Assembly (NCBI GenBank): GCA_021650895.1
Contig: CP091278.1
Location: 1,951,659 to 2,015,658, forward strand
Direction of reading: 5' to 3'
DNA length: 64,000 bases
Source of the DNA: Candidatus Jettenia sp.
GTDB lineage: Bacteria > Planctomycetota > Brocadiia > Brocadiales > Brocadiaceae
This document shows positions 1 to 64,000 of the stretch, piece by piece. The notes beneath the pieces are model-generated. The model ran no database searches, was not told the DNA's origin, and saw only the letters and a program-made list of their open reading frames with translations. The position numbers and the translations under genes were made by a program. Each line of letters begins with the position of its first letter. Position 1 is the stretch's first letter.

Positions 1-136
1 ATATGGCAAGTACTATATTGATAAGCACTTCAGATACCAACACTTATATCTCTTTATACTTTTTATCATGTCATCTTATACGGATCAATATAACAATCCT
101 CTTGTTCCATTTCAAATTCAAAGTATATCGCAAAAA

Positions 137-867
137 GGGGTCACACCTTGATTAGTGATTTCAATTCTTCTAATCGCTTATGAATTTCATTGTCGTTCGA
201 TACCTTTGATTTCATAAGAGTTACCTACCGACTTATGAAAGAATAACCAAGGCCAAACAAATCGCCAATTTCCTGATTATTATACCACCCCGTACTCCAT
301 AAAAGAAAGATCAATACATCACGATTGTGTTTATCCGAATCGCATATCTTGGCGGATTGTAAGAAATCATTCGTATTGCATTACAAGACCTTTGCCGCTT
401 TCTCTAAGATAGTTTTAGGATTGGTATCTCTTAAAACGTGCCGCTTCTGGGGAATTTCAACATCAGGTTTTTCGGACAAATATTTGGACTTGATATCGTC
501 AACAAACTTCTGTGAACCAAAAAAAGGCCGTGCCGAAAATCTTCCCATATTCTTTTTTCTTCCCGGGAATATTTTTGAACCATTTCTCTCTATGCCTTGT
601 TCTTGTCTTTTGTATCAAAACGAGAAAGAAGAGGCGCTGTAAGTAACCACTCTGGTGATTTTTTGCCATAGGCATATACGGGATAACGGCTCCATGGATA
701 ATCAATTAACCACCTGACTATTCCGACCCGCAGCGGATTCCTGTGGATATAGCACGAAAGAAGCATCAGGTATTTATCGTTTTGGACAAGAAAGTTTTTG
801 AACCGTCCCTGGAAAAGATGTCCATTTCGCTTATGTTTTATATTATACTAAATCAAGGGGTGACCCC
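137..867 (-). mobile_element. Decayed REP-type transposase element, copy 1
   Basis: Read on the minus strand, 590-846 encodes the C-terminal half of a Y1/HuH REP-associated transposase, with segments such as GHLFQGRFKNFLV and SCYIHRNPL. Residues continue, with stops and frame changes, through KFVDDIKSKYLSEKP near 500 to an HTH-like end NNQEIGDLFGLGYS near 265 and a natural-looking end SLIKV-stop near 150. The HuH-bearing N-terminus is missing. The relic is bounded by imperfect inverted ends, GGGGTCACACCTTGATTAG at 137-155 and its complement at 848-867, so it looks like an internally deleted element that kept both termini. It is roughly 85% alike by eye to the copy at 1934-2522. Confidence 0.75.
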
Positions 868-875
868 TTTGCTAC

Positions 876-915
876 TTAAAAATAATGTCAATAATTAAAT
901 ATGGTGTCCCCAGAA
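876..915. repeat. Shared element end also found at 12122-12162
   Basis: About 38 nt ending in TATGGTGTCCCCAGAA occur here and again at 12122-12162, in the same orientation and with only a few differences. At the second site it abuts a REP-transposase fragment, so it is probably one terminus of another REP-type element family. No open reading frame is attached here. Confidence 0.6.
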
Positions 916-934
916 CGACATACCAGAAAAATTT

Positions 935-993
935 CTTGACAGTAACATATTATAAATACATACTAATGCATATATAAATGCATATTTCATTAG
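935..993 (+). promoter_or_regulatory. vapBC promoter and operator candidate
   Basis: A TTGACA box lies at 935-940. Downstream there is an A+T-rich stretch with two direct copies of ATGCATAT at 966-973 and 978-985, enclosed by the inverted hexamers CTAATG (963-968) and CATTAG (988-993). Symmetric sites directly in front of vapB fit autoregulation by a VapB-VapC complex, which is known for the family. The -10 box is not clear. Confidence 0.45.
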
Positions 994-1004
994 GAGATAA
1001 ATTC

Positions 1005-1217
1005 ATGAGAACAACAATAAACATAGATGATGAATTGTTTGAAAAGGCAGCGAAGTTGACCGGCATTAAAGAAAAAACGTCACTGGTGAGCTTGGGTCTT
1101 GAAGCACTTATCGCCAGGGAAAGCGCTAGGAGACTTGCGAAATTGGCAGGTACTGAAAAGAAATTAGAAATGATACCCCGCAGAAGAACAACAGGCACAT
1201 ACGATGGTTCTTGTTGA
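1005..1217 (+). CDS. vapB: VapB-type antitoxin
   Basis: A 70-residue protein starting MRTTINIDDELFEKAAKLTG, typical of the short VapB antitoxins that carry an N-terminal ribbon-helix-helix DNA-binding fold (residues about 1-45). The basic, flexible C-terminus normally wraps around the toxin. The start at 1005 is chosen over an ATG at 978 because TAGGAGA at 991-997 sits at the right distance and conserved sequence begins there. The gene overlaps the downstream toxin gene by 14 nt, the usual antitoxin-first arrangement. It is expected to neutralise the PIN-domain toxin and repress its own promoter; both roles are inferred from the family. Confidence 0.88.
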   Translation: MRTTINIDDELFEKAAKLTGIKEKTSLVSLGLEALIARESARRLAKLAGTEKKLEMIPRRRTTGTYDGSC

Positions 1218-1560
1218 CACTTCAGTATGGGTAGCGCATTTGCGGAATGGAAATACCGGGCTTGAAACACTATTAAATGAAAGTCACGTTATCTGTCACC
1301 CATTCATCATTGGTGAGCTTGCTTGTGGTAATCTTAAAAACAGGGCTGAAATACTTTCTCTTCTACAGGCACTTCCTATGTCAACTCATTTGGAACATGA
1401 AGAAGTGATGAGATTTATAGAAGATCATACACTTATGGGGAAGGGGTTAGGGTATATTGACATTCACTTGATTGCTTCGGCTCTATTAACTGATGTCCCA
1501 CTGTGGACAATTGACAAAAAACTCAATGAGATTTCTTCAAAATTGGGGATAAAGTATTGA
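1204..1560 (+). CDS. vapC: VapC-type PIN-domain ribonuclease toxin
   Basis: 118 residues with the PIN-domain pattern from end to end. The acidic metal-binding residues are D5 in LVDTSVW, E38 in IIGELACG, D86 in GYIDIHLIAS and D104 in WTIDKKL, so the catalytic set appears complete. VapC enzymes are Mg2+-dependent endoribonucleases that typically cut tRNA or rRNA. The length is normal for the family. It overlaps vapB by 14 nt. It sits intact between two decayed REP-transposase copies, which suggests that it is a mobile or selectively kept module in an otherwise eroding region. The exact RNA target cannot be read from sequence. Confidence 0.9.
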   Translation: MVLVDTSVWVAHLRNGNTGLETLLNESHVICHPFIIGELACGNLKNRAEILSLLQALPMSTHLEHEEVMRFIEDHTLMGKGLGYIDIHLIASALLTDVPLWTIDKKLNEISSKLGIKY

Positions 1561-1569
1561 TTAGTGGAT

Positions 1570-1690
1570 AACACCCGATAATGGTAGAAGGCGATCTTTA
1601 AAACATCGTGAAGAACATTTTCAAGCCGATCTATAAAACTGTCAGTACCAAGAGGCCTCCCTGTTCGCTCATGATATCGAAGATCTTCAA
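1570..1690 (-). pseudogene. C-terminal scrap of a REP-associated transposase
   Basis: The minus strand reads YHERTGRPLGTDSFIDRLE, which matches the conserved tail motif (TGRPLGs..FidrLE) of a subgroup of REP-associated transposases. Nothing upstream belongs to that protein: it is joined to the CHAT-like fragment at 1696-1933 with a frame change. It is therefore a remnant. It lies just past the vapC stop codon on the other strand. Confidence 0.5.
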
Positions 1691-1695
1691 CTTCT

Positions 1696-1933
1696 TCATC
1701 CGATAGACCTGAAATTTGGCATGCCAATAACGCAGTGAATATACTCTGCTATCACTTTGGCTTGTGCCTCGGAATAGCAGACATTCAAAACTACGCATTT
1801 GACATTGTCTCGCAAGACGGAAAACAATTGGCTGAACGCCCTGCTTGAAACGGGCTGACTTTTCCCCACCATATCTTCCAAGACAATTTCGCTTTCTGAA
1901 CTTCCGTGTCCGATGAAGTGTACTATGGAATAT
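1696..1933 (-). pseudogene. CHAT (caspase-like) domain fragment
   Basis: The minus-strand frame contains VHFIGHGSSESEIVLED and, about 30 residues later, CVVLNVCYSEAQAKVIAEYI. This His-Gly-His...Cys arrangement is the hallmark of CHAT/caspase-like peptidase domains, with likely catalytic His in FIGHG and Cys in NVCYSE. Only about 75 residues remain. The first six residues (MVQKYS) belong to the neighbouring transposase reading frame, so the fragment was joined to it by recombination. No complete CHAT protease or partner is present. Confidence 0.55.
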
Positions 1934-2522
1934 TTTTGAACCATTTCTCTCTATGCCTTGTTCTTGTCTTTTGTATCAAAATGAGAAAGAAGAGGCGCTG
2001 TACGTAACCACTCTGGTGATTTTTTGTCATAGGCATACACGGGATAACTGCTCCATGGATAATATACAAAACGACTGATTATTCCAGCTTGCAGCGGATT
2101 CCTGTGGATATAGCAGGAAAGAAGCATCAGATATTCATCATTTTCAACAAGAAAGTTTTTGAACCGTCCCTGGAAAAAGTGTCCATTTCGTTTGTGTTTT
2201 ATATTATACCGACGTGTGTACGTGGTTCCAAACCACTGCATGCCTTGAGAAATATTGGGCTTCTCGGTCTTGAGGAGTAGGTGGTAATGGTTCATGAGTA
2301 CATAGGCATAAACCTCAATCTCAAACCTTTCAGACATGTTTCCCAAAATGTCCAGAAACGAAATACGATCATCGTTATCAGTAAAAATGTCCTTCGCTCA
2401 TTTCCCCGTGATAATATATAATAGTAAGCTCCTTCAGATTCTATACGCCATTGTCTTGACATGGCAGACAACATAGCAAAATGAGCTACTCTTGTCAACA
2501 ATACTAATCAAGGTATGATCCC
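1934..2522 (-). mobile_element. REP-associated transposase (Y1/HuH) pseudogene, copy 2
   Basis: From an ATG at 2462 the minus strand encodes MSRQWRIESEGAYYYI...RGNERRTF, then after a frame change LDILGNMSERFEIEVYAYVL, the HuH motif (NHYHLLL), GHFFQGRFKNFLV and the putative catalytic tyrosine in CYIHRNP. The frame break maps to an A5 run at 2383-2387 (plus strand): one extra base would restore a continuous protein. An end sequence like that of copy 1 (CTAATCAAGGTATGATCCC) lies at 2504-2522. The 3' end breaks at about 1934, where the CHAT fragment begins. These transposases are single-strand transposases related to IS200/IS605. Confidence 0.8.
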
Positions 2523-2930
2523 TTTGCTGACTTTGCTATACAGGCCATATATTCCCCAAACTAAGCCGAATGCCTTTTTATCCCGAATTTCCTGCCAAAT
2601 AAATTTTAAAATATTTTTCCCTGAATAGTTACATAATTACGGGAAAAAATAAGCTTTCTGCACAGAAATGCCATGAAAATTACAAAAAAGTACCTGGTGA
2701 TTTGCTTTTTTGTGTTTTTCTTCCTGCCACTATTTCCACTCGGTTGTTTTAACTGTTGAGTATTCTTGCCGTTAAAAAACTTTATACCTTTTTTCCCCTT
2801 GAAAACATCTTTGGAATACCATTTGTGCTAGCTGACTAGAAAGCATACAGAGAAAGTAAGGAACTTGAATCCGTGTTGAATAATTTCATCATATACAGTT
2901 GTTATGCGTCTCACCTGAAGATAGTTTCCA
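2523..2930. other. Gene-free stretch upstream of the MopE-like gene
   Basis: No convincing coding signal on either strand. The only recognisable item is the 14-mer CCTGAATAGTTACA at 2620-2633, which is also the terminal inverted repeat of the small element at 29300-29423, so it may be a single leftover element end. The rest is A+T-rich and probably holds the promoter of the gene cluster that follows. Confidence 0.4.
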
Positions 2931-3004
2931 TTAACCCTCAAGATAAGGAGTCCGTTTATGCGTACCATCAAAGGTGGTCTCGTTGTTCTTTATCGTACTG
3001 GGAG
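2931..3004 (+). pseudogene. Decayed duplicate of a signal-peptide leader
   Basis: About 70 nt match the ribosome-binding site and signal-peptide start of the gene at 5419 (shared CCGTTTATGC, ATCAAAGG and TCTCGTTGTTCTTT). Here the frame opens as MRTIKGGLVVLYRTG and runs into a stop shortly afterwards. It sits just upstream of the MopE-like gene. It is best explained as the leftover front end of a duplicated copy of the 5419 gene whose back end is now the C-terminal part of the 3048 gene. Confidence 0.6.
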
Positions 3005-3047
3005 CGTAACCCCTCTATTTCAATGGATATCCTGACAGGAGCAAAAT

Positions 3048-4220
3048 ATGAGAAAATTTATTCTGTACGCGAACATGATGGTTCTTCTTTTTTCTCTGGC
3101 AACAACCCTGATGGCAGATGTCGTTACGGTTTTTGAACGCACCTATGTGCGCAAGAGCGGATCACCCGCCACGCAGACAGACACATTCCCCGGCATTAAA
3201 GGCCTCACTACTATACGGGTAACCAATGGCGGTCTTGGGGACGCAGACAACAGGAAGGTAAGCAGTGCAGATATTGTATTAAATAAAAAGGCCATCATCG
3301 ACTCATCCAATTTGAATCAAAAGGTAGAGGTAGTAGACGTAGAGAAGTCCCTTGACGGCAAAATAAATACGATTGAAGTTACCGTAAAAGGCAAACCGGG
3401 AGGAGCATTAACCGTCCAGGTACTTGCCGAAGATGGAGATATCGACTTTGACAGCGATGGTTTTACGAGAGTCGAGGGGGATTGTGATGATAAAAATTTC
3501 TCTATAAACCCAAAGGCTCAAGAAATATGCGATGACGTGGACAATAACTGCGATGGACAGATTGATGAGGGACTGAAAACCACATTTTATGAAGATGCCG
3601 ATGGTGACGGATATGGGAACCTACAGGTTACCACAAAGGCATGCAGCCAGCCTTCAGGCTATGTTACCAATAATACCGACTGTAACGACACCAATGCCTC
3701 GATAAATCCGGGAGCTACTGAGATAAAGAAGAATGGTGTTGATGATGACTGTAACGCATCGACACCGGATGATGATACGGGAGCAAACCTCCCACCTGAT
3801 CCCGGGGAGGAAGGCAAGAAGACGTTGCTGGGGATAGATACCGATGGCGATGGGGTCCGTGATGACATTCAACGGTACATATACTTTACCTATCCCGATG
3901 ATAAGAAACTTCGATTAGGTCTTACTTACTATGCTAAAGAGTTTCAAGGTGTGCTTAAAGATGCTAATGACCGTGAGGCTGCTTATGAACATGCAAAGAA
4001 TATGGTTCGCCATGGTGATTGCCTCTGGTACCTTAAGGATGAGGAGTCCATAGATATTTGTAGTGCATTGCGTGCCAAGATTCTGAATACCAGAGAGCGC
4101 AGTATTGCATACATTAAATACAGTGATAATCTGGGTGGCAGAATAATTTCAGGCGCTCCACAGAAAGAATGGAAGGACAGTTGTTCCTTTGATGTAGATG
4201 ATACGGGAGGTGACCAATGA
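3048..4220 (+). CDS. Secreted MopE-like metal-binding motif protein
   Basis: 390 residues. A signal peptide (residues 1 to about 24, ending around TTLMADV) points to export. Residues about 135-240 hold two putative metal-binding repeats of the MopE type, recognisable as GDCDDKNFSINP..EICD.VDNNCDG and DCNDTNASINPGATEIKKNG. MopE of methanotrophs binds copper, but the metal here is unknown. Residues about 248-390 form a second domain with an Asp-rich DTDGDGVRDD loop resembling thrombospondin-3/EF-hand calcium loops, followed by a Cys-containing helical part. That domain is repeated almost unchanged in the protein at 5419. The start has AGGAGC upstream and the gene overlaps the next one by ATGA. 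Probably periplasmic or surface-exposed. Confidence 0.8.
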   Translation: MRKFILYANMMVLLFSLATTLMADVVTVFERTYVRKSGSPATQTDTFPGIKGLTTIRVTNGGLGDADNRKVSSADIVLNKKAIIDSSNLNQKVEVVDVEKSLDGKINTIEVTVKGKPGGALTVQVLAEDGDIDFDSDGFTRVEGDCDDKNFSINPKAQEICDDVDNNCDGQIDEGLKTTFYEDADGDGYGNLQVTTKACSQPSGYVTNNTDCNDTNASINPGATEIKKNGVDDDCNASTPDDDTGANLPPDPGEEGKKTLLGIDTDGDGVRDDIQRYIYFTYPDDKKLRLGLTYYAKEFQGVLKDANDREAAYEHAKNMVRHGDCLWYLKDEESIDICSALRAKILNTRERSIAYIKYSDNLGGRIISGAPQKEWKDSCSFDVDDTGGDQ

Positions 4221-5368
4221 AAATCCGATGGATATCTCATATAGTACTTCTTGTTAGCTTTCTTGCTATATCAGGTGTTGTTTATGGTGAGGGTGAGCAA
4301 CAATGTCAACCTGGTATAGTTATCTTTTTTGGAAATGGCGTGTGGAATGATGTGGAGGACGCCAATGGAAGCAGGCGTAAATTGGAAACTCGTCTAAATA
4401 CACACATATCAGGAACAAACCTAGACGGCACAATAACATACAAATTAGCTCACAATCCCTCCGAAGGTGCATTGGAGGACTTGCTGGAGACATTTGAACA
4501 AGAAGCGCAAACCGATTATAGTAAACTTTGGAACTATCTTGCCGGTTTGGATATTATGCCGGATTACCTTCAAGACAAATTGAAAGAGATTGCAAATATA
4601 GTTAATGCCGCTATTGTAAGCGCCAACCCGTCGGTTCAAGAGCATATTGGACAGTATAATACATACTTACGTGAAGGCAGGAAGGTGGTACTTGTTGCGC
4701 ATTCTCAGGGCAATCTGTATGGCAATATTGCATATCTCAGTATAAACCCGCAATATCTTGATAGATTCGGTATCGTATCAGTAGCCAATCCAGACGATTA
4801 CGTTGCCGGTGGAGGTCCCTATACAACGATTAGAGAAGATCTTATCATCGGCAGCCTTCCAACCGCATTAGATTCGAATGTTAACAATTTCTCAAACACC
4901 TATATCAATCCGTTTGATTTGAGTGGCCATAGCTTTATAAAATCTTATATGTTTTCTGATCATGACGCTGAAAGACAAATCCTTGAGGATATCGTTAACA
5001 CGATCGATAAACTCAGTTCTTCGTATGAGATTACAGAAATCGTGAATACGTATAATATTCTTCGGGTTGCCTGCGGTAATCCAGGTACAACATTGGTAAC
5101 AATACCCCAGGATGTATATATTACGGAAATCAGCACCTATCACTGGTGCGATGGAGGCCAGCCTGCCGGAACACATTCCTTATACAATCTCAACTCATTT
5201 CTCGTGTATGGGCCATTTTCAGGAACGACTGACTTTCGTTTCTGGCTATCATATCCCAATACCTATGTACCCGCAGGAAACTATGAAGTTATCGACTCTG
5301 AACCAAGCACCTGGTCACACACGTATAGCGGTGGATTTGTGAGAATCAAGGGAATACTGTGTTATTAG
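4217..5368 (+). CDS. Secreted alpha/beta-hydrolase, lipase-like
   Basis: 383 residues with a signal peptide (about 1-24, ending VVYGEG). The nucleophile elbow AHSQG (residues 161-165, Ser163) follows the strand KVVLV, as in lipases and esterases of the alpha/beta-hydrolase fold. Candidate acid residues are D193/D194 (NPDD) and a candidate histidine is H238 in DLSGHSFI. The last 100 residues have no recognised domain and contain several cysteines. The gene overlaps the preceding MopE-like gene by four nucleotides (ATGA), so the two are almost certainly co-translated. The substrate is unknown; the pairing with calcium-loop proteins suggests an exported enzyme assembled with them. Confidence 0.75.
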   Translation: MKIRWISHIVLLVSFLAISGVVYGEGEQQCQPGIVIFFGNGVWNDVEDANGSRRKLETRLNTHISGTNLDGTITYKLAHNPSEGALEDLLETFEQEAQTDYSKLWNYLAGLDIMPDYLQDKLKEIANIVNAAIVSANPSVQEHIGQYNTYLREGRKVVLVAHSQGNLYGNIAYLSINPQYLDRFGIVSVANPDDYVAGGGPYTTIREDLIIGSLPTALDSNVNNFSNTYINPFDLSGHSFIKSYMFSDHDAERQILEDIVNTIDKLSSSYEITEIVNTYNILRVACGNPGTTLVTIPQDVYITEISTYHWCDGGQPAGTHSLYNLNSFLVYGPFSGTTDFRFWLSYPNTYVPAGNYEVIDSEPSTWSHTYSGGFVRIKGILCY

Positions 5369-5418
5369 TGTACATTCATTGCTCGTGTTCATTAACCTTT
5401 ATGATAAGGAATCCGTTT

Positions 5419-5952
5419 ATGCATACTATCAAAGGGAGTCTCGTTGTTCTTTTGTTTTACAGCCTGGTTGTCTTCGTATCTCCTGATTTTGTACAGGGGA
5501 ACAATAAGCGTGATTTTGTGCTCCCACCTGATCCCGGGGAGGAAGGCAAGAAGACGTTGCTTGGGATAGATACCGATGGCGATGGGGTCCGTGACGACAT
5601 TCAACGATACATATACTTTACCTATCCCGATGATAAGAAACTTCGATTAGGTCTTACTTACTATGCTAAAGAGTTTCAAGGTGTGCTTAAAGATGCTAAT
5701 GACCGTGAGGCTGCTCACGATCATGCAATAAAGATGGATCGCCATGTTGAATGCCTTTTTTACCTTAAGGGAGAAGATGCTGTAGACATTTGTAATGCAT
5801 TGCGTGCCAAGATACTGAATACCAGGGAACGCAGTATTGCATACATTACTCACAGTGACAATCTAGGTGGTAGAATTATAATGAGCGCTCCTCAGAAGGA
5901 ATGGAAGGACAGTTGTTCCTTTGATGTGGACGATACGGGAGACGAAGAATGA
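5419..5952 (+). CDS. Small secreted protein with calcium-type loop
   Basis: 177 residues. The start is placed at 5419 because AAGGA at 5404-5408 is well spaced and a signal peptide (MHTIKGSLVVLLFYSLVVF...) begins there; an in-frame ATG at 5401 is also possible. From LPPDPGEEGKKTLLG onward the protein is nearly the same as residues 248-390 of the gene at 3048, with the DTDGDGVRDD loop and the cysteines retained. The nucleotide match (3788-4205 against 5520-5938) is also high, so the duplication is recent or kept uniform by gene conversion. The function is unknown. Only 50 nt separate it from the lipase-like gene, so it probably belongs to the same operon. Confidence 0.75.
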   Translation: MHTIKGSLVVLLFYSLVVFVSPDFVQGNNKRDFVLPPDPGEEGKKTLLGIDTDGDGVRDDIQRYIYFTYPDDKKLRLGLTYYAKEFQGVLKDANDREAAHDHAIKMDRHVECLFYLKGEDAVDICNALRAKILNTRERSIAYITHSDNLGGRIIMSAPQKEWKDSCSFDVDDTGDEE

Positions 5953-6042
5953 AAGTTCTATAGATAAGTCACTTTTGTAATTATCGTTACGATTATTATT
6001 GTGTAATTGTGTAACTGTTCGTTCTTATTTAAAAGCGGCTGG

Positions 6043-6082
6043 CGAAAAATGATGGGGTCAAACGAAAAATGATGGGGTCAAA
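6043..6082. repeat. Two tandem 20-bp units at a transposon end
   Basis: CGAAAAATGATGGGGTCAAA occurs twice head to tail (6043-6062 and 6063-6082). The second copy runs into the left inverted end of the REP element. This could be target-derived duplication or a recognition site for the HuH transposase. Confidence 0.7.
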
Positions 6083-7122
6083 TCTTTATTGTTGACAAAT
6101 CAACCTCGACCCTTTTGATAATCTGAGCAATATGGTTATCGTTTTTCAGTTTTTCTCGTAATCGTTTTCTCCCCTGGCTCACCGTACTATAGTCTACCCC
6201 CATCATTTCTCCTATCTCAGTTCCGCTAAGTCCACCAACCCGGTACAACAAGTCCATAGCTATTTGCCTTAGTATACCCCGCTCCTTTTTTATTTCATCA
6301 AAACTTTTGTTCATCTCTTTGCAGAGCGCATCAATGATTGCCTCTTTTGCGATATATCTTTTTAACCGCTGTACCGATGGAATCTCACGTGATTTCTCTG
6401 GTAAAAATGTATCTCTTACCCATTTCATAAACGTATCACTCCCCAGCACACTTCCTCCAATAACCTTCTCTCTTATATCAATACCTGCTGATACATCATT
6501 ACAGATAGTTTCCCGGTACAATTTCCTTCCTTTTGTGTTATCCCCTCCATATGACTCAAGTATCCTGGCATACTCAATATCAAGAATACTACTCCTTCGG
6601 GTATCATCGATATAGCCCAAAAGGCTGCTCCACGTGTAGTTCTTTAAATATTTCACCCTTTCTGACAACGACAGATTCCCTTCCTGTTTTGTTCTCACCG
6701 GGTTTACATGGATATATCGGGATACCGTATGCAGATAACCTTTCTTTTCCACGAGAATACTTTTATATCTTCCCTGATACAAATGGCCAATCCTTTTATG
6801 TCTTTTATTGTAGTGCGATGTGTAGGTAATGTTAAACCATCTCATAAATTCACTGAGATTGGCAAGGGGTGTTTCTAAAAGCAGATGGAAGTGATTATCC
6901 ATGAGGACATAACAGTACAGGATGATAGTATAAGTTTTCAGCCCATCATGCAACAACTCAAGAAACAGATTCTTGTCATAATCATCCTTGAATATCGCCT
7001 TCCGCTCGTTACCTCGGCATGTGACATGGTATAATGCATCTTCGTATTGTATTCGCAGTGGCCTTGCCATCCCAAAATCATATCAGAAACAAACTATTTG
7101 TCAATAATAAAGATTTGACCCC
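6074..7122 (-). mobile_element. Complete REP-type transposase element
   Basis: The transposase gene is enclosed by inverted ends. GGGGTCAAATCTTTATTGTT begins at 6074, and the complement of the same sequence, with one or two changes, ends at 7122 (7096-7122). An internally deleted relative with the same ends lies at 34141-34355, showing that this family moves or once moved as a unit with these borders. Confidence 0.75.
6078..7070 (-). CDS. REP-associated tyrosine transposase (Y1/HuH)
   Basis: 330 residues. The N-terminal Y1 transposase domain (about 1-150) shows RGNERKAIFKDDYDK, the HuH metal site in MDNHFHLLLE, the segment RIGHLYQGRYKSIL and a catalytic tyrosine candidate in YIHVNP. The C-terminal third (about 240-325) looks like a DnaA-type helix-turn-helix (GLSGTEIGEMMGVDYSTVSQ), the usual companion domain in long REP transposases. 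Such enzymes cut and join single-stranded DNA at palindromic sequences. The frame is intact and both element ends are present, so it may be active. The N-terminus MARPLRIQYEDALYHV is typical, supporting the start. Confidence 0.9.
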   Translation of the reverse strand: MARPLRIQYEDALYHVTCRGNERKAIFKDDYDKNLFLELLHDGLKTYTIILYCYVLMDNHFHLLLETPLANLSEFMRWFNITYTSHYNKRHKRIGHLYQGRYKSILVEKKGYLHTVSRYIHVNPVRTKQEGNLSLSERVKYLKNYTWSSLLGYIDDTRRSSILDIEYARILESYGGDNTKGRKLYRETICNDVSAGIDIREKVIGGSVLGSDTFMKWVRDTFLPEKSREIPSVQRLKRYIAKEAIIDALCKEMNKSFDEIKKERGILRQIAMDLLYRVGGLSGTEIGEMMGVDYSTVSQGRKRLREKLKNDNHIAQIIKRVEVDLSTIKI

Positions 7123-7173
7123 TATTCTACAACTCCTTTGACTCTTCTTTGACCACCCTTTGACTCTCACGGT

Positions 7174-7872
7174 TCATTGGATATCGATGAAATCCAAGCG
7201 CATGAAATACTCGGTCGATTCCGGCGTCCAGTCGTCGGCAACGAACGCCTCGACTCTCAACATGCGGATGGCGAAGCCACACGAGTGGTTGAGAAACCGA
7301 ACAGCCTTAACGAGCTGCGAAGGGAAGCCCTCGTCGATCAATATCCCAGCTTGGGGCAGGAGTCTGATAAACTTGTCGGTGATCTGATACTCTTCGATAA
7401 ACTTGGTGAACTTCTCGGTATGGACGTGGATCGTTACGGAATCAGTGAACTTCGAGATGAAGTGTTCTCGCCGCTGAGTCAGAAAGGCCATGTCGAGCTT
7501 TTGGAATCCAAGATCAGCCATGTAGCGGATGAGCTGTCCATGAGTGTCCTTGGATGTGCCGCCGATCTTGAGTTCGCATGGGAGAAGTCCTCCATCGTCG
7601 CGGAGGTATAAGAGGTCAATGCGTTGATCCTCGTCGCCACCCTTGAATTCGGCGTCCACGAGCGTAAGTCCAACGGCTGGAAAACTGGTCCACATATCTG
7701 CACCACACAGGATGTGCTGGAAATGCTCCATCTCACGCCAGCCTAAATCGTCTTTGAGGCTAATCCGGCGGCGAAGCGTATAGTAAGTCGTCCAGCACTT
7801 GTCTGAATAAGGCTTGATCCCAAAGGAGATGCCGGCCTGTGGGTCTTTCAGAAAGAAGAGCGACGTCGCCAT
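7174..7872 (-). CDS. Putative PD-(D/E)XK nuclease-like protein
   Basis: 232 residues. Around residues 80-105 the pattern RIDLLYLRDDGGLLPCELKIG resembles the core of PD-(D/E)XK nucleases: an acidic residue in a beta strand, a turn, then E-x-K. A similar arrangement occurs in predicted endonucleases that act on damaged or foreign DNA. The remainder has no motif I can name. Base composition is clearly richer in G+C than the neighbours, which suggests transfer from another source. It lies just outside the right end of the REP element and has no obvious partner such as a methylase. Function is inferred only from the short motif. Confidence 0.5.
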   Translation of the reverse strand: MATSLFFLKDPQAGISFGIKPYSDKCWTTYYTLRRRISLKDDLGWREMEHFQHILCGADMWTSFPAVGLTLVDAEFKGGDEDQRIDLLYLRDDGGLLPCELKIGGTSKDTHGQLIRYMADLGFQKLDMAFLTQRREHFISKFTDSVTIHVHTEKFTKFIEEYQITDKFIRLLPQAGILIDEGFPSQLVKAVRFLNHSCGFAIRMLRVEAFVADDWTPESTEYFMRLDFIDIQ

Positions 7873-8221
7873 ATTATGCGGGTAGTGGGCCTAACAATGA
7901 TTATACAGCCTGTACAAAACGGCAAACACAGACTGTTCTGATATATTTAAGAAGTTGCCGATCTTCTTGTCACGTATTGTAACTTGTTTCGTATTAAGCA
8001 TTTTCCATCTTTTCGCTAAATTGGCTCGATTGTTTGTAATAATTCACCGCAGAGGGCACGGAGAACGCAGAGAAATAAAGGAAAGATAGAAATTTTGTAT
8101 AATACTTCTGCTTATACCTCTATTACATTCTCAGCGACCTCGGCGTTCCCCCATTCCCCGTTTTCACGAGGATAAATTTCATGAGGGCAGACTCTGCGGT
8201 GGGCTGAACTGTTACGATTAT
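7873..8221. other. Intergenic region with possible gene scrap and repeat
   Basis: The minus strand at about 7889-8000 can be read as MLNTKQVTIRDKKIG...YRLYNHC-stop, possibly the leftover of an HTH protein, but nothing confirms it. From about 8035 to 8215 the sequence resembles the repeat at about 26250-26340 (…CACGGAGAA…AATAAAGG…). No intact gene is seen. Confidence 0.3.
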
Positions 8222-9409
8222 TTAAACCTTCTTATCTTTATCAATGATCTCGCCAGGCCCTGTGCCTACTCCTGGCCAAATCTTTCTTCCCGGATAGATT
8301 GTTGTGTTTATTCCTGTGTGAACATCATCAGCGATTATGGCCCCAAACTTCCTTCGGCCGGTATCAATCAGTTCGCCTTTCACTTCTGACTTCACGTTTT
8401 TATTGTCATGTCTTAAATTAGCGGTTATTGTTCCTGCGCCCAGATTGCTATTTTCTCCAACAACGCTATCTCCAATATAAGAAAGATGAGGAACTTTTGC
8501 TTTATCCATAATGATACTGTTTTTTATCTCAACCGCCTGTCCGATATGGCAATTGTTTCCGATAGAGGTATTCCCTCTTAAAAAACAGTTGGGGCCTATG
8601 GTGCAATTTTCGCCAATAACAACATTCCCGTCAATGTACGTTCCCGGTAAGATTACCGTCCCTTTTCCTACGTGTATCTTCCCTTTTACTACAACGTTCT
8701 TCTCTAATTTTCCCTTTATTTCATTTTTTATTTCAGAGACTAAAACGTTATTTACCTGAATTAAATCCCAAGGGTACCCTACAGACAACCAATGTCCTTT
8801 TACCTTTTCACAGACGACTTTCTCTTCTTTGACAAGCTCATTGATGTAGTCAATTATTTCGTATTCACCCCGTGGACTTTTTTTCAGCTTAAATTTGAAC
8901 ACATTTTTATCAAACACATATAATCCCGTATTCGCTATGTTTGACACATATGTCTGGGGTTTTTCAACGATGTTTTTCACCCCTTTACCCGACAAAACAA
9001 AGACGCCGAATCTGCCCGGATCTTCAACTTCACATCCTAGGACAGCGTATGTATGTTTTAAACATGCTTGTATGTCTACTCTGGAAAAGAGATCGTCGCC
9101 GCCTAAAACGAGAAATTTATTTTTAATCAAATCTTCAACAGACTTCAGGGCATGCCCCGTACCCAACTGTGTTTTTTGTTCTCTGTACTGAATGCTTAAT
9201 TTCCCATATTTAGGCCCTATCTCGTTTATGATCATTTCCTTCATAAACCCTACGATTATAATAACCTCGCTCACCAATCCCTGCAAAGCATCCAGGTTAT
9301 GTTTCAGTATCTCTTTATTCATTACTTTTAGTAATGGCTTTGGCTTTGTTAAGGTCAGTGGCCATGTCCTTGTACTTTTTCCCGCAGCTAAAATGACGGC
9401 TTGTATCAT
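8222..9409 (-). CDS. glmU: Bifunctional sugar-1-P nucleotidylyltransferase/acetyltransferase (GlmU-like)
   Basis: 395 residues. The N-terminal nucleotidyltransferase domain (about 1-230) starts MIQAVILAAGKSTR with KPKP following and has GGDDLF as the metal-binding region. The C-terminal left-handed beta-helix (about 245-395) shows hexapeptide repeats and the motifs GAGTITANLRHD and PGRKIWPG found in GlmU and its archaeal relatives. The overall form, with a glucose-1-phosphate thymidylyltransferase-like front end, is closer to archaeal GlmU than to the E. coli enzyme. It probably makes UDP-N-acetylglucosamine from glucosamine-1-phosphate. It starts 3 nt after the glmM stop, so the two are co-transcribed and act in consecutive steps. 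Confidence 0.82.
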   Translation of the reverse strand: MIQAVILAAGKSTRTWPLTLTKPKPLLKVMNKEILKHNLDALQGLVSEVIIIVGFMKEMIINEIGPKYGKLSIQYREQKTQLGTGHALKSVEDLIKNKFLVLGGDDLFSRVDIQACLKHTYAVLGCEVEDPGRFGVFVLSGKGVKNIVEKPQTYVSNIANTGLYVFDKNVFKFKLKKSPRGEYEIIDYINELVKEEKVVCEKVKGHWLSVGYPWDLIQVNNVLVSEIKNEIKGKLEKNVVVKGKIHVGKGTVILPGTYIDGNVVIGENCTIGPNCFLRGNTSIGNNCHIGQAVEIKNSIIMDKAKVPHLSYIGDSVVGENSNLGAGTITANLRHDNKNVKSEVKGELIDTGRRKFGAIIADDVHTGINTTIYPGRKIWPGVGTGPGEIIDKDKKV

Positions 9410-9412
9410 AAT

Positions 9413-10771
9413 TTAAACCCCGATCTCTCTTTTTATACCCTGGGCAATTTCATTCGCCATTTTTTGAATTTCTTTTTTATGTTCACCTTCAATCATAACC
9501 CTGCATAAATTCTCCGTTCCTGAATATCTGACAAGCACCCTTCCTTTTTCCCCTAATTTTTCTTCTGTTTTCCGGATATGCTTCTTTACTTCCAGGGTGT
9601 CGATATCTTTTTTTTCTTTTACCTTAACGTTAATAAGCACCTGGGGCAGGGATTTCATGCATTCTGCTAACTTACTTAGTTTTTCACCTTTCTCCTTCAT
9701 AATTCCCAACAATTGTAAGGCAGAGATTATTCCGTCACCTGTTGTTGTATAATCTGAGAAGATTATATGTCCGGACTGTTCCCCGCCCAAAACATATCCT
9801 TTCTTTCTCATTTCGTCAATAACATATCTGTCTCCCACCTTTGTCTTAACAACACGGATATTCTTTTTATCCATCGCAATGTCGAATCCTTTATTCGTCA
9901 TGATCGTAGTGACAACGCAATTTTTCGTTAATGTGCCTTTCTCTTTCAGGTACATAGCGCATATTGCAATGATATGGTCGCCATCCACATTATTTCCCTT
10001 TTCATCACAAACGATTACTCTATCCGCATCACCGTCTAGTGCTATTCCAATATCTGCCTTTTCTTTTTTCACAACATCCTGCATTATTTCAGGATGCAGC
10101 GCCCCGCAATTCAGGTTTATGTTAAGTCCGTCTGGTTTATCGTTGAGCACAATAACTTCTGCTCCTAACTCTCTGAATATCTGTGGTGCAGTGTTATATG
10201 CGGCGCCATTAGCACAATCCAAGACAATTTTTAGTCCTCGTATACTCAAGTTTTTCATAGAGGCTTTTGCAAATTCTATATACCTTCCTTTTGCATCATC
10301 AACGCTATACACATTTCCTATGAAACTTCCTGTTATATGTTCTGTTTTTACCTTTTCTGTTAAGATATATTTTTCAATTTCCTCTTCGAAGTTATCGGAC
10401 AGCTTATAGCCATCACTGCTAAAAATCTTTATTCCATTATCTGCGGCAGGATTATGTGAAGCGCTAATTACCATACCTGCATCAACATTCAGCGATTTTG
10501 TCAAATGAGCAATGGCAGGCGTTGGCATATGACCAACGAGGAAGGCATCGGCTCCTACGGATAAAATCCCGGATGTTAAAGCATTTTCTATCATACAGCC
10601 GCTGAGCCTGGTATCTCTTCCGATAACAAGTTTAGGCCTTTTCTTCCCGTTTTTTTCCCTGAAAACATGAGCAGTGGCTTTCCCAATGTTCAACACTACT
10701 TCAGGCGTCATAGGGAATGTATTTGCTATACCTCGTATACCATCTGTTCCAAATAATTTTTCCATGTTCAT
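9413..10771 (-). CDS. glmM: Phosphoglucosamine mutase
   Basis: 452 residues with the full phosphohexomutase layout. The GTDGIRG start motif is at residues 8-14, the phosphoserine loop SASHNP carries S105, the metal loop DGDAD lies at 246-250 and the phosphate-binding RYSGTEN loop is near the C-terminus. It interconverts glucosamine-6-phosphate and glucosamine-1-phosphate in the route to UDP-GlcNAc for peptidoglycan and lipopolysaccharide. Residue 3 is a second possible start. It is upstream of the GlmU-like gene with a 3-nt gap, making a compact glmM-glmU unit. Confidence 0.93.
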   Translation of the reverse strand: MNMEKLFGTDGIRGIANTFPMTPEVVLNIGKATAHVFREKNGKKRPKLVIGRDTRLSGCMIENALTSGILSVGADAFLVGHMPTPAIAHLTKSLNVDAGMVISASHNPAADNGIKIFSSDGYKLSDNFEEEIEKYILTEKVKTEHITGSFIGNVYSVDDAKGRYIEFAKASMKNLSIRGLKIVLDCANGAAYNTAPQIFRELGAEVIVLNDKPDGLNINLNCGALHPEIMQDVVKKEKADIGIALDGDADRVIVCDEKGNNVDGDHIIAICAMYLKEKGTLTKNCVVTTIMTNKGFDIAMDKKNIRVVKTKVGDRYVIDEMRKKGYVLGGEQSGHIIFSDYTTTGDGIISALQLLGIMKEKGEKLSKLAECMKSLPQVLINVKVKEKKDIDTLEVKKHIRKTEEKLGEKGRVLVRYSGTENLCRVMIEGEHKKEIQKMANEIAQGIKREIGV

Positions 10772-10843
10772 TTATTATCTGTTCAAAAATAATCGTATAG
10801 TACACTGTCAACTTAATTTACCATAATAGACTCTCTCGTATTT

Positions 10844-10924
10844 GTCATTGCGAGGGGTATTTTCCCGAAGCAATCTCTTTTGAAATGTCCAAGGGATTGC
10901 TTCGGACAATACCCTCGCAATGAC
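10844..10924. repeat. Palindromic GTCATTGCGAGG repeat
   Basis: GTCATTGCGAGG(GG) at the left is answered by CCTCGCAATGAC at the right, with inner arms GAAGCAATCTC and GATTGCTTCGG. The same palindrome is found inside the MITE-like element at 62520-62756. This is a dispersed extragenic palindrome; no gene is involved. Confidence 0.8.
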
Positions 10925-11495
10925 ATAGCCCCATGCAGTTGAACCAATACAAATCGTATTATCATGAATTATATTGACACTGTAGTAGTGCTTACGAAAA
11001 ATATTTTGTAGTGGCAAGGTGCGCCTTGCCACTACGGTCTTTTCTGATTCATTCGGGTTAAAATATTAAAGCAAAATTTCATGAGATTGCAATGTATTTT
11101 ATGGTAAAGAACTCTACGGATTACCGCTATGTAAGTACCTCACCATAAGTCTTTGTACCTATTTTTTGATTAAGTGAAGGTAGAATTCAGAAGCCAGGAG
11201 ATAGAATCGTGTGTACTGTGGAGTATGCAGTATTGGTAAGTTGGGTTGAGGAATGAAACCCAACGGATATTCAATGCAAAATGTAAAACGAACAATTAGC
11301 AATGATCAATGCTAACTGCTAACTTTGCACTGCATATCAGTCTCTCGTAAAATGTGCAAATATTTATGTACAGATACTTATAAGACTCAATAATGTTCTC
11401 GCGTAAAATCGGTAACAAAGCTGAGCTTATGGTAAAACGATTGGGTAATTGCTTGCTATGGAAGGTTTTGTCTGGCAAGTTATCGTTTAGTCAAG

Positions 11496-11639
11496 GGTGG
11501 CACTGACAAACTCTGTTTGTCAGTGTGTTATATTGCCTATCCACGTTAACATTTGAAACAAGCACGGACAAACAAAGTTTGTCCGTGCCACCATAAAACC
11601 CGCTTACATAAAATGAAAATTTCTATACAATCAAGTTAC
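11496..11639. repeat. Dispersed repeat with 'GACAAAC..GTTTGTC' palindromes
   Basis: GTGGCACTGACAAACTCTG begins the block. Small palindromes TGACAAACTCTGTTTGTCA and GGACAAACAAAGTTTGTCC follow, and it ends in AAAATGAAAATTTCTATACA. Close relatives occur at about 37387-37610 and 63220-63305. No open reading frame. Confidence 0.7.
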
Positions 11640-11644
11640 AGGGC

Positions 11645-11925
11645 CTTTCAACCACGCATACGTTGCAAAGCGGCTTTCGTGCCATGCAGGTACTCCGGCC
11701 GTGGGTTTGGGTTATCATAACAAGGCATGCCCTTGTTCATTTTTCCTGTGGAATGATTTTGCATAGCGATTGTTCGGTCTTATCGGGATCGCTGGACTTG
11801 TCCAATTCTAAACGGTGGGAAAAATGAAAGATATGGGTATCCACGGCTATGGCCGTCTTCCTGCTTACCTCAAGGCAGGTGAAGACTTTAGGATCGCCTT
11901 GATCGGTGATTATTGAATTAGCAGT
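11645..11925 (-). pseudogene. nth: Endonuclease III (nth) remnant
   Basis: The minus strand reads RKTAIAVDTHIFHFSHRLEL, then KIIPQEK, an in-frame TGA at 11737-11739 and THGRSTCMARKPLCNVCVVE followed by RPC. This matches endonuclease III: the helix-hairpin-helix/VDTHV region and the C-terminal C-x6-C-x2-C-x5-C iron-sulfur loop. The stop falls where the family has tryptophan (TGG to TGA). About a dozen residues are missing between RKTA and IAVDTH, and the N-terminal half is gone. The family is a DNA glycosylase/AP lyase for oxidised pyrimidines, but this copy cannot be functional. Confidence 0.78.
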
Positions 11926-11949
11926 GACTTATACCAACAATGCTATTCA

Positions 11950-12105
11950 CAAATCAAGATGGGTAACCCCATTCGCCCTGTTCAAGCCAGGCTAAAAAAC
12001 TTTCAGTATCCTCGTCACAGAAGAATGTCTGTAAACGGCGATTTCCTCGCTGAGTAATATGGTGTGGAACTTCCAGTACGACTTACACGAGCAATTCTGG
12101 ACATG
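11950..12105 (-). pseudogene. N-terminal fragment of a REP transposase
   Basis: From an ATG-like MSRIARV the minus strand, read across two frame changes, gives a run close to RGNRR..TFFCDEDTESFLAWLEQGEWGYPS, as at the start of REP-associated transposases. It is cut off by the nth remnant. The repeat end at 12122-12162 immediately upstream probably marks the element border. Confidence 0.6.
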
Positions 12106-12121
12106 CTCACATCTTAACTAT

Positions 12122-12162
12122 TTTAAAAACAATGGCAATAATTAAGTATGGTGTCCCCAGAA
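12122..12162. repeat. Element end, second copy
   Basis: Matches 876-915 (…AATTAAGTATGGTGTCCCC). It lies exactly between the REP-transposase fragment and the truncated ModE-like fragment, consistent with being the terminus that interrupted the latter. Confidence 0.65.
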
Positions 12163-12265
12163 TTTTCCAAATTTTTCAGGCGGTCTACGGCCTCTAAGAG
12201 CATCTTCCTCCCTTCCGCAAAAGCCACTCCGCCGTTTTTCTCAAACCATATCTTGAATTTTACTT
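12163..12265 (-). pseudogene. ModE-type HTH N-terminal fragment
   Basis: The minus strand reads KFKIWFEKNGGVAFAEGRK followed by MLLEAVDRLKNLE. This is the usual opening of ModE/LysR-type winged-helix proteins (k.Wle..G...fGeGR..LLeaid..gs). It stops at the repeat end at 12162, so only the first ~33 residues remain. ModE proteins sense molybdate in other bacteria; here there is no functional product. Confidence 0.55.
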
Positions 12266-12314
12266 TTATAAAGGTGATGTACTATCATTTCGGTGTCAAT
12301 AGAAAAACCCATGG

Positions 12315-14498
12315 TTAAGACTTGTTTCGTTTCTTTATTGGCAGCGTTATTACGATTTTTGTAAATTCTCCTTCCTTGCTTTCGATCGTAAGTTTGCCGC
12401 AGTAATTTTTGATAATACCATGACTAATGCTTAATCCTAATCCGGTTCCAATACTCCGGGGTTTTGTGGTAAAAAAAGGATCCATCACTTTATCTCTTAT
12501 ATGAGCAGGTATACCAATACCATGATCATAAAAGATAATCTTCAGATACGGATGGTTATCAATCGTTACTTCCTCACTAAGAATCTCCAGGATCTTATCA
12601 TCATGTGTTCCTGGGTACTTTTGGTTTAAGGCATACCGTGCATTACTTATGATATTTAAAAAGACCTGTTGGAACTGTTGTGGATGGACAAATACATTAG
12701 GTAATTCCTGCGAAATATCGCATTTTATCTTAATGCCGTCTCTCCGCGTTTGGGGATTGGTTAGAATAAGCACATCAGACATTATTTTATATAAGCTCGT
12801 CGGAACTTCTTCCTCGCTTACGGTATGCGGCTTTGCAAAAAAGAGGAGACTATGCACTATTTTGGCTATGCGGTCGCTTTCCTTAATAATCCGGCTGGCA
12901 AGGTCTTTTTCCTTACTTCCCTCGGTGCTTTTATTAAATAATATTTGAGCACAGTTGATCACCCTTGTTATAGGATTGTTAATCTCATGTCCTACTCCTG
13001 CTGCCAATTCACCTAATGCGGCCAATTGCCTGTTAGCCATGGCTTCCCTTTCTAATGCAGCCTTTTCGGTTATATCCAGGAAAGACCCTAAGACACCAAT
13101 AATATTACCCTGTTCATCCTTGATAGGGATTTTTATGGTATGAATGATACGTTCTTTTCCATTCTTCATGTATCTCTCTATGATATCCTCTGCTTTCCCT
13201 GACTCTATAATCCTTTTGTCATCCGCCCGATATTTATCAGCAAGTTCTTTCGAGTGAATATCATAGTCGGTCTTTCCGACAATTTCCTCAGGTTTTATGT
13301 GCAAATCCCTTGCTAAATTTTCATTGCAAGATACATATACCGAGTTCCTGTCTTTGTAAAATATCCTTTGTGGAAGATTCTCAAGAAGCATTCTATAGTC
13401 CCTCTCACGTATTCGTAATGCCTCTTCTGTCAGTTTACGTTCTGTAATTTCTTCCTGGAGTAATTGATATGTACGGGCATGGGAAATTACCAAACCACAA
13501 ACTTTAGTAAGCATGAGGGCAAGGTTGAGATATTGTTCCTTATATTCCGGGAAAGCAAAGCCTGTAGACTCGAGAATGCCTAATACTTCATTCTGATAGG
13601 TGATTCGAAGCAAAAATCCATCTCTTGATTCTGTCCAGGCATAATCCCCTTGTAAACTCAGGAGCCGGTTTTTTACTGCCTCGTTGTCAACTGGCTCTGC
13701 AGGCTGGGAGTAAATATTTCCTGGTTTTCCAGCTTTAAAAGGAATATAGGTAACCCTATCTGCCGCAAAGAGTGTGACATATATATTGAGTATAGTTTTA
13801 ATGGCTTCCTCTTCTGATGTCAGCCTGGTTAATCTACTCAGTAAATCACACATCATAGAATAATCTGCGAGTTGTCGGTTGATACTGGGGAAGGGCTGCA
13901 ATTGTTTGCTTTTGCAGTTTAAACGCCATTCAAGGACTGTCTTTATCAGAAACAATCTGAAGAAATCTAAACCCACGGGCACAATTTCAAAAGGAATACC
14001 AGTGAAATTGGAAAATTCACGAAGATAATCGGAACTCTTTAAGTCAACCCCGGTATCCAGGAGTATGAGCTTTGTAACGGATTCTTCAAAGAATTGTCGA
14101 ATTAATTGCTTATCAAACCCACTTTTCTCTAAAGAGTGGTACCAATATTTGATGGATCCGGGAACTGACAGGTGAGCACCTGCTTTAAGGTATTTATCAA
14201 TAAGAGTACTATTTATGAAGAGAGAAAAACACTGGTCTATTTTATGAACACGACAGTGTTCAAATCTTTTGGAAAATTCTCCTGGTTCAGGAATGCAGGA
14301 GTTACAAAATATATGAATTTGGTCAAAGGTGTTTTTACTGCTGGCAATGATCTTTGTTAATGCTTCCGTGTTTTGCTGAACATCACTGTGAGCGGGAAAT
14401 TTCATTACCGTTACATCATCAAGTCCTTCCGATTCTGTAATGGCTGACGCTTCACGCTCAAGGTACTCACAAAACATGAGGCAAAGTTTACCTGTCAT
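12315..14498 (-). CDS. Histidine kinase with DUF1638-like, GAF and PAS regions
   Basis: 727 residues, no clear membrane segments, so likely cytosolic. Residues about 1-195 resemble DUF1638, a family often found beside corrinoid methyltransferases: Cys-rich IFCNSCIP, VPGSIKYWYHSLEKSGFD, and KLILLDTG near 143-150. Residues about 215-345 look like a GAF domain, 365-480 like PAS. HisKA follows with H504 in AAGVGHEINNP, then HATPase_c at about 600-725 with the GTGLGLSISHGI ATP-lid motif. The ATG lies inside the end of the upstream corrinoid/methyltransferase gene (11-nt overlap), so the two are translated together. No response regulator is adjacent. Kinase activity is well supported; DUF1638 assignment is by pattern only. 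Confidence 0.8.
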   Translation of the reverse strand: MTGKLCLMFCEYLEREASAITESEGLDDVTVMKFPAHSDVQQNTEALTKIIASSKNTFDQIHIFCNSCIPEPGEFSKRFEHCRVHKIDQCFSLFINSTLIDKYLKAGAHLSVPGSIKYWYHSLEKSGFDKQLIRQFFEESVTKLILLDTGVDLKSSDYLREFSNFTGIPFEIVPVGLDFFRLFLIKTVLEWRLNCKSKQLQPFPSINRQLADYSMMCDLLSRLTRLTSEEEAIKTILNIYVTLFAADRVTYIPFKAGKPGNIYSQPAEPVDNEAVKNRLLSLQGDYAWTESRDGFLLRITYQNEVLGILESTGFAFPEYKEQYLNLALMLTKVCGLVISHARTYQLLQEEITERKLTEEALRIRERDYRMLLENLPQRIFYKDRNSVYVSCNENLARDLHIKPEEIVGKTDYDIHSKELADKYRADDKRIIESGKAEDIIERYMKNGKERIIHTIKIPIKDEQGNIIGVLGSFLDITEKAALEREAMANRQLAALGELAAGVGHEINNPITRVINCAQILFNKSTEGSKEKDLASRIIKESDRIAKIVHSLLFFAKPHTVSEEEVPTSLYKIMSDVLILTNPQTRRDGIKIKCDISQELPNVFVHPQQFQQVFLNIISNARYALNQKYPGTHDDKILEILSEEVTIDNHPYLKIIFYDHGIGIPAHIRDKVMDPFFTTKPRSIGTGLGLSISHGIIKNYCGKLTIESKEGEFTKIVITLPIKKRNKS

Positions 14499-16188
14499 AA
14501 TCTTTAACCCATTCCAGTGGATAATGTCCCCATGTATGAACAGCCTTTGCTATAGCCATTAACACCTCTTCAGGTACTTGTAAAGGGATTTCACCATGGT
14601 TATCGGATAGGATATAACCTCCACCGGGACCTACCCTGGCAATAGCCTCTTTTACAGCAGATTCTGCCTGTTGAGGCGTCCAGCGGATCATCTCAATAGC
14701 ATTCAAATTTCCAAGAACACTAAGTTTTCCCTTGCAAGTAGACTTTATTTCAGCCAAATCTTCGAGGGCACTCGCGGCAATCATTATTGCCCCCGTTTGT
14801 GCAATATCAGTCAGGATAGGTAAGCAGCGCGCGGCACTCATGTGGATTGCGGTAGGACCTTTGATTTTGGAAATGATTCTCTTTGCAATTTCAAATCCTG
14901 TCTTGAGGTACATTTCTCTTGGTATAATGGAGGCTGAAGAAACCGGGTCGGAATAGGCAATCGCAGTTGCTCCAGCTTCTAGCTGAGCATTTGCCCATTC
15001 CACACAAAATATCTCATTTACCTTCATTAATTGCCAGAACAATTCCGGGTCTTCATACATTAACTCTATATACTTATCGAACCCCATCTGCATAACGGGT
15101 AATGTCAGGGGAGAAGTTACAACCCCCAGGACAGGGGCATCATCAACCTTTTCCCTCAGCATTCTCGTGGCGTTTAACACCTTATATAAACAGCTTGATT
15201 TTTGAATATTTGGTGGTTGTAGATACTTGATATCTTCTCTCGTACGGATAATGGGTGCGCCTGCATTGGGCGGGCCGTCATCAAAATACATTACTTCGGC
15301 ACCCCATGCCTCCACTTCAAGGGCAGAATAAAAGAAGTTAGTGACACAATCATGCCGATACCGGGCACGGAAACGGATTTGTGCCTCTACAACATTCTCT
15401 GGCCTGGAGAAATACTCTTTGAGTGATATACCTAATTCTTTGGCGCCATGGAGGATAGTGGGTAAAAAGAACGGTACCCGGTCCGGTTCCTTATAGTCGA
15501 GTGTTGTTAATATGCGTTGAAGTGATGTCATATGTGCCTGCATCATAAGTTCACTCTTTGTTAACTCAGAAATGATGGTTATTACTTCTGATGCGTTATG
15601 TCCCATAGCATCAGCACCTACTTCTTTCCAAAGTTGATTATCAAAAAGAAAAGGAGCGCCTCCAACGATGATTTTGGTATCAAGATTGGACTCTTTAAGC
15701 AGCCCCTTTACCTGTTTTACTCTCAGGGCCGATCGAAGCATCAACGTTGATATCAGAAGGATCTTAACTTCATCCTTTTTGACATAATCAACGAGGTTAT
15801 CTACACGAATTCCATGTCCATAATCGAGTAATTCAAACCCACTGGCGCGTAAAACTGAATAGACAATGCGCTTGCCCAATATATGATAATCTTCAAGAAC
15901 GGCAATAGCTATTTTTACCTGGGGCCTTCGATTATGTGCACCTGGTGGAAGAATGGTATCTACTAACTCTTCACAAATACGTCCGCCCATATAAACCTGG
16001 GATAGAGCAATCTTCCCTTGCTCCCACCCCAAACCGATCCGCTCCAAAGCGGGGACAATGAGTTTATCTATAGTCTGAATTGGGCTAAAGTCCTTACTCA
16101 ATTCCATAAATATTTCTTTAGATACTAATTGATTCGTGGATAACAGCGCTTGTTCAAACCTGGAGATAAATTCCTCAAGTTCTTTCAT
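14488..16188 (-). CDS. Corrinoid-binding domain fused to MtaA/UroD-like methyltransferase domain
   Basis: 566 residues. The first ~215 are a MtaC-type B12 module: helical cap, then DYHILG at 100-105 (the DxHxxG cobalt-ligand motif, H102), S147-T-L149 and GG at 176-177. Residues about 225-560 form a uroporphyrinogen decarboxylase-fold domain of the MtaA/CmuA kind. Such domains normally bind Zn through H-x-C plus a distal Cys. Here H449 is followed by M450-S451, and the distal segment reads SDNHGEIP (528-535), so the usual thiol ligands appear replaced. The domain may bind another ligand or only sense methylation state. It overlaps the kinase gene by 11 nt. Confidence 0.82.
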   Translation of the reverse strand: MKELEEFISRFEQALLSTNQLVSKEIFMELSKDFSPIQTIDKLIVPALERIGLGWEQGKIALSQVYMGGRICEELVDTILPPGAHNRRPQVKIAIAVLEDYHILGKRIVYSVLRASGFELLDYGHGIRVDNLVDYVKKDEVKILLISTLMLRSALRVKQVKGLLKESNLDTKIIVGGAPFLFDNQLWKEVGADAMGHNASEVITIISELTKSELMMQAHMTSLQRILTTLDYKEPDRVPFFLPTILHGAKELGISLKEYFSRPENVVEAQIRFRARYRHDCVTNFFYSALEVEAWGAEVMYFDDGPPNAGAPIIRTREDIKYLQPPNIQKSSCLYKVLNATRMLREKVDDAPVLGVVTSPLTLPVMQMGFDKYIELMYEDPELFWQLMKVNEIFCVEWANAQLEAGATAIAYSDPVSSASIIPREMYLKTGFEIAKRIISKIKGPTAIHMSAARCLPILTDIAQTGAIMIAASALEDLAEIKSTCKGKLSVLGNLNAIEMIRWTPQQAESAVKEAIARVGPGGGYILSDNHGEIPLQVPEEVLMAIAKAVHTWGHYPLEWVKDYDR

Positions 16189-16206
16189 AGTGGAAGATTT
16201 CTATAC

Positions 16207-16235
16207 TATTATTCACAAATTCTATTTATTGACAA
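16207..16235 (-). promoter_or_regulatory. Sigma-70-type promoter of the corrinoid-kinase operon
   Basis: On the minus strand TTGTCA (16235-16230) and ATAATA (16212-16207) are 17 nt apart, and the -10 box lies about 19 nt before the ATG at 16188. The leader would be very short and no clear Shine-Dalgarno precedes the ATG, so translation may start on a nearly leaderless message. Confidence 0.55.
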
Positions 16236-16253
16236 GTTACAACTAATAAAGAA

Positions 16254-16330
16254 AGCTCCAGAGGAGCGACCTGAAATATGTCCACTTTTTGTTTGAATGG
16301 AGAGAAAAAGCCGGCCGCTCCTCTGGAGCT
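16254..16330. repeat. 15-bp perfect inverted repeat
   Basis: AGCTCCAGAGGAGCG (16254-16268) and its exact complement (16316-16330) flank a 47-nt loop. It resembles dispersed extragenic palindromes. It lies between the convergent end of the EF-G-like gene and the corrinoid operon promoter, and could also form a long hairpin in RNA. From 16331 to 16622 no further feature was recognised. Confidence 0.75.
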
Positions 16331-16622
16331 AAATGCAGTACCCGTATTCAACACTACAGATAGTCGGCTCCGATGGAGGGCGGAAGAAGATAGTGGAGTC
16401 TTGCAGAGGTAACGTGTTTTGTTTTGGAACAATCTGCGCCTATCTCTCGATTGTTATGATATAAATATGTTACTCTCTATTCCTCTATCTGATGTCTGGA
16501 CTTTTCAAAAAACTAAGTTGTTAACGGCGAATTATATCACCAATGTAATAATAATACAAATCATGGTATTACCCTGCAAGAACTTCTTTTTATATCGACT
16601 TTACTAATTACCTTGCTAATTT

Positions 16623-18665
16623 TTATTTTGCATGAGCAGCATGTGACTGGGCAATAATGGATTGCATGAGGTGAGCCGGGACGGCATCGTAATGGGAATG
16701 TTCCATGGTAAATGAGCCTTGCCCGGCGGTCATGGATTTCAGTTCAGCCTCATAGTTAGCTACGGACGATAAAGGAATGGCAGCACGCACGATTTGCAAA
16801 TCGCCCATAGATTCCATCCCTTTGATATGCCCGCGATGACTGGAAAGGTTCCCCGCAATTTCACCCATAAATTTCGTAGGAATAGTAACCTCGATATTTA
16901 CAACAGGCTCAAGGAGTACAGGTTTCGCATGATGAAAGGCATCCTGAAATGCATGTGAGGCCGCTATCTTGAAGGCTGCCTCGGAAGAGTCTACATCGTG
17001 ATAAGACCCATAGTGTAATCGCACCCGAAGGTCTACAATGGGGTGATGAATCAATATGCCCTTATCCAAAACCTCCCGAATACCTTTTTCCACAGCGGGG
17101 ATATATTGGCGCGGAATGGCTCCGCCTACAATCTCGTCCACAAATTCAAAGCCTGACCCCCTTGATAACGGTTCGATCTTGATATGAACCTCACCATACT
17201 GTCCGTGTCCTCCCGTCTGCTTCTTATGCTTATACTGTGCCTGGGCATTTGCGGTAATGGTCTCCTTATAGGGAATTTTTGGGATATGTGTCTCCACTTC
17301 AATTCCAAAGCGCCGTTTTAGCCGGCTTATCATAACGTTGAGATGGAGATTACTCATGCCGGTAACAACTAATTCATTCGTTAATGTGTCATGGGAGGTT
17401 CTAAAAGTTTTGTCTTCTTCAGTAAGCTTGTGGAGACATTCACTGATCTTTTTTTCCGCCCCTTTACTTTTCGGTATCACGGCTAACGAGGACATGGGGA
17501 CTGGGAATGTCATCCCGGGAAATTTTATAGGGTGTTTAGGATCGCAGATTGTATCAGATATATGTAAATCCTCTAGTTTTGATACCGCAATTATATCTCC
17601 TGGAATGGCCCTTAAGACTGGCCTCTGCTCCTTTCCAAAAACCCGGTAGATATGCCCAACCTTATCTATCTTCTTACTGGTCACATTATAAAATGATATC
17701 TCACCATCCAGCTTACCTGAGATAACCCTGAAATAATTTAATTTTCCTACAAAAGGATCAATGACAGATTTAAATACAAAGGCGCTGAAAGGGGCATTTT
17801 CAGAAACTTCCGGGGCGATTTCCTGATTGCTTTGTATATCAAGAGCAGTTCTCTTAACTCCCTCTAATGGAGAGGGAGAAAAGTTGGCTATAGCATCCAG
17901 TATTTCTTCAATCCCTAAGACTTTTTTGTTAGAGCAACAGAGAATAGGTACAATATGCCCGCTTGCAATAGCATTGATAAAGCAAGTTTGTAAAGATGCC
18001 GTGTCAATCTCTTTCCCATCGAGGTATTTTTCCATCAATGCATCATCATCGGAAACAACGGCTTCGATCAAGGTATCGTGCGCTGCATTCGCATTACCCA
18101 CAATCCCACCCGGCAAAGGGTCAGGTAATTCAAATACGTTAACAACACCCTGAAAATCATGGCCAGTTCCTATGGGCAAGACGAATGGTACACATCTATT
18201 TCCAAAAGTATCCTGGATAGACTTAATCAAGGCCTGGTAATCAATATTTTCGCTATCGATCTTTGTTATAACAAGTATCTTTCCAAGTTTTTTTTGGCAT
18301 GCAAGATCCCAAAGTTTTTTGGTATTGACTTGGATTCCATCCGGGGCGGATATAGTAATGAGGGCCGTTTCTGCGGCAACAAGAGAGGTGATTGTGTCTC
18401 GAATAAAATCAGGGTAACCAGGTGTATCAACAACGGTAATTTCACGTCCCTTCCAATTGAAGTGAAGGATGGAAGAGTCTATCGTATGCCTCTTTTCCTT
18501 TGCTTCAGCATCATAATCAGACACCGAAGTGCCGTCTTCTACACTACCGAGACGTGTAGTTGCGCCTGCTTTAAAAAGCATAGATTCTACCAGCGAAGTC
18601 TTCCCTGAAGCACCGTGCCCTAGGAATACAATGGTCCGAATGTCTTTTATCTCATACGGAATCAT
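16623..18665 (-). CDS. fusA: Elongation factor G-like translational GTPase
   Basis: 680 residues. The GTPase domain opens with the P-loop GHGASGKTSL (about 15-24), the G3 motif DTPGYPDF and the G4 motif TKID. The remainder follows EF-G domain order II-V, with GGHGQYGEVHI in domain IV. The short EF-G-like subgroup (often called FusA2 or EF-G2) has this form, and it is likely not the main EF-G, which would be in the str operon. A role in translocation, ribosome recycling or rescue is inferred from the family. It is upstream of nothing closely linked: hisA ends 177 nt before its start on the same strand. Confidence 0.85.
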   Translation of the reverse strand: MIPYEIKDIRTIVFLGHGASGKTSLVESMLFKAGATTRLGSVEDGTSVSDYDAEAKEKRHTIDSSILHFNWKGREITVVDTPGYPDFIRDTITSLVAAETALITISAPDGIQVNTKKLWDLACQKKLGKILVITKIDSENIDYQALIKSIQDTFGNRCVPFVLPIGTGHDFQGVVNVFELPDPLPGGIVGNANAAHDTLIEAVVSDDDALMEKYLDGKEIDTASLQTCFINAIASGHIVPILCCSNKKVLGIEEILDAIANFSPSPLEGVKRTALDIQSNQEIAPEVSENAPFSAFVFKSVIDPFVGKLNYFRVISGKLDGEISFYNVTSKKIDKVGHIYRVFGKEQRPVLRAIPGDIIAVSKLEDLHISDTICDPKHPIKFPGMTFPVPMSSLAVIPKSKGAEKKISECLHKLTEEDKTFRTSHDTLTNELVVTGMSNLHLNVMISRLKRRFGIEVETHIPKIPYKETITANAQAQYKHKKQTGGHGQYGEVHIKIEPLSRGSGFEFVDEIVGGAIPRQYIPAVEKGIREVLDKGILIHHPIVDLRVRLHYGSYHDVDSSEAAFKIAASHAFQDAFHHAKPVLLEPVVNIEVTIPTKFMGEIAGNLSSHRGHIKGMESMGDLQIVRAAIPLSSVANYEAELKSMTAGQGSFTMEHSHYDAVPAHLMQSIIAQSHAAHAK

Positions 18666-18842
18666 AGGTTACCCTCCAACACAAGGTGATTGGAATTATT
18701 ACCATAGTTCACCACAGATACTCACAGAATTTCACCAGATGAAAACCAGGATTCAGCATACAGAAAACCCATCGGTAGTATTCTGATTCTGGTTTCAACT
18801 ATACACCTTTTCCACGATATTCTGAGCTTTTCCGTGGTTCAC

Positions 18843-19565
18843 TTATGTATGCAGATTACATACCTGTTTTGCCTCAGAAAGTTTGATGTGTCCTGTATAC
18901 AAAGCTTTTCCAATAATCATACCAGCAATAGGTAATTTACTCAATGCTTCAACATCTTTCAATGATGAAATTCCACCAGAAGCAATAATGGGAGTTTTTA
19001 CTGTCATGAAAAGTTCCTGTAAACTCGAAATGTTAGGGCCTTGAAGCATACCGTCTTTTGAGATGTCTGTATAAATTATAACGCATGGTGATGCTTTTTC
19101 AATCTCCTGTGCAAAGGCCAAGGCTGTCCATTCGCACACAGAGGTCCATCCCTTAACAGCTACCTTACCATTTTTCGCATCGATCCCAATAGCAATACGG
19201 CCTGGGAATGTTGCACAAAGCTCATTCACCCATGATGGCGAGTCTATAGCTTTTGTCCCTATAATCACACGATCTATGCCTAAATCAAGGACCATTTTGA
19301 TAGTCTGGGTTGTCCTCAAGCCACCGCCGAACTCAATAGGGATTTTTACCTGTTTGATAATTTGCTCTACAATATTCAGATTTTTCGGGGTGCCTTCAAA
19401 AGCCCCATCGAGATCCACCACGTGCAGATAATCTGCGCCCTGATCCTGCCACGACTTGGCCACATCGACAGGATTATCGGAAAAGATCGTTTCGGCATCC
19501 TTCTGCCCTTGTGTTAGCCGTACGCATTTACCACCTTTTAAGTCTATCGCTGGAATGATAAGCAT
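18843..19565 (-). CDS. hisA: HisA, ProFAR isomerase
   Basis: 240 residues, the normal length of the (beta/alpha)8 enzyme. The start MLIIPAIDLKGGKCVRL holds the first catalytic Asp. FGGGLRT (phosphate binding), VIIGTKA, and IYTDISKDGMLQGPN with the second catalytic Asp are all present, as is IASGGISS. It converts ProFAR to PRFAR in histidine synthesis. hisH lies upstream on the same strand, but 250 nt containing a dispersed repeat separate them. Confidence 0.95.
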   Translation of the reverse strand: MLIIPAIDLKGGKCVRLTQGQKDAETIFSDNPVDVAKSWQDQGADYLHVVDLDGAFEGTPKNLNIVEQIIKQVKIPIEFGGGLRTTQTIKMVLDLGIDRVIIGTKAIDSPSWVNELCATFPGRIAIGIDAKNGKVAVKGWTSVCEWTALAFAQEIEKASPCVIIYTDISKDGMLQGPNISSLQELFMTVKTPIIASGGISSLKDVEALSKLPIAGMIIGKALYTGHIKLSEAKQVCNLHT

Positions 19566-19586
19566 ATATATACCTTAAACCAAAAC

Positions 19587-19803
19587 AAATACTATTTAAA
19601 TTAGATTGGGTTTTAAACGGCAAAACTCAACGACTTTTCTTTTTACCCACCCCTAAATCCCCTCCCAGGAGGGGACTTTTTATTCCCCTCTTGGGAGGGG
19701 TTAGGGGTGGGTTCATTCCCCTGGAGAGACGCAACATCTTGCGTCTCTCCAATTGGGGTTAGGAATGTGTCAACAGCATAATGAAAAACTTTGAATTTCC
19801 TAT
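19587..19803. repeat. ~215-bp dispersed repeat (inverted copy at 26636-26845)
   Basis: Contains ACCCACCCCTAAATCCCCTC and its near-complement GAGGGGTTAGGGGTGGGTTC, plus the GAGACGCAACATCTTGCGTCTC palindrome. The same block, reversed, is found at 26636-26845, including the outer TTGGGTTTTAAA and the CATAATGAAAAACTTTGAA segments. It sits in the hisH-hisA gap and may attenuate transcription into hisA. Confidence 0.8.
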
Positions 19804-19815
19804 CCATTAAAACAA

Positions 19816-20439
19816 CTATAAATTACCAAAGTTTTTCAGTATAGTCAGCCCGTTCTCCTGGCTTTTTTCAGGATGAAATTGCGTTGCGAAGATGTTCTTA
19901 TGCCATACCATAGAGGTAAAGCGAATACCATATTCTGTCTCCGTGGCAACAACATTTTCATCTTCCGGGCAAACATAATAAGAATGTACAAAATACATAT
20001 AGGCATTATCAGGTATATCTTTCAGGATAGGGATATTTTCCTTTTTAAATTTGATCTGATTCCAGCCCATGTGTGGGATCTTCAATTCCGCATTTTTCTC
20101 ATTTTCAGAAAAATCAAAGCGAATAACCTTGCCGGGAATAACGCCTAAACCCTTATGTTCACCATCCTCGTACCCCAGGGAAAACAATAATTGTAAACCG
20201 AGACATATGCCCAGAAATGGCTTGCCGGATTGGATCCAATCCACAATTGGCTCAATAAGCCCTCTTTGCTTCAAGCCCTCCATGGCATCCTGGAAGGCGC
20301 CAACTCCGGGAACTACGAGCTTATCCGCATGTTTGAATTCTGCAAAATTATCAGTAACCTTTACATCAAAGCCGAAGCGTTCAAAACCCTTTTCTACACT
20401 ACGAAGATTTCCCATACCATAATCTACAATCATAATCAT
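19816..20439 (-). CDS. hisH: HisH, glutaminase subunit of imidazole glycerol phosphate synthase
   Basis: 207 residues. The class I glutamine amidotransferase signature is complete: PGVGAF oxyanion strand, nucleophile Cys in GICLGLQLL, and the His/Glu pair in QFHPEKSQ. It supplies ammonia to HisF for imidazole glycerol phosphate and AICAR. The gene begins 8 nt after the OmpA-type lipoprotein gene. Either [11 protein letters not shown] or the inner MIVDYGMGN is a possible start. HisF is not in the window. Confidence 0.95.
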
Positions 20440-20447
20440 AGGAAATT

Positions 20448-21098
20448 CTACCCACCGCTTCTTGGTACTATAACAAACTCTACACGACGGTTTTTCGCCT
20501 TACCGGTTTTTGATCTATTATCTGACACAGGCTGATATTGTCCAAAACCGGCAATGTAAACCTTTGTGGGGGAAACGCCGCATTCCTCTACCATATAATG
20601 AAGAACAGCAGTAGCCCTTGCTGCCGATAGCTCCCAATTTGACTTATATTTATCCTTTTGCTTATTAATAGGCTCATTATCGGTATGACCTTCAATCCTG
20701 ACTATTTCATTCGGTACCTCACTCTTAAGCACCTGAGATATCTTCCTGAGTGTTGCTTTGGATTGAGGGCGTAATGTCGTTTTCCCTGAATCAAATAATA
20801 TGGTACCTGGCAGCGATATAGAAACAGCGCCATTTTTTATCCTCGTGGTTGCCCCGGTGCCTTTTAATTTAGCCTCAAGTTCCCTTCTTGAGTTCTCCAG
20901 CCGGCTCAACTCATGTTCATACATGCCAACCTTCGAAGATAACTCGGCATTCTCCTGTTGCAAACCTGATACATCTTCGTTTAATTGCTGATTTTCCTGC
21001 CGCAACCTCTTCGTCTCAGCGCAACCAGCGCCTATGGCCAGCATTCCAAAAATTCCAAATAAATAAAAACCCCGTACAATACCACGTTTTCCCAACAT
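20448..21098 (-). CDS. OmpA/Pal-type peptidoglycan-binding lipoprotein
   Basis: 216 residues. The lipobox LAIGAGC places the lipidated cysteine at residue 26. A coiled coil spans about 30-80 ([19 protein letters not shown]...). The C-terminal OmpA domain (about 100-210) has [14 protein letters not shown], the EGHTDNEPI motif and [10 protein letters not shown]. Anchored by its lipid in a membrane, it would hold peptidoglycan. The coiled coil before the OmpA domain makes it look like a spacer-type envelope lipoprotein. It is transcribed just upstream of hisH. Confidence 0.88.
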
Positions 21099-21208
21099 AT
21101 ACCTCTCCCCCCTTCTTATTGAATCTTATCATGATGCTTGTAATAACAACCGAAATCGTACATTACAAAGTCATACAGGCTTTTTTTCCTGATTTATCCA
21201 GGTAATAT

Positions 21209-22033
21209 TTATGAATGAAACCCTGTAAACAATACAGAGAAAATTTGAATATAGTCATTAACAATTTTTATAAAATAATCTTGAATGAGAATACATACGA
21301 GCGTAGCCAGCGATAAAAACGGTCCGTAAGGAATCAGATGGCTTTTCTTAATTAAGAGCACAGGAATAGCCATGAGGATCCCAAAAAATGGTGCAACAAA
21401 AAAGATCGTTACCGATAGCTTCCAGCCAACAATTCCTCCTACCATGCACATAAGCTTCACGTCTCCAAAGCCCATAGCTTCTTTCTTAAACACCATTTTT
21501 CCCAGCACACTGCAGAGATATATCAAACCACCACCAACGAACAACCCGATCAGAGATGCAATCAATGCATCTAACCGGCTGATATCAACAAGTGAAAAAT
21601 TTCTCAGGGTATGCCGCGCATTATGTAAATCCGGACATATCACACTCAAAATAAGCGCAAGTGGAATGCCTACAAACGTAACCTCATTAGGAATGATAAA
21701 TAACTCAAGATCTACAAAGGCCGATATAATCAGAGCACAACAAAGAACTATATAACCAATAAGAACGCAGGGGGATTCGTGCCTGGACTGTATAAAAACA
21801 TAATACAGGTGCACAAATACATACCCTGTCAGTAATTCTACGAGCAAGTAACGTACTGATATTTTTGCCTTACAAGTCCGGCATCGCCCCCATAACAGTA
21901 GGTAACTGAGTACAGGGATATTATCATACCACCTGATGGGTGTATGACAACCCGGACAAACCGAACGGGATAGTAGCAAGGATTCTTTCCGGGGAATCCG
22001 ATAGATACAGACATTCAGGAAACTGCCTATCAT
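21209..22033 (-). CDS. pilD: Prepilin peptidase (leader peptidase and N-methyltransferase)
   Basis: At least 274 residues. The cytosolic zinc loop has CPGC and CRTC pairs. The aspartyl-protease residues are in the SAFVDLELFIIPNE region and in GFGDVKLM. Several hydrophobic helices follow. It cleaves and methylates type IV prepilins or type II pseudopilins. The first ATG (22033) gives MIGSFLNVCIYR, but the reading frame stays open upstream and encodes NPLVIFFILGL, the rest of a normal first membrane helix. There is no ATG, GTG or TTG there before a stop codon, so either a rare start (CTG/ATT) or a shortened helix must be assumed. Confidence 0.88.
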   Translation of the reverse strand: MIGSFLNVCIYRIPRKESLLLSRSVCPGCHTPIRWYDNIPVLSYLLLWGRCRTCKAKISVRYLLVELLTGYVFVHLYYVFIQSRHESPCVLIGYIVLCCALIISAFVDLELFIIPNEVTFVGIPLALILSVICPDLHNARHTLRNFSLVDISRLDALIASLIGLFVGGGLIYLCSVLGKMVFKKEAMGFGDVKLMCMVGGIVGWKLSVTIFFVAPFFGILMAIPVLLIKKSHLIPYGPFLSLATLVCILIQDYFIKIVNDYIQIFSVLFTGFHS

Positions 22034-22265
22034 AAGCCCCAGGATAAAAAATATAACTAACGGATTCGAATCAATTCCATCCAGGAAATCTTTACGGATA
22101 CCGATACCCCTTTAAGACAACATCTGTTTCAAATATGTTAACCAAAATAATTTAGGAATACTATCAAAACGGATTGGCAATTGCAAGACGAAAAGCCTTA
22201 TATCAATTCCGTAAATATCAGGAATTACGCCTTATAACGATGCTTTTATGTGTTTCGTAATTATC

Positions 22266-22293
22266 TTGAATATACGAGATTTTATGTTACACT
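22266..22293 (+). promoter_or_regulatory. Possible glgC promoter
   Basis: TTGAAT at 22266-22271 and TACACT at 22288-22293 are separated by 16 nt and lie about 63 nt before the glgC start, in the divergent region between pilD and glgC. Match to consensus is moderate. Confidence 0.35.
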
Positions 22294-22355
22294 ATTTTTG
22301 GAATTCCCGTTTAGAAAACTACATGAGAAAAGTATAGGTTAAGCGAACAAGATAT

Positions 22356-23636
22356 ATGGATAATGTAATTTCTGTAATCCTTGGTGGAGGACGCGGTACA
22401 CGGCTTTACCCCTTAACAAAAGAGAGATCAAAGCCTGCGGTTCCTCTTGCCGGTAAATATAGAATCATCGATATTCCTATCAGCAACTGTTTAAATTCTT
22501 ATTTAAATAAAATTTATGTACTCACACAATTCAATTCAGCATCTCTCCACAGGCATATAACAAGGGCATATAAATTTGATAATTTCTCCAAAGGTTTTAT
22601 TGAAATCCTGGCGGCAAATCAAACCATAGAAAGTATGAATTGGTATCAGGGCACGGCTGACGCTGTCCGGCAAAACCTGCGCTTCTTCAATCAACCCAAC
22701 ATTGATCTTGTTTTGATACTTTCCGGTGATCAGTTGTATAGGATGAACTATCAGGAAATCATCAAAGAGCATATCAGGACGGGCGCAGAAGTAACCGTCT
22801 CGGCAATTCCGGCAGAGAGAACGCAAGCTGAACATTTAGGTATTTTAAAGGTAGATGAACAAGGACGTATTATTGATTTTTCTGAAAAACCAAAAGACGA
22901 GAATATTATTGACGCTTTTTCCGTAAGCCCATCCGTTTTTGACAGGCATGGTATCAAAGCCGGGGACCGTACCCTTTTAGCTTCGATGGGTATTTATATA
23001 TTCAACCTCGACGTGCTGAATACGATATTAAAAGAAACCCGTAAATCAGATTTTGGCAAAGAAATCATCCCTGATATTATCAAAAAGAGGCGGGTATGCG
23101 CTTATTTTTTTGACGGCTATTGGGAGGACATCGGAACAATAAAATCATTTTATGAAGCAAATCTGAAACTCGGTTCTCCCAGCCCCAGTTTTGATCTCTA
23201 TGATGAAAAGGCGCCAATCTACACCAACCCACTTTTTTTGCCAGGCTCTCTTATTAACTCATGCAAAATCAGCCATTCCATTATCTCTGATGGTTGCTTT
23301 ATCAACGATGCAGAGATACAAAACTGTGTGATCGGTATCAGAAGTATCATTGGAAAAAATACCCGTATTCAAAATTCCATCATTATGGGCGCAGATTATT
23401 ATGAATCAGCATCTCATATCCGGACAAACCGATTTAAAAAAATACCAAACATAGGCATAGGTGACAATTCCTGTATAGAAGGTGCCATCATCGATAAGAA
23501 TGTACACATCGGAGAAAATGTCACGATAAAAAACGCAAACAATATTGAACAGCTCGATGCAGAAAATTATATGATCCGCGATCATATCGTAATTGTACCG
23601 AAAGGCAGTGTTATACCATCAAATACTGCCATATAG
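22356..23636 (+). CDS. glgC: Glucose-1-phosphate adenylyltransferase
   Basis: 426 residues. The nucleotide-binding loop GGGRGTRLYPLT (about residues 10-21) and KPAVPLAGKYRIIDIPISN are diagnostic of ADP-glucose pyrophosphorylase. The C-terminal part is a left-handed beta-helix typical for the family. It makes ADP-glucose for glycogen synthesis, and homologues are allosterically controlled. It is monocistronic or leads murJ by 129 nt. Anammox bacteria store glycogen, which fits the gene's presence (established for the group, not from this window). Confidence 0.95.
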   Translation: MDNVISVILGGGRGTRLYPLTKERSKPAVPLAGKYRIIDIPISNCLNSYLNKIYVLTQFNSASLHRHITRAYKFDNFSKGFIEILAANQTIESMNWYQGTADAVRQNLRFFNQPNIDLVLILSGDQLYRMNYQEIIKEHIRTGAEVTVSAIPAERTQAEHLGILKVDEQGRIIDFSEKPKDENIIDAFSVSPSVFDRHGIKAGDRTLLASMGIYIFNLDVLNTILKETRKSDFGKEIIPDIIKKRRVCAYFFDGYWEDIGTIKSFYEANLKLGSPSPSFDLYDEKAPIYTNPLFLPGSLINSCKISHSIISDGCFINDAEIQNCVIGIRSIIGKNTRIQNSIIMGADYYESASHIRTNRFKKIPNIGIGDNSCIEGAIIDKNVHIGENVTIKNANNIEQLDAENYMIRDHIVIVPKGSVIPSNTAI

Positions 23637-23765
23637 CTTCTTGCTGCCAAAACCCATGAGAATTGCAAAAATTCAGAGATGCAGAGGAAATATAGAACTC
23701 ATAAATTCTCATATCACAGCCTTAACAATTTCCTTCTTATTTAACAAATATTCAATACATCAAAT

Positions 23766-25385
23766 ATGTCAGGTCCATATAATCTATTCCGCTCAGTAAG
23801 AATTATCAGTGTTTGCACCTTCTTAAGCCGTGTGCTTGGTCTTGTAAGAGACATGATATGTGCTAGCATTTTTGGAACAAGCATGGTGTGGGACGCCTTT
23901 ACGGTTGCCTTTAAAATCCCCAATCTCTTCAGACGTCTCTTTGGAGAAGGTGCCCTCAGTGCAGCCTTTATTCCCATCTTTACAGAGCAGATTGAAAAAC
24001 ACGGCAAGGCAGAGGCATGGAAGTTTGCAAATATCATTGCCACATTACTCATCATTATTCTGGGAGGAATCGTCTTACTCGGTGAAGTATCTTTCTTTGC
24101 AATTCCTAAAATATTTCAGATACAAGAAAAATGGCAGCTCATCTATAAACTGCTCGTTATTATGTTCCCCTACGTTTTATTTATTTGCCTGGTGGCCTTT
24201 ATCGGTTCTGTCCTGAATACCATCCATCACTTTTTCATGCCTGCATTCGCTCCGGTTGTTATGAATGTCTGCTGGATTTTAGGGGCAGCTTTATCTCCTT
24301 ATACAGGAAATACCCTGGAAAAGATGATCTATGCCGTCGCCATCTCAACATTCTTGTCAGGACTGATTCAAATATTTATTCACATCCCTACACTTCGCAG
24401 GAAAGAGTTATACTATCGGTTTATACCCCAATTCTCACATCCTGGACTGAAACTGGTTTTGACCCGTATGGCGCCCATTGTCTTTGGATTAGCCGTTGTT
24501 CAAATCAACGTGTTACTTGATAGTGTCATTGCTGTTGGATTTGCCGCTCCTCAGGACAGACCTGCTTATTTCAACTTTGCAGGAATGAGCATTCATTTCC
24601 CGCTTAAGATTGGCGCTGCATCCGTTTTGTACTATAGCGACCGGCTTATCCAATTCCCTCTGGGTGTGTTTGGCATTGCCATGGCTACGGCTGTATTCCC
24701 TCTCTTTTCCACCCATGCAGTACGAGAGGACTGGAATAATTTTTCAACTACCTTCAATAAGGCATTAAAATTTATCCTCTTTATCGGCATCCCCGCATCT
24801 CTGGGGATTATTATGCTTCGGGAACCTATCATCGATCTTCTGTACCGGCGGAACCAATTTGATGCGGAATCTGCTTACCGGACATCGCGGGTTGTTTTCT
24901 TCTATGCTATAGGAATATGGGCATACTGCGGCTTACATGTATTAATTCGCGCATTTTATTCAGTGAAAGACACCGTTACTCCGGTAAAAGTTGGCGCAAT
25001 GTGTGTTGGTCTAAATCTTATTCTCAACCTTTCACTCATCTGGGTATTGCAGGAAGGTGGTTTAGCCCTCTCCACTGCTGTCAGCGCTATTGTTCAAATT
25101 ATTATCCTAACCATCATATTACAAAAAAGACTTCGCATTAAGATAGAGAATGAAGTCGTTCTCTCATTACAAAAGACGGTAATTGCCTCCATAGCAATGG
25201 CATTTACCTGCTGGTTTGTCCTCAAAATATTTCCCGACCTGGACGGAAGTGGCAGCCTGTACTTTAAAGGACTTCGACTTTTTGTACCTATGTTATCTGC
25301 ATGCGCAGCGTTCTCCGTAACCTCTTTCCTGCTCAAATCAGAAGAGTTCGGAGAGATGGTTCGATTGTCCTTGAGAAAAATATAA
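23766..25385 (+). CDS. murJ: Lipid II flippase MurJ (MviN)
   Basis: 539 residues with about 14 hydrophobic segments and the MurJ opening (SRVLGLVRDMICASIFG, then WDAFTVAFKIPNLFRRLFGEGALS). Other conserved stretches are QFPLGVFGIAMATAVFP and RAFYSVKDTVTPVK. It flips lipid II across the inner membrane for peptidoglycan synthesis. Planctomycetes were long thought to lack peptidoglycan, but anammox species do make it (established). The start has little Shine-Dalgarno signal; ATG at 23766 is the only reasonable one. Confidence 0.93.
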   Translation: MSGPYNLFRSVRIISVCTFLSRVLGLVRDMICASIFGTSMVWDAFTVAFKIPNLFRRLFGEGALSAAFIPIFTEQIEKHGKAEAWKFANIIATLLIIILGGIVLLGEVSFFAIPKIFQIQEKWQLIYKLLVIMFPYVLFICLVAFIGSVLNTIHHFFMPAFAPVVMNVCWILGAALSPYTGNTLEKMIYAVAISTFLSGLIQIFIHIPTLRRKELYYRFIPQFSHPGLKLVLTRMAPIVFGLAVVQINVLLDSVIAVGFAAPQDRPAYFNFAGMSIHFPLKIGAASVLYYSDRLIQFPLGVFGIAMATAVFPLFSTHAVREDWNNFSTTFNKALKFILFIGIPASLGIIMLREPIIDLLYRRNQFDAESAYRTSRVVFFYAIGIWAYCGLHVLIRAFYSVKDTVTPVKVGAMCVGLNLILNLSLIWVLQEGGLALSTAVSAIVQIIILTIILQKRLRIKIENEVVLSLQKTVIASIAMAFTCWFVLKIFPDLDGSGSLYFKGLRLFVPMLSACAAFSVTSFLLKSEEFGEMVRLSLRKI

Positions 25386-25531
25386 AGCCACATCCTCTAT
25401 AATTATACCCCTGGCAACTTCGTAATTACACAAGATGCAGGAATTTATTCATTTTTTATTTTTTTCGGTTCTGGCGGAATATGTGTATCATTTTCATTGA
25501 CACATTCCGCTATACCGATTATATTCGTACT

Positions 25532-26230
25532 ATGAAAGAAATGAAGCCAATACCTTATAGACACAGACCTAGGGGTTTAACTATTCTCTACGAAGACCAG
25601 GATATTATTGTCATCGATAAAAGCGCTGGTTTATTAACAGTAAAAGCAACGTATGAAAAAGAAAAAACAGCTCATCACATTCTAACCAACTACATACGTA
25701 AGGGCAGCTTTAAATCAAAAAAACAACTTTTTGTCGTGCATCGATTGGATCGTGACACTTCTGGTGTTCTTGTGTTTGCCAAGAGTCCTGAAGCCAAAGA
25801 GAATCTTAAACTGCAATGGAAAGGTGTTAAGAAAAAATATGTAGCAGTGGTTCATGGAATATTAACTGAAAAAAGCGGGACAATCGCTTCATATTTAGCT
25901 GAAAACGAGGATTATGAGGTTTTTTCAGTTAAGAATTCGAGAAAAGGGGAATTGGCAAAAACCCGTTATAAAGTGTTGAAAGAAGCAAAAAGATTTAGCT
26001 TACTTGAAATTGAATTATTAACAGGCAAAAAAAACCAGATACGGGTTCATTTCTCTGAGAAAGGACATCCACTCGTTGGTGATGATAAATACGGTAAGAA
26101 AGGCGAGCCGAAGAGCCGTCTAGCCCTTCATTCACACTATCTAACGTTTAAACATCCACACACCGGCAAAGAGCTAACCTTTGAGGCCGAAGTTCCTGGT
26201 TTCTTTAAAAGCTATTTTGATGAGACATAA
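25532..26230 (+). CDS. RluA-family RNA pseudouridine synthase
   Basis: 233 residues from ATG 25532. An in-frame ATG at 25481 would add 17 residues with no conserved content, so the later start is preferred. The catalytic motif VHRLDRDTSGVLVFAK contains the Asp nucleophile. ILYEDQDIIVIDKSAGLLT is the usual N-terminal strand pair, and LLTGKKNQIRVHFSEKGHPL the usual C-terminal motif. No S4 domain is present, so it is nearest to short RluA-type enzymes. The target uridine (rRNA or tRNA) cannot be told. Confidence 0.85.
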   Translation: MKEMKPIPYRHRPRGLTILYEDQDIIVIDKSAGLLTVKATYEKEKTAHHILTNYIRKGSFKSKKQLFVVHRLDRDTSGVLVFAKSPEAKENLKLQWKGVKKKYVAVVHGILTEKSGTIASYLAENEDYEVFSVKNSRKGELAKTRYKVLKEAKRFSLLEIELLTGKKNQIRVHFSEKGHPLVGDDKYGKKGEPKSRLALHSHYLTFKHPHTGKELTFEAEVPGFFKSYFDET

Positions 26231-27303
26231 AAAACAAGCGTAATAGCTTACCACAGGTGGCACGGAGAATGCGCAAAAATAAAGGGAAATTTGTATGATT
26301 ATTCCGCTTATCCTCTATCGCATCCTCTGCGGCGATCTGATACGTAGGGCGAGGCTTTAGCCTTGCCAAGCACCCTAAAAAGAGTGCCCTGTATAATTGA
26401 AATCCCTCTCCATCGAGATCGTATTATACAGACTGTCCGAAAATGCAATTGTAATCTTCAGGGTATACTCTCTATTATTTAAATTATCATGATTGATCAA
26501 TAGACAGCATAGCTTTCGACCTACAAAATAATTTTCGGACAACCTGTATAGACCTGACATTCAAGAGGTTTTCTTTTAAGCTACAGATAAATTCATCAGA
26601 ATTATGGTATATCCTGGTTTACAATCTCATGGAATGTATAGGAATTTCAAAGTTTTTCATTACGCTGTTAACACACCTCTAACCCCAATTGTAGAGACGC
26701 AAGATGTTGCGTCTGTACAGGGGAATGAACCCACCCCTAACCCCTCCCAGGAGGGGAATAAAAAAGTCCCCTCTCGGGAGGGGATTTAGGGGTGGGTAAA
26801 AAGCCGTTAGGTTTTGCCTTTTAAAACCCAACCTAATGTAACATAAATAGTAAAAGAATAACAACGGAACATTTCTCCTTAAGGTATCTATAAGCTGAAG
26901 AAAGAGTTTTTAACGGTTGATAAGTTGTACCATCAAAGGCGAAAAAATTTCTGAGTCCTTTTCAGAAGAAATACCCATTGCATCAAGCCGTCTCCTCCTC
27001 TGATCCAGTCAAAATACGGCGCAAAACCGGGATAAGAGAGAATCTTGTGTTTACCTGATTATGGGAAAACACACCGTTTTTGGACTTGCATAATCTACGG
27101 CGATTCCTCCCGCCATTCCCGAATGTCTTTATCGGGAACCCAGCATACAGAAGAAAATAGCAAGAGATACTGGATTCCCACCCCCATTCCCCATTTTTAT
27201 GAGGACAAGTCTCATGAGAACAAGCCGTGTGGGAATGACAAAGGTGAAACAGGGGAATGACGGAAAACCAGAATACATCCACTCCTTTATATTTGCAATT
27301 GTT
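26231..27303. other. Repeat-filled intergenic region, no gene seen
   Basis: Contains (in order) a 'GGCGAGGCTTTAGCCTTGCC' stretch near 26346, an inverted pair around 26420-26560 (ACAGACTGTCCGAAAAT / ATTTTCGGACAACCTGT), the composite repeat at 26590-26880, and a region near 27090-27240 resembling GGGAATGAC-type extragenic repeats. No supported coding sequence. Confidence 0.55.
26590..26880. repeat. Composite repeat: outer unit interrupted by an inner ~210-bp unit
   Basis: The outer parts (AAATTCATCAGAATTATGG... and ...AGTAAAAGAATAACAACGG to TTCTCCTTAAGGTATCTATA) match 57379-57480, where they are contiguous. Between them, at 26636-26845, lies a reversed copy of the repeat at 19587-19803. The simplest reading is insertion of the inner repeat into the outer one. 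Confidence 0.7.
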
Positions 27304-27350
27304 TTGCATATGCAAATAATTTGACTTGCATTATTTTTATTTTGTGATAT
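27304..27350 (+). promoter_or_regulatory. Possible promoter and operator of the XRE gene
   Basis: The perfect palindrome TTGCATATGCAA (27304-27315) directly precedes a TTGACT box (27321-27326) with TGATAT 18 nt downstream. A palindrome at this position suits an autoregulating XRE-type repressor. The start codon is 180 nt further on, across a repeat-like stretch. Confidence 0.35.
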
Positions 27351-27530
27351 ATTTTTAGGGCTTTTATATTACCACGTATTTAATATCTTGGTTTACCGCC
27401 AAGAACATTGAGGTCAGGATTGTTAAAGAATAAACGGAAAAGATTATACAGATTTTTTCTTTCTGTTTGTTCTCTCTGCGTTCTCTGTGTTCTTTGCGGT
27501 GAACTATTACCATTAGTAGAGAGAAGTACC

Positions 27531-27911
27531 ATGATCAGTTCAAAAGAAATAAAAGAACTCCGTGAAAAACTGGGAGCAACACAAACTGAATTTGCAAAAG
27601 CACTGGGAATAAGCTTTTCAACCGTAAGCAGATGGGAAAGCGGACAAGCACAGCCCACAGATACCCAGGAAGAACAACTCGACGCATTAAAACAATTGTT
27701 AGAAAACCAGGACATTGATGAAAGAAAGCTCAGAAAGATGCTTAGCTTAATGGGTATAAGCGGGGTCATTGCTACAGCAATCATCGCAGGTTTTACCATA
27801 TCCACTCCATGGGGTGCAGCCATGACCTCACTGATAAAAAAATCCACCCATGCAGGAAAAATGCTGGATCTCTTTAAAAAGAATAAGAAATACAACAAAA
27901 ACCAGGAATAG
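27531..27911 (+). CDS. XRE-family HTH protein with hydrophobic C-terminus
   Basis: 126 residues. The HTH domain (about 5-60) reads IKELREKLGATQTEFAKALG, FSTVSRWESGQAQPT. A linker follows, then a glycine/alanine-rich hydrophobic stretch at about 75-105 (MGISGVIATAIIAGFTIST), long enough to cross or enter a membrane, and a basic tail. The start at 27531 is preferred because upstream in-frame sequence is part of a dispersed repeat. Small XRE proteins are usually repressors; a membrane-inserting tail is unusual. The gene at 28077 follows after 165 nt on the same strand and may be its partner. Confidence 0.7.
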   Translation: MISSKEIKELREKLGATQTEFAKALGISFSTVSRWESGQAQPTDTQEEQLDALKQLLENQDIDERKLRKMLSLMGISGVIATAIIAGFTISTPWGAAMTSLIKKSTHAGKMLDLFKKNKKYNKNQE

Positions 27912-28076
27912 AAGAATATCCTTAATTATAGGCAAAGTCAAAAATAAGTTGACGTAGTAGGGCAAGGCTTTAGCCTTGCTGAGAGCAACCTTAAAGAACC
28001 AGTGCAAAAAGTATGATTATTTCACAATAACGTTTTGAATCTCTCAGGAAAATTTAAGAAAAGGAGGGGTATAACT

Positions 28077-28742
28077 GTGGGTTTAAATGACTTTATCAAT
28101 AAACACAAAGACAAGATCGGTACGGCAAAGGACATCATCAATAAAATCCAGGACATGACAGAAAACGTGCCTGGCAAGACCACAACCCCTGGTGAAGAAG
28201 CGGTATTGGAATCGTACCTGTCAAGCATAATAAAAGGCACAAGCATCGAATCCCTGCGAACCTTCATCAGGAGTGTAACCAAAGGCACCTTTACCATCAC
28301 CGAGACTCTGGTAAATGAGATCATCAAAAACTATACACCCGACCTCAGCATAAAATTTGGAGACGGACACTTCATATTGCACACCCCCTATTTTGTTAAG
28401 CCCATGCTCGCCTACGATACCTGCAATTTTACTGAAGATGCAAGGTCTATCACCATAAAACTATTAAATCTCACCTTCATTCCCAACGCACTTCTCAAGA
28501 CGCTCACAACAAAATTCCCATTCATCGAATTGAGCAAGGCAGTCGATAACACAAAACTCATCACCTGCCACTTGAACAAGATCCCAAAACTGGAAAACAA
28601 TAAAATCCTCAACAGCCCCTATCTGCAATTCGTCACCATTGACCATATAACCTGTGAAGAAGGGAAAGCCACCATTAAACTGAAAGTAAAATCTGAAAAA
28701 CTATGGACAATGCTATTAAATAGCGCATTCTCAAAAACATGA
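28077..28742 (+). CDS. Protein of unknown function next to the XRE gene
   Basis: 221 residues. The start is a GTG at 28077, since AAGGAGG at 28061-28067 is an excellent ribosome-binding site at the proper distance. The ATG at 28035 lacks one. No known family is recognised. The first 60 residues are polar and helical, the middle has FGDGHFILHTPYFVKPM with mixed beta-type pattern, and the C-terminal half alternates hydrophobic residues (SITIKLLNLTFIPNALLKTL), suggesting a beta sheet or lipid-contacting layer. No signal peptide. It probably forms a unit with the upstream XRE protein. Confidence 0.6.
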   Translation: MGLNDFINKHKDKIGTAKDIINKIQDMTENVPGKTTTPGEEAVLESYLSSIIKGTSIESLRTFIRSVTKGTFTITETLVNEIIKNYTPDLSIKFGDGHFILHTPYFVKPMLAYDTCNFTEDARSITIKLLNLTFIPNALLKTLTTKFPFIELSKAVDNTKLITCHLNKIPKLENNKILNSPYLQFVTIDHITCEEGKATIKLKVKSEKLWTMLLNSAFSKT

Positions 28743-28744
28743 TA

Positions 28745-28975
28745 TATTGAACCGCAGATGAACACAGATAAGCACGGATTGCAAAAACACTAAGATCTTG
28801 GCAATCGTTCGCTGCAAAGGAATTGAGTATACAGAGAAGGCAAAATTAGAGGTTGAGAAAACGAGAAGTTGGGAGGTTGAAAATAAAAAATCTTCACCAT
28901 CCCGTCTTTCCAACCTCTCAACTTTTGCCTTTTTCTCCATCAGTGTCTATCCGTGTTCATCCGTGGTTAAAAATG
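28745..28975. repeat. Nested inverted repeat
   Basis: The outer arms are ACCGCAGATGAACACAGATA (from about 28750) and the near-complement TATCCGTGTTCATCCGTGGT ending near 28969. Inner arms are GGCAAAATTAGAGGTTGAG and CAACCTCTCAACTTTTGCC. Similar 'ACCGCAGA...CACGGA' arms occur near 8045, 18700 and 27480. No gene. Confidence 0.6.
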
Positions 28976-29053
28976 CAAACATCAATGTCATTTATTACAG
29001 GGCTTTTTGAATCCATTCATGAAAAAACACTTTTATAATGAAAGGAGCTAAAT

Positions 29054-29256
29054 ATGGCGACCCGTAATTGTGGTATGTTGGCCTTGGATATACGAACGAG
29101 GTATGTCCATCATGTAAAGGCAGTCCCTCTAAGTATATTGGTGATGGAGGATATCTTAATGATTGTCCAACATGTGGTAATGATGGATACATAGAAAAAG
29201 TTTGCAGCAGTTGTGGCGGTTTGGGTGAAATTGAAAAAAATGGCGGTGAAGATTAA
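29054..29256 (+). CDS. Small zinc-ribbon (DnaJ-type) protein, start unclear
   Basis: From 29068 on, the frame encodes about 62 residues with paired cysteines: CPSCKGS, CPTCGNDG and CSSCGGLG, like the CxxCxGxG repeats of DnaJ. The only good start signal (AAAGGAG at 29041-29047, ATG at 29054) is in another frame. A single indel near 29068 would join the two. In the cysteine frame itself a stop (TAA) directly precedes a TTG codon at 29068 that has no ribosome-binding site. So either the gene is frameshifted or translation starts unusually. Confidence 0.4.
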
Positions 29257-29299
29257 ATGGATAATCACACAAAATATACTTTGTATATTTTAAAGAAAA

Positions 29300-29423
29300 T
29301 GTAACTATTCAGGTTGTTTTTATCATATGCCATATATGGGATAAAATGGTCAAAATCGCATAAATTAGCCATAAGTTGTACTGTCATATAGTGTTTTTTA
29401 TTCAAGCTACCTGAATAGTTACA
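29300..29423. repeat. MITE-like 124-bp element
   Basis: Perfect 14-bp terminal inverted repeats: TGTAACTATTCAGG at 29300-29313 and CCTGAATAGTTACA at 29410-29423. The interior is A+T-rich and non-coding. A lone copy of the same end is at 2620-2633. Its parent transposon is not in the window. Confidence 0.65.
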
Positions 29424-29568
29424 AGAAAATACAGATGCATTTCTAGATGTATCACTAAACAGCAATAATTATAGATGAAATGGCGCAGCGATAAAATTAA
29501 GATAAGCGTTTAAAACTTTATGAGTCGCCTAATACTCTAACTTCTATGATAAAAAGGAGATAATTAAA

Positions 29569-30579
29569 TTGAATAATATTGAAAAGTTATCAATTCCTCA
29601 TCCACTAACAAAAATAGACTTTGACAAATTGTTTAACGGTGAAAAGGAAAAATTATTTAACCTGTATAACGACTATATAAAACGCAGTATAGGAAATTTG
29701 TTTGAAATACCATCCGATATTGCAAAAACAATTACTTTTAATAAAGAATCATCTGGTTATGTTTTAAAGTTTCCAGATGAAGTAGTCAATGGTATTAAAG
29801 AAGGTAAATACAAACTCCCAAAAACTAAAAATGGTGGAATATCTCCGATTGCACGCAATCAAGATGGTACCATTAAAAAACCTGGAGAACTTTACCAAAA
29901 AAAGCTGTCTGTTGTTAATGTTGGTATTGGACTAGCACACCTAATTAGCAACCTCGATATGCAAAATCAATTGGAAGAAATAAAAGAAGCTATAGATCAA
30001 ATATATAGATTTCAAATATCTGATAGGGTTGGTGATTTAAAAGGTGTTTATGATACATTACAAAACTGGTTAAATAGAATAACAAAGGAGGGCTTGATTG
30101 ATAGAAACATAATAAAAGGGCAGGATATTTCAGAACGTCTAGATAGACTAGAAAATCAATTTTTTGAAAATGCAAAAATGGAACTTGAAATAATAAAGAA
30201 TCCTTCTGATTATGGCCGTGGTATTTTTGGATTTAGTAAACATTTAAACTTTTTTGGAAAAACCCCAGAGCAAAAAGCAAAAGAAATATTAAAAAAAGTT
30301 TTTGAAAACTTGCAATATACAAAAATTTGTAATTTTTTAAACCTATTAGTATGTGGAGAATGCGAAGACATTGATGCTTACGAAAGAACAAGCGAACGAT
30401 TGTACTTTAAATTTGAAAAAATATACAATACTCTGGATTTAAAGTGCCAATATTCAATCGAAGTCTATCGAGCTTTAAAAGAAGGGAAAATTTTAAAGCA
30501 AGAACTAAGTTGTATTGACAAACAACGAAAACCTGAATCGTTTATTAAGATTGTATCTATTGAAGAAAGCAGAGGTTAA
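29569..30579 (+). CDS. Large protein of unknown function in accessory region
   Basis: 336 residues, starting with TTG at 29569, chosen because AAAAAGGAGA ends 9 nt upstream. A+T-rich codon use. No known family recognised. Residues about 115-135 (SVVNVGIGLAHLISNLDM) are hydrophobic and amphipathic, followed by a predicted coiled coil (QLEEIKEAIDQIYRFQISD) and, near 185-210, another helical run (ISERLDRLENQFFENAKMEL). C-terminal third is Cys-rich (VCGECEDID). No signal peptide. The next gene starts 1 nt after its stop codon, so the pair is translationally coupled. Confidence 0.65.
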   Translation: MNNIEKLSIPHPLTKIDFDKLFNGEKEKLFNLYNDYIKRSIGNLFEIPSDIAKTITFNKESSGYVLKFPDEVVNGIKEGKYKLPKTKNGGISPIARNQDGTIKKPGELYQKKLSVVNVGIGLAHLISNLDMQNQLEEIKEAIDQIYRFQISDRVGDLKGVYDTLQNWLNRITKEGLIDRNIIKGQDISERLDRLENQFFENAKMELEIIKNPSDYGRGIFGFSKHLNFFGKTPEQKAKEILKKVFENLQYTKICNFLNLLVCGECEDIDAYERTSERLYFKFEKIYNTLDLKCQYSIEVYRALKEGKILKQELSCIDKQRKPESFIKIVSIEESRG

Positions 30580-30580
30580 A

Positions 30581-30808
30581 ATGTATTTATTGGGGAAAGA
30601 AGAAGTTGGCATGATGCAAGAAAAGAAAAATTGCAAAAAATGTGGAATGCTTTTTACGCCTAGTCAGAATAATCCCAAATATTGTCCAGAACATCAAAGG
30701 AAGAAAAATTCTATTTTGGGCTATCTTAAAATTGGTGGAATAATTATCGTTGGTGCAACAACATGGATTCTCCTAAAGAGAGGTAAAGATAACGACAGCT
30801 CTGTTTGA
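30581..30808 (+). CDS. Small zinc-finger membrane protein
   Basis: 75 residues from ATG 30581, one nucleotide after the preceding stop codon, with AGAGG just upstream. A treble-clef-like Cys/His motif C-x2-C-x13-C-x2-H (CKKCGMLFTP..YCPEH) at about residues 18-37 is followed by one transmembrane helix (ILGYLKIGGIIIVGATTWIL) and a basic/acidic tail. Probably a membrane-tethered zinc protein working with the 336-residue protein. The pairing is inferred from spacing only; no family name is known to me. Confidence 0.6.
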   Translation: MYLLGKEEVGMMQEKKNCKKCGMLFTPSQNNPKYCPEHQRKKNSILGYLKIGGIIIVGATTWILLKRGKDNDSSV

Positions 30809-30861
30809 GAATTTAGTTTTCAGGTTTTAATATCTGGAGATGTAAATGTAATAATTAGATA

Positions 30862-30995
30862 ATATCCCACATTCTGCACCTATTTATAAGTCTTTATTTA
30901 TTAATAAGTTACAAAACTGCAAATTTGATAGTTAAAAAATTAAGTTTAGTAATATCAATAACTTATGACTTTTAAGTGCGGAATGTGGGTGATAT
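30862..30995. repeat. 134-bp inverted-repeat element
   Basis: Ends ATATCCCACATTCTGCAC (30862-30879) and GTGCGGAATGTGGGTGATAT (30976-30995) are imperfect complements, and matching continues inward (TAAGTCTTTATTTATTAATA / ACTTATGAC). Resembles a MITE. Further on, GGAACAGGTCTTTA (about 31050) and TAAAGACCTGCTCC (about 31173) form a second smaller pair. No gene between 30809 and 31316. Confidence 0.5.
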
Positions 30996-31316
30996 ATGAG
31001 AAAATTTAATTTTGATAGTTAAAAGACTTTGAAAAAAGGCCAGAAGGAGGAACAGGTCTTTATTCTTGCTTGCTCGTGCTACTTCAGAGGCAAATTAAGA
31101 TAGCCCATATTTATTACTGATACAAATCGTGTTAAGTATTTTAATAAAAAAGAATCATTATCAATAGCAAAATTAAAGACCTGCTCCATTGGCAACCATG
31201 GAATTAATTTAGAATTTAGAGTGCCTAAATAATTGACATTCGCGTTATATCGAATATATTTATTACGAAAATTAGATACTACCTAAATACACACATTAAG
31301 AACAAAGGAATCTAAA

Positions 31317-31820
31317 ATGACAAAATTTGAAGATCTGTGTAATTCATATAGCCTATCAAGAAAAAAATATTTCAATTATAGAAATGAATGTGTCAATTTT
31401 GCTGACAAATTAGTCAGTGGAATGTTTGATTATTTTAAATGTCCTAAAGAACAGATAAAGTACTTTTCTCCAAAAGATCAATATATGCCTGACAATCATT
31501 CCTATCAATCACTAAGAGGAGTAATGACTTTAGAGGATGATACCTTTTGGCACTTTGGGATTGGGCTTACCCTATATGAGTCACCTGATATAAAACCATG
31601 CGAAACAATAACAATTCACATTCTTCTTAAGAAAATTTGTGAACATTTTACTGTTAAAATTAATACTTTTGATGAAAAATTTGTGATTCATGCGAATAAA
31701 CCAGCAGATTTTGAAAAATTTTATGAATTTATATTCAACGAAATTAAAGAAGATTACGAAAAAGACTTTGAGGTTTTCTTTAAAGAAAAAGATAGAGTAA
31801 GAAAAATTGGTTTTAAATAA
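31317..31820 (+). CDS. Protein of unknown function
   Basis: 167 residues, with AAGGAATC 8-9 nt before the ATG. No family recognised. Pattern: helical N-terminus (KFEDLCNSYSLSRKKYFNYR), then alternating segments that suggest a small alpha/beta domain (VMTLEDDTFWHFGIGLTLYE, ETITIHILLKK) and an acidic helix near the C-terminus. A zeta-kinase fragment begins immediately after its stop codon in another frame, so its 3' neighbourhood is damaged. It shares the A+T-rich style of the accessory region. Confidence 0.5.
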   Translation: MTKFEDLCNSYSLSRKKYFNYRNECVNFADKLVSGMFDYFKCPKEQIKYFSPKDQYMPDNHSYQSLRGVMTLEDDTFWHFGIGLTLYESPDIKPCETITIHILLKKICEHFTVKINTFDEKFVIHANKPADFEKFYEFIFNEIKEDYEKDFEVFFKEKDRVRKIGFK

Positions 31821-31822
31821 AT

Positions 31823-32203
31823 ATTCAAGTTGCTCAGAGACTTTCGGCTTTTCAACCTGAAAGTGTAGCGTTTCACGCAGGCCGTGTTATGCTGGAGAGG
31901 ATACATCATCTTACAAAAGAGCGAGTTGATTTTGCATTCGAAACAACCCTTGCAAGTCGTACTTTTGTTCCATGGATACATGAACTGAGAAAGACAGGTT
32001 ATACTTTCCATCTTGTTTTTCTCTGGCTGCCTAACCCCGAACTTGCCTTAGCCCGTGTTGCTGAGAAGGTACGAATGGGTGGGCATAACGTACCCGAAGA
32101 AATCGTGAGAAGACGATATAATAAGGGTATTAGAAATTTTTTTAAGCTTTATAAGCCATTGGCAGATACATGGTTCTCTTGCGGGTTCAATTTTGTAAAT
32201 TGA
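31823..32203 (+). pseudogene. Zeta-toxin-like kinase, fragment A
   Basis: The frame encodes AQRLSAFQPESVAFHAGRVM, FAFETTLASRTFVPW, LVFLWLPNPELALARVAEKV and GIRNFFKLYKPLADTW. This matches the latter two-thirds of zeta-toxin/AAA_33 small-molecule kinases. The P-loop start is missing, and the end switches to unrelated sequence after LADTWF. It is therefore dead, but it preserves the reference sequence that shows how copy C at 33390-34037 was damaged. Confidence 0.75.
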
Positions 32204-32307
32204 ATCCATGTAGTTTGCACAGTCAGGAGTTTTATAGTATTCTTAAACTCAAAACATTATGGAAATACTGAAATGAAGGGTTCAGGTTAGAAACCTGAAC
32301 CCGCTGG

Positions 32308-32364
32308 AGTAACTGAATTTGTAAATGCTGATACGATTGCTCAGGGACTTTCAGCTTTTCAATA
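32308..32364 (+). pseudogene. Zeta-like kinase, fragment B
   Basis: Only VTEFVNADTIAQGLSAFQ-stop remains, matching the region just after the P-loop of the zeta-like kinases in copies A and C. It directly precedes the intact 62-residue gene that normally follows such kinases. Confidence 0.65.
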
Positions 32365-32377
32365 AGAGAGAAATAGT

Positions 32378-32566
32378 ATGAGCAAAATAAAAAAGAATAT
32401 TAATGAATTTTTCAATAATGGTAGTGAAATTGACAAAGCTCTACAAAGTGCTGTAAAAGAGGCACTCTTAAAGCATAAAATAGCAGGCAATCCTATTGCG
32501 TCATGGAAAGATGACAAGGTCATCTGGATTCAGCCAAAGGATATTCCTGTTGAGGATAGCAAATAG
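32378..32566 (+). CDS. Small protein usually paired with zeta-type kinase (putative antitoxin)
   Basis: 62 residues: NEFFNNGSEIDKALQSAVKE, then ALLKHKIAGNPIASWKD and VIWIQPKDI. Small proteins of this kind are commonly encoded next to zeta-like kinases in environmental bacteria, which suggests an antitoxin or regulatory role (inference). Ribosome-binding site AGAGAG is modest. The kinase itself is reduced to fragments upstream, so this gene is an orphan. A degenerate second copy lies at 34030-34140. Confidence 0.6.
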   Translation: MSKIKKNINEFFNNGSEIDKALQSAVKEALLKHKIAGNPIASWKDDKVIWIQPKDIPVEDSK

Positions 32567-32574
32567 GCGATAAT

Positions 32575-32669
32575 TTATCTCTATAAATCAGGAACGGTTG
32601 CACAAGGATTTCTTTTTGATGTAACGAGTTTTGTAGATAAGCTTGCAGTTAATAAAAATAGGAAATAGA
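32575..32669 (+). pseudogene. Unidentified gene 3' remnant
   Basis: The frame YLYKSGTVAQGFLFDVTSFV.. to a TAG at about 32666 looks protein-like, has no start codon and ends just before the next gene. Probably the tail of a displaced gene; identity unknown. Confidence 0.3.
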
Positions 32670-32670
32670 T

Positions 32671-32952
32671 ATGAAATCAGTTAATAAGTCAAAAACATCT
32701 ACAACAAAAAATACCAGGATACCAAAAGCATATAAGGCCACCATAGAAAAAAGAATACGAAAATACCGGCTTAAAGATGCAGAAAAACAGGAGGAAGAAG
32801 ACTTAAAATATTGGGCTTCGGTTTCGATTTCTGAAAAAACTGAAATGGCTTATTCCTTGTGGGAAGAATGCTATTGGATACAAAAAGGGGTAAATATTAA
32901 TGCACAAAGACTTCGACGAGTTCTTGAAATTGCTAAATTACCACAAAGCTAA
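32671..32952 (+). CDS. Putative antitoxin partner of the nucleotidyltransferase
   Basis: 93 residues. After a basic N-terminus, the motif DLKYWASVSISEKTEMAYSL... and RLRRVLEIAKL matches the pattern (dl.YW.s.p..er......RlqRv..v..l) of small proteins encoded directly upstream of DUF6036-like nucleotidyltransferases. The gene overlaps the next by 53 nt, indicating tight co-expression. A weak AATAGGAAATAG precedes the ATG. The role as antitoxin is inferred from arrangement only. Confidence 0.6.
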   Translation: MKSVNKSKTSTTKNTRIPKAYKATIEKRIRKYRLKDAEKQEEEDLKYWASVSISEKTEMAYSLWEECYWIQKGVNINAQRLRRVLEIAKLPQS

Positions 32953-33352
32953 ATACGTAATAGTAGATGGTTATGCCTTAAGCGCATACTTTATACCAAG
33001 AGCCACGAAAGATTTGGATATTCTCATAGAACCATCCCAAAATAACGCAATAAAAGTAATTGAAGCCCTTAAGGAATTTGGATTTGATTTATCAAATCTG
33101 GAAACAAAAGAACTCATGAGTCCAGAAGTAATTATTCAGTTGGGTAGGCCTCCGGTAAGGATAGATATTCTCACATCTATCACAGGGGTAAAATGGAAAG
33201 AGGTATGGAAAAACAGAAAAAAAGGGGCTTTTGGAGAGTCTCAGATTTCTACTTATTTCATAGGAAAAAACCAATTGATTAAAAATAAAATAGCAACAGG
33301 AAGAGAACAGGATTTATTAGATGTAAAGAAATTGAAAAAACTAAAAGAGTAG
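32900..33352 (+). CDS. MNT-like nucleotidyltransferase (DUF6036-like), putative toxin
   Basis: 150 residues. The nucleotidyltransferase signature is VDGYALSAYFIPRATKDLD, with metal-binding D38 and D40 and a third acid candidate D89 (VRIDI). In this superfamily a G-[GS]-[SYA] loop, DxD and a later Asp hold the metal and nucleotide. Small members act as toxins that modify RNA or as antitoxins that AMPylate the partner. Here the upstream small gene overlaps it. The ATG at 32900 has AAAAAGGGG 9 nt before it, supporting the start. Confidence 0.75.
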   Translation: MHKDFDEFLKLLNYHKAKYVIVDGYALSAYFIPRATKDLDILIEPSQNNAIKVIEALKEFGFDLSNLETKELMSPEVIIQLGRPPVRIDILTSITGVKWKEVWKNRKKGAFGESQISTYFIGKNQLIKNKIATGREQDLLDVKKLKKLKE

Positions 33353-33389
33353 CAGAAAATCAACGACTGCACCAGCCTTACTCAAAGGA

Positions 33390-34037
33390 ACGCTTGGAAT
33401 AACTGAATTCGTAAATGCTGATACGATTGCTCAGGACTTTCAGCTTTTGAACCTGAGAGTGTAGCGTTTTACGCAGGTCGTATTATGCTGGAGAGAATAC
33501 ATCGCCTTGCAAAAGAACAGGTTAATTTTGCATTCGAAACAACCCTTGCGAGTCGTATTTTGCTCCGTGGACAGATGAACTAAAAAAGACAGGTTATACT
33601 TTCCATTTTGTTTTTCTCTGGCTGCCCCGTCCTGAACTTGCTTTAGCCCGCGTTGCTGAGAGGGTACGAATGGGTGGGCATACGTACCCGAAGAAATCGT
33701 GAGGAGGCGATATATAGTATCCAAAGGATGATACCGAACGTATCATCAAGCGAAGAAAGATTATCCGGCCGGTTACTGCGAGTTCGGTAGAGACGCAAGA
33801 TTTTGCGTCTCTACAGGCTCCCTATTCTGTTCGGTTTCATCTCTTGGATGCTATAATAAGGGTGTTAGGAATTTTTTTAAGCTCTCTAAGCCATTGGCAG
33901 ATACCTGGTTCTTTTATGATAATTCGGTTGCTGGAACTTTACAGTTACTGACTTCTGGTGGAAAGGATATCGGTACTTCGATTGAAGATGATAACAATTT
34001 GATTCGGAAGCGAATACTGGAGGAATATAATGGCTAA
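33390..34037 (+). pseudogene. Zeta-toxin-like kinase, copy C, multiply broken
   Basis: Compared with fragment A, this copy has single-base deletions at about 33434 (GCTCAGGACTTT), 33561 (GTATTTTGCTCC) and 33680 (GGCATACGTACC), plus a 139-bp MITE at 33715-33853. After the MITE it continues with GVRNFFKLSKPLADTWFFYD and ends DNNLIRKRILEEYNG-stop, giving the natural C-terminus that fragment A lost. The kinase would phosphorylate a small metabolite in intact relatives. Confidence 0.8.
33715..33853. mobile_element. MITE with TA target duplication
   Basis: The 139-bp insert has terminal inverted repeats of about 26 bp: TAGTATCCAAAGGATGATAC... and ...GTTTCATCTCTTGGATGCTA. It interrupts the zeta-kinase copy at a site whose uninterrupted form is seen in fragment A (GATATAATAAGGG). 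The comparison shows one extra TA, so the target duplication is TA, as for Tc1/mariner (IS630) type elements. The core holds the GAGACGCAAGATTTTGCGTCTC palindrome. A longer relative is at 62520-62756. Confidence 0.75.
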
Positions 34038-34140
34038 ATAAAATAGAAAAAGATAAAATCTCTGAAATATTTGAGAACAAAGAAAAAATAATAAGAGCTT
34101 TATCTAAAGCGGTTAACGAGGCATTGCTTCAAGATCATCA
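34030..34140 (+). pseudogene. Second copy of the small zeta-partner gene, truncated
   Basis: ATGGCTAAA at 34030 is followed by a frame change and then NKIEKDKISEIFENKEKIIR, ALSKAVNEALLQDHQ. This resembles the 62-residue protein at 32378. It is cut at 34140 exactly where the internally deleted REP element begins. Confidence 0.65.
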
Positions 34141-34355
34141 GGGGTCAAATCTTTATTATTGACAAATCACATCTAACTCTTTTGATAATCTAAGAAAAAC
34201 GCTCATCTCTTTGCAGGGTGCAGCAATGCTTTTTTCATATGACTTAAGTATCTCTGCATAATAATACCATTTCTTCGAGTATCGTCCATATAACCCAAAT
34301 GGCTGCTTGGCAGCTATTTCTTCAAATATTTATCAATGATAAAGATTTGATCCCC
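34141..34355 (-). mobile_element. Internally deleted REP element
   Basis: Both ends match those of the full element at 6074-7122 (GGGGTCAAATCTTTATTATT at the left; TAAAGATTTGATCCCC at the right), but the interior has shrunk from about 1.05 kb to about 215 bp. Recognisable patches include the C-terminal transposase code, CATCTCTTTGCAG, and the region around CAAATGGCTGCT. It interrupted the antitoxin-like copy. Confidence 0.8.
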
Positions 34356-34565
34356 TGTCTGGTTGGCTTTAGAAACGTTATATTGAGACAAAACTTTATG
34401 AATTTGTAACTCTTGAGTGAAGAAGATATAAGGAAGGCTATAAACAAAATAGATACCAAAGGTGGAAATATTAAAAAATGTAGAAAATATGTCTTATACT
34501 GCTAGTAAATACTTATACTTATAATAACACTTCTTCAATAATATTCGTTTTCCATTTAAGCAAAA

Positions 34566-34605
34566 AACATGTTCCATGAGACACTTCTGTCTCATAAGAC
34601 ATGTT
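34566..34605. repeat. Strong 18-bp hairpin
   Basis: AACATGTTCCATGAGACA and TGTCTCATAAGACATGTT pair with three mismatches around a CTTC tetraloop. No U-run follows, so a terminator is not favoured. It stands alone in a gene-free region (34356-34938) and could be a structured transcript or a transposon stem. Confidence 0.5.
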
Positions 34606-34938
34606 TTGATACAAAAAGCGCCTTAGGAATGTAATCTGCTAAGGGTTTTGTATGAAATTAACAGAAGTGTAAGATAGTAGAGAATACTTTTTCCAGGTAG
34701 GCTTAAGAACGGTTCGGCGTTGATTAACGCGAAGTGTTTAGAGATTATAACAAAATTTATTCCCATATTGGATACTCTTTATAAACGCTGGAATTGAGAA
34801 TACTTATTGCCAAATTAGGAATCTGGAATAATCCTAGACTTTTGAAGGGAGGGTTTTTGCCAGGAATATTCTTAAGACAACAAAAATGTATTGTTTGGAC
34901 ATTTTTGTATCGTTTCAAGAATAGAGTTTTTACATATA

Positions 34939-35079
34939 ATGAAGCTAAGGGCACATGATGGGATCTTACTTGGCACATACTCAGTAGGTTTTAATCCAAT
35001 GGGAATCATATTTGACGGTACTAATATTTGGGTAGCAAATTATGATAATGGTACCGTAACGAAACTACAAACAGACTAA
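34939..35079 (+). pseudogene. Beta-propeller repeat fragment
   Basis: MKLRAHDGILLGTYSVGFNP and IWVANYDNGTVTKLQTD form one blade of a YncE/streptogramin-lyase type propeller (…WVAN..dgTVtKL). It is the leftover of a longer protein. From 35080 to 35547 no other gene is recognised. Confidence 0.5.
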
Positions 35080-35547
35080 AATATTTCGTTATTGGAAATG
35101 CGTATTATCTATGTTATTAATCGATGAAATACCGTGAAAATATTTTTATAGATACTGGAATACCCTGCAAAATGAATATCTAGTCCTGCTTTCCCAATAT
35201 ATCCATCTTAACCCTATTCACGCAAAGAGAATAACGCATCCTCTCGATTATTCCCTGAATGATAAGATAATAACTTGAAGAAACAATTTGAGATGTAATT
35301 TCCGCGCAGACCCAAGATAGAAAAGGTACTATATCCAATGGATTATGATGTAAAAATTTCTTCTTGAGTGTTCGTTTAAATAAGCTATACTTGCACGGAA
35401 GTTTCATTATGCAGACAACATGTGCTTGTAGAAGTATAGATTATATTGAGGTTCATCCGCTCAGTTTTCATAACTTTTCGTTCTTATCAACATAATGCAA
35501 AAAAAATTATTATCACGGTGTTCAATAATGGAGGTTATGTAAATACG

Positions 35548-37323
35548 ATGAAAATGAAGGCAGGTCTTATTACGCTTTTTATCATCATTTCATCTTTCTT
35601 TTTTTTGAAGAATCATCCAGTGTGTGGGCAAACGGAAAACCGGGGACTCCCTGTTGCTGATAAACTGGTTGCCATAGGGGAGGTGAATACCGTAGACGCC
35701 CTTACTGATATTGTTCAGGTGATTGTGGAATTAGGGAAAGAAATTGAAAATAAAAAAACAAAACTCCACGAAGCGCAAACACACGAAGAGAGATCAGAAA
35801 TATCGAAAGAAATTGATAAACTGAATGAACGGTTAGGAGCTCTCAAGGTAAATTTTGAGGAAATTGCAACCGGGCTGGATTTAGGAACGTTTTATGCAAA
35901 GCCACAAAAACGTTTCGATTGGAAGGAGGAAATCCAAACCCTGATAGGGCCGATTATTAACGACTTGAAAAGCTTGACCGCCCGCCCCCGGTTAATCGAA
36001 AATCTGCGAACACAAGTGGCTTACTACGAAAAGCAAATTTTCCTGATAAAAAATGCCATAGAAAATATCCATAACCTTGCCGCTCAAGTGAAAGGTGAAA
36101 ATCTGAAAAATCAACTCGTTGACCTTGAAACTGACTGGTATAACAAAGGAAGACAAATTTCAAGCCAGCTTACCGTGTCAAAATACCAATTGGCTGATAA
36201 ATTGAGTGAAAGGAAATCTTTTCTTGAATCGAGCAAAAATGTCGTGCAGGTATTTTTCAAAAGTCGTGGGAGAAATTTTATCTTAGCCGTATTTGCATTC
36301 CTTTTTGTATTCTTTCTGCTTCGTTACATTCATCGTCACATCTATAGAGGCAGTTTTATTCACAGGACGGTGGCGAGTTCGTTTTACATTCGTCTTGCAG
36401 AAGTGCTCTATTATGTACTCACTTTTGTTGGTGCCACGGGGGCGTTGTTGCTCGTATTGTATGTTTGCGGCGATTGGGTTCTTTTGGGTATTGCGTTCAT
36501 TTTTATTTTAGGACTTATTTGGGCAGCAAAACAAACTCTTCCTCGTTTCTATGAACAAGGAGCCCTTTTATTAAACCTGGGAACTGTAAAGGAAAATGAG
36601 CGTGTGATTTACAATGGCCTTCCATGGAAGGTGGTTTCGTTACACCTCTCTACCCACCTGGTCAATCCGGAATTGAAGGGAGGAATGCTCAGGGTTCCCA
36701 TACGAGATCTTAAAGATATCAGATCTCGCCCATACCATTCGGATGAACCCTGGTTTCCTTGTAAAGAAAACGATTGCGTTCTTCTGGCAGATGGGACAAT
36801 GGGCAGGGTGATTACGCAGACTCCCGAGGTTGTACAACTTATTCTCGGAGGTGGCAGTTATAAGACTTATCGTACAGAGGAATTTTTGAATCAAAATCCA
36901 ATCAATATTTCTAAAAATTTTCGCGTCAATGTTACCTTTGGCATTGATTATCAATATCAGTTAATAAGTACTACAGAAATTCCTGAGAAACTGAGAGAAA
37001 TGATAAAGACAGGGCTTATAAACGAAGGGTATGGAAATGATATGATCAAGTTTACTGTGGAATTTAGCGAAATAGGCGATTCATCTCTCAACTATGTAAT
37101 TCTTGCAGATTTTTCGGGACGAGTTGCAAAAGATTATAATAAACTTTCCCGAATTATTCAAAAAATTGCATTGGACACCTGTAATAAATATGGGTGGGAA
37201 ATTCCTTACACGACATTTACCATACACAATTCCCCATCCCAATCTCAGCAAAGAATTTCAGTACCAGTTGAACTCGCCGCAGACACCACAAAGGTCGCAG
37301 GCAGGGCAAACGTATCAAAATGA
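35548..37323 (+). CDS. Large MscS-like mechanosensitive channel protein
   Basis: 591 residues from ATG 35548 (GGAGG at 35529-35533 upstream). The signal peptide is MKMKAGLITLFIIISSFFFL. A long coiled-coil domain (about 60-235) probably lies in the periplasm. Three membrane segments follow at about 245-370. Then comes the MscS-type beta domain near 385-430 (NLGTVKENERVIYNGLPWKV), and a soluble C-terminal domain. The pore-lining sequence is not a good match to MscS glycine-alanine packing, so the gating is unclear. It would protect against osmotic downshock or regulate ions. No operon partner; repeats follow. Confidence 0.75.
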   Translation: MKMKAGLITLFIIISSFFFLKNHPVCGQTENRGLPVADKLVAIGEVNTVDALTDIVQVIVELGKEIENKKTKLHEAQTHEERSEISKEIDKLNERLGALKVNFEEIATGLDLGTFYAKPQKRFDWKEEIQTLIGPIINDLKSLTARPRLIENLRTQVAYYEKQIFLIKNAIENIHNLAAQVKGENLKNQLVDLETDWYNKGRQISSQLTVSKYQLADKLSERKSFLESSKNVVQVFFKSRGRNFILAVFAFLFVFFLLRYIHRHIYRGSFIHRTVASSFYIRLAEVLYYVLTFVGATGALLLVLYVCGDWVLLGIAFIFILGLIWAAKQTLPRFYEQGALLLNLGTVKENERVIYNGLPWKVVSLHLSTHLVNPELKGGMLRVPIRDLKDIRSRPYHSDEPWFPCKENDCVLLADGTMGRVITQTPEVVQLILGGGSYKTYRTEEFLNQNPINISKNFRVNVTFGIDYQYQLISTTEIPEKLREMIKTGLINEGYGNDMIKFTVEFSEIGDSSLNYVILADFSGRVAKDYNKLSRIIQKIALDTCNKYGWEIPYTTFTIHNSPSQSQQRISVPVELAADTTKVAGRANVSK

Positions 37324-37507
37324 GAATAGAAAAATAGGAGTAACAAACAGGGCAATTGCATCAAAATGGGAATTGTTCAGCCCGTCTTGGGTGGCACTGA
37401 CAAACTCTATTTGTAAGTGTTTTCCCTTCCCTATCCCTGTGTGCATTCAAACAGGCACGGAAAAACTCTATCCTTGTTCAAGATATACAGGGACAGGGTT
37501 TGTCCGC

Positions 37508-38195
37508 ACATGCATCAAGTTAAACACAGCAACACGGACAAACGGAGTTTGTCCGTGCAACCCTGAAAACCGCATAAATAAAATGAAAATTCTTATACAA
37601 TCAAGCTAAAATAGGTAAATGGTGAAGAATAACATAATCCCCCTTAATCCCCTTTAGAAAAGGGGGAGATGCATAATCCCCCTTGATCCCCCTTTAAAAA
37701 AGGGGGAAATATATGGGTGTTTTAGAAAAGGGGGAAATCCCTCGTTACCCCTTTTCTAAATTTATCTTTCTTTCCTCCCTTTTTTAACTTATCCTTCTTT
37801 TCCCCCTTTCTAAACTTATCTTTACTTTTCCCCCCTTTTTTAACTTGTCCTTATCCACATCTTTAAATACCACAAAGAACACGAAGTACACGAAGAATAA
37901 GAGAGTTCCAAATCTCAATAAATTCTTTTTATGATCGATCCCTTCTTGAGGCGAAGCAACACACCCCTACCTCAATTGTAAAGGCGCAAAATCTTGCTTC
38001 TCTACGTTCTTCTTTCTTCGTGTACTTCGTGGTTTACCTTGCTTCTACCTTCGCTCCCTACCTAACTTGTGGGTAAGGATAAGCTTTTTTAAAGGGGGGT
38101 TAGGGGGGATTAGAGGGAAACAGGGACACACATTGCTCTTTTTCCAAGGGGATACCTCCTTTTTCATGGAACACTATTTTTAGCTTGATGCATAT
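37508..38195. mobile_element. Long dispersed repeat with inverted centre, copy A
   Basis: Ends with the inverted pair ATGCATCAAG / CTTGATGCAT. The left flank (37513-37840) carries the GGACAAACGGAGTTTGTCC palindrome and 'AATCCCCCTTAATCCCC' runs. The right flank (38085-38195) reads AAGGGGGGTTAGGGGGGATT. The centre (about 37842-38085) is bordered by AACTTGTCCTTATCCACA and TGTGGGTAAGGATAAGCT and is in the opposite orientation to that of copy B at 63208-63794. No transposase inside. From 37324 to 38391 nothing else is seen apart from the repeat at 37387-37510. Confidence 0.75.
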
Positions 38196-38391
38196 GGGGT
38201 TTGTCCGTGCCACCCTGTCCGGGTGGTATTGCAAAACTTCAAACCAATGACCCCGAAGGGGTGATATTGTATTGATCGTACATACTCGTGTATGTATAAT
38301 TTATTAGAATTTGAATATTATAAAAATCAAAATTACTATGATCAGTCTCGGGAGAAATGCGTAGCTCTACGTCTTTACCATCAAAAATATC

Positions 38392-39450
38392 ATGTATAAA
38401 ACAGAAATCTCCTCAATTACCAATATGTCCTTAGCAGAACTCGAGGCAGTATGTACCTCAATCGGGGAGCCTGTTTACAGGGCCAAACAAATACTTTCCT
38501 GGGTTTATAACAAAGGGGCAACTGATTTTGACCAGATGTCTAACCTGCCGAAAGATCTGAGAAAGAAACTTGCAGAAAAATGTCAGGTCTTCCAAACAAC
38601 AGTTGATACCCTTACACAAACGAAAGATGGAACGAAGAAATTCTTAGTTCGTTTACCTGATGGGAATGAAATTGAATGTGTCTTATTACGGGAAGGCAAA
38701 AGAATCACCGTATGTGTTTCGACTCAGGTAGGTTGTGCGATGGCTTGTCGGTTTTGCGCAAGCGGCATACCCGGTTTGGAAAGAAACCTTAACGCCGGTG
38801 AAATTGTTGAACAAGCTCTTCATGTTAAAAATCATCTTCCCTCTGGTGAGCGTCTTACCAATATTGTCTTTATGGGTATAGGCGAACCCCTTGCAAATTA
38901 TGATAATGTTATCAAGGCCATCAGGATTATGAATGCCAAATGGGGGTTAGGAATTGGGGCACGGCACATCACTATCTCAACCGTTGGAAATATTCGTGGT
39001 ATACACCGATTGGCTCAAGAGGAACTCCAGATAAATCTGGCAATATCCCTTCATGCACCAGATGATGTTACCCGGTCTAAAATAATTCCATCGAACAAAA
39101 AAACAGGTATTAAAAATATTATAGCTGCAACTCAGCACTATTTTCAAAGTACCGGAAGAGATATCAGTTTTGAATATATCTTAATTGATGGCATAAATGC
39201 ATCCAGACAAGATGCTGAATCACTAGCCCGTTTACTCAAGGGTATCCAATGCAACATCAATCTCCTTCCCTTAAATCCCATCGAAGAATTCAACTTCAGG
39301 CCTCCATCGCGAGAAGTAATTGAAACGTTTTGTAAGATATTGAAAAAGCACGGTCTTATTGTCACTTTACGAAGGAAAAAAGGTGATCATATCAATGCCG
39401 CATGTGGTCAACTTCGCCTACAAAGTATAAATTTTTATGGAAAAGATTAG
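38392..39450 (+). CDS. rlmN: Dual-specificity 23S rRNA/tRNA adenine-C2 methyltransferase RlmN
   Basis: 352 residues. The radical-SAM cluster is C115-x3-C119-x2-C122 in CAMACRFCASG. The substrate-binding motif MGIGEPLANYDNV and the C-terminal cysteine in AACGQLR (needed for methyl transfer) are present. It methylates A2503 of 23S rRNA and A37 of some tRNAs. The ATG lacks an obvious Shine-Dalgarno. Immediately upstream is the long repeat, downstream another repeat, so it stands alone. Confidence 0.95.
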   Translation: MYKTEISSITNMSLAELEAVCTSIGEPVYRAKQILSWVYNKGATDFDQMSNLPKDLRKKLAEKCQVFQTTVDTLTQTKDGTKKFLVRLPDGNEIECVLLREGKRITVCVSTQVGCAMACRFCASGIPGLERNLNAGEIVEQALHVKNHLPSGERLTNIVFMGIGEPLANYDNVIKAIRIMNAKWGLGIGARHITISTVGNIRGIHRLAQEELQINLAISLHAPDDVTRSKIIPSNKKTGIKNIIAATQHYFQSTGRDISFEYILIDGINASRQDAESLARLLKGIQCNINLLPLNPIEEFNFRPPSREVIETFCKILKKHGLIVTLRRKKGDHINAACGQLRLQSINFYGKD

Positions 39451-39524
39451 AAGTTTTTTGTTAAATAGATTCTGCTATTTTACAAATATTAATTAGGTCT
39501 TCGGTAACTTTTATCTCTTCGTAA

Positions 39525-39625
39525 GATGTAGGGTAAGGCTGAAGCCTTGCTTTCCCACATGAATATGTACACGGGGATAGCAACCCTGAAGGGTTGCCCT
39601 ACGGAATTGAAATTCCTATATATCA
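39525..39625. repeat. ~100-bp repeat R1, copy 1
   Basis: GATGTAGGGTAAGGCTGAAG, then GCAACCCTGAAGGGTTGCCC and ACGGAATTGAAATTCCTATA. Copies at 53408-53510 and 60240-60345 share order and orientation. Each contains two short palindromes and lies just downstream of a gene. Confidence 0.75.
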
Positions 39626-39655
39626 AATTAAGCTACCATGAGTAGCAACTTCTTT

Positions 39656-39715
39656 GCTTGTTCCCAAATTCTTTCCCATGCCCTCATGAACCTAGGGAAG
39701 AATTTGGGAACAAGC
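39656..39715. repeat. Inverted repeat, 21-22 bp arms
   Basis: GCTTGTTCCCAAATTCTTTC and GGGAAGAATTTGGGAACAAG form a long imperfect stem (one base unmatched) with an 18-nt loop. It is extragenic between rlmN and tldD, possibly a REP target or a terminator. Confidence 0.7.
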
Positions 39716-39839
39716 AGTTACAGATTGAAATTCCTGAATATTGAATTAAGTTCTTCGTTTTGCTCGAATAGCATTTTGGTGTTACCATACATTTTAAAGA
39801 CAAAACAGCCGAAGAATCTCAAGCATTGAGGTTCCGGAC

Positions 39840-41471
39840 ATGGACTTAATGCCTATCTCTGTAAATCATACTAAATCCTGGTTAGATCCGTTATTTTTAT
39901 TGATAAGGAGAATTCCTATCGCAAGTCGTATAAAAATTGCACTCATAGACACATTACAAAAAACGGTTACCAAGGTCATTCAACAGACTGATTCGCTGCA
40001 CAATTGTAAATATGCCGATATTAGAATTGGTATTAATGAGATGAAACATGCCAGCGCTGAGGATGGTAAGGCTAAATGTGCAGGAGAAGATGCCTCCATC
40101 TCTTTTGGAATCAGGGTGCTAGCTGGCGAAATGGCTGCATGGGGATATTACGGCCAGGAACTGGGAGAGGCTGAATCTACCCCGAAAAGTATTCATAAAA
40201 AACTCATGTTAGGAATGCATACGGCATATGCAAGGGCTATTACCAATGCAAAGAAAAAGGCCGAGTTTCAATCCCTTGCCCCCTCATTAAGGGAAGTAAA
40301 TCTTGCTAAAATTGACATCTGCAATGATACCATTCATGCTACCTTCGATGAGGACCCCAGAAATGTACTCTTGAAAGATATCATTACTCTGTGCACAATA
40401 ACATCTCAAGATATGCGCAGTATTAGCAAAGATGTGCATTATACGTATGCCCATGTACAAACAGGTATAAACAGGGAGCTCTTTTGTAGCACTGAAGGCG
40501 CCTGTATTGACCAATCATATGCACTTACACAGGGAGTGGTCTCTGTAGTAGCACAAAAGGCTGGAGGTATTCCGGAAATCTGTTATGATTATGTAGGAGA
40601 CCTTCGTGGATGGGAAGTTCTAAAAGATAAAAATGTTTATCAGCAATCATTTGATGAATTTGCGTTATTGCGGACACAGGAGACCCTGGAGCTTATCGAT
40701 GCAGAATTTTTATCCGCTACAGATGAACCGGTTATCGTGGTAACAAATCCACATTTTAATGCGCTCCTCGTCCATGAAATTGTAGGGCATCCAACCGAAG
40801 CTGACAGGGCACTGAAATTAGAAACGGCATACGCAGGACGGTCATGGTTATTCCGGGATTTTGATGATAATGAATTGGGAAAACAGATTGCATCGCCACT
40901 CTTAACTGCATATTCTGACCCATCTATACATGGATATGGACATTATAAATACGATATGGAAGGAACACCCGGTAAACGGGTAAATCTCATTGAGAACGGG
41001 ATATTCAAAGGGTTTATGAACGGGCGTGAACAGGCTGCAATTCTTAACCAACCTCCAAATGGCTCAATGAGAGCAACAGAATCGTATTATGTCCCTCTCG
41101 TACGAATGACCAATACCGTTTTTGCAAACGGGAATACCCCTCCCTCAGAGATAATTGCTGAAGTCAGGGATGGGTATTATATCGTCAATCATCGGATTCC
41201 ATCTATTAGCGAATCCCGGGAAAATTTTCGTATATCATCTCAAAGGGTATACAAAATAGAAAATGGACAGATTGCAACCTTGTACCGGCAAGGTGGTATC
41301 ACGGCAGATTCAAAAGACTTTTTAATGAATATCGATGCTATTGGAAATGATTTTGAAGTCTTTCCCATCCCTCATTGTGGAAAGGGTCAGCCCATGCAAA
41401 TAATGCGTGTTGGAAACGGCAGCCCAACATTGCGTTCCAAAGCAAGATTAACAGGACATCAGGAATTATGA
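39840..41471 (+). CDS. tldD: TldD-type metalloprotease subunit
   Basis: 543 residues. The metal-binding HExxxH motif HEIVGH at 312-317 identifies TldD, with an extended N-terminal domain. TldD and TldE/PmbA form a heterodimeric peptidase that trims peptides and removes leader peptides of microcin-like products. The start follows TTGAGG. The partner gene overlaps by ATGA (41468), so they are co-translated. Substrate not deducible. Confidence 0.92.
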   Translation: MDLMPISVNHTKSWLDPLFLLIRRIPIASRIKIALIDTLQKTVTKVIQQTDSLHNCKYADIRIGINEMKHASAEDGKAKCAGEDASISFGIRVLAGEMAAWGYYGQELGEAESTPKSIHKKLMLGMHTAYARAITNAKKKAEFQSLAPSLREVNLAKIDICNDTIHATFDEDPRNVLLKDIITLCTITSQDMRSISKDVHYTYAHVQTGINRELFCSTEGACIDQSYALTQGVVSVVAQKAGGIPEICYDYVGDLRGWEVLKDKNVYQQSFDEFALLRTQETLELIDAEFLSATDEPVIVVTNPHFNALLVHEIVGHPTEADRALKLETAYAGRSWLFRDFDDNELGKQIASPLLTAYSDPSIHGYGHYKYDMEGTPGKRVNLIENGIFKGFMNGREQAAILNQPPNGSMRATESYYVPLVRMTNTVFANGNTPPSEIIAEVRDGYYIVNHRIPSISESRENFRISSQRVYKIENGQIATLYRQGGITADSKDFLMNIDAIGNDFEVFPIPHCGKGQPMQIMRVGNGSPTLRSKARLTGHQEL

Positions 41472-42934
41472 TAACAATAGAAGAACTGAGAACATGCATA
41501 CGTAACGGGATGGATTTCGTGAAAAAACAAAAGGATGTTATTGATGCAGAGATCTTCGCATCATGGAACGAACATATCACCGTACGATTAAACTATACAT
41601 CTGATATCCCCTGCAATGGAGTTCATGAGCCAAAATCAACTCAAATGAATGGTATTAGCTTATGGGTTGTTTTTCGTGCAGGGAAGGGAATAAAGGTAGG
41701 ATTTGGCAGTGTTTCTAATACGATAAGTCAAAAAGGCATTAGAGAAGCATTCCAAAAGGCAAGGAAAAATAGAATATATGACCCCGATTTCAAATCTCTT
41801 CCCATACCAGCAGGGAAACCAACCTTAGAAAACTATCATGACCCGGCAGCAATGGAGATGAGTGATGAAACAATTGTAGATTTAGGCTGGAAAGGACTAA
41901 AAGGAGCGCTTGCAGAATTCAATAAAGGGCATTTTAACAAATCCATCATAGTTGGCGGCGATATCACCATCATAAAAGAGCGTGTAGCTATCGCAAATAC
42001 CCACGGTATTGATGACTTTGATGAGTCTACCATCCTTATGACAAACATAACCTCTATGATTGAGAAGGAAAGAGTTAAGGGCACAGGCTGGACAACAAGC
42101 ACCCATATGTCCTCTTTTAACCCTGAAGAGGCAGGGAAAGAGTCGGCTGAAAGCGCAATAAAGACTATTGGTGGAGAAAGGATATCATCAGGAACATACA
42201 ATGTTATTTTTGGAAGACAACCTTTGACAGATCTCTTTACAAATATTATAATTCCCGCTTTAAGCCTTTCAACAGTTAATGTATCGGATACACCTTTTCT
42301 CAAAAAATTAGGACAAAGGGTTACATCAGACTTATTAAATGTCTATGATGATGGTACGATAAAGGGCGCTGCTGGTAGTAAAAAAATCTCGTGTGAAGGA
42401 ATTCCTACGGGAAGAACCAATCTTATTTATAACGGGTTTTTGGTAGGTTTCCTGGCAAACAACTATCTTTCTCAAAAGCTGGGAAATGTCTTTACTTCAT
42501 TTATACCGAGGAATGGGTTCCGGTATTATAAAGGCGGGAGAAATCATGCGATACAACCGAGAATATGTCCAACTAATATTGTTATAGAAGGTAAGAATGA
42601 AATAGACAGGCAATCTCTCTTCTCAAAAATACATAATGGTGTTTATATCGGTAGAATTTGGTATACTTATCCTATTAATGGTCTTGCCGCGGGAGACTTT
42701 ACGAGTACGATCATTGCAGATTCCTATCTGGTAGAGAAAGGGGAAATTGTTAAACCTTTACAACCTAACACGGTAAGGATCAATAGTAATATAAAAGATA
42801 TACTAAATAATATCATTGCTCTATCAAAAGATAAAAAACAAACGATTGTCTGGGGAGGAGAGGAAATTGTGCTGGCGCCAGAAATGGCTGTTCAAGGTGT
42901 TAAACTGGATAACATCTCAGGTTTTACCCCTTAA
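41468..42934 (+). CDS. pmbA: TldE/PmbA-type subunit
   Basis: 488 residues from the ATG inside the tldD stop (ATGA overlap). Matches the PmbA/TldE fold, which lacks the HExxxH motif and supports TldD. Family features seen: YNVIFGRQPLTDLF region, ISCEGIPTGRTNLIYNGFLV and NGVYIGRIWYTYPINGLAAGDFT. The long internal alternative starts upstream lie within tldD and are rejected. Works with TldD in peptide processing. Confidence 0.9.
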   Translation: MITIEELRTCIRNGMDFVKKQKDVIDAEIFASWNEHITVRLNYTSDIPCNGVHEPKSTQMNGISLWVVFRAGKGIKVGFGSVSNTISQKGIREAFQKARKNRIYDPDFKSLPIPAGKPTLENYHDPAAMEMSDETIVDLGWKGLKGALAEFNKGHFNKSIIVGGDITIIKERVAIANTHGIDDFDESTILMTNITSMIEKERVKGTGWTTSTHMSSFNPEEAGKESAESAIKTIGGERISSGTYNVIFGRQPLTDLFTNIIIPALSLSTVNVSDTPFLKKLGQRVTSDLLNVYDDGTIKGAAGSKKISCEGIPTGRTNLIYNGFLVGFLANNYLSQKLGNVFTSFIPRNGFRYYKGGRNHAIQPRICPTNIVIEGKNEIDRQSLFSKIHNGVYIGRIWYTYPINGLAAGDFTSTIIADSYLVEKGEIVKPLQPNTVRINSNIKDILNNIIALSKDKKQTIVWGGEEIVLAPEMAVQGVKLDNISGFTP

Positions 42935-43059
42935 GAAGTTTTATTGAATTTTAAAAATATATAGATAACAATCAAACCGAGAAGGGAGGGATGGAAGACG
43001 TAAGCAGTTTTTTCATTTATGATAATTCTTTACTACATTATTTTAAAAAGGAGGTAGTC

Positions 43060-43248
43060 ATGCGTGCTAAAGTAGATCCGGATATCTGTACAGGTTGTGA
43101 ACTTTGTACACAAACATGCCCTGAAGTTTTTTATATGAATGGTGATATAGCTGAAACGAAAGACACTGACGTACCATCAGATATTCAAGATTCCTGTAGA
43201 CAAGCAGCGGAAGAGTGTCCGGTAGAGGCAATTATCATCAGCGATTAG
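43060..43248 (+). CDS. Small [4Fe-4S] ferredoxin
   Basis: 62 residues from ATG 43060, with AAGGAGGT before it. Cys spacing is C-x2-C-x2-C-x3-CP (CTGCELCTQTCPEVF) and a later C-x7-CP (CRQAAEECPVEAI). With one compact motif plus a distal Cys, it fits single-cluster ferredoxins, in which two cysteines often form a disulfide. A possible electron carrier for KorAB, but that link is only inferred. A terminator follows its stop codon. Confidence 0.9.
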   Translation: MRAKVDPDICTGCELCTQTCPEVFYMNGDIAETKDTDVPSDIQDSCRQAAEECPVEAIIISD

Positions 43249-43266
43249 CTGTTTGACAACAATCAA

Positions 43267-43304
43267 AAAGACCTTAAATATCTCATCGGATAATTAAGGT
43301 CTTT
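43267..43304. terminator. Bidirectional Rho-independent terminator
   Basis: AAAGACCTTAA (43267-43277) and TTAAGGTCTTT (43294-43304) form an 11-bp perfect stem flanked by A- and T-runs, so it works for both the ferredoxin (plus) and rpmH (minus), whose 3' ends face each other. Confidence 0.85.
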
Positions 43305-43314
43305 TTTTATACAA

Positions 43315-43452
43315 CTAGACATCAAGGAGCGGCCTTCTCCCAATCCTTCTTCTCCTTTTCAGGATCGCGCGTCCACCCTTAGTTCGCATCCTCTTCCTGA
43401 AACCACACATCCTTTTATGTTTTATAGAACTCTTCCTGATATTAACCTTCAT
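43315..43452 (-). CDS. rpmH: Ribosomal protein bL34
   Basis: 45 residues, easily missed because of its size. The protein reads MKVNIRKSSIKHKRMCGFRK, then RMRTKGGRAILKRRRRIGRR and PLLDV. This is the L34 signature (K..HGFR.RM.T..GR..l..RR..GR..L). The start has AAGGAGATAG 7 nt upstream. It is usually followed by rnpA, but here a terminator and a convergent ferredoxin follow, so rpmH is separated from rnpA and dnaA. Promoter at 43570-43598. Confidence 0.9.
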   Translation of the reverse strand: MKVNIRKSSIKHKRMCGFRKRMRTKGGRAILKRRRRIGRRPLLDV

Positions 43453-43569
43453 AGTTGTCTATCTCCTTAAAATTTATTACATACTCCTACAACACAATGA
43501 ATACTGAAGTTTATGGACATCTTTATGACTTACAATCTTCAGCCAAAAAGAAAAAAATCAGCGTTTTCA

Positions 43570-43598
43570 CGATAGCACATTTATCACTGTTCTGTCAA
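43570..43598 (-). promoter_or_regulatory. rpmH promoter candidate
   Basis: On the minus strand TTGACA (43598-43593), 17-nt spacer, CTATCG (43575-43570). The transcript leader to the rpmH ATG would be about 110 nt. Confidence 0.5.
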
Positions 43599-43677
43599 GA
43601 TATTTTTAAAGAACACTTGAATTATAAATCTATAACATATATCTTAAATTTAGAGTTCTAAAAGTGTTAAAATCGTA

Positions 43678-43706
43678 TTGACATTATTCTTTTGAATTGA
43701 TAATAT
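43678..43706 (+). promoter_or_regulatory. Strong promoter for the HU-family gene
   Basis: TTGACA (43678-43683), 17 nt, TAATAT (43701-43706), an almost consensus sigma-70 promoter. The leader to the HU start would be about 170 nt. Confidence 0.8.
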
Positions 43707-43788
43707 GTCCAAAATTAATCATAACTATCATTCCTAGAAATTAGTTAAGACTATAAGGAAAGTTTTTTCTAATTTTCTGTTATTATCG

Positions 43789-43832
43789 AAGGAGGTGATG
43801 TTAAGCTTTCTCACGGATCCATCCACGTGGAT
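43789..43832 (+). promoter_or_regulatory. Leader with near-perfect Shine-Dalgarno and palindrome
   Basis: AAGGAGGTGATG at 43789-43800 is almost the full complement of the 16S 3' end, yet it is some 85 nt ahead of the HU start at 43885. It is followed by the 12-bp palindrome ATCCACGTGGAT (43821-43832). An in-frame start at 43795/43798 is too close to the Shine-Dalgarno to be likely. A ribosome stand-by or translational control element is one option. Confidence 0.45.
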
Positions 43833-43884
43833 TCTTCCAGGAATTGTCACTTACTCATCTATTGTTATAAAAGGAGAAATTGTA

Positions 43885-44205
43885 ATGCAAACGACGACAA
43901 AAAGGGACCTATGTGAAAAGATTGCCAGAAGGACAAATAACACACATATGATTGTGAAAAAGACAATACAAATGTTTTTGGATGAGATTATAAGTGAACT
44001 TGCACAAGGCAATCGTATTGAACTGCGTGATTTTGGTGTTTTCGAAATACGTCAGCGTGCCGCAAGAAAAGCCAGAAATCCGAGAACCGGGGAAGTAGCA
44101 TTTGTGCCTTCTAAAAATGTCGTGGTATTCAAAGTTGGTAAACTCATGCGGGAAAAGGTTGGAAATGCAACAAAAACCCCAACACAACCCTCTCAGGGAA
44201 CTTAA
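43885..44205 (+). CDS. HU/IHF-family DNA-binding protein
   Basis: 106 residues from ATG 43885, with AAAGGAGAAAT upstream. Typical HU pattern: N-terminal helical pair, then RIELRDFGVFEIRQRAARKA and RNPRTGEVAFVPSKNVVVFK, including the RNPRTGE beta-arm that intercalates in DNA. Slightly longer than HU at the C-terminus, which is Thr/Pro-rich. Expected nucleoid-associated homodimer. A strong promoter precedes it. Confidence 0.92.
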   Translation: MQTTTKRDLCEKIARRTNNTHMIVKKTIQMFLDEIISELAQGNRIELRDFGVFEIRQRAARKARNPRTGEVAFVPSKNVVVFKVGKLMREKVGNATKTPTQPSQGT

Positions 44206-44220
44206 TTTTTTGTTACGAAT

Positions 44221-44676
44221 ATGTTTAGCCAGGAACAAATCATTGAAAAAGGCATCATAAAATATATACGTGGAAATCGAGCAACGGTAGAAATAATAAA
44301 GCCCGATTCAAATAAGTGCAAAAGTTGCGGTGTTTGTATGGGTATAGAGAATACAGGAAACCTTTTAGAAGTAGATACAATTCCTCAGGTAAGTGTAGGA
44401 CAACAGGTAACCCTGCAGATAACTGGATATTCTCCATACAAAAGCATACTATTACTTTTTATTCTCCCTATCGTTAGCTTGCTCATGGGCAGTTTCGCAG
44501 GTCAGAAAATTGATTTTATTTATCCAAATTCACAGGATATAAGAATGATAGGTTGTGGATTTATTTTTTTTCTATTCTATATCGTATCTCTAGGTATCTA
44601 CGATAAAAAGCTCCGGGTTAAAAAATATGCGTACCGAAAAATCATATCAATAGATACTATACATAATTCAGCCTGA
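44221..44676 (+). CDS. rseC: SoxR-reducing system/RseC-family membrane protein
   Basis: 151 residues. Cys cluster CKSCGVC (about residues 34-40) followed by two transmembrane helices (SILLLFILPIVSLLMGSFAG; MIGCGFIFFLFYIVSLGIY). RseC/MucC-type proteins influence sigma-E signalling, and in Rnf/Rsx operons they help reduce SoxR. Here it follows the HU-family gene after 15 nt and is the last gene before convergent gcvPB. Confidence 0.82.
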   Translation: MFSQEQIIEKGIIKYIRGNRATVEIIKPDSNKCKSCGVCMGIENTGNLLEVDTIPQVSVGQQVTLQITGYSPYKSILLLFILPIVSLLMGSFAGQKIDFIYPNSQDIRMIGCGFIFFLFYIVSLGIYDKKLRVKKYAYRKIISIDTIHNSA

Positions 44677-44704
44677 CATGATCAACTCTCTATCAATCAT
44701 TCCT

Positions 44705-46195
44705 TTATTTTTTATCCCATCGCAGGATTGGTTCACGTGCAGCCTTAACCTCATCAGGACGGCTTATGGGTGTGGTTTTCGGTGAATTATGCACTACATC
44801 GGGTTGTTGTTCAATGTCTGAGGCTATCTGAATCATAGCAGCAGCAAAAGCATCTAATGTCTCACGTGATTCCGTCTCTGTAGGTTCTATCATAATAGCC
44901 TCTTCCACAATTAATGGGAAATAAATTGTAGGGGCATGGAAGCCATAGTCAAGCAGCTTCTTGGCAATATCCAAAGCTGAAATGCCCTTCTTCTTTTGCC
45001 TTGTGGCTGAGATAACAAATTCATGCATACACGTTTTACCGTAAGGAATATCATAATGTTTTTCAAGCTTGTGCCGTAAATAATTAGCATTTAAAACGGC
45101 GTATTTACCAACCTTACAAACACCTTCTTTTCCTAACGATAACAAATAGGTATATGTCCTGATCATCATACCAATATGGCCATAAAATGCTCTAATCTTT
45201 CCTATTGAATCAGGATAGTCATAATGTAAAATATATTTTTTCTGCACATCATTCCCAATGCTTTCTGTAATTAACTTGTCCACTACTTTAATCCTTGGAA
45301 CAGGCAAAAAAGAAGCTAATTCATCAGTAACACCAATAGGACCAGCGCCAGGACCTCCTCCACCGTGTGGTGTAGAAAAGGTCTTGTGAAGGTTCAAGTG
45401 TAAGATGTCTACCCCCATATCTCCTGGCCTGGCAATGCCCAGCAGTGCATTCATATTTGCCCCATCACAATAGATAAGCCCCCCCATATTATGGGCAATT
45501 TTACAGATTTCCAAAATATCTTTCTCAAATAAACCCAGGGTGTTAGGGTTGGTAATCATAATTGCTGCTGTATCCTGGGTAAAGATTTCTTTTAATTTTT
45601 TTATATCGACAAGGCCATTTGCATGGGACCGGATTGATTCTATCTCATAACCACAAAGAGCAGCAGATGCAGGGTTTGTACCATGCGCTGAATCAGGAAT
45701 GATAATCTTGCGCCTTTTCTCACCCTTTTTTTCCAGATAGGCACGAATGATCAACATGCCGGTTAGCTCACCGTGAGCCCCGGCTGCTGGTTGCAATGTG
45801 AAGGCCGACATCCCGGAAATATCTTTGAGCATTTGCTCAAGATCATATAATAGTTTTAAAATACCCTGACATTGCTCAACAGACTGATAGGGGTGCAGTT
45901 TTGTAAAACCCTCCAACCGTGCTGCCTCTTCATTTGTCTTAGGATTGTATTTCATGGTGCAGGATCCCAACGGATAAAAATTAGTATCTACACAGTAGTT
46001 CATTTGTGAGAGTCTCGTAAAATGCCGTACAACATCAATCTCTGAGACCTCAGGCAGTTTTATTTCTTTCTTCCTTAACATATCCCGGGCAAGAAGCTCT
46101 GTTATAGGTTTGACGGGGACATCACAAGCGGGAAAAACAAAACATCGCCTGCCAGGCGATGTTTTATCAAATATAAGAGGTTCAATTTGGTTCAT
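44705..46195 (-). CDS. gcvPB: Glycine dehydrogenase (decarboxylating) subunit 2
   Basis: 496 residues. The PLP-lysine motif is LHLNLHKTFSTPHGGGGPG. Two-subunit P-protein architecture, subunit 2 carrying the cofactor. Works with subunit 1 in the glycine cleavage system to decarboxylate glycine and transfer the aminomethyl group to GcvH lipoamide. It starts 11 nt after gcvPA ends. gcvT and gcvH are not in the window, so the complete system depends on genes elsewhere. Confidence 0.95.
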   Translation of the reverse strand: MNQIEPLIFDKTSPGRRCFVFPACDVPVKPITELLARDMLRKKEIKLPEVSEIDVVRHFTRLSQMNYCVDTNFYPLGSCTMKYNPKTNEEAARLEGFTKLHPYQSVEQCQGILKLLYDLEQMLKDISGMSAFTLQPAAGAHGELTGMLIIRAYLEKKGEKRRKIIIPDSAHGTNPASAALCGYEIESIRSHANGLVDIKKLKEIFTQDTAAIMITNPNTLGLFEKDILEICKIAHNMGGLIYCDGANMNALLGIARPGDMGVDILHLNLHKTFSTPHGGGGPGAGPIGVTDELASFLPVPRIKVVDKLITESIGNDVQKKYILHYDYPDSIGKIRAFYGHIGMMIRTYTYLLSLGKEGVCKVGKYAVLNANYLRHKLEKHYDIPYGKTCMHEFVISATRQKKKGISALDIAKKLLDYGFHAPTIYFPLIVEEAIMIEPTETESRETLDAFAAAMIQIASDIEQQPDVVHNSPKTTPISRPDEVKAAREPILRWDKK

Positions 46196-46206
46196 TATTC
46201 CATTCC

Positions 46207-47547
46207 TTATATCTGAGACAACTCAAGAATCAAACGATCAATCGATTCTTTGGTTTTTGTCTCTGTTACACACAAAAGCATGCAATTATCCAGTTCAGGA
46301 TAAAATCCGGAAAGTTCTAATCCGCCAATAATTCCTTTTTTTAACAGGTATTCATTCATTTTATTTACCGGGATATTGCCTTGAGCTTTTAAGACAAACT
46401 CATGGAAAAAGGGGTTTTTGAATACAGGTTTTACCGTATTTAGGGCACAGAGCCTTTCATAGGCATAATGACTTTTTTGTATATTAAGATTCGCCAGCTC
46501 TGCCATGCCTGCTTTCCCTAATGCACATACATAAATACATGCCCTGAGTGCGAGTAATCCCTGGTTGGTACAGATATTGGAAGTAGCCTTTTGACGACGG
46601 ATGTGCTGCTCCCTTGCCTGCAGGGTGAGGACAAAACATCTTCTCCCTTCACTATCTACCGTCTCCCCTACAATCCTGCCAGGTATCCGACGCAAAAATT
46701 CTTTTTTTACCGTAAAGAAACCCAAATACGGCCCACCGTAGTTTATATAATTTCCTAATACCTGAGCCTCTCCAACGGCAATATCAGCATCATATTCTCC
46801 GGGCGATTTCAGCACTCCAAGTGAAATAGGATTTACACATGCAATAAATAAGGCACCCTGTTTATGAGCAATATTTGAGATGGTCTCCATATCTTCAATA
46901 CAACCAAAAAAGTTTGGACTTTGAATAAGTACGGCAGATGTTTTATCATCCACCATCTTTTTCAATTGGTCTGTATCGGTAATCCCTTCCGGTGTATCTA
47001 TTTCAATAATTTCCGTATGCAATCCCTTGAGATATGTTTTAAGTACCTGCTGGTATTCCGGATGAATCGCCCGGGAACAAATAATCTTGTTCTTCTCATG
47101 TAAGCGCAAAGATAATAGCGCCGCCTCAGCCAGGGCCGTAGAGCCATCGTACAGAGAGGCATTCGACACATCCATACCTGTTAGTTCACACATTACCGTT
47201 TGGAATTCATAAATGACCTGAAGTGTGCCCTGGCTTACTTCAGGCTGGTAAGGGGTATAACAGGTATAAAATTCACTCCTCGATGCCAAATGGTCCACGA
47301 TGGATGGAATATAATGTTCGTAAGCGCCAGCGCCTAAAAAAGAAATGCATGTATCGGTACTGATATTTCCTCCACTTAAATCCCGTAATACCCTTAATAC
47401 TTCTGGTTCTGAAAGACCCTGACGAAGTGATAAGGAAAAATTCCGTAAGGGAGCAGGAATATCTTTAAGGAGCGATTCAAAGGAAGGTACCTTCATCTCT
47501 CCAAGCATCATTTCCCCGTCATGTTCGGTGTTTGGAATGTAATCCAT
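46207..47547 (-). CDS. gcvPA: Glycine dehydrogenase (decarboxylating) subunit 1
   Basis: 446 residues, the subunit 1 form (YIPNTEHDGEMMLGEMKVPS... YTPYQPEVSQGTLQVIYEFQ). It pairs with GcvPB. Upstream 117 nt contain CCGGAGATG before the ATG, and no glycine riboswitch was recognised by eye. It follows carB on the same strand, so expression may be shared with pyrimidine/arginine precursor synthesis. Confidence 0.94.
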   Translation of the reverse strand: MDYIPNTEHDGEMMLGEMKVPSFESLLKDIPAPLRNFSLSLRQGLSEPEVLRVLRDLSGGNISTDTCISFLGAGAYEHYIPSIVDHLASRSEFYTCYTPYQPEVSQGTLQVIYEFQTVMCELTGMDVSNASLYDGSTALAEAALLSLRLHEKNKIICSRAIHPEYQQVLKTYLKGLHTEIIEIDTPEGITDTDQLKKMVDDKTSAVLIQSPNFFGCIEDMETISNIAHKQGALFIACVNPISLGVLKSPGEYDADIAVGEAQVLGNYINYGGPYLGFFTVKKEFLRRIPGRIVGETVDSEGRRCFVLTLQAREQHIRRQKATSNICTNQGLLALRACIYVCALGKAGMAELANLNIQKSHYAYERLCALNTVKPVFKNPFFHEFVLKAQGNIPVNKMNEYLLKKGIIGGLELSGFYPELDNCMLLCVTETKTKESIDRLILELSQI

Positions 47548-47664
47548 TGCATCTCCGGTTCAATGTAAAATTTCTAAAACAATAACAATTACTCTGCATC
47601 GCCCAGGATAATATACACCCTGCGGCAGCATACAATCAGATTATTTATCGGAGGTATACAGGCT

Positions 47665-50600
47665 CTATGTGTGATAATACTCTTGGATAGGTTTTACGTC
47701 AAGAATTCCGCTTTTCAGCGCCTCAATAGCCTTTGTAGCAGCAATAGCGCCAGCAACGGTTGTAAAATAAGGGATACGATGAATAAGAGCTGTTCGTCGT
47801 ATAGAATAAGAGGCTTCCTGAGCAGCTTTACCTTCTATCGTATTAATGACAAGATGGATTTCATTATTCTTGATATGATCGACAATATTAGGTCTTCCTT
47901 CGATTACCTTCAAAGCACGGGTAACAGAAACATTATCCCCGGAAAGCACCATGGCAGTGCCTCGTGTAGCAACAATTTTAAATCCCATGTGTAAGAGTTT
48001 TTTTGCAATAGGTACCATGGACTTTTTATCCCGATCCCTCACGCTCATAAATACCGTCCCGGTTAATGGGAGACTACAATCAGCAGCCATTTGTGATTTT
48101 GCATAGGCACGGCCAAAATCCATGTCCAGTCCCATAACCTCACCGGTAGATTTCATCTCGGGTCCCAGTATCGTATCAACACCTTTAAATTTCAAAAAAG
48201 GAAATACTGCCTCTTTTACTGCAACATGCTTCAACTTCATATTCATGGAGATGTTTAATTCGCTGAGTCTCTTTCCAGCGATCACCTTAGCCGCAATCTT
48301 GGCCATCGGAATACCTATCGCCTTGCTGACAAAAGGCACGGTTCTTGATGCACGGGGATTAACCTCCAGCACATAGACCATCTTATTTTTAATTGCATAT
48401 TGTATGTTAATAAGTCCTATTACATTCAATGCCAGCGCAATAACTTGCGTTTGTTTTTTCAACTCATGAATAATATCTTTTTCGATAGAATATGGGGGCA
48501 GGGAACAGGCACTATCTCCGGAGTGAATACCAGCCTCCTCAATATGTTCCATAATGCCACCAATAAATACCTCTTTACCATCACAAATTGCATCTACATC
48601 AATTTCTATGGCATCTTCTAAAAATTGATCTATCAAAACAGGATGTTCAGGCGAAACCTGCACAGCATGGGTAACATAATTCTCCAGACCCATTTCATCA
48701 TAAACAACCCGCATGGCCCTTCCTCCCAGAACATAAGAGGGGCGAAGCATTACGGGATAACCTATTTTACTGGCAATAACTTTCGCTTCCGCATCAGAAC
48801 GGGCACAACCATTATTCGGTTGCCTTAATTTTAGTTGATTCATCAAGGCTGCAAATCGTTCGCGGTCCTCGGCAATATCAATACTATCGGGAGAAGTCCC
48901 TAATATTTTTACTCCCTCTTTTTCTAAAGGCACTGCCAATTTTAGCGGAGTCTGTCCTCCAAATTGAACAATAATACCCTCTGGTTTCTCTTTATCAACA
49001 ATCTCAAGAACGTCTTCCAGGGTAAGGGGTTCAAAATAAAGACGGTCTGAAGTGTCATAGTCTGTGCTCACCGTTTCCGGATTACAGTTAATCATAATGG
49101 TCTCATAACCCAATTCTCTCAATGCGGAAACTCCATGAACACAACAATAATCAAATTCAATTCCCTGTCCAATCCGGTTAGGTCCACTCCCTAAGATAAT
49201 AATCTTTTTTTCCCGTGTTGGCTCAGCCTCACAAGAGGTCTCATAGGTAGAATACAAGTAGGGTGTAAATGCTTTAAATTCTGCAGCACAAGTATCTACA
49301 TGCTTAAATACCGGTCTAATGGCTTCTTTTTGCCGGTATTGCCGTATAGTTTTTTCGTCAACATTGCATAAATAAGCCAGATATTTATCTGAATATCCAC
49401 ATTGCTTTGCCTCAATGAGCATTTCTTTTTCTATGTTAAATCCATTATCACCCTGATAAAGAGAGGTCTGTGAAAGGTTATCCCTGTACTTTGACCATTT
49501 CTGTTTTATCTCAACTTCCAGATCTAATACTTGTTTAATATTATAGAGAAACCAGCGATCAATATGTGTCCATGCAAATATCTCGTCCAGATTAACACCA
49601 AGCCGTATTGCATCAGCAATATACCACAGTCTATCAGGATTTGGGACCATCAATTTTCCTCTCAAAAACTCTAACCGCTGTTTTGTAGACCATTTGTCGC
49701 TTCCCAAAGGCCATAAAGTCTCAAATCCATACCGTCCAATTTCTAACGAGCGAATGGCTTTCCCTATAGCTTCTTTAAAAGTCCTTCCGATAGCCATAAC
49801 TTCTCCTACAGATTTCATATGAATAGTAAGCGTAGGATCAGTATCCGGAAACTTCTCAAAATTAAATCGTGGTACTTTTACGACACAGTAGTCAATAGTT
49901 GGTTCAAAGCATGCAGGTGTATAACGAGTAATATCGTTAGGAATTTCATCAAGGGTGTAACCCACAGCAAGCTTCGCTGCAATTTTAGCAATCGGAAACC
50001 CGGTCGCCTTCGATGCCAGGGCAGAACTTCGTGAAACCCTTGGATTCATCTCAATTGCCAATACTTCTCCATCTTCCGGATTAACGGCAAACTGAATGTT
50101 GGACCCCCCGGTTTCCACCCCAATCTCTCGGATAATCTTAATTGCCGCATTACGCATAAACTGGTATTCAACATCGGTAAGCGTTTGAGCAGGAGCCACC
50201 GTAATGCTGTCACCGGTATGCACACCCATTGGATCAAAATTCTCAATAGAGCATACGATTACAACATTGTCTTTTAAATCGCGCATCACCTCAAGCTCAT
50301 ATTCCTTCCATCCAAGAACTGAGCGCTCTATCAGTACTTCATGCACCGGACTTGCATCTAAAGCTATTTTAATATATTCTTTATATTCTTCGATATTATA
50401 AGCAGCATTTCCACCAGAACCTCCCAGGGTGAATGAAGGTCGGATAATAGCGGGAAAACCAATCTTATCAATAATCTCCATTGCCTCATCGTACGAATGA
50501 GCATAACCACTTTCAGGCACTGAAATACCAATCCGTTTCATCGCTAATTTAAACAGTAACCGGTCTTCAGCCTTTTTAATGGCTTCTAGTTTAGCGCCTA

Positions 50601-50946
50601 TCAGTTCTACCCCATACTCATCCAATACACCTTTTTCTGCAAGCTGAACGGCCGTATTTAGACCGGTTTGACCACCAAGTGTTGGAAGTAATGCCTGAGG
50701 ACGTTCCTTTGCAATAATCTTTGCTACTATTTCATGGGTAATTGGCTCAATGTAAGTCTTATCGGCAATCTCAGGATCTGTCATAATTGTGGCAGGATTA
50801 CTGTTTACAAGAACAACTTTGTATCCCTCTTCTCTCAGTGCCTTGCAGGCCTGAGTACCCGAATAATCAAACTCGCAGGCTTGACCAATAACAATCGGGC
50901 CAGAACCAATGATAAGGATTTTTTCTATGTCTGTTCTCTTCGGCAT
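47665..50946 (-). CDS. carB: Carbamoyl phosphate synthase large subunit
   Basis: 1093 residues, normal full length. The first carboxyphosphate domain (about 1-400) has [17 protein letters not shown] and [11 protein letters not shown]. The second synthetase half (about 560-940) has [19 protein letters not shown] and [11 protein letters not shown]. The C-terminal MGS-like domain (about 940-1080) is the usual allosteric region. It uses glutamine-derived ammonia, bicarbonate and two ATP to make carbamoyl phosphate for pyrimidines and arginine. carA is directly upstream (104-nt gap). Confidence 0.97.
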
Positions 50947-51050
50947 ATATTTTTAAAAGGCCAAGATGATATCGTCTCTTTACTACATGAGTTTATGGGT
51001 TTCAGGAGACCTTGTATTGAATTCTCACCTATACGATGAGGTTCTTGATA

Positions 51051-52178
51051 CTATCTTTCACGTTTCATCATCTCAATAAATTGTTCAAATAAATAGGTTG
51101 CATCGTGCGGACCTGGTGACGCCTCCGGATGATATTGCACGGAAAAGGCAGGTATAGAATGACATCTCAATCCCTCCACCGATTTATCATTAAGATTCAG
51201 ATGGGTAATCTCTACATCACCGTAAGAACTTTTTTGCCTGGTGCCTTGAGACGGACTTGTTACAGCAAAATTGTGATTTTGCGCGGTAATCTCAACCTTT
51301 TTGGTTGCCAGGTCAATTACTGGTTGGTTCCCGCCATGATGTCCAAACTTAAGTTTATACGTCTTTAGTCCTAAGGTAAGCGCAAGAAGTTGATGCCCAA
51401 GACAGATTCCAAATACTGGTTTCTTACCCAGTAAACCCTTAATATTTTCAATCATATAAGGAACAGCTTCCGGATCACCAGGACCATTGGAAAGTACAAC
51501 TCCATCAGGATTCATATCAAAAATAGTTTGAACTGGTGTATAAGCAGGAACTACAAGAACCGAACAACCAGCATCCCTTAATTTTCTTAAGATATTATAT
51601 TTTACACCACAGTCATAAACAACAACCTTATATCTTTTAGACTCTTTCAGGTCTTTATCAACATCCTGCCACTCATACACGTCACCACATGTCACCGCTT
51701 TTACAAGATCTGTTCCGACTAATCCGGGTGATACCTGTATCTTTTGTATAAGACTTGCAATATCAAAATCAGTGGTAGAAATAATACCTTGCTGTACACC
51801 ATAATCACGTATATGTGTTGTTAATCTTCTGGTATCTATTCCCTGGATACCTACAACTCCATTTTTCTTAAGAAAATCATCTAAACTAATCTGTGAACGC
51901 CAATTACTCGGAAAAGGACTGCACTCCTTGGTAATAAATCCCTCCAGGAATAGTTTTCTCGACTCGTAATCTTTTTGATTGATTCCATAATTACCAATCA
52001 AAGGATAGGTCATAACAACCATCTGTCCTTTATAGGAAGGATCGGTAAGGATCTCCTGATAGCCCATCGTACTTGTATTAAAAACAACCTCACCTATGGT
52101 TTCGCCAGAGGCGCCAAGAGAGAAACCTTTAAAAACCATCCCATCTGCCAGGACAAGTATTGCCTTTTTTTTATCCAT
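51051..52178 (-). CDS. carA: Carbamoyl phosphate synthase small subunit
   Basis: 375 residues. N-terminal CPSase small-chain domain (LADGMVFKGFSLGASGETIG), then class I amidotransferase with nucleophile Cys in FGICLGHQLLAL and the His/Glu pair in QYHPEASPGP. Provides ammonia to CarB. It starts the carAB-gcvPAB row on the minus strand. No strong Shine-Dalgarno is seen before the ATG. Confidence 0.96.
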   Translation of the reverse strand: MDKKKAILVLADGMVFKGFSLGASGETIGEVVFNTSTMGYQEILTDPSYKGQMVVMTYPLIGNYGINQKDYESRKLFLEGFITKECSPFPSNWRSQISLDDFLKKNGVVGIQGIDTRRLTTHIRDYGVQQGIISTTDFDIASLIQKIQVSPGLVGTDLVKAVTCGDVYEWQDVDKDLKESKRYKVVVYDCGVKYNILRKLRDAGCSVLVVPAYTPVQTIFDMNPDGVVLSNGPGDPEAVPYMIENIKGLLGKKPVFGICLGHQLLALTLGLKTYKLKFGHHGGNQPVIDLATKKVEITAQNHNFAVTSPSQGTRQKSSYGDVEITHLNLNDKSVEGLRCHSIPAFSVQYHPEASPGPHDATYLFEQFIEMMKRER

Positions 52179-52302
52179 ACTATTTCTGTATTATTCTATA
52201 CAATACAATGAAAGCCTTCGACCTCTAAAGTTCGTACCAATTGTTCACTGGACGCTAAATCGTACTAATAAAACAAGATGATGTCAAGCCAAAGTTTTTT
52301 GC

Positions 52303-52330
52303 TTGACTAACATGATGCCTTTGCTATATT
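52303..52330 (+). promoter_or_regulatory. Possible promoter upstream of pgsA
   Basis: TTGACT (52303-52308) and TATATT (52325-52330), 16 nt apart. It is 500 nt before pgsA, so it may instead drive a short RNA across the remnant at 52370-52555. Confidence 0.4.
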
Positions 52331-52369
52331 AAACCGTATTATCACAGCAATTAATTATGCTGCGAGGTT

Positions 52370-52555
52370 TTAACCTGTCCAAATAATGGTCTGTGTGGTT
52401 TTCACATAAGCAGGCTGACCATAAGGGTCGAATGCTACATTTGCTGCGTATACTTCTTTCACTGCGCCCCTTTAGAGGATGCAAGAAAGAATAACGCTTT
52501 CATTCTCCTTAAGATCTTCAAGGTATGCCAATTTACCATGTTTATAAGTCACAGT
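52370..52555 (-). pseudogene. Unidentified small gene with internal stop
   Basis: The minus strand reads TYKHGKLAYLEDLKENESVI, LSCIL, one TAA, RGAVKEVYAANVAFDPYGQP and AYVKTTQTIIWTG-stop. The continuous protein-like pattern on both sides of the stop indicates a decayed or interrupted gene. Alternatively, a GTG just after the stop (AAAGGGGCGCAGTG) could start a 29-residue peptide. Family unknown. Confidence 0.35.
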
Positions 52556-52830
52556 TTATGTAAATTCTATTTGATAAAACTATGCCTCATGTAAATTTTA
52601 AGACTTCCGGGAGAGATCTCATCGCGATACATTATTTAATAGCAGCACCTCCTACTACGAGCAATATAAGTTTTATCAATTCACACCGAAAAGGTAAACA
52701 ATATACCTTGAGCACATCATTATCAGCTTACAGGGCTAACAAAAGAGAATCTTACCCTCTATTCAAAATAAAATTGAGCTTGTGTTATAACTCCTATGGA
52801 AAACACAAATTCTTTAATTGAGGTTTCTCC

Positions 52831-53379
52831 ATGTTAACCCTCTCTAACAAAATCAGTCTTAGCAGAATATTTTTTATTCCCCCGCTTGTGTTTTGCATCA
52901 CACAAGTACAGCATAATAGCCACTACCGATATGCCTGCCTCTTTATCATGCTTGTGATTGGGTTAAGCGATATGCTCGATGGCTATGTAGCACGGAAGAG
53001 AAATGAGATAACAAAACTGGGAGGATATCTTGATCCTGTTGCTGATAAACTTGTTCTGATGATCTCTTGCATTATACTCTCTTCTGATCGCATATGGCCG
53101 GAACCTAGATTTCCCAATTGGATTCCAACGGTTATTGTCTGTAGGGATCTTTTACTCATGCTTGGCACTATGGCGCTACTTCTTGTTACCGGGAGAATGA
53201 ATTGCAAACCAACAATACTGGGTAAGGTATCGACATGCTTTCAAATTATTGCTATTATATCCGTACTTATCGGAAACCATGTTCCTCTCCCTGCTCTCAT
53301 TACTATCTGGTGGACAACCGTAGTTTTCACCTTTATCTCTGGTCTTTTCTATATGTATAGAGGTGTAAAACAACTATAG
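52831..53379 (+). CDS. pgsA: CDP-diacylglycerol-glycerol-3-phosphate 3-phosphatidyltransferase
   Basis: 182 residues with four to five membrane helices. The CDP-alcohol phosphotransferase motif SDMLDGYVARKRN...GGYLDPVADKL (D-x2-DG-x2-AR-x8-G-x3-D-x3-D) is complete. It makes phosphatidylglycerol phosphate in the inner membrane. ATG follows TTGAGGTTTCTCC. Stands alone; the repeat R1 follows its stop codon. Confidence 0.93.
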   Translation: MLTLSNKISLSRIFFIPPLVFCITQVQHNSHYRYACLFIMLVIGLSDMLDGYVARKRNEITKLGGYLDPVADKLVLMISCIILSSDRIWPEPRFPNWIPTVIVCRDLLLMLGTMALLLVTGRMNCKPTILGKVSTCFQIIAIISVLIGNHVPLPALITIWWTTVVFTFISGLFYMYRGVKQL

Positions 53380-53407
53380 TCGACTTATCTCACAGGAGAA
53401 GTACAAG

Positions 53408-53510
53408 AGTAGGGCAAGGCTTTAGCCTTGCCACCCCCACCTGAATACATGCACGAGGATAGCAACCCTAAAGGGTTGCCCTACGGAATTAAAATTCCTA
53501 TACATTACAT
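53408..53510. repeat. ~100-bp repeat R1, copy 2
   Basis: GTAGGGCAAGGCTTTAGCCT, GCAACCCTAAAGGGTTGCCC and AATTCCTATACA in the same order as at 39525 and 60240. Located 29 nt after the pgsA stop codon. Confidence 0.8.
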
Positions 53511-53595
53511 GAAAAGACTTTACAATATCTATCTTTTTTACTATTATTTATAAATAAAATTTACATTACTTTCCTGAAGTATAAGAGGTATTTTA

Positions 53596-54825
53596 ATGCG
53601 ATTTAACACAATACAAGAAGCCGTAGAAGACCTTAAACAGGGTAAGATGGTTATCTTAATAGATGATGAAAATCGTGAGAATGAAGGGGACCTCATCATT
53701 GCTGCGGAAAAGATTACCCCCGAAGTCGTTAATTTCATGCTCATGCATGCGCGTGGCATCGTTTGCATCGCAATTGATGCCGAACGGGCAGAAAAGCTTA
53801 ATCTTTATCCCATGGTGAGTAACAATACATCAAGCTTCCAAACACCTTTTACCGTCTCTGTCGATGCCAGAAAGAATATTACAACGGGTGTTTCTTCGAA
53901 AGACCGGGCTACAACAGTATTGACTATTCTTGATGATAAAACAACGCCAGAAGATCTTGTCAGACCTGGTCATATGTTTCCACTGAAAGCACAAAAGGGC
54001 GGGGTGTTGGTAAGGACAGGACACACAGAAGGTGCAGTCGACCTAACCCGCATTGCAGGGCTTAAACAAGCTGCGGTTATCTGTGAGATCATGACAGAAG
54101 ATGGGAATATGGCTAAACTTCCAGAACTAAGAAAATTCGCTGAAAAATACCATCTGAAAATCTGTACCATCGCTGATATTATTAAATACCGCCATGAACA
54201 GGAGCGATTAATCGAAAAGCGTGTTACCGTAAAGTTACCTACTATCTATGGAAATTTTACCCTCCACCTTTACCGCTCATTTGTTGACGAGTATCTCCAT
54301 TTAGCCCTTTGCCTTGGTGTTGGCAATGAGAGTGGAACCAGTCCCTCTCCTTTGCATACGGAACCTGTACTGGTTAGAGTTCATGATGAATGTTTAACGG
54401 GAGATATCTTTGGCTCTCTGCGTTGTGACTGCGGCGAACAGCTCCACAATACCCTGAGAATGATACAAGAAAATGGGAAGGGGGTATTGCTCTACATGCG
54501 ACAGGAGGGCCGTGGTATCGGTCTGGAGAATAAATTGCATTCTTATTTATTACAAGAGAATGGCTTAGATACCGTTGAGGCAAATGAAAAACTAGGATTC
54601 CCCGCTGACAAGAGAGATTATGGTATTGGTGCGCAAATCTTAAGAGACCTGGGCATAACGAAGATGAAATTGCTTACCAACAATCCAAAAAAGTTTGCAG
54701 CGCTTGCCGGATATGGGCTGGAAATCGTAGAAAGAATATCTATCGCTACAGAGCCAAAAGAGGAAAATAAGCATTACCTCCGGACAAAAAAAGAAAAACT
54801 GGGACATATGATAGAAATTGTATAA
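53596..54825 (+). CDS. ribBA: RibBA: DHBP synthase / GTP cyclohydrolase II
   Basis: 409 residues. The RibB half (1 to about 200) has DDENRENEGDLIIAAE and RPGHMFPLKAQKGGVLVRTG. The RibA half (about 205-409) has the zinc cysteines in CLTGDIFGSLRCDCGEQL and RQEGRGIGLENK. It makes two riboflavin precursors: 3,4-dihydroxy-2-butanone 4-phosphate and the GTP-derived pyrimidine. Shine-Dalgarno AAGAGGTA precedes the ATG. No FMN riboswitch was seen in the 216 nt upstream. Confidence 0.96.
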   Translation: MRFNTIQEAVEDLKQGKMVILIDDENRENEGDLIIAAEKITPEVVNFMLMHARGIVCIAIDAERAEKLNLYPMVSNNTSSFQTPFTVSVDARKNITTGVSSKDRATTVLTILDDKTTPEDLVRPGHMFPLKAQKGGVLVRTGHTEGAVDLTRIAGLKQAAVICEIMTEDGNMAKLPELRKFAEKYHLKICTIADIIKYRHEQERLIEKRVTVKLPTIYGNFTLHLYRSFVDEYLHLALCLGVGNESGTSPSPLHTEPVLVRVHDECLTGDIFGSLRCDCGEQLHNTLRMIQENGKGVLLYMRQEGRGIGLENKLHSYLLQENGLDTVEANEKLGFPADKRDYGIGAQILRDLGITKMKLLTNNPKKFAALAGYGLEIVERISIATEPKEENKHYLRTKKEKLGHMIEIV

Positions 54826-54932
54826 TCATCTATTTTCGTGAGGTATTTTACACCCTGGTGAACGTGCTCCTCTCATTCCACTCATAAGCAGGAGATCCTT
54901 ATCCTTCTAAATTCTTGTCCTTATACAAAAAT

Positions 54933-56615
54933 TTATTCTGGTATCGTTATTCCCTTTTTCTTCGCTACTTCGGCAGCTTCCTCATAACCTGCATCTGCAT
55001 ACCTCGCAATCCCCATCCCAAAGTCTGCTGCTAAAACCTTTTCAAGCCTCTCATCCCTTTCTTTTGTACCATCAGCTACAATAGCCATACCGGTATGGAG
55101 TGAGTTGCCAATTCCTACATTGCCCCCGTGATGAAAACTTACCCAACTAGCGCCATTTAAAGAGTTGAGAGAAAAGTTTATGAGCGGCCAATCAGCAATA
55201 GCATCGCTACCATCTTTCATATTCTCAGTTTCCTGGTATGGAGATGCTCCGGACCCACAATCGAAGCAATCTCTGCTCATAACAACAGGAGCTTTAAGAA
55301 TACCTTTTCTCACCATATCATTGATTACCAAACCTAGTCTAACACGTTCATGGTATCCTAACCAGCAGACCCTACCTGGAAGCCCTAGCTGAGGGGCTTT
55401 CTCTCTGGCTAGCGTTATCCATTTCACCAGCGATGTATCTTCAGGAAAATTTTTGATAACTGCTTCATCGATCTTCTCAATATCCGCTATGTCACCTGAC
55501 AATGCTACCCATTGAAATATTCCTTTCCCCTGGCAGAATAGAGGACGTATAAATGCAGATACAAAACCGGGATACCAATACCTTCCTTCAGAATCTCTCA
55601 TCGATACACCCGCCATCTCCGCCTGAGACCTCAGATTATTCCCATAATCAAAACATACAGCTCCGTTTCTCTGCATCGTGAGAATTGCTTTTGCATGATC
55701 GATAATGGCATCTAATACCTTTTCCCTATAAACTCGTTTATTTTTTTCTCTTAGCTTATCGAGTTCCTTTATATCGCCGATTGGCAAATAAGACATCAAA
55801 TCATGGGCGGGGGTTTGATCAGTAACAACATCAGGAATAATATTTCGATTGATCAGTTCAGGATAAATCACAGCCGCATTTCCAACCAGCCCTACTGATA
55901 AGGGATGTTGTTTGGATTTTGCATCTAAGACCCAACCAAGCGATTCATCAAGATTATCCGTTATCTTATGGCAGTACCCCTCTCTGACCTTTTTCTCTAT
56001 ACGTTCCCTCCGCATTTCTACGCAGAGGATCACACCTTCATTCATTGTTACGGCCAATGGTTGAGCCCCACTCATACCTCCCATACCTGAAGTAAGCACA
56101 AATTTACCTTTCAGGGTTTCTGCCTGAAAGATCTTCCTTGCAAGAGCCGCAAAGGTTTCGTATGTACCCTGCAAGCTCCCCTGAGTACCGATGTAAATCC
56201 AACTTCCCGCCATTTGACTGTACATGGCAAGACCCTGCTCATCATAGGTATCGAATACCTCCTGCTTAGCCCATGCAGGAGTCAAATTCGAATTTGCAAT
56301 GATAATGCGTGGCGACCAATCATGAGTCTTTGCAATATATACCGGCCTGCCTGATTGAATACACAGCGTCTCATCTTTTTTCAATGTTTTCAAAATACTG
56401 ATAATTCTTTGGTACTCCTTCCAGTTCCTTGCAGCGCGGCCGCTGCCTCCATAAACAATAAGCTCTTCTGGCTGGGTAGCCACATCAGGGTCGAGGGTAT
56501 TTGTAAACATCCGCAAGGCCGCCTCACTATCCCAGTTCTTACAGATAAGATTTGCGCCTCTGGGCGCCTTAACAGGCATCTGCGGTCTACATTCATAAAA
56601 CATTGGTCGCACCAT
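54933..56615 (-). CDS. hutU: Urocanate hydratase
   Basis: 560 residues, full length. The family's NAD+-binding and catalytic pattern is present: VYGGSGRAARNW, TSGMGGMSGAQPLAVTMNEG, RDCFDCGSGASPYQETENMK and the C-terminal HHGGNVGIGNS. Converts urocanate to imidazolonepropionate. hutH and hutI are not nearby, so it is not in a complete histidine-degradation operon here. AAAGGAATAG precedes the ATG. A 55-residue gene ends 20 nt upstream on the same strand. Confidence 0.94.
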   Translation of the reverse strand: MVRPMFYECRPQMPVKAPRGANLICKNWDSEAALRMFTNTLDPDVATQPEELIVYGGSGRAARNWKEYQRIISILKTLKKDETLCIQSGRPVYIAKTHDWSPRIIIANSNLTPAWAKQEVFDTYDEQGLAMYSQMAGSWIYIGTQGSLQGTYETFAALARKIFQAETLKGKFVLTSGMGGMSGAQPLAVTMNEGVILCVEMRRERIEKKVREGYCHKITDNLDESLGWVLDAKSKQHPLSVGLVGNAAVIYPELINRNIIPDVVTDQTPAHDLMSYLPIGDIKELDKLREKNKRVYREKVLDAIIDHAKAILTMQRNGAVCFDYGNNLRSQAEMAGVSMRDSEGRYWYPGFVSAFIRPLFCQGKGIFQWVALSGDIADIEKIDEAVIKNFPEDTSLVKWITLAREKAPQLGLPGRVCWLGYHERVRLGLVINDMVRKGILKAPVVMSRDCFDCGSGASPYQETENMKDGSDAIADWPLINFSLNSLNGASWVSFHHGGNVGIGNSLHTGMAIVADGTKERDERLEKVLAADFGMGIARYADAGYEEAAEVAKKKGITIPE

Positions 56616-56635
56616 AAAAGTCTATTCCTTTTAAA

Positions 56636-56803
56636 TTATTCCTCAGGTAAAAATTTAGCCAATTCCTGCATCCACTTCCACGTTTCGTTTTTTACATCCT
56701 CAGCTTCAACACCGTCTTTAAATGAATCTTCGTTGTCTTCAATAAAGCAATAAACCTTCCCTAAAAATTCTTTCAGATCTGACACCTGTTTTAAGATATC
56801 CAT
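56636..56803 (-). CDS. 55-residue protein upstream of hutU
   Basis: Starts MDILKQVSDLKEFLGKVYCF and continues IEDNEDSFKDGVEAEDVKNE, TWKWMQELAKFLPEE. ATGGAGGGAAA just upstream is an excellent ribosome-binding site, and codons look like those of the neighbours. It is acidic, mostly helical and has one Cys; no signal peptide. The 20-nt gap to hutU implies one transcript. Possible accessory or regulatory subunit; no family recognised. Confidence 0.65.
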   Translation of the reverse strand: MDILKQVSDLKEFLGKVYCFIEDNEDSFKDGVEAEDVKNETWKWMQELAKFLPEE

Positions 56804-57196
56804 ATATGATTTCCCTCCATAAAAAGGCCCTTTGCAATCTGGTAAATAACAAACTCCGGAATTATAAAATACAGGAGCGTAGTCCTGTTTTAAATTCTTC
56901 AGAAGAAAATGTTATTCCTTATGAAAAATGAACAAAGGGATAGTTTTGTTATAATCTGCGTTACCTTCTCTTGTGTATAATCAAAAAATTTCTCAATGAA
57001 ATATACCATACATTCCTTATGCAATGCAAACAGTTCTTGATACACAGGTAATATAATCGCTTGTATGCGCGAACGCCAGGACTAAACTACCTATCTTGCT
57101 ATATTTTTCTTATTATCTTAATTATTGGCTTATCGTTTAAAGATTAGAGATTGCAATCTTTTTTTTATTTTTTCAATCCTAAACATTTCCTCCCCT
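56804..57196. other. Gene-free region
   Basis: A+T-rich, no coding pattern recognised on either strand. Probably contains the promoter of the 56636-54933 operon. Confidence 0.4.
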
Positions 57197-57251
57197 ATTG
57201 TGCCATGTCTCACTTTTGCGATATCACGACATTGTGCCATGTCTCACTTTT
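57197..57251. repeat. Two 21-bp direct repeats
   Basis: ATTGTGCCATGTCTCACTTTT at 57197-57217 and again at 57231-57251, 34 nt from start to start. Similar to transposon-associated sequences, but no gene is present. Confidence 0.65.
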
Positions 57252-57378
57252 CATCATTTTATTCTCGTAATCCAGTGGCTATATGCATTTATCAATACTC
57301 AATGTAAAATACAGCAAAACAATTCTTTATAACATTTTCTTCACCTGTGTTTTTCTGATCCAAATGATCTTCTATGGC

Positions 57379-57480
57379 TAAATTCATTAGAATTATAGTA
57401 TGTACTGGCTTACAATCCACTATGATGTAAACAGTAAAAGAATACCTATGGAGTATTTCTCCTTAGGTTATCTATAGCTT
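57379..57480. repeat. Uninterrupted copy of the composite repeat
   Basis: AAATTCATTAGAATTATAGT, then AGTAAAAGAATACCTATGGA and TTTCTCCTTAGGTTATCTAT are contiguous here, while at 26590-26880 the same segments are split by ~200 nt. Confidence 0.65.
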
Positions 57481-57635
57481 TTCTGCCAAAATAATATTAA
57501 ACTATTTTTATATTCCTTATAGGTATGGCATAAATTTTTCTGAATAATTTTTTATGCCTTAAAAATTCCTGCAACCAGCTCATCAAACAGGGGAAGAGAA
57601 ATATAACACTTATATAAGCTCAAGAGATAATACTT

Positions 57636-59345
57636 ATGAATAATGAACTTACTTTAAAGATAACAGGTGAAGCAGGTCAGGGAATGTTAACGATAGGATC
57701 AGCATTATGTAAAATATTTGAGAATGCCGGGTTTTATCTTTTTGCTAATAATGATTATATGTCGAGAATACGTGGGGGTAACAACTTTCTTCAATTAAGA
57801 ATTTCAGATAGACCATTATATACACTACGGCGGAACATTGATATCACCGTAGCATTAGATAGCAAAAGCGTTAACATGCATAAAGAAGATGTATCCCGCG
57901 ACGGTGTAATTATTTTAGATAAGAAAAGATTTAATATCTCTGAAGAAAACAGTATATTTCTCGACATACCGATGTATGACATGGCAAAAGAGATAGGAAA
58001 TGAACTATTTGTTAATTCGATTGCTTGTGGGCTTTTGATAGAAATGATAGGAATAGAATTTCACTATATAGATAAAGTATTAAGGGCTGCATTTTCTGAT
58101 AAAAAAGAGGATATAATAAACAAGAATATAGACGCTGCTCAGGCCGGATACGATTTTGCTAAAAATAATTTTAAACGAGATACCTTTAAAATAAAAAAAG
58201 GCAACGCCAAAGATACACTCTTAATGACTGCCAACGATGCAATAGTATTGGGCGCAATTACTGCAGGATGTAAATTTTATTCTGCATACCCTATGACACC
58301 TTCCACAGGCATTATGGATCTTATGGCTCATTGTGCAAAAAAATTTCACATGGTTGTTGAACAAGCAGAAGATGAGATTGCAGCTATAAATATGGCAATT
58401 GGTGCATCATATGCGGGAGTTCGCTCCATGACGGGCACTTCTGGCGGAGGATTTTCACTCATGGTAGAGGGCTTAAGCCTTGCCGGTATGACCGAAACGC
58501 CCATTGTCATTTATGAGGGACAGAGACCCGGCCCCGCTACTGGTTTTCCCACAAGAACAGAACAGGGAGACCTTGCATTCCTGATTTCGGCAGGCCATGG
58601 TGAGTTTGCAAGGGTAATATTCTCACCAGGCACGATAGAGGAGGCGTTTTATCTAACGATCAAGGCATTTAATATTGCAGAAAAATTCCAGATCCCGGTA
58701 TTAATCATGTCAGATCAGCATCTGGCAGATTCTTACAGAAATATTGAGATATTTGATTTGAGCAAGGTAAAAGTACAAAGGTATATCATATCAAAGGAAG
58801 ATTCCAGAGGAATCAAGGATTATAAAAGATATCAATTTACGGAATCGGGCATATCTCCCCGGGCGATACCTTCATGGATAAACGATCCCATATATGCCGA
58901 TAGTGATGAACATACCGAAGAAGGACACATAACCGAGGATGCCGGGATACGCACTAAGATGGTTGAAAAAAGATTCTCCAGGAAAATGGCTGGTCTTTCA
59001 AAAGAGATAGAAAAGCCCAAAGCGTTCGATGTAAAAGGTGCCGATTGTATTCTGATTGGTTTCGGTTCTACGTATGGCGTATTAAAAGAAGCAAAGGAGT
59101 CGATAAAGAACAGAAACATAGGTTTTATTCATCTGCCTCAGGTTTGGCCTTTTCCCGCAGCCGAGATGATTGAATTACTACAAGGAGCAAAAAAAATTAT
59201 TGTTGTAGAAAATAATGCCGGAGCTCAACTTGCCCGACTGTTAAAGCAGGAAACAGGAATTAAAGCCGATAAATCTCTATTAAAATTTGATGGCAGGCCC
59301 TTTAATTTAGACTTTCTTATCCAGCATATTGAGCAGGAGAAATAA
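57636..59345 (+). CDS. korA: 2-oxoacid:ferredoxin oxidoreductase, gamma-alpha fusion
   Basis: 569 residues. N-terminal gamma domain (about 1-185: GEAGQGMLTIGSALCKIFE; SRIRGGNNFLQLRIS), then the alpha/pyrimidine-binding part from about 200 (ANDAIVLGAITAGCKFYSAY PMTP; EQAEDEIAAINMAIGASYAG; RPGPATGFPTRTEQGDL). Works with KorB to oxidise or make 2-oxoglutarate or a related acid using CoA, TPP and ferredoxin. Substrate not decided. No ferredoxin domain is fused. A 1-nt gap precedes korB. Confidence 0.92.
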   Translation: MNNELTLKITGEAGQGMLTIGSALCKIFENAGFYLFANNDYMSRIRGGNNFLQLRISDRPLYTLRRNIDITVALDSKSVNMHKEDVSRDGVIILDKKRFNISEENSIFLDIPMYDMAKEIGNELFVNSIACGLLIEMIGIEFHYIDKVLRAAFSDKKEDIINKNIDAAQAGYDFAKNNFKRDTFKIKKGNAKDTLLMTANDAIVLGAITAGCKFYSAYPMTPSTGIMDLMAHCAKKFHMVVEQAEDEIAAINMAIGASYAGVRSMTGTSGGGFSLMVEGLSLAGMTETPIVIYEGQRPGPATGFPTRTEQGDLAFLISAGHGEFARVIFSPGTIEEAFYLTIKAFNIAEKFQIPVLIMSDQHLADSYRNIEIFDLSKVKVQRYIISKEDSRGIKDYKRYQFTESGISPRAIPSWINDPIYADSDEHTEEGHITEDAGIRTKMVEKRFSRKMAGLSKEIEKPKAFDVKGADCILIGFGSTYGVLKEAKESIKNRNIGFIHLPQVWPFPAAEMIELLQGAKKIIVVENNAGAQLARLLKQETGIKADKSLLKFDGRPFNLDFLIQHIEQEK

Positions 59346-59346
59346 T

Positions 59347-60207
59347 ATGCCAGAGGCTAAAGATCTGAAGACGAGCGATGAGATAGCATGGTGTCCGGGA
59401 TGTGGAAATTTCGGCATTTTAAATGCAATGAAAAAAACTATCGCCAAGCTTGATAGAAATCCGAAGGATATCGTATTTGTCTCTGGGATAGGTCAGGCTG
59501 CAAAACTGCCTCACTATATCAAATGTAACTGTTTTAATGGTCTTCACGGCAGAGCGCTTCCTGTTGCAGCAGCGATAAAAATGGCAAATCATACATTAAC
59601 GGTATTGGTTAGCACAGGAGACGGAGACTGTTACGGAGAAGGCGGAAACCATTTTATCCACAATATAAGAAGGAATATTGATATTACGGTAGTCGTCCAT
59701 AATAATCAGGTATACGGCCTCACAAAAGGACAAGCTTCACCTACCACAGATCCGGGATATGAGACAAAATTCCAGCCTGGAGGAGTAATTTTAGAGCCTC
59801 TGTATCCCTTAGAGATGGCAATTGCCATGGGAGCAGGATTTGTTGCAAGGGGATATGCCCTCGATTTAGAGCATCTTTCCTGGTTAATACTTGAAGGAAT
59901 ACATTATAAGGGTTTTGCCTTAATAGATGTATTGCAACCCTGTGTAACATTTAATAAAAAGAATACCTTTGACTGGTACTCGAAGAGGGTTTATAAGATC
60001 AATGATGACAGTTCGTATAATCCTCAGGACAAAATAGCCGCATTCCGGAAGGCATCTGAGTGGGGGGATAGGATTCCCATTGGAATAGTTTATAAAACCG
60101 AAAAAGAAACCTATGAGGAAAGGAGTGGAATCAATAAAAGACCTCCCCTGGTAGAAGAACAGATAGAAAATATTGATATAAGAGAAGCATTAAAAGAATT
60201 TATGTAA
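59347..60207 (+). CDS. korB: 2-oxoacid:ferredoxin oxidoreductase beta subunit
   Basis: 286 residues from ATG 59347 (CAGGAGAAAT upstream). TPP-binding motif GDGDCYGEGGNHFIHNIRRN with NNQVYGLTKGQASPT. The early cysteines WCPGCGN and KCNCFNG supply part of the [4Fe-4S] ligand set. Starts 1 nt after the korA stop, so a true operon. In the anammox context such enzymes may run the reductive direction (inference). Confidence 0.93.
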   Translation: MPEAKDLKTSDEIAWCPGCGNFGILNAMKKTIAKLDRNPKDIVFVSGIGQAAKLPHYIKCNCFNGLHGRALPVAAAIKMANHTLTVLVSTGDGDCYGEGGNHFIHNIRRNIDITVVVHNNQVYGLTKGQASPTTDPGYETKFQPGGVILEPLYPLEMAIAMGAGFVARGYALDLEHLSWLILEGIHYKGFALIDVLQPCVTFNKKNTFDWYSKRVYKINDDSSYNPQDKIAAFRKASEWGDRIPIGIVYKTEKETYEERSGINKRPPLVEEQIENIDIREALKEFM

Positions 60208-60239
60208 ATTAGACCTTCGGCAACCTTTTATCTCTTCGT

Positions 60240-60345
60240 AAGATGTAGGGCAAGGCTTTAGCCTTGCTTCCCCCGATGGAATGTACCCGGGTAAGAGCAA
60301 CCCTAAAGGGTTGTCTTACGGAATTGAAATTCCTATACATTTAAT
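60240..60345. repeat. ~100-bp repeat R1, copy 3
   Basis: AGATGTAGGGCAAGGCTTTA, GCAACCCTAAAGGGTTGTCT and GAATTGAAATTCCTATACAT; same order as at 39525 and 53408. It directly follows korB. Confidence 0.75.
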
Positions 60346-60474
60346 TAGATAATTAAGCCTTTGGCAACCTTTTATACCCCGAAGATACAAAGGCATAAAG
60401 AAAAACCTTAGTATTTTAGTGACTTTGTGGCACTTTACATTTCCTAAACGTTCCATTAGGCAGAAGGGATATCT

Positions 60475-61323
60475 ATGCAAATAAAAGTAACCTTTAAGGG
60501 AAAACCGGTAACCTTAGTAGGAAGGAAGCTGCAAGAGCAAGTAAAAGCACCTAATTTTAAAGTCACATCCGGAGAATTACAAGAAATAACACTTGATGAT
60601 TTTAAGAAGAAGATAAAGATTATCACGTCTTTCCTCTCCCTCGATACCCCTGTTTGCGATTTACAGGTAAAAGAGTTTAACAAAAGAGCCACTCAAGTAT
60701 CTGAAGAAACGGTAATCCTGGGAATAAGCAAGGACTTACCCTTCGCTCAAAAGAGGTTTTGTGAAACAAACAACATTAAAAACGCCTTCATTCTATCCGA
60801 CTATAAGTATTCTTCCTTTGGTATAAACTACGGGGTCCTTATAAAAGATCTCAATCTTTTAGCAAGGTCTGTCATTATTCTGGATAAAAGTAATGAAGTC
60901 CGATACGTCCAGATAGTTGAGGAGTTAACACATCCACCTGATTATGATGACGTTGTAAAAAATTTACATGAAATAGTAAAAAATCCAGAATTGCCTATCA
61001 AAGAAACAGTTCCTGCCCATTGTAAGCCCTGCGAAGGGGGCACTCCTCCATTACCGAAAGAAACTATTGAGAGATTAATTACTCTGTATCAGGATTGGGA
61101 ATTAGTTGAAGGACAAAAACTTAAGAAAGAATTTAAATTCAGGGATTTTATAGAGGCGAAGTATTTTCTTGATCTCATCTCTGTCATCGCTGAAGAGCAG
61201 GGACACCATCCTACCCTGACTTTAGTATATAACAAATTAAGGATTACCCTAACTACACATGCGGCCGGAGGGTTAACAGAAAATGACTTTATCATGGCAA
61301 GGATTATTGATGAATTACAGTAG
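60475..61323 (+). CDS. Thiol peroxidase fused to pterin-4a-carbinolamine dehydratase
   Basis: 282 residues. Residues 1-170 match Tpx: SLDTPVCDLQVKEFN with peroxidatic C61, and resolving C96 in KRFCETNN. Residues about 180-282 match the pterin-4a-carbinolamine dehydratase (PCD/DCoH) fold: EEQGHHP at 240-246 with H244 and H245, then the THAAGGLT motif with H262. The linker has a CKPC pair (183-186). Tpx reduces hydroperoxides; PCD dehydrates 4a-hydroxytetrahydropterin. The fusion is unusual. Single frame, no break, so it is not an assembly join by eye. Confidence 0.85.
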   Translation: MQIKVTFKGKPVTLVGRKLQEQVKAPNFKVTSGELQEITLDDFKKKIKIITSFLSLDTPVCDLQVKEFNKRATQVSEETVILGISKDLPFAQKRFCETNNIKNAFILSDYKYSSFGINYGVLIKDLNLLARSVIILDKSNEVRYVQIVEELTHPPDYDDVVKNLHEIVKNPELPIKETVPAHCKPCEGGTPPLPKETIERLITLYQDWELVEGQKLKKEFKFRDFIEAKYFLDLISVIAEEQGHHPTLTLVYNKLRITLTTHAAGGLTENDFIMARIIDELQ

Positions 61324-61402
61324 ACCAATCAGAATAATTTAGAGGGTCTATTCATTTCGTTTCATCGTTTACGAAAAATAGTAATTAAGGAAGGAACAAG
61401 CA

Positions 61403-61915
61403 ATGAAAATAGCTGTACTTATCGAAGATCATTATCAGATCCTAGAAGTCTGGTATCCTTACCTGCGTTTACGTGAAGAGGGTATTGAGACAGTATTTGT
61501 AGGTACCGGTACAAAAAAGACATACGAGAGCAAAGAGGGATACCCTGCACAAGAGGAACTCTCAATAAAAAATATAAATATCCATGATTTTGAAGGGGTT
61601 ATTATCCCGGGCGGTTATGCGCCTGATGTCCTAAGGCGTTATGAGGAAATAAATACCTTTGTGAAAACTATGCATCAAAAGGGAAAACTCGTTGCTGCAA
61701 TTTGCCATGCTGGTTGGGTTTTAGTTTCAGCCGGAATACTAAAGGGTAAAAAGGCAACGTGTTTTTATGCTATAAAAGATGATGTTGTAAACGCAGGCGC
61801 TGAATTTCTTGATAAGGAAGTTGTAGTAGACGGTAACTTAATCACCTCACGCAATCCTTTTGACTTACCTGCATTTTGTACTCAAATTGTAAAGTTCCTA
61901 AAACAGCATAGATAA
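61403..61915 (+). CDS. DJ-1/PfpI-family protein
   Basis: 170 residues, typical size. Nucleophile elbow AICHAGWVLVSAG holds the Cys followed by His, and VIIPGGYAPDVLRRYEEI gives the conserved Glu/Gly region. PfpI-type enzymes act as proteases, deglycases or stress-protective proteins; the substrate is open. AAGGAAGGAACAA precedes the ATG. Placed between the Tpx-PCD gene and SHOCT proteins, consistent with a stress cluster. Confidence 0.87.
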   Translation: MKIAVLIEDHYQILEVWYPYLRLREEGIETVFVGTGTKKTYESKEGYPAQEELSIKNINIHDFEGVIIPGGYAPDVLRRYEEINTFVKTMHQKGKLVAAICHAGWVLVSAGILKGKKATCFYAIKDDVVNAGAEFLDKEVVVDGNLITSRNPFDLPAFCTQIVKFLKQHR

Positions 61916-61927
61916 AGGAGATATTAT

Positions 61928-62161
61928 ATGTATATGGTAGGTTGGTTAATCGATATACTTATCATTGGTTTTGTGATCTATTTTTTTCTGGAATACAAAA
62001 CAAACAAACGCTACCAACACTACAAAAAAGTCAATCCCGAAGAGTCAACTTTGGAGGTCTTAAAAAGACGCTATGCCAGAGGAGAAATTACCGATATGGA
62101 ATTTGAAAAAATTAAGAATAAATTAAAAGATGATTTATGGAAGAAGGACATAGTTTCTTAA
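61928..62161 (+). CDS. Membrane SHOCT-domain protein 1
   Basis: 77 residues: one N-terminal transmembrane helix (GWLIDILIIGFVIYFFLEY) and a C-terminal SHOCT motif (LEVLKRRYARGEITDMEFEK). SHOCT is a short C-terminal domain common in bacterial membrane and signalling proteins and is thought to mediate oligomerisation. ATG at 61928 follows AAAGGAGATATT. First of three paralogues. Confidence 0.85.
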   Translation: MYMVGWLIDILIIGFVIYFFLEYKTNKRYQHYKKVNPEESTLEVLKRRYARGEITDMEFEKIKNKLKDDLWKKDIVS

Positions 62162-62212
62162 ATTTTAAGATGCTCTTTCATATATGTTTCATACTATGGA
62201 AGGAGAAATGAT

Positions 62213-62437
62213 ATGTTTGGGTTGTATGGACCTTTTAGTTGGTTACTTTTTTTTCTCGTAATTGGTCTGGTGGCCTATTTAGTTATCAAATACACACCTA
62301 TTCTAACGAAAAGAGGTGCAAAAAAAAGCCTTATCGGTAGTGTCGGAGAATCGCCTTTAGAGATTTTGGAGAAACGTTTTGCCAGGGGGGAAATTACTGA
62401 AGAGGAATTTGACAAGATTAAAAGAAAACTGGAATAA
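62213..62437 (+). CDS. Membrane SHOCT-domain protein 2
   Basis: 74 residues; transmembrane helix (SWLLFFLVIGLVAYLVIKY) and SHOCT motif (LEILEKRFARGEITEEEFDK). Strong AAGGAGAAATG site. Very like copies 1 and 3, so a local duplication. No known partner. Confidence 0.85.
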   Translation: MFGLYGPFSWLLFFLVIGLVAYLVIKYTPILTKRGAKKSLIGSVGESPLEILEKRFARGEITEEEFDKIKRKLE

Positions 62438-62519
62438 GCATAAGGATGAAAGATTTGCAAGAACAGAGAAATGCGCACTCCTTTGTAGGTATAGTAATCT
62501 CAAAATAAGATGTCATATA

Positions 62520-62756
62520 TAGCATCCAAGATTTGAAACAGAACAGAATATGGTGCAAGTTGAGTCTTTGGTTGTATACTGGTATAGGGAACGTTACGGA
62601 ATTTCTAAAAATGTCATTGCGAGGGTTTTTTCCGAAGCAATCTCTTCTGAAACTTGTAAATGATTGCTTCGGACAAGACTCTTGCAATGACCAGTGAGGT
62701 AGTCTTTTCTCTGTTGAGGATATGTTCGGTTTCATCATTGAAGTACCATAGTATAG
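62520..62756. mobile_element. MITE-like element, longer relative of 33715-33853
   Basis: Left end TAGCATCCAAGATTTGAAAC; right end complement TATACTATGGTACTTCAATG then ATGAAACCGAAC. Between them lies the GTCATTGCGAGG palindrome. The ends resemble those of the 139-bp element, with small insertions. It separates SHOCT copies 2 and 3. Confidence 0.55.
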
Positions 62757-62866
62757 CAAGTTTTCTCTGAAAATATCGAGCTTCTAAAGACCATAAAAGC
62801 GACATTTTGTTTTACTATTACTTACTATAACTTCACTTCTACTTTATGTAAGGAAGGAGAAATGAG

Positions 62867-63097
62867 ATGTTTTGGTGGTTTAATCCGTTTACCTGGTTAA
62901 TCTTTTTTTGCGTAATTGGTGTAGCAGTTTATTTAATTATAAAATACGAACTTGTGGTAACTAGCAAAGGTGTGAGAAAAAGATTTGAAACCGAAACCAA
63001 AGAATCAGCTTTGGAGATCTTAAAAAAGCGATTGGCCAGAGGAGAGATTACCGGAGAAGAGTTTGAAATAATTAAAAAAAAATTGGAAGAAACATAA
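62867..63097 (+). CDS. Membrane SHOCT-domain protein 3
   Basis: 76 residues; transmembrane helix (TWLIFFCVIGVAVYLIIKY) and SHOCT motif (LEILKKRLARGEITGEEFEI). Ribosome-binding site AAGGAGAAATGAG. Paralogue of the two upstream genes, now separated from them by the MITE at 62520-62756. Confidence 0.85.
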   Translation: MFWWFNPFTWLIFFCVIGVAVYLIIKYELVVTSKGVRKRFETETKESALEILKKRLARGEITGEEFEIIKKKLEET

Positions 63098-63207
63098 GGG
63101 TGGAATACTTGTAAGAATAGAGAAGGATGTATTCCTGTATAAGAGCAAATCTTCGTTGCTGCTCATTTTAATGTATAGAAATTTCACGCAGGGCAAGGCT
63201 AAAGCCC

Positions 63208-63794
63208 ATATGCATCAAGTTAAACACAGCAACACGGACAAACGGAGTTTGTCCGTGCCACCCTGAAAACCGCATAAATAAAATGAAAATTCTTATACAA
63301 TCAAGCTAAAAAGTGTAAACGGTGAAGAATAACATAATCCCCCTTAATCCCCCTTTAAAAAAGGGGGAAATATATGGGTGTTTTAGAAAAGGGGGAAATC
63401 CCTCGTTCCCCCCTTTATGAAAGATTGATTTCTTTCCCCCCTTTTTAAACTTATCCTTACCCACAAGTTAGGTAGAGAGCGAAGGTAGAAGCAAGGTAAA
63501 CCACGAAGTACACGAAGAAAGAAGAACGTAGAGAAGCAAGATTCTGCGAAAGATGTAGAGACGCAAGATTTTGCGCTTTTACAATTGAGGTAGGGGTGTG
63601 TTGCTTCGCCTCAAGAAGGGATCGATCATAAAAAAAGAATTTATTGAGATTTGGAACTCTCCTATTCTTCGTGTACTTCGTGTTCTTTGTGGTATTAAAG
63701 ATGTGGGTAAGGACAAGCTTTTTAAAGGGGGATTAGAGGAGAACAGGAACACACGTTCTTTTTTATGGAACAATGCTCTTAGTTTGATGCATAT
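63208..63794. mobile_element. Long dispersed repeat, copy B (centre inverted relative to copy A)
   Basis: Bounded by ATATGCATCAAG and TTGATGCATAT. Left and right flanks agree with copy A (37508-38195) in orientation, whereas the segment from about 63449 to 63720 is reversed. It also has an extra GAGACGCAAGATTTTGCG-type stretch near 63557. The 13-mer AAGGCTAAAGCCC lies on both sides (63195-63207 and 63795-63807), possibly a target duplication or part of a repeat it entered. Confidence 0.75.
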
Positions 63795-63890
63795 AAGGCT
63801 AAAGCCCCTGCCCTACAATCTCCGTTTTTTTTTTCACGAGTCGCTACAAGGGCAGCTTATTTTAAAAAATGCGAACAAAAGAAAGCCAAT

Positions 63891-64000
63891 ATGATAGATA
63901 AGATTATTACTATCTTAGGAGATAATGCTAAATACCTTTTAGAGCATACATGTACTACCATTACGAAAGACAACTTGCATCTGCCAGGACCTGATTTTGT
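63891..64000 (+). CDS. Class I fructose-bisphosphate aldolase, 5' part only
   Basis: Starts MIDKIITILGDNAKYLLEHT and continues CTTITKDNLHLPGPDF up to the window edge. This opening (LLg..a.yLL.H.C.ti.kd.LhLPGPdfv) is that of class I fructose-bisphosphate aldolases of the archaeal/DhnA type. Only about 36 residues are visible. The Shine-Dalgarno (AAAGAAAG) is weak. Role: glycolysis/gluconeogenesis. Confidence 0.72.
   Translation, partial: MIDKIITILGDNAKYLLEHTCTTITKDNLHLPGPDF

Follow-up and report, generated by a model that had tools for sequence, protein, structure and literature searches.

The locus and its two genes

Do the two overlapping genes of this anammox-type bacterium, at positions 12,315 to 16,188 of the window (the whole stretch of DNA analysed, 64,000 nucleotides) make an enzyme that metabolises a methyl compound, or do they make a sensor? 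One encodes a fusion of a corrinoid domain with a UroD (MtaA-like) domain; the other encodes a histidine kinase with a DUF1638-GAF-PAS front end. Their parts lie as follows.

14488..16188 (-), fusion ORF, 566 aa
15549..16188 (-), corrinoid (B12) binding domain, fusion residues 1-213 (Pfam B12-binding_2 and B12-binding)
14488..15543 (-), UroD/MtaA-type TIM-barrel domain, fusion residues 216-566 (Pfam URO-D, 3.4e-55)
14488..14498 (-), 11-nt overlap of fusion stop and kinase start
12315..14498 (-), kinase ORF, 727 aa
13884..14498 (-), DUF1638 domain, kinase residues 1-205 (Pfam, 37 bits, cut-off 27)
13449..13890 (-), divergent GAF domain, kinase residues about 203-350 (AlphaFold model and fold match)
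13059..13385 (-), PAS_4 domain, kinase residues 372-480 (Pfam, 5.6e-20)
12315..13016 (-), HisKA and HATPase_c, kinase residues 495-727 (Pfam)

Pfam models above their cut-offs were B12-binding_2, B12-binding and URO-D in the fusion, and DUF1638, PAS_4, HisKA and HATPase_c in the kinase. The overlap of the fusion stop with the kinase start likely reflects translational coupling; in relatives it is of similar size, mostly 3 to 15 nt. A sequence-only reading of this DNA had placed both genes, their domains and the 11-nt overlap correctly, and its residue numbers (DYHILG at 100-105, H-M-S at 449-451, SDNHGEIP at 528-535 and the kinase H504) proved exact.

The corrinoid domain consists of a helical cap (G52xxW55 ... 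Q64-V-Y66) and a Rossmann part carrying D100-x-H102-x-x-G105, which reads D100-Y-H102-I-L-G105 in the window, together with S147-x-L149 and GG176-177. The predicted model of the fusion has a pLDDT of 91 and, with a pTM of 0.67, an unsure arrangement of the domains. Its UroD part matched 4ay8 (Z 39.2, rmsd 2.3, 332 residues) and its corrinoid part matched 4jgi (Z 22.5, rmsd 2.9, 197 residues). Both domains have the same fold as their counterparts in the MtaA/MtbA methylcobamide:CoM methyltransferases (4ay7/4ay8) and in MtaC/MttC/MtbC, and the corrinoid motif is intact here.

Pfam gave no GAF match in the window kinase, and the GAF assignment comes from the predicted structure and fold comparison: in the DUF1638-GAF model (pLDDT 92), the GAF part matched the GAF domain of PDE5A with Z 16.7 (rmsd 2.6 over 143 residues). 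The fold-match list for this model was taken up by GAF matches, and a profile search of solved structures with DUF1638-GAF returned nothing below E 0.8. PAS_4 occurs in a minority of relatives only. The HisKA His, N, G1 and G2 boxes are all present (H504 in GHEINNP, the N619 region, D658-H-G-I-G and G684-T-G-L-G-L). This kinase core is like that of the NtrB/AtoS/ZraS-like cytoplasmic histidine kinases, the best NCBIfam model being AtoS with 206 bits, under its cut-off of 646; the window kinase differs from them in its DUF1638-GAF input and in having no cognate regulator gene next to it. The absence of an adjacent response regulator, already noticed from the letters of the sequence, held up, as none of the 59 Response_reg matches in the genome falls inside the 64-kb window. 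DUF1638 itself occurs once in the genome. No Rfam match was found within positions 6000-19000 of the window, and promoter and terminator scans stayed near chance level.

The cassette is widespread and its genes are linked

Genome contigs were scanned with the UroD part only as the seed, which gave 287 relatives, and the best 80 of the 287 were kept. A cassette of a corrinoid gene, a UroD gene and a DUF1638-GAF signalling gene was found in at least 12 phyla. Its hosts among the best 80 of 287 belong to Thermodesulfobacteriota, Pseudomonadota, Chloroflexota, Nitrospirota, Bacteroidota, Ignavibacteriota, Myxococcota and Verrucomicrobiota, and also include a methanogen bin and others; sulfate reducers, sulfur oxidisers, cable bacteria and methylotrophs are among the carriers. 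In a tree, the UroDs of the family form one supported clade (97/99) that excludes the canonical UroDs as well as L011 and L015, two sequences outside the family; within the clade the branch order is poorly resolved.

Linkage was counted at the 74 loci, among the best 80 of 287, that have at least 1.5 kb downstream of UroD. The gene next to UroD encodes DUF1638(-GAF) in 57/74 and GAF only in 15/74, together 72/74. Of the two loci scored as partnerless (L026 and L068), L068 has its partner in a longer overlapping ORF. A corrinoid gene is adjacent to UroD or fused with it at 79 of the 81 loci with upstream DNA, and at most loci neighbouring cassette genes share a few bases. Because the search seed was the UroD gene alone, this conserved linkage is not circular. 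A reciprocal search with a DUF1638-GAF profile gave matches in 9 of 146 genomes of one order, all nine with a family UroD gene beside them; two of these loci are broken or shortened, and a corrinoid match lies within the stretch examined in 8/9.

The sequence-only reading had described a two-gene system, which is right for this locus; elsewhere, however, the system is a three-gene cassette, the fusion of the corrinoid and UroD parts being a local feature that, within the family, is seen in no copies but those of Brocadia. Other arrangements occur. A second subfamily has DUF1638 as a separate gene between UroD and a GAF-PAS kinase, and in one locus (L089) UroD is fused to DUF1638 in a single frame, on a single MAG contig that could be misassembled. 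Detectable DUF1638 is missing at 15/74 loci, and one genome (G144) has the corrinoid and UroD parts without the kinase. Pairwise distances calculated for each of the three parts correlate with one another (rho 0.33-0.45, p about 0.0005, 2000 permutations), a correlation that does not separate shared locus history from co-adaptation of the proteins. A combined alignment of corrinoid and UroD fragments was misaligned and was discarded.

A search for co-occurrence of the pair across Brocadiales, which the earlier reading had suggested as a check, did not find it: of 59 relatives in the order, a single further genome (G032) matched, at 100% identity. We rejected that copy as a contaminant, since it sits on a short contig with a 100% identical EF-G fragment while the genome's own EF-G, at 82%, lies elsewhere; the cassette is thus confined to this species among the 59. 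An identical copy was present in a Brocadia MAG from another collection. Two genomes of the same genus (G001 and G002) are without the cassette; in them the stretch from EF-G to the phosphoglucosamine-mutase side has been rearranged, with transposase-like genes in G002. Given its absence from the same-genus genomes and from the 59 relatives, the cassette is sporadic in Brocadiales.

The UroD site is rebuilt and under constraint

The Zn-thiolate cysteines are absent from the UroD domain of the window, which has H449-M-S451 and S528-D-N-H531-G-E533-I-P. That H-M-S replaces the usual H-x-C, as had been read from the sequence, was confirmed by alignment with the H-I-C of the MtaA-type structure 4ay7 and with two canonical UroDs of the same genome, both H-I-C at this position. 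The whole family departs from MtaA/MtbA in this way. Cysteine at position 451 was found in 0/83 family members, nearly all of which have Ala, and at the distal site the cysteine is replaced by DNHGEIP, almost invariant across the 83. H449 is kept in 78/83 rows, D529 in 81/83, N530 in 82/83, and both H531 and E533 in 83/83. Near-invariance of these five residues with no cysteine among them indicates a site that has been rebuilt and is under constraint, rather than one that has decayed. The window copy is itself off consensus at two positions, S451 for Ala in UroD and S38 for Cys in DUF1638. The fusion scored 116.1 bits against TIGR01463 (NCBIfam), below the cut-off of 235.4. The pattern E-x14-E-x20-H, which we take to be the zinc motif of O-demethylase methyltransferases, was present in 0/86 sequences.

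The corrinoid site, DxHxxG (D100, H102, G105) with GG, is intact in 84/85 relatives, which suggests that the domain carries a cobamide. Canonical corrinoid proteins do not share the family-specific residues W55, Q64, Y66 and D183; the cap reads W-x9-[VI]-Y in the cassette, as opposed to the usual F and L of MtaC/MttC/MtbC.

The DUF1638 domain of the window has Cys10, Cys68 and Cys90, Ser38 beside His37, and an extra Cys65. The first three cysteines are common to the sensor domains and to stand-alone DUF1638 proteins such as Phaeobacter PGA1_c13340 and Ruegeria SPO2162, which belong to the same Pfam family (PF07796) and in which the equivalents are invariant. The fourth position is Cys38 in the sensors and His39 in the stand-alone set, and in the cassette DUF1638 is fused to GAF and kinase, unlike in the stand-alone proteins. 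Judged from these conserved positions, the Cys/His residues may form a metal or Fe-S site. Stand-alone DUF1638 genes adjoin corrinoid genes in several Planctomycetota loci. In P. inhibens (Phaeobacter), DUF1638 is required for B12-dependent methionine synthesis and has been linked to reactivation, with no specific proposal from the authors for DUF1638 (PMC5764234).

Outputs change behind a constant input

Among 50 third-gene proteins, DUF1638 was found in 49, HATPase_c in 39, HisKA in 31, receivers (hybrid kinases) in 10 and GGDEF in 7. Sensory modules are usually recognised by this pattern, in which the input stays constant while the output domain is exchanged. The relatives are frequently found in phosphorelay neighbourhoods: of 53 downstream neighbour proteins sampled, 23 have Response_reg and 26 HATPase_c. 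The other flanking genes are housekeeping genes, and a search for conserved metabolic neighbours around the cassette loci found none.

These neighbourhoods bear on the best-surviving alternative, namely that the UroD and corrinoid parts are a working MT-I type methyltransferase for an unknown donor and that the kinase is a co-transcribed regulator sensing something else. The MtaA fold is kept and the corrinoid site is intact, as this alternative would have it, and zinc is not indispensable in the superfamily. CdmB, a UroD-superfamily methyl donor:corrinoid methyltransferase whose substrate is chloromethane, is active without zinc (PMC13222342); like the cassette protein it is a UroD barrel acting with a corrinoid protein, a likeness drawn from its published description (PMC13222342). 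Since CdmB works without zinc, the missing Cys ligands alone do not exclude catalysis (PMC13222342). However, CdmB belongs to a metabolic operon, cdmBCA, that has no signalling partner (PMC13222342), whereas the third gene is present in 72/74 cassette loci, too constant for a dispensable regulator. RamA was absent from the 80 loci except for one weak partial match at the edge of L093. In contrast to MtaA/MtbA systems, the cassette has a fixed signalling partner and no RamA alongside; a Zn-type methyltransferase cluster of the same genome, at 3.42 Mb, comprises a corrinoid gene, two Zn-type UroDs and RamA. In favour of an enzyme, one plasmid copy, in Azoarcus KH32C, lies among the C1-oxidation genes fae, fhcABCD and quinoprotein-dehydrogenase accessory genes, but none of the other loci tested has these flanks. 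We regard the methyltransferase alternative as unlikely.

A probable corrinoid-based sensory cassette

We therefore favour a corrinoid-based sensory cassette, with a probability of about 0.62, in which the cofactor occupancy, the signal, the direction of regulation and the partner are inferred. On this reading the cassette probably serves bacteria for sensing a signal, methyl or B12-related, and not for metabolism. The sequence-only reading had reached a similar conclusion, a sensor of a methyl donor or of corrinoid state rather than a metabolic enzyme, and this conclusion stands on firmer ground than the sequence alone could give, with the trio in at least 12 phyla, swapped outputs and no metabolic genes travelling along; its argument from the missing zinc ligands is weak, since the zinc-free CdmB (PMC13222342) is the sort of active relative that the reading itself had named as counting against it. 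The sensor reading as such is well supported, and the modularity of the cassette contributes more to this than the missing cysteines do.

The signal would be the methylation or redox state of the corrinoid, set by a methyl-type ligand. The corrinoid domain would hold a cobamide and act as the reporter, and the UroD-type barrel, of MtaA fold with a rebuilt site, would give ligand specificity by binding a small molecule, for which a methyl donor or acceptor is the likeliest candidate. With this ligand, the barrel would set the corrinoid's methylation, redox or ligand state. DUF1638, in which three or four positions are conserved as Cys or Cys/His, may dock on the corrinoid protein or exchange electrons with it, a role modelled on the one that genetics suggests for stand-alone DUF1638 in B12 reactivation. 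The corrinoid state could then be passed from DUF1638 through GAF and PAS to the kinase, which would autophosphorylate at H504 and signal to an unlinked response regulator. Weighing against the sensor reading are the lack of a linked response regulator in the window, the departures from consensus at S451 and S38, the 15/74 loci with no detectable DUF1638, the kinase-less G144, and the Azoarcus copy amid C1-oxidation genes, which may indicate a link to metabolism.

Two other sensory readings were weighed. The UroD pocket, with its HemE-like distal His, might bind a tetrapyrrole or free cobamide and report cofactor supply. In alignment, the distal H531-G falls on the His of the HemE motif NLGHG, and the fold matches HemE structures with Z about 36; the HemE-type RQAGR motif, however, is absent from the N-terminal part of the family, and no cobamide-synthesis or uptake genes recur near the cassette loci, which leaves a cofactor-supply sensor very improbable.

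For light, sensing through B12 is established (CarH, photocobilins). These photoreceptors, like the cassette, use a B12-binding domain as sensory input, conserve GxxW and can have a GGDEF output. The cassette could be read as a B12 photoreceptor akin to CarH or the photocobilins, its output being a kinase or cyclase, given that G52xxW55 of the light-sensor signature is conserved, that GGDEF is found in 7/50 third genes and that photocobilins too drive a diguanylate cyclase (PMC11796333). Yet the published signature is GxxW, EH, GxxH, GxxxP (PMC11796333), and a light sensor is unlikely because its EH part is missing (PMC11796333): the position is [V/I]-Y in the family and EH in no member. The cassette also lacks a bilin-binding domain, the company of UroD and DUF1638 suggests methyl chemistry, and many hosts are sediment or subsurface anaerobes, making this the least probable of the readings.

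Returning to the corrinoid-based sensor, we know of no case in which a corrinoid methyltransferase assembly is wired to kinases and cyclases. Neither a description of the trio nor an experiment on any member was found in the open-licence literature. The parts, two-component signalling and B12-based sensing, are known and their arrangement is new to us, in an apparently undescribed cassette. It is an even bet that the whole corrinoid methyltransferase set serves, in many phyla, as a plug-in input module reporting cobamide methylation or redox state to histidine kinases or diguanylate cyclases, as a distinct class of intracellular sensor, and there is a fair chance that biochemistry would show such a class. 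If true, a general means of sensing methylated compounds or the corrinoid state would have been overlooked. DUF1638, whose part alongside B12 methyltransferases is unexplained, would also become easier to study, because in the cassette its function should be readable as kinase output.

Variant forms of the cassette

A second cassette, akin to the trio of corrinoid, UroD and DUF1638-GAF signalling genes, was observed in two genomes:

L142 1-3543 (Desulfocicer vacuolatum) and L143 1-3537 (Geomesophilobacter sediminis): corrinoid, UroD, stand-alone DUF1638, GAF-PAS histidine kinase, in that order

At both loci all of these genes overlap, the UroD is without Cys (HSTG/TSGPDIP and HHTG/NSGADIP, in the same order of loci) and the stand-alone DUF1638 is 204 aa long. 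DUF1638 is a link of its own here, between UroD and the kinase. In Desulfobacula, Desulfamplus and Desulfotignum (L025, L032, L037, L042, L045, L049, L050 and L057), the third gene, that is, the signalling gene downstream of UroD, is GAF-only and encodes ≈240 aa, mostly with a large hybrid kinase downstream; its DUF1638 portion has been lost or replaced at these loci. A planctomycetotal locus (L014 1489-3272, in genome G144) carries the family corrinoid and UroD genes with no kinase downstream and a Ser/Thr-kinase-like ORF upstream.

A 663-aa corrinoid-UroD fusion of a different type (YYCGM ... GTGVVP) is followed by a histidine kinase in L093 (183-2174 and 2650-5259), possibly constituting a third kind of UroD-corrinoid sensor.

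Genomic surroundings

Plasmid pAZKH of Azoarcus sp. KH32C bears a copy of the trio (L138), flanked on one side by formaldehyde-activating/formylmethanofuran genes and on the other by quinoprotein-dehydrogenase accessory genes. This placement hints that C1 metabolism is a process under regulation in this bacterium.

The Jettenia genome itself contains, at about 3.42 Mb, a canonical cluster with a formate-dehydrogenase-like gene upstream:

L127 5973-11190: canonical corrinoid, two Zn-type UroD methyltransferases, RamA

This cluster probably represents a methyltransferase pathway in an anammox-type genome.

Downstream of the window's kinase, 1.5 kb (10772-12314) contain no convincing gene. Because the matching stretch varies among same-genus genomes and holds transposase-like genes in one that lacks the cassette (G002), the cassette locus is prone to rearrangement. 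Judged by its sequence, an ORF at 6078-7070 of the window resembles a REP-associated (Y1) transposase.
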